DNA from: a virus
Virus record (IMG/VR): IMGVR_UViG_3300021197_000362
Span: 1 to 29,180 of that record
Reading direction: 5' to 3' (one strand)
Length of the DNA stretch: 29,180 nt
Position numbers and translations under genes: made by a program. A model generated the notes under the pieces. That model was not told the origin of the DNA. It saw only the letters and a list, made by a program, of their open reading frames with translations, and did not search any database. The stretch's first letter is position 1. Each line of letters opens with the position of its first letter. Below are positions 1 through 29,180 of the stretch, in pieces.

Positions 1-1955
1 CTTTGTTGATTTGGTTGAGGAACTGGTTCATTTCTATTTGTGTCATTAGCATTAGGACGTTTTCCTTCTATTTGTTTTTCTTTAAGTAGGGCGTCTGCTA
101 CCTTTAGGCGGCGGTCAAACTCTTTATCTTCTTGATCTCCTTCTTTGAGATTTCTTGTAATTGCTTCAATCTTTTCAATTTGTAACTCTTCAGGTAATAA
201 CTGTGTTTCCATATCGTACTTAGACGCTCTTGCTTGAGACTCAGCAGCCTGTGCTTGCAACGCTGAAGTCTGGCTTTTCTGAAACTCCATCTGAGTCTGT
301 TGAGCCATCTGAGCCATCTGCTGTGCTTGAGGATCTGGTTGAGCTGCTTGTTGCATAGACGCAATCAACTCATCACGGTTACTCAGGTTCATGTTGTCGA
401 TGATGCTCTGGATTAACACAGGGTAGATTGGGCTGTCTTGCTTCATGGTCTGCAAGAGTTGCACTAACTGAGTTACCTCGTACTCACGAGCTATAATACC
501 TAGAGTAGATGTAGCAGTAAACTTGTAATCAGCTACAGGATAGTTTTCAGGATCAAATTGCATGTACCTATGTGCAGCTTTAGATACAAACGGTAACAAG
601 AACGACTGTTGAAAGTTAATTAAAGTGCGCTTGTGTCGTTTAATAATAGCGCCAAGAGACATACTTATTCCTGCTGCTGTTGCTTCTCCGTTAACCTGTC
701 CAGCAATACCAGCGGAGTCAACGGCTCCTGTAGCTTGCTGAACCATTTGTTGAAGCGCCGAAGCTTGTGCAAAAGTAATTTGATTAACTTGTCCAAAGTT
801 AAACGGCTGTAATACTTCACGAGGATCTCCATTGGTTAAAATCATTTTACCCGGACGTACTTCAGGTTTAGCACCACGAGGTAGCCTAGTTGCGTCAATA
901 GCAAGCATAGGATGAATCGTAAGACTTAGGGCATCAATACGTGCGCGTAGCTCAGTGTCTAACGCTTTCTGGGAGTTGTAACCTTTTTCGCATACACCAC
1001 GGCCCCAGAATCTTCCGGGTACTACGTCCCAAGGAAACGCAACAACAGGACGGTCACCCATCATGTACGGGTTAACTTCAGCTTTTAATAACGTACCGCC
1101 GTTAGCTATAACTACTATAGCCTCAACGTACATTGACTCTGACTCTACTTCTACATCTTCAGCCTCAAGCAACTCACGAGGTACTAAACCGTAGTATTTA
1201 GTTAAACGAACCTTGTCGTCGTTGTAAATCGTAAAATCTTGGTCAGGCTCTAGGTCTGTGTCAGGCGCAGCAGAACCAATATGTACATCACGATAAATTC
1301 CTTGTTCTTGTAATAATTCTACGCTGTGTTTAGAAACAAACTCATCAATTGCTACGCCATAAGCATCATCTACCGAAGTAGCTACAGGATCAATAAGAAA
1401 GTTTTGTGGTAGTACTGGTTTTAATTTAACCACTACTCTATCTGTAATGTTAACACCTACAGCTTGTAAGTCTCCACCCATAATCGGCTCAGACGCTGGA
1501 GCCATTTCTTTAATTTCTTCAAGGACTACCTCACCTATTCCTGTGCCAAACACAGCGGAGTTAATAAGGCACTCTGCAACAGCTTTTCGTACTTTACACT
1601 TTTCAAAGTCTTCAGTTAACTTGTTACGCAAGTACTGTATGTCTTGTCGTTCTTTGTCGTTAACGTCATCAGAAATATCAAACCATTTACCTCTACCAAA
1701 CGTAGCTTCTTCTAGTTCTGCTACGTTAGATTCTACAGCTTGTTGTAGTGCAGGAGCTATGATTCTGGAACGCTCTGACCCTCGTTCTGAGTCTGCTGGA
1801 TCCCATTGTCCTCTCCAGAGTCTGTAGTATTCATCAAAGCGATCTTCATAGTTTGACTCGTAGTAGTCACGCCAATCTTCACACTTGGTCATTACCCATT
1901 GTTCAATTGACTCTTGAACCATCAAAGGGTCTGGGCTATAAATATCTTCTGCCAT
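1..1955 (-). CDS. Portal protein, C-terminal end truncated by window edge
   Basis: An open frame starts at an ATG at 1955 and stays open to base 1, giving about 651 codons with no stop, so the 3' end lies outside the window. The start follows an AAGGAAAG ribosome site. Near the N-terminus are aromatic/acidic stretches (DWRDYYESNYEDRFDEYYRLW), typical of podovirus-type portals. The middle contains GRFWGRGVCEKGYNSQKALD and a long region with NGDPREVLQPF and INFQQSFLLPF. The visible C-terminus is rich in Gln, Ala and Met (AQQMAQMAQQTQMEF) and probably forms the coiled-coil barrel/crown. The portal is the dodecameric ring through which terminase pumps DNA and to which the adaptor binds. It lies just downstream of large terminase, the usual order. 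Assignment rests on size, composition and position; I could not match a named portal family. A shadow frame at 104-364 is an artefact of the Gln-rich end. Confidence 0.8.
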   Translation of the reverse strand, partial: MAEDIYSPDPLMVQESIEQWVMTKCEDWRDYYESNYEDRFDEYYRLWRGQWDPADSERGSERSRIIAPALQQAVESNVAELEEATFGRGKWFDISDDVNDKERQDIQYLRNKLTEDFEKCKVRKAVAECLINSAVFGTGIGEVVLEEIKEMAPASEPIMGGDLQAVGVNITDRVVVKLKPVLPQNFLIDPVATSVDDAYGVAIDEFVSKHSVELLQEQGIYRDVHIGSAAPDTDLEPDQDFTIYNDDKVRLTKYYGLVPRELLEAEDVEVESESMYVEAIVVIANGGTLLKAEVNPYMMGDRPVVAFPWDVVPGRFWGRGVCEKGYNSQKALDTELRARIDALSLTIHPMLAIDATRLPRGAKPEVRPGKMILTNGDPREVLQPFNFGQVNQITFAQASALQQMVQQATGAVDSAGIAGQVNGEATAAGISMSLGAIIKRHKRTLINFQQSFLLPFVSKAAHRYMQFDPENYPVADYKFTATSTLGIIAREYEVTQLVQLLQTMKQDSPIYPVLIQSIIDNMNLSNRDELIASMQQAAQPDPQAQQMAQMAQQTQMEFQKSQTSALQAQAAESQARASKYDMETQLLPEELQIEKIEAITRNLKEGDQEDKEFDRRLKVADALLKEKQIEGKRPNANDTNRNEPVPQPNQQ

Positions 1956-1965
1956 AGTACTTTCC

Positions 1966-2064
1966 TTAAATTATTGCTACGCTGTAACCTAGTGTAAAAA
2001 ACACTACGGCAGAGATAGCGTAGATACCGTAGGTATTAAACGGTCTAAAAACTTTATTAGTCAC
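1966..2064 (-). CDS. 32-residue single-pass membrane microprotein
   Basis: A 33-codon frame starts with GTG one base after the TAA of the large terminase and ends 10 bases before the portal ATG. The start has an AGGA seven bases upstream, inside the terminase 3' end. The product begins MTNKVFRPFNTYGIYAISAV and continues with a hydrophobic run (AISAVVFFTLGYSVAII) that could span a membrane, with a basic N-terminus (K4, R7), suggesting N-in topology. It exactly fills the only gap between terminase and portal, which argues for a real gene. Function is unknown; a holin, pinholin or membrane-effector role is possible but is inference from size and hydrophobicity only. A chance frame cannot be excluded at this length. 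Confidence 0.5.
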   Translation of the reverse strand: MTNKVFRPFNTYGIYAISAVVFFTLGYSVAII

Positions 2065-2065
2065 T

Positions 2066-3316
2066 TTAGTATCCTGCTATTACGTCTAGTATTTCGTGAT
2101 CGTCTATTTCAAAATCATAATCGTATGCTACTTTAGCTAACTGATCTATATATGCTAATGCGTCAACTAAATCATCGTGGGTTAGTACATCAGGAAATTG
2201 AAACAACTGATCTAAGAATTTATTATTCCATGAACCTTTGTTTAAAGTAACTTGAGCGTTTTCAAATCTTCCTTGTAAAGCGTACATAACTCTGTCAGTT
2301 TTTTTCTTGTTACCATGAGACAGTTCTTCAACTCTAAAAAATCTTCCGTATTGTTTCATTAGGTTAGTTAAAGGACTCATAATAGCTTGCCTTAACACTC
2401 CTTTTTCAATACCAACGCTAATGGGTCTGTAGTCTCTAACGGCCTGAAATATCTTGGTGGCAGTCTCATCAAAGCCCCACCGCCCGTGTATAATATTATC
2501 AACGTACCAACCAGTAGGCCCAGCTTTAACAACAGCGATTGCGGTTTCATCTAGTTTAGCGTTCTTTGTCCTTTTCTTGTTTACTTCTTCAAAACCAGCA
2601 AGGTCAATAGCTATGTAGTAATCACCTTCTTCTGGTTCTTCTCCAAACTGTATCCAATCTTCTTTAAACATTTCTGAGCCTCTGGCTTCAAACGAGGCCA
2701 TAAACTCTTGTCTAAAGGCATAACTCGACATTGATTTTTTTGCCAAGTCGATTTCAGATGCGTCCAAGATTGGGTTGTCGTAGCTGGTGAAATGCCAGCC
2801 CCTGTAAGTCTCATCGTCACCTAGCTCTGCAAATTTATACAATTCATAAAAATGGTTTCTTCCCATAGGCGTACCTATGAACATTGCAGAACCTTTTTGG
2901 TCTGCTAGTGCTGGACGGAGTATCTGTTCCCATACGTCAGGCTTCATGTCTGCGTACTCGTCCATCACGAGAAACTTCAAGGACACACCACGCATTGTCT
3001 CTGGCCTGTCGGCTCCTTTGAGACTAATCATGGCCCCGTTGACCAGCTTGATCTGCAGGTTGTTTATGTGCGAACCTGAGATAACAGGGTGTCCTAGCTC
3101 TAGCAGGGTTTGCCACATGATGTCTCTTGCTTGGCCCTGCGTAGGCGCAACGTAAAAAACTTGACCTCTGTCAGATTGTAGTGCGTTAATAATTAACATC
3201 CAAGCAGCCAGACGGGACTTCCCTGTTCTCCGTCCTGCGGCTACTACCTTGAACCTAGTAGGATCAGAGTAGACTTCCTGCTGCCACGGCAACAATTGTA
3301 CGTTAAGGTCTGTCAC
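2066..3316 (-). CDS. terL: Terminase large subunit (packaging ATPase-nuclease)
   Basis: Encodes 416 residues with both terminase domains. ATPase: Walker A AAGRRTGKS (residues 26-34), Walker B FLVMDE (115-120) and a coupling motif at IGTPMGR (147-153). RNase H-like nuclease: IAIDLAG with D238, IEKG with E304, and HDDLVDALAYI with D382/D386, the expected three acidic metal ligands. The protein cuts concatemeric DNA and drives it into the prohead through the portal. It is short compared with T7 gp19 (586 residues) but complete at both ends. The start is GTG (TDLNVQLLPWQQEVY follows), five bases after the stop of the upstream secreted-protein gene. All catalytic residues are present, so an active enzyme is expected. 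Confidence 0.95.
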   Translation of the reverse strand: MTDLNVQLLPWQQEVYSDPTRFKVVAAGRRTGKSRLAAWMLIINALQSDRGQVFYVAPTQGQARDIMWQTLLELGHPVISGSHINNLQIKLVNGAMISLKGADRPETMRGVSLKFLVMDEYADMKPDVWEQILRPALADQKGSAMFIGTPMGRNHFYELYKFAELGDDETYRGWHFTSYDNPILDASEIDLAKKSMSSYAFRQEFMASFEARGSEMFKEDWIQFGEEPEEGDYYIAIDLAGFEEVNKKRTKNAKLDETAIAVVKAGPTGWYVDNIIHGRWGFDETATKIFQAVRDYRPISVGIEKGVLRQAIMSPLTNLMKQYGRFFRVEELSHGNKKKTDRVMYALQGRFENAQVTLNKGSWNNKFLDQLFQFPDVLTHDDLVDALAYIDQLAKVAYDYDFEIDDHEILDVIAGY

Positions 3317-3321
3317 TTGTT

Positions 3322-3747
3322 TTAGTTACAAACTCCACCGTCTTCTGAGTTATTAAACCCACTGTCACCACAGCCGTACTTACCGTCGTTGTCAGTGTCA
3401 CAGGACCGTTGCCACGTAATCATGTCAAACGATAAGCCTTCAGACCACGGTACGTAAGCTTTACACCATTGGTGTGATCCTACTGTGTAGTCGTCTGCTG
3501 CTACTGGTACGTAGTCACGCTTAGTCCACGGCTTCTGTACACGAAAGAACGTGTCTTTGTTACCCATCAGTTGTCTCTTGAACAGAGAACTACTGGGTGT
3601 GCTGATGTAGATTTCTTGGTTCTCTGACAGGGTGTAAGTAGATCCGTCGTCGTAGTTGACAACAGTTTCTGCTTTAGCTCCCACAGCAACCAGTGACATG
3701 AGGAATACGGTTGCAAAACCGAGGATCATTTCGTTGATAGACTTCAT
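3322..3747 (-). CDS. Secreted small protein with signal peptide, four cysteines and a DxDxDG loop
   Basis: The 141-residue product has a clear N-terminal signal peptide: MKSINEM, a hydrophobic core (ILGFATVFLMSLVAVG), and an AKA cleavage site near residue 26. The mature part has four cysteines (C95, C116, C126, C140), enough for two disulfides, and a DTDNDG stretch (117-122) that resembles an EF-hand-like calcium loop. The start ATG overlaps the TGA of the CPAC redox gene (ATGA), so the two are translationally coupled. Export by the host Sec system is expected, so it should act in the periplasm or outer surface rather than in the capsid. No family was recognised. Possible roles are lysis aid or superinfection exclusion, both inference. 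The coupling to a redox protein fits a disulfide-bonded product. Confidence 0.7.
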   Translation of the reverse strand: MKSINEMILGFATVFLMSLVAVGAKAETVVNYDDGSTYTLSENQEIYISTPSSSLFKRQLMGNKDTFFRVQKPWTKRDYVPVAADDYTVGSHQWCKAYVPWSEGLSFDMITWQRSCDTDNDGKYGCGDSGFNNSEDGGVCN

Positions 3748-3974
3748 TGTATAAGTTCTCCTACGCTATTTAGGGCTTCTTTAAACTCTCTTGAACCACC
3801 AAAGTGGTAAAATATCTGAGGAATACTCCTCTTGCCACTCATGGCTTCTACTAAGTCCCAACCGGCTTGACCCGGAGGTATATGTACGTACTTGTACTTT
3901 AGTTCGTGTTCTTTTGCTAACTTCTTGGCTCTACGACACGCAGGACACCAATCAGCACCGACTATAGTAATCAT
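3744..3974 (-). CDS. Glutaredoxin/thioredoxin-fold protein with CPAC active site
   Basis: A 76-residue protein of minimal glutaredoxin size. It opens with a beta strand (MITIVGAD), then the redox motif W-C-P-A-C at C10-C13, a helix, and a cis-proline segment SIPQIF (P52) followed by GG (59-60), the usual glutathione/partner groove elements. It would reduce or exchange disulfides in the cytoplasm. The obvious phage partner is the class II ribonucleotide reductase at 16114-17985, whose C-terminal cysteine pair needs an external reductant. Another possibility is handling of the cysteine-containing secreted protein encoded immediately downstream, to which it is coupled by an ATGA overlap. The CPAC motif differs from thioredoxin CGPC and classic glutaredoxin CPYC. 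The family call is confident; the partner is inference. Confidence 0.88.
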   Translation of the reverse strand: MITIVGADWCPACRRAKKLAKEHELKYKYVHIPPGQAGWDLVEAMSGKRSIPQIFYHFGGSREFKEALNSVGELIQ

Positions 3975-4336
3975 GTGGTTGACGTATTAAACGTAAGTCC
4001 AGTGTAAATTAAATCAAAGGTTATTAACGCAGTGACATCACCTCCTGCTGAACTGGCTACTCTTAATCTGTCTGTAGGGTGTAAAATAAACATAGCACCG
4101 TCTGAAAGCTCTAAGTAATCTTTGGAGGTTAGTGGTTTAGCGTTAAAAATGTAAAACTTGGCAGTATATGAGCCATCTCCGTCAGTATCGTTCTCTACAA
4201 AGGCTGTCATGTTGTTTGTAGAGCCGCCGTGGTTACTCAAAAACAGGTAGTTTATGTGTGCAGAGTAACCCTCAGGCACTTCAAAAACAGTTGTTGTGCT
4301 TGTTGACGTTAGCGTTACGCTTTTTGTAAATAACAT
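3971..4336 (-). CDS. Small beta-rich protein, possible virion or decoration protein
   Basis: Encodes 121 residues starting MLFTKSVTLTSTSTTTVFEV. I chose the ATG at 4336 because it overlaps the TAA of the endolysin gene (TAATG), a junction type used throughout this phage; a TTG 15 bases upstream is the only longer option. The sequence alternates Thr/Ser/Val strands with short turns (VPEGYSAHINYLFLSNHGG, SYTAKFYIFNAKPL, TALITFDLIYTGL), suggesting an all-beta fold of the kind seen in small head-decoration or receptor-binding tip proteins. It has no signal peptide, cysteine or catalytic motif. It sits between the endolysin and the redox gene in a coupled string. No family was recognised; a structural role is inference from composition. 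Confidence 0.65.
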   Translation of the reverse strand: MLFTKSVTLTSTSTTTVFEVPEGYSAHINYLFLSNHGGSTNNMTAFVENDTDGDGSYTAKFYIFNAKPLTSKDYLELSDGAMFILHPTDRLRVASSAGGDVTALITFDLIYTGLTFNTSTT

Positions 4337-4680
4337 TAGGAATATGTCCAAATTACAGGGACAGTTCCCCGTGTGTCAACGTGAATAAAGTCACCAGCGA
4401 CCCCTATGCCAGTAAATCCCATAGATAGAGCTTCTCTTATTAACGTGTACCGATGTGCAGCGTTTGTTATTTTTATGTCTGCTGCTATGCCTTGCGCGTG
4501 GGTTCCCGGTACGTCCTTTTTAGCTTCTATGGGGTGGCTAGGGCTTCTGTAGCCGCTGGTGATAACAAAAGGGAAACCGCAGTTGTCCCTGAGAGTGTCT
4601 AACTTTAGTAAAAACTCTTCCTCCATACGGTTCTCACCAGTATGTTGACAGTTAAACTCTTCTTTAGTGAAGTATTTCAA
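4336..4680 (-). CDS. M15-family zinc peptidase, phage endolysin
   Basis: The 114-residue product matches the peptidase M15 (D-Ala-D-Ala carboxypeptidase/DUF882-like) pattern used by many small phage endolysins. Zinc ligands are visible: H61 and D68 in THAQGIAADIKI (H-x6-D) and H100 in DFIHVD, with D97 near the catalytic acid position; SGYRSPSH (42-49) is the typical arginine-containing strand. It should cleave the peptide part of peptidoglycan at lysis. I start it at a TTG (4680), preceded by AGAGGAAG at ideal spacing, giving (M)KYFTKEEF, the usual opening of this family; a TTG at 4707 would add nine residues. There is no signal peptide, so it needs a holin or similar. Its stop overlaps the next start (TAATG). 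Confidence 0.9.
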   Translation of the reverse strand: MKYFTKEEFNCQHTGENRMEEEFLLKLDTLRDNCGFPFVITSGYRSPSHPIEAKKDVPGTHAQGIAADIKITNAAHRYTLIREALSMGFTGIGVAGDFIHVDTRGTVPVIWTYS

Positions 4681-4728
4681 GAATCTTCCTCTTGACACTC
4701 TTGACAACCGCAGTTACAGCCTGAAAGT

Positions 4729-5163
4729 TTACTCCTCAACGAGTTCACCCTCAATTGTGCTTCCGTCTTCAGTGCCTCCAAGAATTTCTGTGCTTCCGAC
4801 ACCAGTGATGTTAATCTGTATTGCACTTCTTCCATTGTCTTTTATCACCTCTTTTTCAAATGCACCTACTGGGAGTACTCTGTCCATCACTAGCTTCCAC
4901 GCTGCTGCCTGATTCTTGTGATCGTGGTCTAAAGCAGCCTCAAAGATAGTCTCTAGTACCTTAATGGACTTAGGACTAGCTAACATCCTAGCCTTGTACT
5001 CATTAATTATAGTAGCATCACCCTTAGGTCTGCCTACTTTACCTCTAGACCCTGCAGTTTTAGCCTTAATTTCCTTTTGCTTAGGCCTACCTCTGGGTCT
5101 TTTTTTAATATTAATCTCTTTTCTAGCTGCTGCTTGGGCTTCTAGGGTGTCTTCTGTTGACAT
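4729..5163 (-). CDS. AT-hook DNA-binding protein, candidate terminase small subunit
   Basis: A 144-residue basic protein and the first gene of the leftward transcript. The N-terminal half carries two AT-hook-like cores: KRPRGRPK (21-28) and KVGRPKG (42-48), each a GRP tripeptide flanked by basic residues, which bind the minor groove of AT-rich DNA. The rest has a helical segment (INEYKARMLASPKSIKVLET, then AALDHDHKNQAAAWKLVMDR) like the helical cores of small terminase subunits or SPP1-G1P-type proteins, followed by an acidic Gly/Glu tail. Position at the head of the packaging/lysis string, upstream of large terminase, supports a small terminase role that recognises the packaging site, but no signature proves it. 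A host-DNA or regulatory binding protein is the alternative. AGGAG lies very close to the ATG. Confidence 0.6.
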   Translation of the reverse strand: MSTEDTLEAQAAARKEINIKKRPRGRPKQKEIKAKTAGSRGKVGRPKGDATIINEYKARMLASPKSIKVLETIFEAALDHDHKNQAAAWKLVMDRVLPVGAFEKEVIKDNGRSAIQINITGVGSTEILGGTEDGSTIEGELVEE

Positions 5164-5301
5164 TCTCCTGTATCCTTGTGTTTAACGCTAGTTCGCATGA
5201 GTCCCCTGCTTAGGTTGCAACAGATGAGGGGATCTATACGAACTATACAACACTCAATCTTTAGTCCCGCACCTGCTTCACTAAATACATCCTAATATCT
5301 A
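5164..5301 (-). other. 5' leader of the leftward transcript
   Basis: About 137 bases lie between the expected start of the leftward promoter and the first ATG at 5163. It contains an inverted repeat, TCCCCT (5202-5207) with AGGGGA (5227-5232), enclosing the self-complementary GTTGCAAC (5214-5221). It also has two near copies of TAGTCCC/GAGTCCC. No start codon with a sensible reading frame was found. It could fold into a regulatory hairpin; no known riboswitch or RNA family was recognised. Confidence 0.4.
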
Positions 5302-5307
5302 CCTTAT

Positions 5308-5336
5308 ATTATACCATACTTTTACTCAAAAGTCAA
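5308..5336 (-). promoter_or_regulatory. Strong leftward sigma70 promoter with extended -10
   Basis: Reading leftward, the -35 is TTGACT (5336-5331), the spacer is 17 bases, and the -10 is a perfect TATAAT (5313-5308) preceded by TGG, that is an extended -10 TGnTATAAT. Transcription should begin near 5301 and run through the AT-hook, endolysin, terminase and portal genes. This is the best promoter in the window and shows that the leftward module can be read by an unmodified host RNA polymerase. Confidence 0.85.
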
Positions 5337-5344
5337 GCTTTATT

Positions 5345-5890
5345 TTATGTAAATAGTACACAAGGTAACTAGAGGCGCACCTATTTAGTGCATTTGTGTC
5401 AACACAGGGTAAACACGAGGTAAAACAAGGCGCTAGGTAGGGCATAAGTAACATGAATAGTCCCTATTTTTTCCTAGCGATAGCGGTTGCTATGCATAAA
5501 TTTACCTTCTGGTGTACAGAGGTTGGTACAACAATAATTAACACAAGTCAATCCCCTTCCCCGGTGTCAACACGAGGCCCACCCTTCAGTCTAACACAAG
5601 GCAGACACGAGCGCAAGGATAAACTTTGGTACTATTCACGTTGACACGAGGCGCACACTGTGGTAATCACGAGGCCCGAAGGCCTACCACAAATAACACG
5701 GGTTGTCAAGCGAAACACGATGGGAATATTCACAGGTAAACATGTGTTGACAAAGTGTGTGAACCAGTGTAGGACCCACTGGCTACACTCAGGCACATCG
5801 CAAGCATACAACAGGCTGGGTTGTCAAGGGATAAATTCATGTGACCTTTTATACACGCGCACACGCGAATAGCACAGAACACACGAGCCT
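5345..5890. repeat. Imperfect repeat array in the gene-less control region
   Basis: Three short motifs recur here and not as a coherent reading frame. (a) CACRAGG or a one-base variant at about 5359, 5414, 5571, 5595, 5606, 5645, 5668, 5716 and 5882. (b) TGTCAA or TTGACA at about 5398, 5566, 5641, 5704, 5747, 5822 and 5891, three of them fused to motif (a) as TGTCAACAC or TTGACACGAGG. (c) AATATTCACA at 5725-5734 and again at 5911-5920, with a variant at about 5631. Spacing is irregular (23-77 bases). Candidates are replication-origin iterons, a regulator-binding array, or a battery of weak promoters built on TTGACA. Frames at 5453-5644 and 5660-5872 cross the repeats and look spurious. No gene is supported between 5164 and 6006. 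Confidence 0.65.
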
Positions 5891-5899
5891 GTCAACAAT

Positions 5900-5929
5900 T
5901 ATACATTGGTAATATTCACACAATATAAT
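5900..5929 (+). promoter_or_regulatory. Candidate rightward early promoter
   Basis: A perfect -10 TATAAT (5924-5929) follows TATACA (5900-5905, four of six matches to TTGACA) with an 18-base spacer. Transcription would start near 5936, about 70 bases before the first rightward ATG at 6007. It lies directly after the repeat array and partly overlaps the second AATATTCACA copy. The -35 is weak, so activation through the upstream repeats is possible. Confidence 0.55.
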
Positions 5930-6006
5930 GCTTGCGTAGTCACGGGATACCTGTACAATGGGAACCATATCAAGGTAATCACATTAACTATATGAGGGTA
6001 ATCAAT

Positions 6007-6237
6007 ATGAAATTAGTTTCATTAGGCTTGGAAGACTTTGCGGGTCCGTATGCTGTATACGTCGCAAGTGATCGCGTTTACTTTGAGCATAACGAGCGCG
6101 GAGAAGATGACAGCATTCGTGTGTTTGTCATGCAGGGTAACATTTGTTATGACTATGACATGTCATTCTGTATGATAGATGAGGCCCGCGAGTGGCTAGA
6201 CGCTAATGGATACGATACCAGCGACATACTAGGTTAA
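6007..6237 (+). CDS. Small early protein, unknown function
   Basis: The 76-residue protein starts MKLVSLGLEDFAGPYAVYVA and is the first gene of the rightward early cluster. I place the start at the ATG at 6007, preceded by TGAGGGTAATCAAT; the frame is open further upstream to 5932, but the extra residues come from the control region and lack a ribosome site. It has an acidic mid section (HNERGEDDSIRVF) and a C-terminal helix (IDEAREWLDANGY). It is predicted soluble, with no motif or family recognised. First position after the early promoter suggests a host-takeover role, which is inference. Confidence 0.65.
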   Translation: MKLVSLGLEDFAGPYAVYVASDRVYFEHNERGEDDSIRVFVMQGNICYDYDMSFCMIDEAREWLDANGYDTSDILG

Positions 6238-6251
6238 AAAGGAGGACTTGC

Positions 6252-6290
6252 GTTTAACAGTGGGCATCTATATGGTGTCCACGATTAAAC
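6252..6290 (+). promoter_or_regulatory. Two-part RNA hairpin between the first two early genes
   Basis: GTTTAA (6252-6257) pairs perfectly with TTAAAC (6285-6290). Inside it GTGGGCATC (6260-6268) pairs with GGTGTCCAC (6274-6282) through nine pairs including two G-U, closed by a TATAT loop, with a two-by-two internal loop. The G-U pairs indicate an RNA rather than a DNA structure. No T-run follows, so a simple terminator is unlikely. An RNase III processing site or a translation control element for the next gene (ATG at 6313) is more plausible. Confidence 0.5.
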
Positions 6291-6312
6291 ACAAACCAAA
6301 CGAGGATTTAAA

Positions 6313-6576
6313 ATGTCAAACAAATGGCGAGAGTATCGGTATCAGGTGCAACAGCGGGACAGTGCCAAGTTAGTTGCAGAATATGCGGCAGACGGTGTTC
6401 CGGAGTATGCTGATACCAAATGGTCAGACCGTCTCAAGAAACCGTACCCGATGAAATCAGCGGCGCAAGAATACGAGTACTGCGTGGTTCACATGGCACG
6501 GGATGGCTCGCGGGATTTCCGGTTGATCGACACCAAAACCGGTTATGTAGTTGCTCACACGGCCACCACCGACTAA
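6313..6576 (+). CDS. Small early protein, unknown function
   Basis: Encodes 87 residues starting MSNKWREYRYQVQQRDSAKL. The ATG follows AACGAGGATTTAAA, the early-gene type of ribosome site in this cluster. The protein is mixed basic/acidic with many tyrosines and ends RDFRLIDTKTGYVVAHTATTD, where the segment YEYCVVHMARDGSRDFRLIDT suggests a small beta sheet. It has no transmembrane stretch, signal peptide or metal site (one cysteine). No family was recognised. Frames at 6420-6614 (+) and two minus-strand frames here are shadows. Confidence 0.65.
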   Translation: MSNKWREYRYQVQQRDSAKLVAEYAADGVPEYADTKWSDRLKKPYPMKSAAQEYEYCVVHMARDGSRDFRLIDTKTGYVVAHTATTD

Positions 6577-6595
6577 ACCATACGAGGGTAACACC

Positions 6596-6778
6596 ATGGC
6601 ACACGAAATTGTAGAAGGTTGGACATTGGAAGTGCGAGACGCTGACACACTGCGCCTTGAATTTGTAAAACACTGCCGGTCACACAGGGAAGCAGAGGAA
6701 GAGTCACAATGGTGGTGTGATGGTTACACTACCCGCACTTACTGTAATCGTGCGTTTATTGGGACACGGGAGTTATAA
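6596..6778 (+). CDS. Small early protein, unknown function
   Basis: The 60-residue protein starts MAHEIVEGWTLEVRDADTLR. The ATG at 6596 is preceded by TACGAGGGTAACACC, so I use it rather than the upstream extension to 6551, which lies within the previous gene's 3' end. It contains aromatic and cysteine residues in the second half (SQWWCDGYTTRTYCNRAF) and a charged helix (SHREAEEES). No known domain was recognised. Spacing to both neighbours is short, consistent with one early operon. Confidence 0.6.
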   Translation: MAHEIVEGWTLEVRDADTLRLEFVKHCRSHREAEEESQWWCDGYTTRTYCNRAFIGTREL

Positions 6779-6781
6779 ACC

Positions 6782-6988
6782 ATGATTAACAATAACTGGC
6801 ATAGCGACACCATTGCACGTTTTAAAGCGTTAGATAGTAATGCGCTTCTATATATCCGCAATGATGCATACGAGGCGGCAAAAGCAGGTGAGACGATAAA
6901 CAACCCTAAAACAGGTCAATATTGGGATGAGTTTCATTATGCCGCGCAAGAATTGCGAAAGCGTCACGTAACAGCTATAGAGGTATAA
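6782..6988 (+). CDS. Small early protein, unknown function
   Basis: Encodes 68 residues, MINNNWHSDTIARFKALDSN onward, ending with a helical charged segment (FHYAAQELRKRHVTAIEV). The ATG lies four bases after the previous stop, indicating translational coupling. It is predicted as a small, mainly helical soluble protein with no cysteine and no recognised motif. The segment AKAGETINNPKTGQYWDEFHY looks like a short loop between two helices. Function is unknown. Confidence 0.6.
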   Translation: MINNNWHSDTIARFKALDSNALLYIRNDAYEAAKAGETINNPKTGQYWDEFHYAAQELRKRHVTAIEV

Positions 6989-6991
6989 ACC

Positions 6992-7642
6992 ATGCTTAAG
7001 CTATCCAAAGCATCTAAAATGCCGTGTCGGTCATGGTCACTGCAAGCGTTAGACACATGCCCAGCTTCCAGAGACAACACGGGCAACCTAGTACCAGCGT
7101 GTTCCGGATGTTACGCCACCACGGGAAACTATCGGTTTAAGAATGTCAAAGCGCCACGCGAGCATAACCGGCTGGACTGGAAACGGGAGTCATGGGTTGA
7201 TGACATGGTAGCAGAGTTAGACAACGATAGGTACTTCCGATGGTTCGACTCTGGAGACATGTACGATGTCAGGTTAGCGCAAAAGATTCTTGAAGTCTGT
7301 CAGCGTACGCCATGGGTGAAACACTGGATACCGACACGTATGCACAAATTCCGGAAGTTTAAGGTGGTGTTGGCATTGTTACAGGCACAGCCAAACGTGG
7401 TGGTACGCTTGTCATCTGACAGTATTACAGGTGAGACGATACAGGGTAGCAACACTAGCACCATTGCCACGCTTGACACAGTACCTAGTGGTGCTGTAGT
7501 GTGCGAGGCATACACAAGGCAAGGCAAGTGTGACAAATGTCGCGCCTGCTGGGATAAAAGCGTGTCCGTAGTCTGCTACATAGGCCACGGGCGATCAATG
7601 GAAAAACAACAACGCAACGTAATTGCAACCACGGGAGCGTAA
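6992..7642 (+). CDS. GP88-like cysteine-rich phage protein
   Basis: The 216-residue protein resembles the phage 'gene product 88' (GP88) family by its opening LKLSKASKMPCRSWSL and its arrangement of conserved residues. Cysteines cluster at the N-terminus (C12, C23, C37, C40; a C-x2-C-Y-A block) and near the C-terminus (C171, C180, C183, C186, C195). The central part has the conserved blocks APREHNRLDWKRESWV, RWFDSGDMYD and HWIPTRMHKFRKF. The paired cysteine clusters suggest a bound metal or iron-sulfur centre. The SGDM strand and barrel-like alternation recall radical-enzyme-like folds, but that is speculation. The biochemical role of the family is not known to me. It is the largest gene of the early cluster. 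An overlapping minus-strand frame is a shadow. Confidence 0.75.
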   Translation: MLKLSKASKMPCRSWSLQALDTCPASRDNTGNLVPACSGCYATTGNYRFKNVKAPREHNRLDWKRESWVDDMVAELDNDRYFRWFDSGDMYDVRLAQKILEVCQRTPWVKHWIPTRMHKFRKFKVVLALLQAQPNVVVRLSSDSITGETIQGSNTSTIATLDTVPSGAVVCEAYTRQGKCDKCRACWDKSVSVVCYIGHGRSMEKQQRNVIATTGA

Positions 7643-7646
7643 TACT

Positions 7647-7847
7647 ATGACACTACAGGAAGCCGTAAAAGCGTATATTTATCAGGTAAAGAATCAATCG
7701 CCTGTCGTTAGTACGTCACATTCTCACTATGGATACTACGCTAGAAAGTTTGGTGATGACGTTTGGCAAAAAGCGTTAGACGATTATTTTAGTAAACAAA
7801 AAACAAGGGTTGTAACACAAGCTCAATTGAATCAGGAAAAGAGGTGA
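7647..7847 (+). CDS. Small early protein, unknown function
   Basis: Encodes 66 residues, MTLQEAVKAYIYQVKNQ onward. The ATG at 7647 follows ACGGGAGCGTAATACT, so it is preferred over the upstream in-frame start inside the GP88-like gene. It is mainly helical and basic, with His/Tyr-rich centre (SHSHYGYYARKFGDDVW) and a polar tail (SKQKTRVVTQAQLNQEKR). No metal site or membrane segment was seen, and no family recognised. Function is unknown. Confidence 0.6.
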   Translation: MTLQEAVKAYIYQVKNQSPVVSTSHSHYGYYARKFGDDVWQKALDDYFSKQKTRVVTQAQLNQEKR

Positions 7848-7871
7848 AACAAAGATCGGGAGGTTTGACTA

Positions 7872-7994
7872 ATGATTATATGTTACAAAACAGATGATGC
7901 GTTTTACGCTGGCATTTACAGGCTAGTGAAAATGGGCTTAACATTTGAGGCAGACGATCAAGATTTAAGCATACAATTAACCGGAGGGTACTAG
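7872..7994 (+). CDS. 40-residue early microprotein
   Basis: A 41-codon frame: MIICYKTDDAFYAGIYRLVK, then MGLTFEADDQDLSIQLTGGY. The ATG is preceded by GGGAGG nine bases upstream, an excellent ribosome site, and the stop lies one base before the next ATG at 7996, so it fills the gap exactly. It is too short for a family assignment. A helix then an acidic strand are suggested. No transmembrane segment was seen. The strong ribosome site and snug fit are the reasons for calling it real. Confidence 0.6.
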   Translation: MIICYKTDDAFYAGIYRLVKMGLTFEADDQDLSIQLTGGY

Positions 7995-7995
7995 C

Positions 7996-8247
7996 ATGTG
8001 CGACTTTAAATATGTGCACATACAGAAAGAAAAACAGGGCGACTGGTACGGATGGGTTCACAGGGAAAACGGGAGGGTAATACTGACAACCACATCGTTT
8101 GCAGATAGCCAACACATGAGGAATAAACTAGAGAAAGCGTATAGAGAACACGGCGTACCTCACAAAATAACGGTAGACATGCGAGGTTTGCGGTGTTACG
8201 ATAAAACAAATAATGAACCGTGGGGTTTACATAATGTGCGAGAATGA
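7996..8247 (+). CDS. Small early protein, weakly DUF1508/YegP-like
   Basis: Encodes 83 residues, MCDFKYVHIQKEKQGDWYGW onward. The ATG follows GGAGGGTACTAGC. The segment GDWYGWVHRENGRVILTTTS then a helix (FADSQHMRNKLEKAYREHG) has the strand-strand-helix look of DUF1508/YegP-type modules (a Trp-rich strand, NGR, then a helix), but the resemblance is weak. The C-terminus overlaps the start of a 30-residue membrane microprotein gene by 14 bases. Function is unknown. Minus-strand frames overlapping it are shadows. Confidence 0.6.
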   Translation: MCDFKYVHIQKEKQGDWYGWVHRENGRVILTTTSFADSQHMRNKLEKAYREHGVPHKITVDMRGLRCYDKTNNEPWGLHNVRE

Positions 8248-8326
8248 TGTAGTATGGTTGTGGGGTTTCGGTTTTCTTGTGATAACCGGTTGGCTGATCT
8301 TTTCAGAGGAATACGGGGAGCGCTAG
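8234..8326 (+). CDS. 30-residue single-pass membrane microprotein
   Basis: A 31-codon frame starting within the end of the preceding gene: MCENDVVWLWGFGFLVITGW, then LIFSEEYGER. The hydrophobic run VVWLWGFGFLVITGWLIF is long enough to cross a membrane, with acidic residues on both sides. Its stop is two bases before the ATG of the next gene (8329), filling the gap between two genes. No strong ribosome site was seen, so coupling to the upstream gene is assumed. Candidate roles are membrane perturbation or inhibition of a host membrane protein; both are inference. Confidence 0.5.
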   Translation: MCENDVVWLWGFGFLVITGWLIFSEEYGER

Positions 8327-8328
8327 AC

Positions 8329-8550
8329 ATGAGCGAGAACGACGTACTAAACGACTACAGCCACTGGCATGACCGTACAGGACCATACGAGACTCTGAAG
8401 GAACTAGAGTACACACATATCTGCGACGGTTGCCACGAGATTGTGGCTAGTGTAGACACTGACACGGGACTATGCGACAATTGCACGTACGAGGACCAGA
8501 TGAACAAGTTTTACAAGTACGCACCAGATGAATGGGGTACAGAGTTATGA
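8329..8550 (+). CDS. Small zinc-ribbon early protein
   Basis: A 73-residue protein starting MSENDVLNDYSHWHDRTG. I choose the ATG at 8329 because the longer frame from 8254 would overlap the membrane microprotein and lacks a ribosome site; GGGGAGCGCTAGAC precedes 8329. It carries two C-x2-C pairs, CDGC and CDNC, separated by 16 residues (ICDGCHEIVASVDTDTG between them), forming a probable zinc ribbon. The C-terminal region is acidic and aromatic. Such proteins often bind DNA, RNA or host RNA polymerase, but no specific family was recognised. Its TGA overlaps the next ATG (TTATGA). Confidence 0.65.
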   Translation: MSENDVLNDYSHWHDRTGPYETLKELEYTHICDGCHEIVASVDTDTGLCDNCTYEDQMNKFYKYAPDEWGTEL

Positions 8551-9023
8551 ACATATTTTACCTAGACCGTGATCCACACAAAGCCGCTAGGCTCCAGTGT
8601 GATCGTCACGTAGTCAAAATGATACTAGAGACAGCACAATTACTCAGTACAGCACACAACGAGTTAGACGGTGGGCAGTTGGCGTACAAGAGCACCCACA
8701 AAAATCACCCTAGTGCGGTCTGGGTACGCTCTAATGCTAACGCATACGTATGGGCATGGCATCACCTAAAAGCCCTTGGTTGCGAGTATGAGCGACGTTA
8801 TCAAAAGGTACACAAGACCATTGCTAACCACTTAGAAGCCCTCTGTGGGCTTCCTGTGGCCCTTGAGAGCGATGTTACACCTTTTGTAGATCCACCACAG
8901 TGTATGCCAGACGAGTGCAAGAGGCTTGACGCTGTACAGGGCTATCAGGTATACTACAACTACAAGGCAGACGATTGGGACGCCAGAGGTATCCCTATGA
9001 AATGGTACGGACGGGAGGCATAA
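8547..9023 (+). CDS. Conserved phage protein of unknown function (MNIFYLD-type)
   Basis: Encodes 158 residues starting MNIFYLDRDPHKAARLQCDR. This opening, followed by HVVKMILETAQLLSTAH, is a pattern I recall from conserved proteins in many marine and other phages with no established role that I know. Conserved-looking features are the D-P-x-K-A-A and C-D-x-H-V-V-K-M blocks, the HPSAVWVRSN segment, and the tryptophans in YVWAWHHLKALGCEYERRY. The charged, His-rich surface (H25, H42, H54, H57) could be a metal or nucleotide site. Start is the ATG overlapping the previous stop. An enzymatic role in DNA or nucleotide processing is plausible but unproven. A minus-strand frame at 8832-9068 is a shadow. 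Confidence 0.7.
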   Translation: MNIFYLDRDPHKAARLQCDRHVVKMILETAQLLSTAHNELDGGQLAYKSTHKNHPSAVWVRSNANAYVWAWHHLKALGCEYERRYQKVHKTIANHLEALCGLPVALESDVTPFVDPPQCMPDECKRLDAVQGYQVYYNYKADDWDARGIPMKWYGREA

Positions 9024-9026
9024 AAC

Positions 9027-9221
9027 ATGAGAAAGATAATAGGACGTTTTTACGCGGAATATGAGCATGGAACTCGACAGTGGGTTATCCTACGACGAAC
9101 GGAGGGAAAGCCTAGACGCACCCGATGGGGTACTATGACACCATTTAGCTACCCCGTAGTAGTAAAACTGTGGTTTCCACGCTGGGTGTCTTGTAAATTA
9201 TTGAGACGGAGGGCAGTATAA
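9027..9221 (+). CDS. Small basic early protein, unknown function
   Basis: A 64-residue, strongly basic protein, MRKIIGRFYAEYEHGTRQWV onward, with many Arg and Trp (RRTEGKPRRTRWGTM; LWFPRWVSCKLLRRRAV). The charge and aromatic content suggest nucleic-acid or membrane-surface binding. The ATG is three bases after the upstream stop, and its TAA overlaps the next ATG (TAATG). No family was recognised. Gene reality is supported by the tight coupling on both sides. Confidence 0.55.
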   Translation: MRKIIGRFYAEYEHGTRQWVILRRTEGKPRRTRWGTMTPFSYPVVVKLWFPRWVSCKLLRRRAV

Positions 9222-9421
9222 TGGAAGACTACAAAGACCCAGATTTGTCACAGGAACAGATGATACAGGATATCTCAGAGTACGAGTTAGGCTTCATTGG
9301 CTTTGCTGAGACACTAAACATAGCACGTACGGTACTACGTCAGAAGTACAGAGACATGAGCTACAATCAGCTAGTCAAGGCGTACAACCAAGTGTTCGGA
9401 GGATACCCAGATGAGATGTAG
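9221..9421 (+). CDS. Small acidic helical early protein, unknown function
   Basis: Encodes 66 residues starting MEDYKDPDLSQEQMIQDISE, acidic in the first half, then a helical region (IGFAETLNIARTVLRQKYRDMSYNQLVKAYNQVFGG). An ATG overlapping the previous TAA gives the start; an acidic, DNA-mimic-like or protein-binding function is possible. It has no cysteines and no membrane segment. The 3' end overlaps the next gene's start by 11 bases. Confidence 0.6.
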   Translation: MEDYKDPDLSQEQMIQDISEYELGFIGFAETLNIARTVLRQKYRDMSYNQLVKAYNQVFGGYPDEM

Positions 9422-9644
9422 GGCGTGTAATGTTATCTTAGATGACATAGAGACACTAAAGAAAGACGCTAAGGGAGTACACTACGATATGTGTACAGAA
9501 TGTTTGACAGCATCTATTGCCGCACACTGGGAACTAGAGAACATGGAGTCAATAGATAATGACGGTAATATTACACAGGATGATATCTTGACATTACAGG
9601 AAAATTATGATAATATATACTTAAGTATTACTAAAGATTACTGA
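9411..9644 (+). CDS. Small zinc-finger-like early protein
   Basis: A 77-residue protein, MRCRACNVILDDIETLKKDA onward. Cysteine pairs C3-x2-C6 and C28-x2-C31 (CTEC) form a probable zinc site; the remainder is acidic (NMESIDNDGNITQDD; LQENYDNIYLSITKDY). The ATG is preceded by GGAGGATACCCAG. It resembles the other zinc-ribbon early gene (8329-8550) in layout: a short zinc site and an acidic tail. A candidate middle promoter is embedded in its last 60 bases. Function is unknown. Confidence 0.65.
   Translation: MRCRACNVILDDIETLKKDAKGVHYDMCTECLTASIAAHWELENMESIDNDGNITQDDILTLQENYDNIYLSITKDY
9588..9616 (+). promoter_or_regulatory. Candidate promoter for the replication operon
   Basis: A perfect -35 TTGACA (9588-9593), 17-base spacer, and -10 TAATAT (9611-9616, four of six matches) preceded by TGA, that is an extended -10. 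It lies in the 3' end of the zinc-finger gene and could start transcription near 9623, upstream of the basic small protein and the SSB/helicase/polymerase genes. It shares the extended -10 arrangement of the 5308 and 15279 promoters. Confidence 0.65.
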
Positions 9645-9684
9645 AGTGTATAAACTAAAGAATTAAACTAAAGGATATATACTA

Positions 9685-9855
9685 ATGAATAATACTACAG
9701 GAGGACATAAGACTACTAAAGTTAGGCGCTGGAATCCTGTAGCCAAACACGATCACAACAAAGGAGGTGCACACAAGGATAGGAAGAAAGACGCCAAAAA
9801 GTACCAATCACGTAAAAAGGGTTTGACTCAAGACCCTGAACGTGAGATACTATAG
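9685..9855 (+). CDS. Small highly basic protein
   Basis: Encodes 56 residues: MNNTTGGHKTTKVRRWNPVA, then KHDHNKGGAHKDRKKDAKKY and a basic tail. The ATG follows AAAGGATATATACTA. Lysine, arginine and histidine make up a large share, with the pattern WNPVAKHDHNKGG followed by HKDRKKD; I recall similar short basic proteins in other phages preceding replication genes. Likely a disordered nucleic-acid-binding or chaperone-like protein. No enzymatic motif. It is the first gene after the 9588 promoter. Confidence 0.65.
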   Translation: MNNTTGGHKTTKVRRWNPVAKHDHNKGGAHKDRKKDAKKYQSRKKGLTQDPEREIL

Positions 9856-9857
9856 GT

Positions 9858-9878
9858 GTTCCTCTGGGAACTCTTTTT
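9858..9878 (+). terminator. Weak terminator or attenuator hairpin
   Basis: GTTCC (9858-9862), loop TCTG, GGAAC (9867-9871), then TCTTTTT (9872-9878). Five base pairs plus a T-run is the layout of an intrinsic terminator, but the stem is short, so it may only attenuate transcription into the replication genes that begin at 9900. Confidence 0.45.
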
Positions 9879-9899
9879 CAACAACGAGGATTATCTCAT

Positions 9900-10274
9900 A
9901 TGTCGAGTCAAGTAATTGAAGGAACGGTGAACTTCTCAAACGTCACCAAACACGACGTGTACAACGGGCAGGACACTGGTACGTTTAGTCTGACTATTAC
10001 CATGTCAGAGGACGACGCTGCAACACTGTCAGCACAGGGTGTAAAGATCAAGGAGTACGAAGGCAACAAGCAACGCAAGTTTAAGTCCAAGTACGATATT
10101 GGTATGTACACTGCTGAGGGTGACCGCTACGAGGGTGAAGTACCTTATAACTCCCGTGTGCGTCTGAAGTACAAGACAGGCCCAGCACATCCAGTACACG
10201 GTACTCCGGTGTATCTGGAAGCTGTCAAGGTACTAGAGTTAGCAGAGGTGTCAGAAGAAGCTGTTGATTTCTGA
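9900..10274 (+). CDS. Putative single-stranded DNA-binding protein
   Basis: The 124-residue protein is predicted to be rich in beta strands (VIEGTVNFSNVTKHDVYNG; GTFSLTITMS; RVRLKYKTG), with basic/aromatic central residues (KIKEYEGNKQRKFKSKYDIG) that could bind ssDNA. It ends in an acidic tail terminating in phenylalanine (EVSEEAVDF), recalling the T7 gp2.5 tail, whose terminal Phe contacts the polymerase and helicase. It immediately precedes the primase-helicase and overlaps its start (TGATG). Function as an OB-fold SSB is inference from these features and the context; no family motif proves it. Start ATG at 9900 follows ACGAGGATTATCTCAT. Confidence 0.65.
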   Translation: MSSQVIEGTVNFSNVTKHDVYNGQDTGTFSLTITMSEDDAATLSAQGVKIKEYEGNKQRKFKSKYDIGMYTAEGDRYEGEVPYNSRVRLKYKTGPAHPVHGTPVYLEAVKVLELAEVSEEAVDF

Positions 10275-11884
10275 TGGAGTCTAAATTCCTACACCACGAG
10301 GAATGTCCCAAGTGCGGCAGTAGGAACAATGTGGCGGTCTACTCTAACGGTGGTCGCCACTGTTTTTCTACCGGCTGTGACTATCACGTAAACGGTGAAA
10401 CAGGAGATGAAACTGAAGTGTCAACACCTAGCAACCTAAACATGGGCGGTGTGGTAGCTGAGATTACCGACAGGCGTTTGTCTACCAAGACCACTAGGCA
10501 CTATCAGGTCACGGTGGAGTACGACGCTAACGGTAAGATAGCTAGGCACTACTACCCGTACTACGACGTAGACACTGGTGAGCTAATCGCCGCTAAGTCT
10601 CGCGTAGTCAAGACCAAAGACTTCCTGTCGTCAGGCACGATGACTAACGCAGGTCTGTTTGGTCAGAAGCAGTGCCGTGGCAGAGGTAAGTACGTCACAA
10701 TCACTGAAGGTGAACTGGACGCTATGGCTGTCTACGAGATGTTCGGACAGAAGTACGACGTAGTGTCCCTCAGGTCTGGTGCGTCTAGCGCATCAAAGGA
10801 GATCAAGTCACAGCTAGAGTGGCTTGAAGGGTACGATAACGTAGTCATATGCTTTGACCAAGACAAGGCAGGAGAGTTAGCAGTAGAACAGATTAAGGAT
10901 CTGTTTAGCCCCAACAAGCTGAAGATATGTAAGCTACCTCTGAAGGACGCCAGTGAAATGCTGATGGCTAACAGGGTGCAGGAGTTTACACAGTCTTGGT
11001 GGGATTCATCCGTGTATCGTCCTGATGGCATCATAGCAGGTAACGAGACATGGGAAAAGCTAGTAGCCAAGCGTCAAGTAAAGAGTATACCTTACCCGTG
11101 GGATGGACTAAATGAAATCACGAGAGGACACAGACCCTACGAGTTGGTCACTATCACCAGCGGAAGTGGTATGGGAAAATCTCAATTCATACGAGAACTT
11201 GAGTACGACTTGCTGCAGAGAACTTCATCCAACATTGGTGTACTTGCACTGGAGGAGGACGTTGCGACAACAGCACTGGGAATCATGTCGGTGGCATCAT
11301 CTCGACGATTACATCTGGAAGAGGATTCACCTGTCGATGACCTTAGACCGCACTGGGAATCAACAATGGGATCAGGGCGTTACTACCTTTTTGACCACTG
11401 GGGTTCAGCCTCAGCAGACGAGTTACTTTCAAGAGTCAGGCACATGGCAAAGGCTTGCGACTGTAAGTACATCATCCTCGACCACCTATCAATCGTCGTT
11501 TCTTCTCAGGAAAACGGAGATGAGCGGAAGGCTATTGATGAGATTATGACAAAGCTACGTACACTGGTGGCAGAGACAGGAATCACTTTGTTCCTAGTGT
11601 CGCACCTACGGCGTAGCTCTGGTACTGCACACGAGGACGGTGGGCGTATCAGTCTACAGGACTTGCGTGGATCTCAGTCTATCGCACAGCTATCCGATAT
11701 TGTCATAGGTATGGAACGTGACCAGCAGCATCAAGATGAGGACATCAGGAACACCACGACAGTGAGAATACTCAAGAATCGCTACTCTGGTGAAACTGGG
11801 CCTGCGTGTTGGCTACGGTACGACAAGTTTACCGGACGTATCCACGAGTGTGCTAACCCTAACCCACCGGAGACAGAGTTTTGA
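10274..11884 (+). CDS. T7 gp4-like primase-helicase
   Basis: A 536-residue replicative protein with the T7 gp4 order of domains. Zinc-binding domain: C11-x2-C14 ... C30-x4-C35. TOPRIM primase: TITEGELDAM (143-151, E145) and FDQDKAG (194-200, D195/D197). DnaB-like helicase: Walker A GSGMGKS (297-303), LALEED (324-329), Walker B at IILDHLS, and the arginine-rich SHLRRSSG segment. It would unwind the fork and make primers for the polymerase encoded directly downstream. Length is close to T7 gp4 (566). Start ATG overlaps the SSB-like stop (TGATG); stop overlaps the polymerase TTG (TTTTGA). Frames at 10732-11070 (-) and 11112-11549 (+) are shadows. Confidence 0.95.
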   Translation: MESKFLHHEECPKCGSRNNVAVYSNGGRHCFSTGCDYHVNGETGDETEVSTPSNLNMGGVVAEITDRRLSTKTTRHYQVTVEYDANGKIARHYYPYYDVDTGELIAAKSRVVKTKDFLSSGTMTNAGLFGQKQCRGRGKYVTITEGELDAMAVYEMFGQKYDVVSLRSGASSASKEIKSQLEWLEGYDNVVICFDQDKAGELAVEQIKDLFSPNKLKICKLPLKDASEMLMANRVQEFTQSWWDSSVYRPDGIIAGNETWEKLVAKRQVKSIPYPWDGLNEITRGHRPYELVTITSGSGMGKSQFIRELEYDLLQRTSSNIGVLALEEDVATTALGIMSVASSRRLHLEEDSPVDDLRPHWESTMGSGRYYLFDHWGSASADELLSRVRHMAKACDCKYIILDHLSIVVSSQENGDERKAIDEIMTKLRTLVAETGITLFLVSHLRRSSGTAHEDGGRISLQDLRGSQSIAQLSDIVIGMERDQQHQDEDIRNTTTVRILKNRYSGETGPACWLRYDKFTGRIHECANPNPPETEF

Positions 11885-13527
11885 ACATCGTCTTTTGTGA
11901 CATTGAAACTGACGGACTAGACCCTAGTGTTATCTGGTGTGCTGTCTGTCTACACAACGGAGAAAGCGAGGTAATATGCAATGAGCAAGATTTCAAGGAT
12001 TACGTGGCTCGTAAAGCGCCAGTTAACTTCATCTTCCACAACGGAATTGGCTTTGATGTTCCTGTGGTTGAGCGTCTTTGGAACTTTACTTTTGACAGGA
12101 GTATGGTCACTGACACTCTAGTCCTCTCTAGGCTTGCTGACCCTAGCAGGTCTGGTGGACACTCTTTACGTAACTGGGGCAACATCTTGGGCTACGCCAA
12201 GGGAGACTACGAGGATTGGACTAGGTTGACTCCTGCCATGATCGACTACTGCATACGTGACGTAGAGTTGACTGAGGCGGTGTACAAGAGACTACGTGTG
12301 GAACTCGACGGTTTCTCACGGGCGTCACAAGACCTAGAACACGAGGTGCAGTGGATCATACAGGAGCAGGAGCGTAACGGGTGGCTACTAGATCAGCGAC
12401 TGTGCCACACGCTGTGCGCTAGGTTCAAGGAGAGTATGTATGCTATTGAGGAAGAACTCCAGAGGGTGTTCCCACCTATTGTTGAGGAAAGGTGGTCTGA
12501 GAAGACAGGCAAGCGCCTTAAGGATAAGGTTACGGTCTTCAATCCTGGTTCGCGTCAACAGGTGGCAGAACGACTTGAAGCTAAGGGTGCGGTATGGTCG
12601 GAACTCACGCCGTCAGGTAGACCGCAGGTGGATGAGAGGACGCTGGAGGAGAACAAACACGTACCGGAGGCTGTTTGTGTACTGGAGTACCTATTACTCC
12701 AAAAGCGCTACGCTCAAGTCTCCTCTTGGATAGAACACGTTAAGGACGATGGCAGGGTACACGGAAGGGTTACAACAAACGGTGCAGTTACCGGACGCAT
12801 GACGCACCAGACCCCAAACATGGCGCAGGTTCCCTCAGTTAACTCACAGTTTGGCAAGGAGTGCCGTGACTGCTGGATTGTACCAGAGGGACGCAGGCTA
12901 GTGGGTGTTGACGCTAGTGGACTAGAGCTACGTATGCTGGCTCACTACATGGGAGACGAGGAGTTTACTGATGTCCTACTTAGAGAAGACATTCACACCA
13001 GAAATCAAACTGCTGCAGGACTTGCAACTAGACCTCAGGCAAAGACTTTCATCTATGCTTTCCTATACGGCGCAGGAGACGCAAAGATTGGAAGCATCGT
13101 CGGAGGAACTGCAGGAGATGGCAGTAAACTTAGGAGGCGCTTTCTACGAAACACACCTTCTCTTGAAGCTCTACGAGAACGAGTTGGAGAAGCGTCTAGG
13201 AAAGGTCACCTCGTTGGACTCGACGGACGGAAACTCTGGGTCAGATCAGAACATAGTGCACTGAATACCTTACTACAGGCAGCAGGTGCTATCGTTATGA
13301 AGAAGGCTCTAGTGTTACTAGACGACTACGCAACGCAACACAAGATTGACTACAAATTCATAGGGAACGTGCATGACGAGATACAATCGGAGGTGGTTAC
13401 AGAACAAGCAGAGAAGTACGGGTGGCTTGCAGTCGAGTGCATCAAGGCGGCTGGTCTTTCATTTGACCTCAGGTGTCCTCTCGACGGAGAATACAAGGTC
13501 GGACAAACGTGGTCGGAGACACACTGA
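11881..13527 (+). CDS. Family A DNA polymerase with 3'-5' exonuclease (T7-like, short)
   Basis: Encodes 548 residues. DEDDy exonuclease: FCDIETDG (D7, E9), GFD (D59) and Y123-x3-D127. Polymerase: motif A GVDASGLELRMLAHY (D344), motif B RPQAKTFIYAFLYGAG (K388, Y392), motif C VHDE (H498-E500). The motif B stretch is almost the T7 sequence. Tyr at the position equal to E. coli Pol I F762 and T7 Y526. It is clearly shorter than T7 gp5 (704), so the thioredoxin-binding loop region is probably reduced or absent. Start is TTG, chosen because the exonuclease motif begins six residues later. Stop overlaps the next start (TGATG). All catalytic residues are present. Frames at 12440 and 12971 are shadows. 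Confidence 0.95.
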   Translation: MNIVFCDIETDGLDPSVIWCAVCLHNGESEVICNEQDFKDYVARKAPVNFIFHNGIGFDVPVVERLWNFTFDRSMVTDTLVLSRLADPSRSGGHSLRNWGNILGYAKGDYEDWTRLTPAMIDYCIRDVELTEAVYKRLRVELDGFSRASQDLEHEVQWIIQEQERNGWLLDQRLCHTLCARFKESMYAIEEELQRVFPPIVEERWSEKTGKRLKDKVTVFNPGSRQQVAERLEAKGAVWSELTPSGRPQVDERTLEENKHVPEAVCVLEYLLLQKRYAQVSSWIEHVKDDGRVHGRVTTNGAVTGRMTHQTPNMAQVPSVNSQFGKECRDCWIVPEGRRLVGVDASGLELRMLAHYMGDEEFTDVLLREDIHTRNQTAAGLATRPQAKTFIYAFLYGAGDAKIGSIVGGTAGDGSKLRRRFLRNTPSLEALRERVGEASRKGHLVGLDGRKLWVRSEHSALNTLLQAAGAIVMKKALVLLDDYATQHKIDYKFIGNVHDEIQSEVVTEQAEKYGWLAVECIKAAGLSFDLRCPLDGEYKVGQTWSETH

Positions 13528-14102
13528 TGGAGATAGCAATGGAAGAAATACCTGAAAACCCAATGGCTAAATACGCAAAAAACTTAGATCGCTATAAGTT
13601 TGTTGAGGGCGAGTGGTGGTACTATTATCCAGAGGACGGAACTAGCATTTCTAGTGGAAACCATACTAGAGAAAGAGCGACTACACTGAGAAAAAGACTT
13701 GACTCATTTATGTACGTCAACGGGAAGTACATATCTAAGTCTCACCCGCTACACAAACCAGGAAGATACAAAACGTTTACTGACGCAGCTTTTGACAGTC
13801 TAGCGAAGTACGAACTTAGTCGTGAGGGACAGGTGTACATCATTACCAACCCTAACTTCCCTGAGTGGGTCAAGGTAGGCATGGCTGTGGACTCAGAGGA
13901 CAGACTCAACGGATACCAAACGTCGTCACCGTTCAGAGATTACTCGCTGTTCACTAACTGGTCTGTGGCTGACCGACGATCTGCTGAGTCAGAGGCACAC
14001 AGTCTGCTAGAGAAAACTTATGGTCGCAAGGGTGAGTGGTTCAACTGCACACCAGAGCAAGCCAGAGACTCTATCGCTGAACTAATGGAGCAACATAAAT
14101 GA
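13527..14102 (+). CDS. GIY-YIG nuclease-domain protein (T5orf172-like)
   Basis: The 191-residue protein has a C-terminal GIY-YIG-type domain: VYIIT (103-107) and VKVGMA (115-120) as the GIY and YIG equivalents, R126, an E-containing helix (ESEAHSLLEK) and GEWFN (169-173). The overall motif pattern resembles T5orf172/MUG113-type GIY-YIG modules. The N-terminal 90 residues hold two look-alike Trp/Tyr strand units (RYKFVEGEWWYYYPEDG; FMYVNGKYISKSHPLHK), probably a DNA-binding module. It sits between polymerase and exonuclease and is joined to both by overlaps, so it is part of the operon. Homing endonuclease or host-DNA-degrading enzyme are the alternatives. Start ATG overlaps the polymerase stop. 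The upstream in-frame extension (13473) is ignored. Confidence 0.85.
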   Translation: MEIAMEEIPENPMAKYAKNLDRYKFVEGEWWYYYPEDGTSISSGNHTRERATTLRKRLDSFMYVNGKYISKSHPLHKPGRYKTFTDAAFDSLAKYELSREGQVYIITNPNFPEWVKVGMAVDSEDRLNGYQTSSPFRDYSLFTNWSVADRRSAESEAHSLLEKTYGRKGEWFNCTPEQARDSIAELMEQHK

Positions 14103-14962
14103 AAAGTATTTACTCACTGGTAGACGACATCTACGCTGTGGTTGCTTCTAAGGAAGTGCCAGAGGACGTAGACCTCTACGAAGAGATAGAAAACTTTGGC
14201 GAAGGATGCAAACGCCTGATGACCAAACTGTTCACAGAGCAACGTGACGGACGCAAGCTGCGAATGTCTAACATCGGGCGCGACGACAGGTATCTGTGGA
14301 ACGTGGTGAATAACTCTGATGTGCAAGAGGAGATGACACCTAACACGCACGTCAAGTTTATGTACGGGCATCTGATTGAGGAGATGCTTTTATTCTTAAC
14401 CAAAATATCAGGACACGAGGTGACTGATGAACAAAAACAGTGTGAAGTTTCGGGCATTATCGGTCATATGGACTGCAAAATTGATGGTGTTGTCACTGAT
14501 GTTAAAAGCACTTCCACTTTTGGGTTTAAAAAATTCAAAGACGGAAGTCTGGCTTATGATGACCCGTTTGGGTACGTTGCTCAAATTAAAGGGTACGCAC
14601 ACTCCGAAGGTGAAACATCGTTTGGTTGGTTAGCGATGGACAAACAGAACGGACACCTGACGTACCTCATGTACGACTCTGCAGATACGCAGGCTCCGGT
14701 GTACGACAAGATAAGCTACGACATAGAGGAGCGCATAGAGCACATAAAAAAGCTCGTAGAGCAACCAGAGTGGCCCGAAGTTTGTCACAAGACCGTACCA
14801 GACGGCAAAAGTGGGAATCAAAAGCTCGCCGTTGGTTGTTCTTACTGTCCCTACAAGTTTACATGCTGGCCCGAAGTAAGAACATTCCTGTACTCAAGTG
14901 GTCTAAGATATTTAACAGAGGTGTTCAATGAGCCGAAGGTCGCGGAAATCAAAGCACAGTAA
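14099..14962 (+). CDS. PD-(D/E)XK exonuclease, Cas4/RecB-like with C-terminal cysteines
   Basis: The 287-residue protein shows the PD-(D/E)XK nuclease signature: GHLIEEM (E94/E95), IIGHMDCKIDG (D125), VVTDVKSTST (D134, K136) and QIKGYAH (Q162). Its C-terminal third has cysteines C229, C247, C250 and C256 (CSYCPYKFTC), the spacing seen in Cas4/AddB-type iron-sulfur nucleases. In T7-like phages the position after polymerase belongs to the 5'-3' exonuclease (gp6), so the role proposed is DNA degradation/recombination and primer removal. Starts with an ATGA overlap and extends past the start of endonuclease I by 35 bases. Frames at 14427, 14626 and several minus-strand ones are shadows. Confidence 0.85.
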   Translation: MKSIYSLVDDIYAVVASKEVPEDVDLYEEIENFGEGCKRLMTKLFTEQRDGRKLRMSNIGRDDRYLWNVVNNSDVQEEMTPNTHVKFMYGHLIEEMLLFLTKISGHEVTDEQKQCEVSGIIGHMDCKIDGVVTDVKSTSTFGFKKFKDGSLAYDDPFGYVAQIKGYAHSEGETSFGWLAMDKQNGHLTYLMYDSADTQAPVYDKISYDIEERIEHIKKLVEQPEWPEVCHKTVPDGKSGNQKLAVGCSYCPYKFTCWPEVRTFLYSSGLRYLTEVFNEPKVAEIKAQ

Positions 14963-15338
14963 ATTTAGGTCGGGGTTTGAAGAAGATGTTGCAAAGCAGT
15001 TACAACCATTTGGTTTTAGTTACGAACCGTTCCAAGTCCCGTACAGGATTGAACGAAAGTACACACCCGACTTTGTGTACGAGTACAGAGGACGGACGTA
15101 CCTCATTGAGTGCAAAGGATACTTTCGTGCAGGAGACACGCAGAAGTATAGAGCGATCTCTAAGTGTCTCCCGGAGGCACAAGAACTCATCTTTGTACTG
15201 ATGAAGCCTAATCAGAAAGTGAGTAAAAGTACCAAACTTACTATGGCTGAATGGTGTGACAAACACAATATTCTATGGTATAATATAGATACACTTAAGG
15301 AGTTGGTTGATTATGTCTCTGACACTAGAAGAAATTAA
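14928..15338 (+). CDS. Endonuclease I, Holliday-junction/host DNA nuclease
   Basis: The 136-residue protein resembles T7 endonuclease I (gp3, 149 residues). Conserved elements: FEED (E19/E20), YTPDFVYE (D48), and LIECKGYFRAGDTQKYRAI (E61, K63), matching T7 residues E20, D55, E65 and K67. The basic N-terminus (MSRRSRKSKHSKFRSG) fits DNA binding. It resolves branched DNA in recombination/packaging and helps degrade host DNA. The ATG at 14928 follows CAGAGGTGTTCA and lies inside the exonuclease 3' end. A promoter-like element is embedded at 15256-15284. Confidence 0.92.
   Translation: MSRRSRKSKHSKFRSGFEEDVAKQLQPFGFSYEPFQVPYRIERKYTPDFVYEYRGRTYLIECKGYFRAGDTQKYRAISKCLPEAQELIFVLMKPNQKVSKSTKLTMAEWCDKHNILWYNIDTLKELVDYVSDTRRN
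15256..15284 (+). promoter_or_regulatory. Internal rightward promoter with extended -10
   Basis: -35 GTGACA (15256-15261, five of six), 17-base spacer, -10 TATAAT (15279-15284, perfect) preceded by TGG. The -10 block TATGGTATAAT is identical to that of the leftward 5308-5336 promoter. Expected start near 15291, upstream of the small coiled protein, DUF3310 gene and RNR; it would allow the nucleotide genes to be expressed separately from the replisome. Confidence 0.8.
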
Positions 15339-15486
15339 GGAGCGGCTGTTGCGGTTGTACGACCCTGACGATCTTCTGGAAGCACTACAAATATCTGCTG
15401 AGGAACTGCTGGACAGATTTGAGGATAAACTCATACGCAGACTCGACGAATTTCAAGAGGAGCTAGAGGAAGAATATGCAGAATGA
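15313..15486 (+). CDS. Small acidic coiled protein
   Basis: Encodes 57 residues, MSLTLEEIKERLLRLYDPDD onward, ending in a glutamate-rich helix (DEFQEELEEEYAE). Heptad-like Leu/Glu spacing suggests a coiled coil or helical hairpin, with an AEELL segment. It follows the 15256 promoter and overlaps the next gene's start by 11 bases. No family was recognised; a helix-turn-helix-type or partner-binding role is possible. Gene reality is supported by the spacing and good coding appearance. Confidence 0.65.
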   Translation: MSLTLEEIKERLLRLYDPDDLLEALQISAEELLDRFEDKLIRRLDEFQEELEEEYAE

Positions 15487-15859
15487 GTGGAACATGACTG
15501 AAGACGACTGTGCAAAGTTTGAAAAAGACTGTGAGAAGCTGCGTAAGAAATGCCAGGAAAGCAGGTCCATAGACGACATTACTACAGAGGAGTGGGACAG
15601 GATGGCTAAGACATTCACAGGCAAGCTGTACCACCCTCAGGACAAACACGATCCTGTGGCACAACCAGATCACTACAACAAGGGAGCTATTGAGGCCATT
15701 GAAGCAATCAAGGCGTCTATGCACCCACAAGAGTACAAGGGATATCTCAAGGGTAACTGTCTTAAGTACCTGTGGCGTTACGAATACAAGAACGGCATAG
15801 AAGATCTACGGAAGGCTCGTGTCTATCTAGAGTGGTTAATCAAGGAGGTTGCCTTGTGA
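15476..15859 (+). CDS. DUF3310-containing protein (T7 gp1.7-related domain)
   Basis: The 127-residue protein's C-terminal part reads PDHYNKGAIEAIEAI, then GYLKGNCLKYLWRYEYKNG and DLRKARVYLEWLI, a clear DUF3310 module; the same module forms the C-terminal part of T7 gp1.7, a nucleotide kinase-type protein. The N-terminal half is charged with coiled-coil character (CEKLRKKCQESRS). Placement directly before a ribonucleotide reductase supports a role in nucleotide metabolism. The start at 15476 overlaps the previous stop; an internal ATG at 15494 is an alternative. A minus-strand frame (15431-15730) is a shadow. Confidence 0.82.
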   Translation: MQNEWNMTEDDCAKFEKDCEKLRKKCQESRSIDDITTEEWDRMAKTFTGKLYHPQDKHDPVAQPDHYNKGAIEAIEAIKASMHPQEYKGYLKGNCLKYLWRYEYKNGIEDLRKARVYLEWLIKEVAL

Positions 15860-16113
15860 AGATCATAGAAGGTAAGTTTGGGACAAAGACAGAAGAAAAG
15901 GAGATAACAACGGCTGAGTTTCTGACTGCGTTTGCAGCTAAGGCTCAGATACAGGAGACTGAAGGTAACAAACCTAAGGTGGTAGTGGTAATGTACGAGG
16001 ACGGTCAGATGTTTGAAGTAGCGTCCAACGAACAGTACCCTGATGGGGTTTACATGCTACTACAGTTAGCAGCACAAGCAATCATTAACGAAACGCTAGG
16101 AGTAACAGAATAG
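15856..16113 (+). CDS. Small protein, unknown function, upstream of RNR
   Basis: Encodes 85 residues starting with GTG: (M)KIIEGKFGTKTEEKEITTA. AAGGAGG lies eight bases upstream, and the GTG overlaps the previous stop (GTGA), so I use it rather than the longer in-frame start at 15772. The protein has an N-terminal beta hairpin, a helix (AEFLTAFAAKAQIQETEG), then KVVVVMYEDGQMFEVAS and a C-terminal helix. It is soluble, with no cysteine and no motif recognised. Its stop immediately precedes the RNR ATG. A role tied to RNR regulation is possible but untested. Confidence 0.65.
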   Translation: MKIIEGKFGTKTEEKEITTAEFLTAFAAKAQIQETEGNKPKVVVVMYEDGQMFEVASNEQYPDGVYMLLQLAAQAIINETLGVTE

Positions 16114-17985
16114 ATGGACGCATATCAACAGTACATACACAAGTCTAGGTACGCTAGGTACTTGCCAGAGGAGCAACGTCGGGAGACTTGGGAAGAAACA
16201 GTAAACAGGTACATCAACTTTTGGGCAGCCCGTGGACACCTCAACGACTCTGACGTATCAGAGATATTCAAGGCAGTCCATGACCTAGACGTAATGCCCA
16301 GCATGAGGGCGCTGATGACTGCAGGAGACGCACTGGAACGTGACAACGTAGCAGGGTTTAACTGTAGCTACCTACCCATAGACCACCCTAAGGCGTTTGA
16401 TGAACTCATGTACGTGCTTCTGTGCGGCACAGGCGTAGGCTTCAGTGTCGAGCGTCAGTACATACAGAAGTTACCGGAAGTTGCGGAGGAGTTTCATGCA
16501 ACCGATACAGTTATTAATGTTGCGGATTCAAAGATTGGATGGGCGAAATCGTTTAGGGAACTGGTATCACTGCTGTATACAGGTCAAGTTCCACAATGGG
16601 ACATTAGTAGAGTACGACCTGCAGGTTCCGCACTCAAGACTTTCGGAGGTCGTGCAAGTGGTGCAGAACCTCTCGTTGATCTCTTCAAATTTACAGTTGA
16701 ACTCTTTAAGACAGCATCTGGACGAAAACTTAGCTCCATTGAATGCCACGATCTTTGCTGTAAGATTGCTCAAATCGTCGTCGTCGGGGGAGTCAGGAGA
16801 AGCGCCCTGATCTCACTGTCCAACCTCACGGACGACAGACTCCGAAGATGCAAGCATGGACAGTGGTACATAGATGAACCCCAGCGTGGTCTGGCGAACA
16901 ACTCAGCGTGTTACACAGAGAAGCCAGACTTTGAAGCCTTTCTCAACGAGTGGACTAGCTTATATGAATCTAAATCTGGAGAACGAGGTGTCTTTAGCAG
17001 AGTCGCAAGTCAAAAACAAGCTGCAAAAAATGAACGAAGAGATGCTACCTACGATTTTGGAACTAATCCATGCAGCGAAATCATCCTCAGACCCTACCAG
17101 TTCTGCAATCTTTCAGAGGTTGTTGTTAGGCCACAGGATACACTCGCAAGTCTCAAACGAAAAGTTAGGGTTGCGACTATCCTTGGGACTCTTCAGGCCA
17201 CCCTCACCAACTTCAGATATCTCAGAAATATTTGGAAACTAAACACAGAGGAAGAGGCACTGCTGGGTGTATCCTTGACAGGTATCATGGATCATCCAAT
17301 GTTGTCAGGCAGAGGAGACAAGGCCAAGCTGAAGAAGTGGCTTACGGAGATGAGGGAGGAAGCAATTGAAGTTAACAAGCAGTGGGCAGAGAAACTGGGT
17401 ATCAACGCTTCTACCGCTATTACTGCGGTCAAGCCTAGCGGCACTGTTAGTCAGTTGGTCGATAGCGCTAGTGGTATCCATCCTCGTTATAGTGCACAAT
17501 ACATACGCAGAGTACGCGCAGATGCTCGTGACCCACTTTGTGCCGTCTTAGAGGCCGCAGGAGTGCCTGTGGAGGACGATGCGATGTCACCCAGTACTAG
17601 GGTATTCTCCTTCCCTATTGCGTCTCCTGAGGGCGCTGTGACAGCCTCAGACATGGGTGCTATGGAGCAGTTGGATCTTTGGGAGATATATCAGGACTAC
17701 TGGTGTGAACACAAGCCGTCTATGACGTGCTACTACCGTGATAATGAATTCCTGGAGGTGGGACAGTGGTTGTACAACAAGTTTGATAAGGTCAGTGGTA
17801 TCTCTTTTCTACCTTACTCAGACCACACGTATCAGCAGGCACCTTATGAGCCTGTGGACAAGGCCACCCTCAAGGCACTACAGAAGGGCTTTCCGACCCA
17901 GATTGATTGGGACATCAATGAAGCCTCTGATATGACTGAGGGTAGCCAGCAGTTAGCCTGTACAGGGAACAACTGTGAACTTTAG
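16114..17985 (+). CDS. nrdJ: Class II (B12-dependent) ribonucleoside-triphosphate reductase, monomeric type
   Basis: A 623-residue enzyme that makes dNTPs using adenosylcobalamin, so oxygen is not needed. Cysteines fit the Lactobacillus leichmannii RTPR plan: C84 in FNCSYL (C119), C320 in NPCSEI (C408, thiyl site, with E322), C331 (C419), and the terminal shuttle pair C616-x4-C621 in QLACTGNNCEL (C731/C736). Spacing 320-331 and 616-621 equals RTPR, whereas the interval C84-C320 is about 53 residues shorter, so the effector-binding insertion is reduced. The N-terminal region is also shorter (RTPR is 739). It depends on host/environment cobalamin and an outside reductant, plausibly the CPAC protein at 3744-3974. 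Frames at 16445, 16874 and others are shadows. Confidence 0.95.
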   Translation: MDAYQQYIHKSRYARYLPEEQRRETWEETVNRYINFWAARGHLNDSDVSEIFKAVHDLDVMPSMRALMTAGDALERDNVAGFNCSYLPIDHPKAFDELMYVLLCGTGVGFSVERQYIQKLPEVAEEFHATDTVINVADSKIGWAKSFRELVSLLYTGQVPQWDISRVRPAGSALKTFGGRASGAEPLVDLFKFTVELFKTASGRKLSSIECHDLCCKIAQIVVVGGVRRSALISLSNLTDDRLRRCKHGQWYIDEPQRGLANNSACYTEKPDFEAFLNEWTSLYESKSGERGVFSRVASQKQAAKNERRDATYDFGTNPCSEIILRPYQFCNLSEVVVRPQDTLASLKRKVRVATILGTLQATLTNFRYLRNIWKLNTEEEALLGVSLTGIMDHPMLSGRGDKAKLKKWLTEMREEAIEVNKQWAEKLGINASTAITAVKPSGTVSQLVDSASGIHPRYSAQYIRRVRADARDPLCAVLEAAGVPVEDDAMSPSTRVFSFPIASPEGAVTASDMGAMEQLDLWEIYQDYWCEHKPSMTCYYRDNEFLEVGQWLYNKFDKVSGISFLPYSDHTYQQAPYEPVDKATLKALQKGFPTQIDWDINEASDMTEGSQQLACTGNNCEL

Positions 17986-18085
17986 GGTGCTGGCATTAGT
18001 TATTCTTATGTTACCAGCGTGTACTGTGGTCACTACTTCTGACCCACAATGGGAGTGGCCTCAAGACATGAAGAATATAGAGTAA
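17975..18085 (+). CDS. 36-residue lipoprotein, last gene of the rightward operon
   Basis: A 37-codon frame starts with GTG inside the RNR 3' end (AGGGAACAACT upstream) or alternatively at the GTG at 17987. Sequence: MNFRVLALVILMLPACTVVT, then TSDPQWEWPQDMKNIE. The LPAC lipobox follows a hydrophobic signal (VLALVILM), and lipidation at C16 is predicted, leaving a 21-residue mature part containing PQWEWPQ. Small phage lipoproteins of this kind are candidates for outer-membrane spanins or superinfection-exclusion factors; neither is proved. There is no matching inner-membrane spanin partner visible. The 3' end overlaps the opposing 62-residue gene by 25 bases. Confidence 0.7.
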   Translation: MNFRVLALVILMLPACTVVTTSDPQWEWPQDMKNIE

Positions 18086-18249
18086 CCTTTAGACTTACCT
18101 ACGTCCTCTGGCTTATCTTTAGGGTCATGGGACGTAGGTATTCCTTCAGACTGCATACGCCTGATGTTATTTTTTGACTTCTGGCACATACTGTGGTAGT
18201 CAATGGATGTGTACTCTACTGTGTGGTCTTTGTCTTTATTCTTTTTCAT
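18061..18249 (-). CDS. Small basic protein at the convergence point, unknown function
   Basis: Encodes 62 residues, MKKNKDKDHTVEYTSIDYHS onward. I start it at the ATG at 18249, preceded by GGGAGATAAA (the end of the internal virion gene supplies the ribosome site); the longer frame to 18264 has no better support. It is highly charged (KKNKDKDH; KDKPEDVGKSK) and probably disordered. No family was recognised. It is the last gene of the leftward structural transcript and its 3' end overlaps the opposing lipoprotein gene. The 10-base inverted repeat at 18097-18139 lies within its coding region. Confidence 0.6.
   Translation of the reverse strand: MKKNKDKDHTVEYTSIDYHSMCQKSKNNIRRMQSEGIPTSHDPKDKPEDVGKSKGYSIFFMS
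18097..18139. terminator. Perfect 10-base inverted repeat at the transcript convergence
   Basis: ACCTACGTCC (18097-18106) and GGACGTAGGT (18130-18139) are exact reverse complements separated by 23 bases, about 12 bases past the lipoprotein stop. The hairpin can form on either transcript. No T-run follows on either side, so it may be a bidirectional, protein-assisted terminator or an mRNA 3'-end stabiliser. The repeat is inside the coding region of the 62-residue gene. Confidence 0.5.
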
Positions 18250-18250
18250 T

Positions 18251-20941
18251 TTATCTCCCAGCATTTGCCGCTTTTTCTAGCTCTTTAAATAGCTTAGGGT
18301 CTTCCGCTTTTAGTCTGTCCAAAGAACCTTCTTTGGCTTTTAAGTTTCTGTACAAAGCCGCTTTACCAGATACGGGCATTTTACGTAAAGCCTCTTTTCT
18401 TTCCTCAGAAAACATTACTCCTTGAGGAACTACGGCTTTCTCTACAGCAGAGGGGACAAAACCCTCACGCAACTCAACACCTTCACCTATATCAGACACG
18501 CCTTTTCTTATAGCCGCTTGTCCGGCTGTTTGCCCTGCTAGTAGCCGTTGAGTCACTTCACGAGCCAATATGTTAGCTCCTATAGAGCCTGTAACAATAG
18601 TAGATGTTATTTGTTCAGCCGTTTTAGGAGCAAATAAGCCCATTGTTTGTCCAACTAACGCAGAGTTAAACAACGCTTCAAAAACGCTAGGCTGAAAAGA
18701 ACTAGGCATCATTTCTTTTAGGGCGTTCAGTTCTTGTTTAGCCCTAGCTATTTTACTGTCAACATTAGCTAGTTGAAGTGTAATCCGTTCTCTTTCTTCG
18801 GCAATTTTTATATCTAAATCGCGTCTTCCTGTGGCTTGCGCTCCTTGAACTTGTTTTTGCCTGTCTAACTCTGCAATTTTAGCATCTGCTTCTGCTTGAA
18901 TTTTATCTCTTTGTTTTTGTAAAGCAGTTGATAATTGAGCTTTATCTTTTATGGCCTGCTTTCTAATTTCGTCGGCTTCTCTGTTCGCTAGTCCAAGTAT
19001 GTTTTCTTTGTTTCTTTGTGTTGAAGCGGCTAAACTTTGGGCCTCTTCTTGCAACCTTCCCTGTCCTCTAGCAACAAACCTTTTGCTGTGTTCCTTCAAT
19101 GCCGCTAAATAATCAGAGGCGTCAAAAGCACCCATTCTTGGTTTTCCATCTGACGCTTTTATAATAGCACTGTCAACAAGGCTTCTTATGCTCCACGCAG
19201 TTTTATCAGCGTTTAAAACAGCCAACTCTTGTTTATTCAAACCTGACTCAAGCAAATCATCAAAATACGTTTGAACTTCTGACGCAAAGCGTCTCGTTGA
19301 GGTTGCTCCCTCGCTCAATCCACTAATTGCTTTACCTATGGTGCTTCTGAGTTGAACTAGGTCTTCTCCTGAAATAACACCATCAGGGGCTTTCTTCGCT
19401 ATTTGCTCCTTTATGTACGTTTTAACACTTGCTATGATATTTGCTCTTTCACCGCCGACTAACGCAAGATCCGCAAAATCATCTTCAATATCGTCAATAA
19501 ATTTTAACACGCCGTCTGCGTTTATATCATAAGTTTTACCGTTAGCTACTGTAAAGCCGTGTCTTTTCCACAAATCGTCTAAAAAAGCGTTAGCATCTTG
19601 GGGGTCCATCAAGCCTAGTTCATTAATTTCATCGGCAGTGGCTCCGGGCGGTGCGGCTTCACGCAAGGCTTTACCGCGAAAAAAGGCGTTAGCTGAGTTT
19701 GTAGCCTCATCAGCTTGCTGAACAGCGATAGATCGTAAAACGCTAGGGTTTTGTTGAGCCTGCTTTAACTCCGCAATCTGATTGCTGTAGTCTATTTTAG
19801 CTTGTCCTTTAGCCTCTTTTGCTAACTTTTCTAACTCATTAATTTTATCCTGAATTCTTATTCCGGTTTCTTCTATAGATTCTACTGTGTTTCTTTCTAT
19901 AGTTTTCTTTGCAATTTTGGTTTTTTGTCCCGCCTCTTGAACAGCCTTAGCTCCATCTCTTTTAGCAGATTCTGTTGTTACAGCCCTTCCTGCCATGTTT
20001 CTAGCCTGCTGTTCAGACAGTGATCTACCGCCGTAAGCCTTTGAAACAACAGACCTGTAAACACCAGAAACAAAGGGAAGATCAGTAAACATTAAATTTA
20101 TAAAGTTTTTGCCTTCGCCTAACTGCTGTGCGAGCTTAGGTTCAGTAAAGAAATCGTATCCTTTTTTTACACCAGCAAAAGCAAAAGGAACTGTTAAAGA
20201 AATACCCGCAGTAAGCAAAGCGTTTTTAGCCTTTTCTTCTTCAGTCTGACCTTCGTAGCCTATTACAAGACCTTCTGCTCCAGCAAAACCAGAGGCCGCT
20301 ACTGGAGTTGGTACTTTAGAAAGAACCTCTGCAACTCGACCACTCTGCTGTCTACCTAACTGGGCCGCAAGTAAAGCGGCTTCATCAGAAGTTTGAGCAA
20401 CCGCTGGACCTAGTTTAGAGGCTACTTGCGCTTGCGCTTGCCTCGCTAAATCTCCTTGCCTAAGACGAGATCCTTGAGATATTAACTGCCCACCCTTCAT
20501 CGACACAGGAGACAAAACACTACCAGCAATGTTAGCTGTCGTAGATAATATAGGACTTTCTTCAGCAAATCTTGCGGATTTAGCTTCTTCTTCAGTTAAA
20601 ATTTGTTTTCTTAATTCTGATACAGAAACATCCCTAAACGCATCTGGCTCTAATATTTTGACAACAGCGGCTGAAATATGGCTAGATATTTCTTCACCTT
20701 TGTTTAACCACATACCATCAATAAAAGCACGAGCAGTCATAAACAAATCGTCAGCGGTAATAGAATTAGAATCAACTTTTTCTACGTAAGACTGAAGATG
20801 TTCTGCCGTGTATTGCTCTTGACGCTCAAGTGGTCCCATAGCGTCTACAGCATAAGGATTAGAAAAACCTACTCCAGAACCTAAAGAAGCATACGGGTTA
20901 TCTTCCGATATTTCTTCATCTGTAAATACACTTTTAGCCAT
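18251..20941 (-). CDS. Large internal virion protein / DNA-ejection protein candidate
   Basis: An 896-residue protein. After an acidic N-terminus (AKSVFTDEEISEDNPYASLG) it has long helical, Gln/Ala/Lys/Glu-rich regions with coiled-coil potential at about 330-415 (EAGQKTKIAKKTIERN; KINELEKLAKEAKG) and 640-740 (LQKQRDKIQAEADAKIAELD; ERERITLQLANVDSK), interspersed with small hydrophobic patches at about 235-260 (TAGISLTVPFAFAG) and near 800. This resembles internal (ejection) proteins of podoviruses that pass into the host envelope at infection. No enzymatic motif such as a lytic transglycosylase EAE was seen. Family unknown; function inferred from size, composition and place between tail genes and the operon end. 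AAGGG precedes the ATG. Confidence 0.7.
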   Translation of the reverse strand: MAKSVFTDEEISEDNPYASLGSGVGFSNPYAVDAMGPLERQEQYTAEHLQSYVEKVDSNSITADDLFMTARAFIDGMWLNKGEEISSHISAAVVKILEPDAFRDVSVSELRKQILTEEEAKSARFAEESPILSTTANIAGSVLSPVSMKGGQLISQGSRLRQGDLARQAQAQVASKLGPAVAQTSDEAALLAAQLGRQQSGRVAEVLSKVPTPVAASGFAGAEGLVIGYEGQTEEEKAKNALLTAGISLTVPFAFAGVKKGYDFFTEPKLAQQLGEGKNFINLMFTDLPFVSGVYRSVVSKAYGGRSLSEQQARNMAGRAVTTESAKRDGAKAVQEAGQKTKIAKKTIERNTVESIEETGIRIQDKINELEKLAKEAKGQAKIDYSNQIAELKQAQQNPSVLRSIAVQQADEATNSANAFFRGKALREAAPPGATADEINELGLMDPQDANAFLDDLWKRHGFTVANGKTYDINADGVLKFIDDIEDDFADLALVGGERANIIASVKTYIKEQIAKKAPDGVISGEDLVQLRSTIGKAISGLSEGATSTRRFASEVQTYFDDLLESGLNKQELAVLNADKTAWSIRSLVDSAIIKASDGKPRMGAFDASDYLAALKEHSKRFVARGQGRLQEEAQSLAASTQRNKENILGLANREADEIRKQAIKDKAQLSTALQKQRDKIQAEADAKIAELDRQKQVQGAQATGRRDLDIKIAEERERITLQLANVDSKIARAKQELNALKEMMPSSFQPSVFEALFNSALVGQTMGLFAPKTAEQITSTIVTGSIGANILAREVTQRLLAGQTAGQAAIRKGVSDIGEGVELREGFVPSAVEKAVVPQGVMFSEERKEALRKMPVSGKAALYRNLKAKEGSLDRLKAEDPKLFKELEKAANAGR

Positions 20942-20951
20942 GTTATTACCC

Positions 20952-22247
20952 TTAGCGGTAGAACTTAGGAACGAACCCCAAAACTTCTGAGACTTGCTTA
21001 ATTACTTCTCGCTCAATGTCAATAGCTTCTTGTTCTGTTTGAGCGTTTGCTGTTTTCTCTTCTATGTCTCTACGAGCTTTTTGCATTATAGAAGCGTACC
21101 TCTGTTTTTTATCTTCAAAACCAACCATTGTTGCGTCTAGTCCTGCGTTTATCTGAGAAGCCAAATGCCTATCAGCAACCAGTGACATGTCGCTAGACGC
21201 CGCCAAAATTCTTTCTTCTGCTTGTAAATACCTAAGTATTTCTTCTGAGGAAGCGTTAGCCGCAGGAAAACCTTGAGAAAATATTCTGACATCAGTGTCT
21301 GAAGCCACACCGGTAGGTAGGGAGGTAATAATGTCTGTGTTTCTCGTTCTCAAGAAAGCTGTCTTAGCTTCTTCTTCAGCATCTCTTAAGCCAGCAATGT
21401 CTAAAACAGAAGTCCTCCAATCACTAAGAATACCAGTGGTTTTTTGACTAGTAATAAGTTCCTGCTGTAGCTGTCTGTTCCTCGCTAAACCTATAGAAGA
21501 TTTTGTAGATTCTGCTGAGATTTGGTTGTTTCTTTTTTCTACATTAGAACCTACTGATCCTCTTCCTTCAGATCCTTCAGACTCAACAACTTCTCCAAGC
21601 ACTCTTTCTCTTAAGAAAGTACCGTCAGCCGCATAAAAACTAACTACCTCTACGAGTTTACCTTCTCTTAAGACTTGGGCTTTTTCTTTGTAACCTTTAG
21701 TTTCGCTGCCTTTTTTATCTTCTTTTAAAACCTCTTTTGCGTAGTCGTTGGGAGTAATAGCCCTAGTTTTAAGGAGTTCGTATAACTGTTTGTCTTTATC
21801 GGTAGCGCCTTCTCGTTCAGCACGTTCTTTAGCGTCTAATAAAGCTCTACGCATAGTCACAGCTTCGTCAAAAGCCTCATCTGTTGCTGCTCTTCCTTCT
21901 ATTAAAGCATCTCTGCGTTTTTTAGCGTCAGCTACACTAGCGTCTGTGCGAGCTACTTTTCTATCTGACACTTGTTGCGCTCGTTCGGCTGCAGTTTTAA
22001 AAGCAGAAGCCAATTCTGTGTTGCCTTGAATAGCATATTGTTGAGACAGTTTAAACAACGCGTTTGGATTATTTTGATGTTGCTCAAGAAGTCTTAATCC
22101 CTCACGCTCGTTACGCTTTTTCTTGATGTTTCCACCGATACCTGTAAGCATCCCTTGCACGTTTTGCCCTAAACCGGCGTAACCAGATCCAATCTGAGAG
22201 CCGACGTTCTGCCCAGACATCGCTAAAATTTGTCCAATATTACTCAT
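20952..22247 (-). CDS. Internal virion protein candidate
   Basis: The 431-residue protein begins MSNIGQILAMSGQNVGSQIG (Gly/Gln-rich, glycine-zipper-like), followed by a basic helix (IKKKRNEREGLRLLEQHQNN) and long charged coiled-coil regions (AERAQQVSDRKVARTDASVA; RRALLDAKERAEREG; VIKQVSEVLGFVPKFYR). Such a Gly-rich start and helical body are typical for the smaller ejection proteins of short-tailed phages. The ATG follows CAGGAGAGTTAAG. It is coupled in order with the 364- and 896-residue proteins, and the three look like one ejection module. No family was named. Confidence 0.7.
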   Translation of the reverse strand: MSNIGQILAMSGQNVGSQIGSGYAGLGQNVQGMLTGIGGNIKKKRNEREGLRLLEQHQNNPNALFKLSQQYAIQGNTELASAFKTAAERAQQVSDRKVARTDASVADAKKRRDALIEGRAATDEAFDEAVTMRRALLDAKERAEREGATDKDKQLYELLKTRAITPNDYAKEVLKEDKKGSETKGYKEKAQVLREGKLVEVVSFYAADGTFLRERVLGEVVESEGSEGRGSVGSNVEKRNNQISAESTKSSIGLARNRQLQQELITSQKTTGILSDWRTSVLDIAGLRDAEEEAKTAFLRTRNTDIITSLPTGVASDTDVRIFSQGFPAANASSEEILRYLQAEERILAASSDMSLVADRHLASQINAGLDATMVGFEDKKQRYASIMQKARRDIEEKTANAQTEQEAIDIEREVIKQVSEVLGFVPKFYR

Positions 22248-22260
22248 CTTAACTCTCCTG

Positions 22261-23355
22261 TTAGAAGTCGAAAACGTCGCCAGCCAACCCTAGCAGACCT
22301 GAACCAAGCCCACCAACGAGGCTACTAGCGCCACTAAATAGGCCACCGTAGAGTCCAGCGAGTCCCGCCTGCTGTCCTGCTTGTGCCTGCAAGTTAGCGA
22401 GTTGTGCTTCTAGTCCGTACTCACCTTGCTGCCTACGCGCTGTGTCTACCATAGATTGTATGTTTAACGCAGGTGACAGTGCTGACATCAGAGCCGACTG
22501 AGGTGCGTAGCTTCCCTGTAGAGCACCCATGCCAAGCTGTTGTCTAGCTTGTTCTAACCCATAGCCACCCGCTAACATTCCTTGACCACCTTGCATTGCC
22601 TGTAAAGCCAGTTGTTGTTGTGCTGAACCTAGGCCTTGCGCTTGTCCTGCTAGTGAAGAACCTAGGCCAGCGTACTGAGCACCTAAGGCTGCTTGTCTGT
22701 CTCGTTCAGAGCCTGCCTGTTGCATCGCTTGTAAAGCTGCAGTGTTCTGTGCCTCTGCTCTTGCTTTTTGCATAACGAGTTGTTCAGGTGTTGCTCCGTA
22801 GAGATTAGTAGCAACTCCACCTCTGCCTTGTTGTTGCAGGCGCTCTTCCAACGCCATCTGTTGTCGCTGTTCTTCAGGATTCTGTAGGGCGCGTAGACGG
22901 TTGTAAACTTCTGTTTCACGTTCTCCTGTACCCATACCAGCCTGTTGCATAAACTGACTGCCTAAGCCCATAGCTTGCGTAGAGGCGTCTTGTATACCGC
23001 CTAAACCAAATGGGGTTTGTCCTAGCTGTTGAGCACCAAAATTCATTAGGTTAGAACCCATCATCTGAGACTGTGCAGCACCCGGAGTAGGTCCAGATAA
23101 ATTAGCAAAAGCAGACGATTGGAGCGCATTAGCAATTGCTTGCTGCTGTGGCGACAACGAATACGACGTACCGCTGGGACCGCCTGTGACTGATCCTCCG
23201 AAACCGTCCGTAACCGTGAACGGCTGAAACGAAACGTCAGGCGCGTTTATTTGAGGAAGTTGCTGACTATATATGTCAGTTATTTGAGTAGGTAAGTTGC
23301 CAAATAAATCATTAGCAACCCCACTAACTAAACCACTTAAAAAACCAAGAGCCAT
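22261..23355 (-). CDS. Gln/Gly/Ala-rich internal virion protein
   Basis: The 364-residue protein has a short hydrophobic start (MALGFLSGLVSGVANDLFGN), a Gly-rich stretch (GGSVTGGPSGTSYSLSP), and then Gln, Ala, Gly and Met-rich repeats (GLGSAQQQLALQAMQGGQGM; LAGQAQGLG; LANLQAQAGQQAGLAGLYGG) ending with glycine-zipper motifs (SLVGGLGSGLLGLAG). Such low-complexity proteins are common in marine short-tailed phages as pore- or core-forming ejection proteins. Amphipathic helices could insert in membranes. The ATG overlaps the previous stop (TAATG) after GGAGGG. The 22683-22919 minus frame is a shadow. Confidence 0.75.
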   Translation of the reverse strand: MALGFLSGLVSGVANDLFGNLPTQITDIYSQQLPQINAPDVSFQPFTVTDGFGGSVTGGPSGTSYSLSPQQQAIANALQSSAFANLSGPTPGAAQSQMMGSNLMNFGAQQLGQTPFGLGGIQDASTQAMGLGSQFMQQAGMGTGERETEVYNRLRALQNPEEQRQQMALEERLQQQGRGGVATNLYGATPEQLVMQKARAEAQNTAALQAMQQAGSERDRQAALGAQYAGLGSSLAGQAQGLGSAQQQLALQAMQGGQGMLAGGYGLEQARQQLGMGALQGSYAPQSALMSALSPALNIQSMVDTARRQQGEYGLEAQLANLQAQAGQQAGLAGLYGGLFSGASSLVGGLGSGLLGLAGDVFDF

Positions 23356-23588
23356 TAGTAAGTCCCTCCGTCAATCGTCCCTGTAGACATGGTTCCTGTA
23401 AACGTCAAATTAGGAATTGTTACAGTGCCTGTGAATGTAGGAGAAGCTAAGTCAGCTTTAGTTGCAACCGCAGTTACAATCGCGTCAAACTCTGTGTTAA
23501 ACTCTGTGCCGCGAATAACCTTGTTAGCGTGTCCAGAAGCCAAACTGTCCTTAGCAGCAAAGTTAGTTGTCTTTGTATAATTGCTCAT
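23355..23588 (-). CDS. Small tail-fibre-associated protein
   Basis: Encodes 77 residues: MSNYTKTTNFAAKDSLASGH, followed by NKVIRGTEFNTEFDAIVTAV and TFTGTVTIPNLTFTGTMSTG. I recall this opening from many marine phages (xNYTKTTxFAAKDxL...RGTEFxxEFDAI), with a C-terminal TFTGT repeat typical for trimeric beta-helix fibres. It may be an adaptor or the N-terminal anchor of a fibre. It is overlapped by the upstream gene's stop (ATGA). The real receptor-binding part is not in this protein, so it may work with a larger fibre elsewhere. Confidence 0.75.
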   Translation of the reverse strand: MSNYTKTTNFAAKDSLASGHANKVIRGTEFNTEFDAIVTAVATKADLASPTFTGTVTIPNLTFTGTMSTGTIDGGTY

Positions 23589-25150
23589 ATTGTTTTACCC
23601 ATAAGTGCTAATACGTTGATTTCTTGGAGAGATAAAGCAAAGCCGTTTATTTCTGACTCAAGACCAATTGTTACTACAGAGCCATTACCTGTGGTGTTAA
23701 TAGTAGGTCTGGTTGTTAGATCTCCACCAGTAAACTCAGCAACAGTGTACTCTGAGGCTGCTTCATTAAAGTAGTACGGAGTCTGATTACCTACCGTAAA
23801 CTCTTTCGTACTGTACGTTGTGCCAAAGTCGTAAGCCCACTTTATAAACACAGAAGAGCTATTAGCACCTACCAGTGTTGGTCTAAGTTTCTTTAACATC
23901 TTAAGTTTAGACGGATCACCAAAAGTTAAGCTAGGGCTGTAGTACCTAAAGCTGTAACTAGCTGATTTAATCACACCACCATCGTTGTACTCATCTACAT
24001 AACCTGAGTATTTACCTACGCCGTCGTCTGTTCCTATCAATAGCGTCCCGTCTGTTTTTCTTTCGTAAGACTTAAAAGGAGCAGAAGTCCACATTGTTAC
24101 CCTGTACGCTCCGTTTTCTAGTCTTGTTTTTAAGTCAAAGCAATACGTTGTGTTTTGGTCTGGAAACGTAATTAAGTAAAAAGAGTTCTCAGGACTATAT
24201 ATAGAAGCTGTTGGTGCGGCTCTTGTGGCTAGTAACGAAATAAACTCAGTTTTTACATTTAAACTTAAGTCAGATATAGGCATAGACTTTTCTTGTATAG
24301 TCCGACCAAAGCTTCTCAAGCCAGTGTCTGACACAAACAAGACATCAGTGCCAATGTGCTGCACAGAGTTTCTACAGATGCACCCAACGCCTGCTACAGT
24401 GTCTGCTAACGCCATTTGAGCAGGACTAAACGCATTAGCGTACACGAGGATGCTGTGTTTACCTAGTATAATTAGGTTGTTGTTATGAGCAACTAAGGCT
24501 CGTACTTCATCATAACCATCAGGCCACGCCTTAGATACATCTATAGAACCACTGGAACCGCCGGTAAAATCTGTTCCAATTAACAGATCAGACCAGTAGA
24601 TTCTTTGGGTGTCTGCGGCGTTATCTACGATCCACAGTCTACCATAAGCTGCTAGAGCCTCGTGACAGTACAATGTGGCGCTAGTAGTGCTGCTGGTGAC
24701 AGTACCAAACGTCCGGAGTCCTGTAGCGTTGTCGTACACCAGCGGCTCGTGTCCACGTTGGAAGAAGTACGCCTTATCGTTAAAGTTTACAATCTTCCAG
24801 TTGTCTGCAGAAATTGTGTACGAACCCGGAGTAATGTCTGTAAGCGTGTCGTCAGGGTTAGTTGACTGTGTGGTCTTAAATATCTTGTTGTTGCCTGTGA
24901 CAAATATTTCATCGTTACCTGCGTCATCGTAAAAGTAGTGCAGCTTAACAGCGTAATCAGAACCTAGAGGTGTGTTTACAGCGGTTAACAGGTCTACACC
25001 CTTGCGTGAAGCAATACGCCCACGCTTGTCAATCACAGCGTTATCAGCAATGTCAGCATAAGAAAAATCCTGACCAATTGGAGAGTCTTCTGTGTTAACT
25101 CCTTTAAAACCCGGAGCAACTAAGTTAATGCTTTGTAGAGGCAGTGCCAT
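23585..25150 (-). CDS. Tail structural protein, beta-propeller-like
   Basis: A 521-residue protein starting MALPLQSINLVAPGFKGVNT, then RGRIASRKGVDLLTAVN. It has many beta-strand units with Tyr, Trp and Gly turns (YFFQRGHEPLVYDNATGLRT; RIYWSDLLIGTDFTGGSS; LIILGKHSILVYANAFSP), a spacing that suggests a repeating-blade fold such as a propeller, then a C-terminal beta region. Its place downstream of the head-tail adaptor matches the podoviral tail tube/nozzle position (T7 gp12/P22 gp10 equivalent). No family motif was recognised, so 'tail nozzle' is inference. Cysteines (GVGCICRNS) are few. Confidence 0.7.
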   Translation of the reverse strand: MALPLQSINLVAPGFKGVNTEDSPIGQDFSYADIADNAVIDKRGRIASRKGVDLLTAVNTPLGSDYAVKLHYFYDDAGNDEIFVTGNNKIFKTTQSTNPDDTLTDITPGSYTISADNWKIVNFNDKAYFFQRGHEPLVYDNATGLRTFGTVTSSTTSATLYCHEALAAYGRLWIVDNAADTQRIYWSDLLIGTDFTGGSSGSIDVSKAWPDGYDEVRALVAHNNNLIILGKHSILVYANAFSPAQMALADTVAGVGCICRNSVQHIGTDVLFVSDTGLRSFGRTIQEKSMPISDLSLNVKTEFISLLATRAAPTASIYSPENSFYLITFPDQNTTYCFDLKTRLENGAYRVTMWTSAPFKSYERKTDGTLLIGTDDGVGKYSGYVDEYNDGGVIKSASYSFRYYSPSLTFGDPSKLKMLKKLRPTLVGANSSSVFIKWAYDFGTTYSTKEFTVGNQTPYYFNEAASEYTVAEFTGGDLTTRPTINTTGNGSVVTIGLESEINGFALSLQEINVLALMGKTI

Positions 25151-25161
25151 ACATTAGTCTC

Positions 25162-25809
25162 CTACGGGGTATACCACACGACTTCTTCGGGGTGCTTCTG
25201 TGCGTCCAGAGCAATCGCGTCAGCCATAAACTTTTCAGCAATACTAAAGTACTCAGGAACTGATGTTCCACCTGTCTCGCCGCGCTCACGAGCTAACAGA
25301 GCTATCGCTAGGTGCATTACAGGTTGACTAGGTATAACTAACTTATCAGTATCAGCACTTAACTCAGCGTTCCTAAGAGTACAGTTAAACCGTAAGTCAT
25401 ATACAGCGTCTGGCTTTGGGTATACGTCTACCTGTGTGTCACCATCAGAGTCTACGCCGTTGTACGTGTAGTACTCAGGAGCGCCTGATGCCGGTGTACC
25501 TATCAAGTACTTGTCGTCAAACCAACGCTGGGATTGGTATTCCATAGTTAAGTTTGAAGTATCGTTAATTACGTTCAGTACTTTAATTTTGTTTTGTGAT
25601 CCTGTAAGGACATAGTTAAACGTACCAGCAGAAGTTGTCACAGTAAGCGTTGTTCTCAGAGCAGACCAATCCCAAGAGTCTTCCACAAGTTTCTTAGCGT
25701 CGTTAACAAAGTCACCCGCCAGCTTACTGTACGTGCTCTCTGATACAGAAGACACTTCTTCCTCTCTCATGCGTCTAAGTACGTTGTTAACTAAATTTAA
25801 ATATGTCAT
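25162..25809 (-). CDS. Head-tail adaptor (T7 gp11 / SU10-adaptor-like)
   Basis: The 215-residue protein opens MTYLNLVNNVLRRMREEEVS, a helical start, with a second helix (KLAGDFVNDAKKLVEDSWDW) and then strand units LRTTLTVTTSAGTFNYVLTG, the general pattern of podoviral portal adaptors (P22 gp4, T7 gp11, SU10-type). The W-D-W motif after the second helix is frequent in these proteins. It attaches under the portal and receives the tail nozzle. Position before the beta-rich tail gene supports this. The start overlaps the previous stop (TTATGA). Family assignment is moderately confident. Confidence 0.75.
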   Translation of the reverse strand: MTYLNLVNNVLRRMREEEVSSVSESTYSKLAGDFVNDAKKLVEDSWDWSALRTTLTVTTSAGTFNYVLTGSQNKIKVLNVINDTSNLTMEYQSQRWFDDKYLIGTPASGAPEYYTYNGVDSDGDTQVDVYPKPDAVYDLRFNCTLRNAELSADTDKLVIPSQPVMHLAIALLARERGETGGTSVPEYFSIAEKFMADAIALDAQKHPEEVVWYTP

Positions 25810-26477
25810 AAGTATTCCCCAAACAGACTGTTGAGTATTTTGTCAAATGGGTTATTCTCTGTAAAGTACGTGTCTAATTTTTGTAGTCTTTCGTTAACTT
25901 TAGTTGTTCTAAAGTCGTCTAACGTGCCTTTTGGCTCGCCCATAAAGTAGTCTTCTGTCCAATCGTTGTCACCAGCTTCCTGTTTTTCTCTAAAGTAGTC
26001 TCTCCAACTAGGATCTTCGTCTAGCACGTTACGTTGGCCTTCTATGTGAGCCTGTATTTGGTTCATGTCGTAACCACGTCGGTACATATCTTCTACAGCG
26101 TTATTTCTACGGTACATCTGTGTTTGCAAGTCTCTGTCCATTGTCTGCGTAGAGTTTTCGTAGTAGCCTACTCCGTCAAACATGCCTCTTCTACGTTGTC
26201 TCAAACGGTCATCCATAGCTCCTTGCCAGCTTGGGTTAGGACCAGAGTAAAATGTGGGAGTACTTTCGCCCGGAACATTAGAACCAAACAACGTACTAAA
26301 GTCTTGGCTGTAGTCTTTGTCGTAGCTAAACTGGTTATCAGCTAAAAACTGATTTCTATCGTCAATTACTGACTGAGAAGCCGCCTGTTGCTGGGCGCTT
26401 CCTAGTACCATTGTTTGGTTGGTTCCCGCGACGTTCATTACGTAGCCCACGCCCGGAACATAATTTATTGATGCCAT
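25806..26477 (-). CDS. Unknown protein between adaptor and Cys-rich gene
   Basis: Encodes 223 residues, MASINYVPGVGYVMNVAGTN onward. The N-terminal third has a beta hairpin and Gln/Ala segment (VLGSAQQQAASQSVIDDRNQ), the middle is highly charged and Arg-rich (DDRLRQRRRGMFDGVGYYEN; MYRRNNAVEDMYRRGYD), and the end is acidic/aromatic (DWTEDYFMGEPKGT). It is predicted largely helical, no cysteine, no membrane segment. No family was recognised. Coupling to both neighbours (TAATG upstream, TTATGA downstream) indicates co-expression with the virion genes, so a structural or assembly role is likely. Confidence 0.6.
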   Translation of the reverse strand: MASINYVPGVGYVMNVAGTNQTMVLGSAQQQAASQSVIDDRNQFLADNQFSYDKDYSQDFSTLFGSNVPGESTPTFYSGPNPSWQGAMDDRLRQRRRGMFDGVGYYENSTQTMDRDLQTQMYRRNNAVEDMYRRGYDMNQIQAHIEGQRNVLDEDPSWRDYFREKQEAGDNDWTEDYFMGEPKGTLDDFRTTKVNERLQKLDTYFTENNPFDKILNSLFGEYL

Positions 26478-29180
26478 TATACTATTCCTTTTCCGCTAAA
26501 CAGGCCACCTGAACCAAACAAGTAGTCTACGATTGGAAACTCTCTACCCGCTAAAAGAGTCGGATCTCCTGTAATTGTGGATGATGGCCCTGTAAACATT
26601 CCCGGCGAGAAGCCACCACCACCGCCACCACCGCCACCGCCGCCCGGAGGAGTAACAGGAGGAGTAACAGTAGGAGTAACAGGAGGAGTACCCGTACTAC
26701 ACTCTTCTTCGTTTGCTGCGGCATATACTGGATCGTCACAAGGATCTACAACTCCTACACAAATGCCTTTTTCGTTAAACTCTTGACCTTCTGGACACTC
26801 TTCACACAAGCTCTCTACAGTAGCTCCGTTGTCACAAACAGTAGTACTAGGACAAACACCGCCTTCGTGGTCACTAGGTCTAGACCCATCAGGACACTTT
26901 TCGCACCCACTTTCTTGTGTAGCTCCGTTACCGCAGCCGGGAGGCAGAACTACGTCTTTCTTTTCACATATACCTTTTTCGTTAAACTCTTGACCTTTTG
27001 GACACTCTTTACACTCACTTTCTACAGTAGCTCCATTGTAGCCACAAACCTCAGTTGGATCAACACCTCCTCCACCACCGCCACAGTTAACGTCCCACCA
27101 TATTTGTTGCTCTTGAAGAGCAAAAGTTAGAGCACCTTCTTCTGGATAATCGTCTTCACACGTTATACCACCCGGACCTGCTTTACTAACACATACACCG
27201 TCGTTATTAAAGTCTTGACCTTCTGGACACTTTTCGCACAGATCCGGTATAGCTCCACTAGGCGTTATTCCATCATTAGCCTTACAGTCTACTTCTTTTT
27301 TACACTCTGGTAGATCTTTGTTTTCTTCCTTAGCACAGTAGGCGTCACTTCCTTTGCACAACTCACTTTCTGGGTCTTCGTCACAAGGGTCTACTGGTGG
27401 GTCAACCTGATCACCGCAGCCGTCAATAGAATCTTCTTTTTCACCTGCACGTTCGTATCCGTCTGGACACAGACAGGCCTGATCATCGTCACTCCACTCA
27501 CCGACTTCAGTTTCGCATCTAAAGTCTACTGTTACATCACAGTCGTCAAGTGTTCCTTGAATTATACCGCCTGTTGTTTCTTGAAGACTTGAGTTTTTAC
27601 CGCCAGTACAGTTTACGTACCCAGCGGCTCGACAGGCTTCTTGATTGTCTTCGTAGTACTCCTCCTGATCGCAGTTTTCAGAGGTAAAAAGCAAAAAAGG
27701 ATTGTCAACATCAGGTACTAATTCGTCTCTAGCTCTTTCAGCAAGTATAGCAGCAATGTACCCGTAACCAGACGAAATTAAAATGTCGAGTAAATTGCCC
27801 CAAGTTTTGTCTTCGGTGTCTTCCCATGCGCCTTTAATCTTATCCCAGATGTTTCCAAAAACTTCTGAAATTACACCAACGGGGTCGTTTATAAAGTCTT
27901 CAATAGATTTACCAGCTTCTATTAAAGCCTCTTCTATGTCTCGTATGGTTGCGTTAGGAGTAAGTACACCCGGAATAGGAAAGTCGATACCCGGAATAAC
28001 TAAAATAGCTGATAAATTAACGCAATCTTTTCCCCATTCAAAATCTGGTCCTCTGTCGGGGCTATTAGGGTTTAAACACTTATCAGAAAGCGTAGGACTA
28101 ATAACCTCCATAAAATCTTTAAAACACTGCTCTAAGTTAGCTGGGTCAGAACACTCGCCAATTTTGTTTTTTATTTTGTCGTACAGACCTCTCGCGCCAT
28201 CTACAACTTCTTTACCGTACTCGTCGTACAGTCCCTGAAGCCAATCCTCTCCGCACTCTGCTTCTGTAGGTGCATAGGTGCCGTCACCGCAGTCAAACCA
28301 CGTAGTTATGTCTACTCCGCAGCGCTCTGCGTTTTCTTCAGTAATTTTGTCGCAGCTTCCCGTTCCTTCCAAATCAGGACAGTCTTCTGAGTGTTTTGCA
28401 AACGAGCCATCAAAACAACGAGTGTAATAAGGAGCTTGTAAATCTTCGTCATTTAAGTCAACTAGATTACCGTTTTCGTCAAATGTAAAACCACAGTCTT
28501 CAGCGTTTTCTTCCTTAATAATATCGCAAGGGGCTTTAGGCGGTCCGTCGGGACAAGCGTCCTCGTATTTTGAATAAAAACCATCGCCGCAATCAACGTA
28601 GTTTCCTAAGTTTATTTCACAATGTTCTGCTTCTGATTTAGTAATTACAACAGCACTAGCTATATAATCACAACTTTCTGTGCCTGCTAAATCAGGACAG
28701 TCGTGTATACTGTTGGCAAAAATTCCTCCACCACAGTTAAACAACGTGTTAGTATTATTATCGCAGTCTTCTTGTGATCTCGCGTAAACAGGGCGTTCTA
28801 CTGTTGTGGGAGGTACAGGGTTACCGTTCTCATCGTCTGGGTTTGCTACGTCAAAAGTAACTAAATTATCAGTACATTCAACTAAGTTGTCTAAATCTGT
28901 TTCACATTCTTCAGCGTTTTCTTGTATAATTAGTGAGCAGTCTTCAAGTAAACTTTTATCCTCTTCGGGTCTACATCTTCCACCAATAACAACGCCGCGT
29001 GAAGGCACTCCGTCAAACTCGTCATAACAAGTGTCGCCGTCTTCCTTTGACGGGCGTACGCTCCACCAACCGCCATCAAAACCTATGTCTCCTAAAATAC
29101 GATCAAGGATTAAACTTCCTTGAAAATGATCGCGTACGCCGCAGTTTACATAATACTCACCATTAGGAACAAAAGCACCC
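26477..29180 (-). CDS. Giant cysteine-rich repeat protein, N-terminus beyond right edge
   Basis: The frame is open through the right edge: about 900 codons are visible with no in-frame ATG near 29008, so a GTG at 29008 is probably not the start. The upstream residues include YYVNCGVRDHF and DTCYDEFDG, continuing the same repeat style. By count 57 cysteines are visible. N-terminal repeats follow the plan EENAExC ... DCGDGxY ... CPDxxGTxSCDxI (about five units). Then comes a helical middle (IWDKIKGAWEDTEDKTWGNL; ILISSGYGYIAAILAERA), four C-terminal repeats NGATxExxCxxCPxGQ...GxC, a Pro/Thr linker, a run of 11 glycines and a cysteine-free tail. No signal peptide can be checked. Likely an extracellular-stable, disulfide-bonded adhesin/fibre or virion-surface protein; unproven. 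Confidence 0.8.
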   Translation of the reverse strand, partial: GAFVPNGEYYVNCGVRDHFQGSLILDRILGDIGFDGGWWSVRPSKEDGDTCYDEFDGVPSRGVVIGGRCRPEEDKSLLEDCSLIIQENAEECETDLDNLVECTDNLVTFDVANPDDENGNPVPPTTVERPVYARSQEDCDNNTNTLFNCGGGIFANSIHDCPDLAGTESCDYIASAVVITKSEAEHCEINLGNYVDCGDGFYSKYEDACPDGPPKAPCDIIKEENAEDCGFTFDENGNLVDLNDEDLQAPYYTRCFDGSFAKHSEDCPDLEGTGSCDKITEENAERCGVDITTWFDCGDGTYAPTEAECGEDWLQGLYDEYGKEVVDGARGLYDKIKNKIGECSDPANLEQCFKDFMEVISPTLSDKCLNPNSPDRGPDFEWGKDCVNLSAILVIPGIDFPIPGVLTPNATIRDIEEALIEAGKSIEDFINDPVGVISEVFGNIWDKIKGAWEDTEDKTWGNLLDILISSGYGYIAAILAERARDELVPDVDNPFLLFTSENCDQEEYYEDNQEACRAAGYVNCTGGKNSSLQETTGGIIQGTLDDCDVTVDFRCETEVGEWSDDDQACLCPDGYERAGEKEDSIDGCGDQVDPPVDPCDEDPESELCKGSDAYCAKEENKDLPECKKEVDCKANDGITPSGAIPDLCEKCPEGQDFNNDGVCVSKAGPGGITCEDDYPEEGALTFALQEQQIWWDVNCGGGGGGVDPTEVCGYNGATVESECKECPKGQEFNEKGICEKKDVVLPPGCGNGATQESGCEKCPDGSRPSDHEGGVCPSTTVCDNGATVESLCEECPEGQEFNEKGICVGVVDPCDDPVYAAANEEECSTGTPPVTPTVTPPVTPPGGGGGGGGGGGFSPGMFTGPSSTITGDPTLLAGREFPIVDYLFGSGGLFSGKGIV
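26612..26644 (-). repeat. Triplet repeat encoding polyglycine
   Basis: Eleven consecutive GGC/GGT codons (read leftward) encode a glycine run, adjacent to a 12-base-like repeat (AGGAGGAGTAAC and variants, about 26647-26690) encoding PVTP units. Triplet runs of this kind change length by slippage in whole codons, so linker length may vary between relatives without frame loss. Confidence 0.85.
26766..27240 (-). repeat. Direct repeats encoding the C-terminal Cys modules
   Basis: Near-identical DNA stretches occur at about 26766-26835 and 26973-27042 (offset 207 bases), encoding NGATVESxCxECPxGQEFNEKGIC; shorter, more diverged copies lie near 26891-26935 and 27211-27250. High DNA identity of the first pair, including silent positions, points to a recent duplication or ongoing recombination within the gene. 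Confidence 0.75.

Follow-up and report, generated by a model that had tools for sequence, protein, structure and literature searches.

A hypervariable, often cysteine-rich protein at a fixed position beside the head-tail adaptor gene in an uncultured podovirus-like phage family

In an uncultured podovirus-like family, one fixed slot is occupied by different alleles, and, judged by sequence comparison, the giant cysteine-rich protein analyzed here is one of them. The slot is hereafter the position of the long ORF that has a holin-like gene on one side and the head-tail adaptor gene on the other. Its products may be modular stalks or adhesins displayed on the virion, held by their C-terminus and with disulfides formed after lysis, a reading to which we give an even chance. 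The window, i.e. the stretch of DNA under study, is an entire virus record of 29,180 bp and an incomplete genome, the portal gene being cut at the opposite end. ORF 26477-29179 (minus strand) encodes 900 residues with exactly 57 Cys, as the earlier note had counted, and runs off the end of the record, leaving its 5' end open. The size given in that note therefore holds for the visible part, but not for the whole protein, whose N-terminal part is missing from the record. The Cys content of the slot gene is 6.3%, versus 0.8-1.1% in other genes of related contigs, i.e. about sixfold higher, and the gene is conserved in relatives: it is not a chance product.

The two repeat families, helical middle, poly-Gly linker and Cys-free tail first described from the letters alone were all found in the protein, and its modules are as follows.

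26477-29180, minus strand: Cys-rich slot protein, 57 Cys in 900 residues (ORF reading; homologues in IMG/VR)
28253-28735, minus strand: N-terminal Cys-repeat region of the CGDGxY...CPD...SCD family, residues 149-309 (repeat positions)
27680-28234, minus strand: conserved helical, partly hydrophobic core, residues 316-500 (family comparison; low-confidence model)
27083-27673, minus strand: second Cys region, residues 503-699 (comparison with L003)
26759-27046, minus strand: NGATxES-C-xx-CPxGQ repeats, residues 712-807 (repeat positions; low-confidence AF2 model)
26612-26683, minus strand: Pro/Thr and poly-Gly linker PPVTPTVTPPVTPPGGGGGGGGGGG, residues 833-856 (sequence; family comparison)
26480-26611, minus strand: Cys-free, putative C-terminal anchor peptide GFSPGMFTGPSSTITGDPTLLAGREFPIVDYLFGSGGLFSGKGIV, residues 857-900 (family comparison)

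The CGDG-x-Y/F...C repeats start at residues 149, 197, 255 and 297, the last one being short, and the NGATxES-x-C-xx-C repeats at residues 715, 751 and 784. AlphaFold modeling, which had been proposed as a check, was run on the latter repeats and on the core, and gave models too poor for a verdict on the fold: short hairpins of low confidence for the repeats (pLDDT 62.6, 16 sequences), and a poor model (pLDDT 49.5, 10 sequences) for the middle (approximately residues 316-500), which is hydrophobic and predicted to be mostly helical. A hydropathy scan indicated no clear transmembrane helix in this middle, KD 1.6 being reached by only 6 of 61 family members. The helical core was found in 29 members, including L074, which has 2 Cys yet retains the core of the window protein.

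Near relatives of the window protein are few in IMG/VR (L002, L003). Compared to L003 it is a mosaic, with residues 601-720 being 92-100% identical, and the N-terminal third 26-48%. The related protein of L003 begins MDDTVEGMPYRDWLCENVSQKYC... directly downstream of the holin-like gene. According to L003, the stretch missing from the window contains the portal end, scaffold, capsid and two fibre genes (one with an S74 chaperone), then a 155-aa protein, the holin-like protein and the start of the slot gene.

A search of IMG/VR for homologues with a co-occurring adaptor gene, also proposed at the outset, did find homologues, with the slot beside the adaptor. The downstream adaptor of the window has 564 relatives in IMG/VR, and in clade 1 a long slot ORF is present in almost every locus of that database whose sequence extends upstream of the adaptor; it abuts the adaptor gene or sits one small gene further upstream. 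In most loci the slot directly follows a 125-aa holin-like gene, whose counterpart in the distant locus L087 is annotated as a holin (phrog_3427, 5.6e-32). The surrounding late operon comprises portal, capsid, fibres and adaptor. Downstream of the slot gene, the window contains:

25806-26477, minus strand: 223-aa Cys-free protein between slot gene and adaptor, also in L002 and L007
25162-25809, minus strand: head-tail adaptor, PF24175 SU10_adaptor (Pfam profile), the conserved downstream flank of the slot
23585-25150, minus strand: tail nozzle/head-closure-like protein (phrog_3287, phrog_578, phrog_5107)

Small, unrelated-looking Cys-free proteins are found between slot and adaptor in the window (25806-26477, minus strand), in L072 (3193-4017) and in L080 (9162-10004). 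The C-terminus of the 223-aa protein, ...DKILNSLFGEYL, resembles the slot anchor, and the anchor-like C-termini of all three (e.g. DYxxxLNNLL...TGKKV) suggest a shared docking motif. Two rearranged slot genes were also observed. In L112 (2468-6004), the N-terminus of the scaffold protein is fused in frame to the slot protein, and capsid, fibre and holin genes are absent between portal and adaptor, which may reflect a deletion, a defective genome or an assembly chimera. In L055 (907-3775), the slot gene is split into three overlapping frames, by frameshifts or sequencing errors.

No phage in INPHARED matches the window adaptor; by portal, HMO-2011-like phages are the closest in culture, sharing about 25% identity. 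The marine podoviruses HMO-2011 and CRP-1 share with the window family the TerL-portal-capsid-adaptor-nozzle order, and CRP-1 also has a distant relative of the adaptor. In the HMO-2011 and CRP-1 regions examined, unlike in the window family, the coat and adaptor genes have no slot gene between them, and proteins contain at most 5 Cys. In MAG contigs, only two distant adaptor relatives were found (Sphingobacteriales, 58%; Kapaibacterium, 48%), matches too weak to name a host.

The slot is hypervariable. Among 31 loci, median pairwise identity was 93% for the upstream holin-like protein and 88% for the adaptor; over the 300 N-terminal residues of the slot protein it was 22%, versus 20% for shuffled sequences. 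In the pair L023/L029, flanks are 99% identical, heads 21% and C-termini 93%. The C-terminal 45 residues of slot proteins fall into a few conserved classes, up to 93-96% identical in pairs with different heads, and are Cys-free in all 61 complete members. The display role advanced in the earlier note is thus partly supported: behind a flexible linker the C-terminal tail, the presumed anchor, is conserved, and the remainder varies as a displayed part would. One slot protein (L006, 386-3253) carries a DUF4214 domain (PF13946, 3.8e-9) at its N-terminus, possibly as a head module.

Stalks are exchanged as well: L047 (2 Cys, Gly/Asp-rich repeats) and L023 (48 Cys) are 98-99% identical in both flanks. 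Following the adaptor of L086, which shares 58% identity with that of the window, led to a sister clade. The slot proteins of that clade measure 470-1178 aa, contain no more than one Cys (0 or 1) and end in a C-terminus similar to the slot anchor, and their stalks consist of Ala-rich coiled coils, PKVDV repeats, Gly/Asp-rich tracts or a collagen domain (L103, PF01391, 4.8e-20). Still more distant, L087 has a collagen-like repeat protein directly after its annotated holin. Since Cys-poor Gly/Asp-rich, coiled-coil and collagen alleles occupy the slot, Cys repeats are one of several stalk chemistries at this position.

The Cys counts of 61 distinct complete slot proteins, ranging from 0 to 84, are all even (61/61). 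They remain so after clustering (50/50, 39/39, 33/33, 26/26, and 15/15 at the strictest level), the samples being not fully independent, due to redundancy and module sharing, and parity applying to whole proteins. By comparison, 15 of 21 other Cys-containing genes in the same loci have even counts. A scan with the anchor motif gave 38 complete proteins, partly overlapping the first set, among which odd counts were 0. We infer that the cysteines of slot proteins would be fully paired as disulfides, without export. Non-zero counts (n=59) are 2 mod 4 in 32 proteins and 0 mod 4 in 27, and because these two classes are about equal, Cys4 metal sites are disfavoured and pairs favoured.

Cytoplasmically assembled phage virions are generally thought to use disulfides little. 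The objection of a reducing cytoplasm, raised in the earlier note, is weaker than stated, as disulfide formation could follow lysis and the phage has its own glutaredoxin. Sec export, another of its suggestions, is unlikely: a simple hydropathy scan found a signal-like hydrophobic N-terminus in 0/61 complete members (the N-terminus of the window protein is missing). Slot proteins are acidic (19% D+E, 6% K+R), with Ca-loop-like motifs threefold over shuffled sequences, and such a composition would suit a part exposed to Ca-rich water.

3744-3974, minus strand: glutaredoxin, 76 aa, CPAC motif, next to TerL (PF00462, 4e-9)

The glutaredoxin gene shares the late-gene orientation, opposite to the ribonucleotide reductase (RNR) operon. 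In the Cys-rich clade, all 8 contigs that have a full-length TerL match contain it, versus 0/7 contigs in the sister clade; RNR splits the same way across both clades, which amount to a single evolutionary contrast. It was not found in Cys-poor contigs inside the clade, which probably end before that region, as judged from gene spacing in related contigs. Work on marine podoviruses has linked glutaredoxin to RNR and to the redox state of the host (PMC6918029). A partnership with the slot protein is possible; glutaredoxin as a dedicated partner of the Cys stalk was set aside, as it is not separable from the co-varying RNR. No thioredoxin (PF00085) was found in the 12 contigs searched, and the Erv1/Alr search was silent in every control genome, and is thus without weight either way.

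These observations can be assembled into the following scheme. From its N-terminus, a slot protein would have a variable head, then the helical core and an extended stalk, and, behind a glycine-rich hinge, the short C-terminal peptide, which would hold it to the particle, probably near the adaptor or neck. In the window allele, the stalk would be made of small repeats braced by paired cysteines. The protein would be synthesized reduced in the cytoplasm and assembled through its anchor, and its cysteines would pair when the particle, freed by lysis, meets oxygenated, Ca-rich water; pairing is most likely on release, since the protein is made in the cytoplasm. The free N-terminal part may make the first contact with host or particle surfaces, and recombination in the conserved flanks would swap whole alleles, and with them stalk chemistries, between phages. 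Against a displayed stalk, the phage already has a separate S74-type fibre, its likely receptor-binding protein, and a simple stalk needs no hydrophobic core. More doubtful is the full version of this scheme, in which a swappable, C-terminally anchored, fully disulfide-paired stalk folds oxidatively only after cell exit, or with help from the late-operon glutaredoxin, and forms a host-interaction cassette of reversed polarity relative to tail fibres.

The slot protein could instead be an internal virion protein, a hypervariable cargo stored in the head through a C-terminal packaging peptide and delivered to the periplasm, where host enzymes would make the disulfides and the hydrophobic core would act at the membrane (defence evasion, superinfection exclusion or DNA passage). 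We consider this unlikely, while giving it more credit than the other alternatives. In its favour are the position of the slot between capsid and adaptor genes, the hydrophobic, helical nature of the core, and the Gly/Ala-rich hydrophobic middles of some alleles and of the sister clade. T4-type internal proteins have a short conserved capsid-targeting peptide and a hypervariable body, an arrangement that slot proteins would share, and a short anchor with a hypervariable body would fit cargo-targeting peptides as well. Unlike in T4, however, the slot peptide is C-terminal, behind poly-Gly, and bodies are of 400-1340 aa with stalk-like repeats. Moreover, the genes downstream of the nozzle gene include three for other large, Cys-free proteins that already look like an ejection set, the collagen, coiled-coil and Gly/Asp-rich replacements resemble stalks rather than cargo, and transmembrane-like segments are marginal.

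A non-virion protein acting, or released, at lysis would account for the position directly after the holin-like gene in most loci and for the holin annotation of the L087 counterpart, but it appears improbable. The endolysin (M15) is encoded elsewhere (window 4336-4707), away from the slot, no signal peptide was seen in the complete members, an anchor with a poly-Gly hinge has no obvious role in a soluble protein, and hypervariability fits a surface part better. Least probable of all is the metal-binding surface of the earlier note, in which the cysteines coordinate zinc or other metals: CxxC pairs are common, two-residue spacing being among the most frequent, but obligatory Cys4 sites misfit the 32/59 counts that are 2 mod 4 and the existence of 2-Cys members, mixed Cys/His or Cys/Asp sites being still compatible with the counts.

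A displayed stalk, our preferred reading, invites comparison with phage tail fibres and with collagen-like or coiled-coil virion stalks. Like these, the slot protein is long, modular and extended, and encoded in a structural operon; one end is conserved, presumably for attachment, the free end is highly variable, recombination swaps occur, and one sister-clade allele has collagen. Tail fibres are usually described with N-terminal attachment (PMC10386132). In the slot protein this polarity would be reversed, the C-terminus being the attachment end and the head 22% identical; further differences are the stalk of probably Cys-paired repeats, the lack of a fibre profile match and the separate S74-type fibres in the genome. 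The small, acidic, tandem Cys repeats also recall LDL-receptor class A and EGF-like domains, and the insignificant Foldseek matches were mostly of this kind, but the slot repeats have no sequence or significant structural match to them.

No relative of the window protein was found in Pfam, PHROG, PDB or phage isolates, in agreement with the initial impression of an undescribed architecture; the close similarity to a tail fibre that would have spoken against it was not found, no tail fibre profile of Pfam or PHROG matching the protein or its relatives. The PHROG matches obtained were weak (tape-measure, E 0.03; unknown function), and the PDB sequence search gave nothing convincing (best E 0.15). 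In tblastn against phage isolates, the window protein had no match beyond chance, and the core alone matched only Microviridae VP4-like proteins (E 2 or worse). The L033 repeats weakly match a hypothetical protein of Stenotrophomonas phages PSH1/SMA6 (E 2e-3). A Foldseek search of PDB with the low-confidence repeat model returned nothing significant (E 0.09 and worse). No Cys-rich or disulfide-bonded phage virion protein of this kind was described in the literature searched, and the slot protein is probably a disulfide-braced stalk displayed on the virion, a kind of component absent from the phage families and literature covered.

In this aquatic phage family, a single locus accommodates up to 84 Cys, always in even number, which bears on whether virions mature oxidatively after lysis. 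The slot also marks a hypervariable, putative display site in a family that has hundreds of members in metagenomes, and points to a gene that may govern host contact in this uncultured family.

Two other window genes deserve mention. At 13473-14102 (plus strand), a protein with a T5orf172/MUG113 domain overlaps the end of the DNA polymerase gene. At 3322-3747 (minus strand), a 141-aa protein with 4 Cys has an N-terminal signal-like hydrophobic stretch ending in AKA and an EF-hand-like DTDNDGKYGCGD; it has no Pfam or PHROG match and is conserved in L228 and L231.
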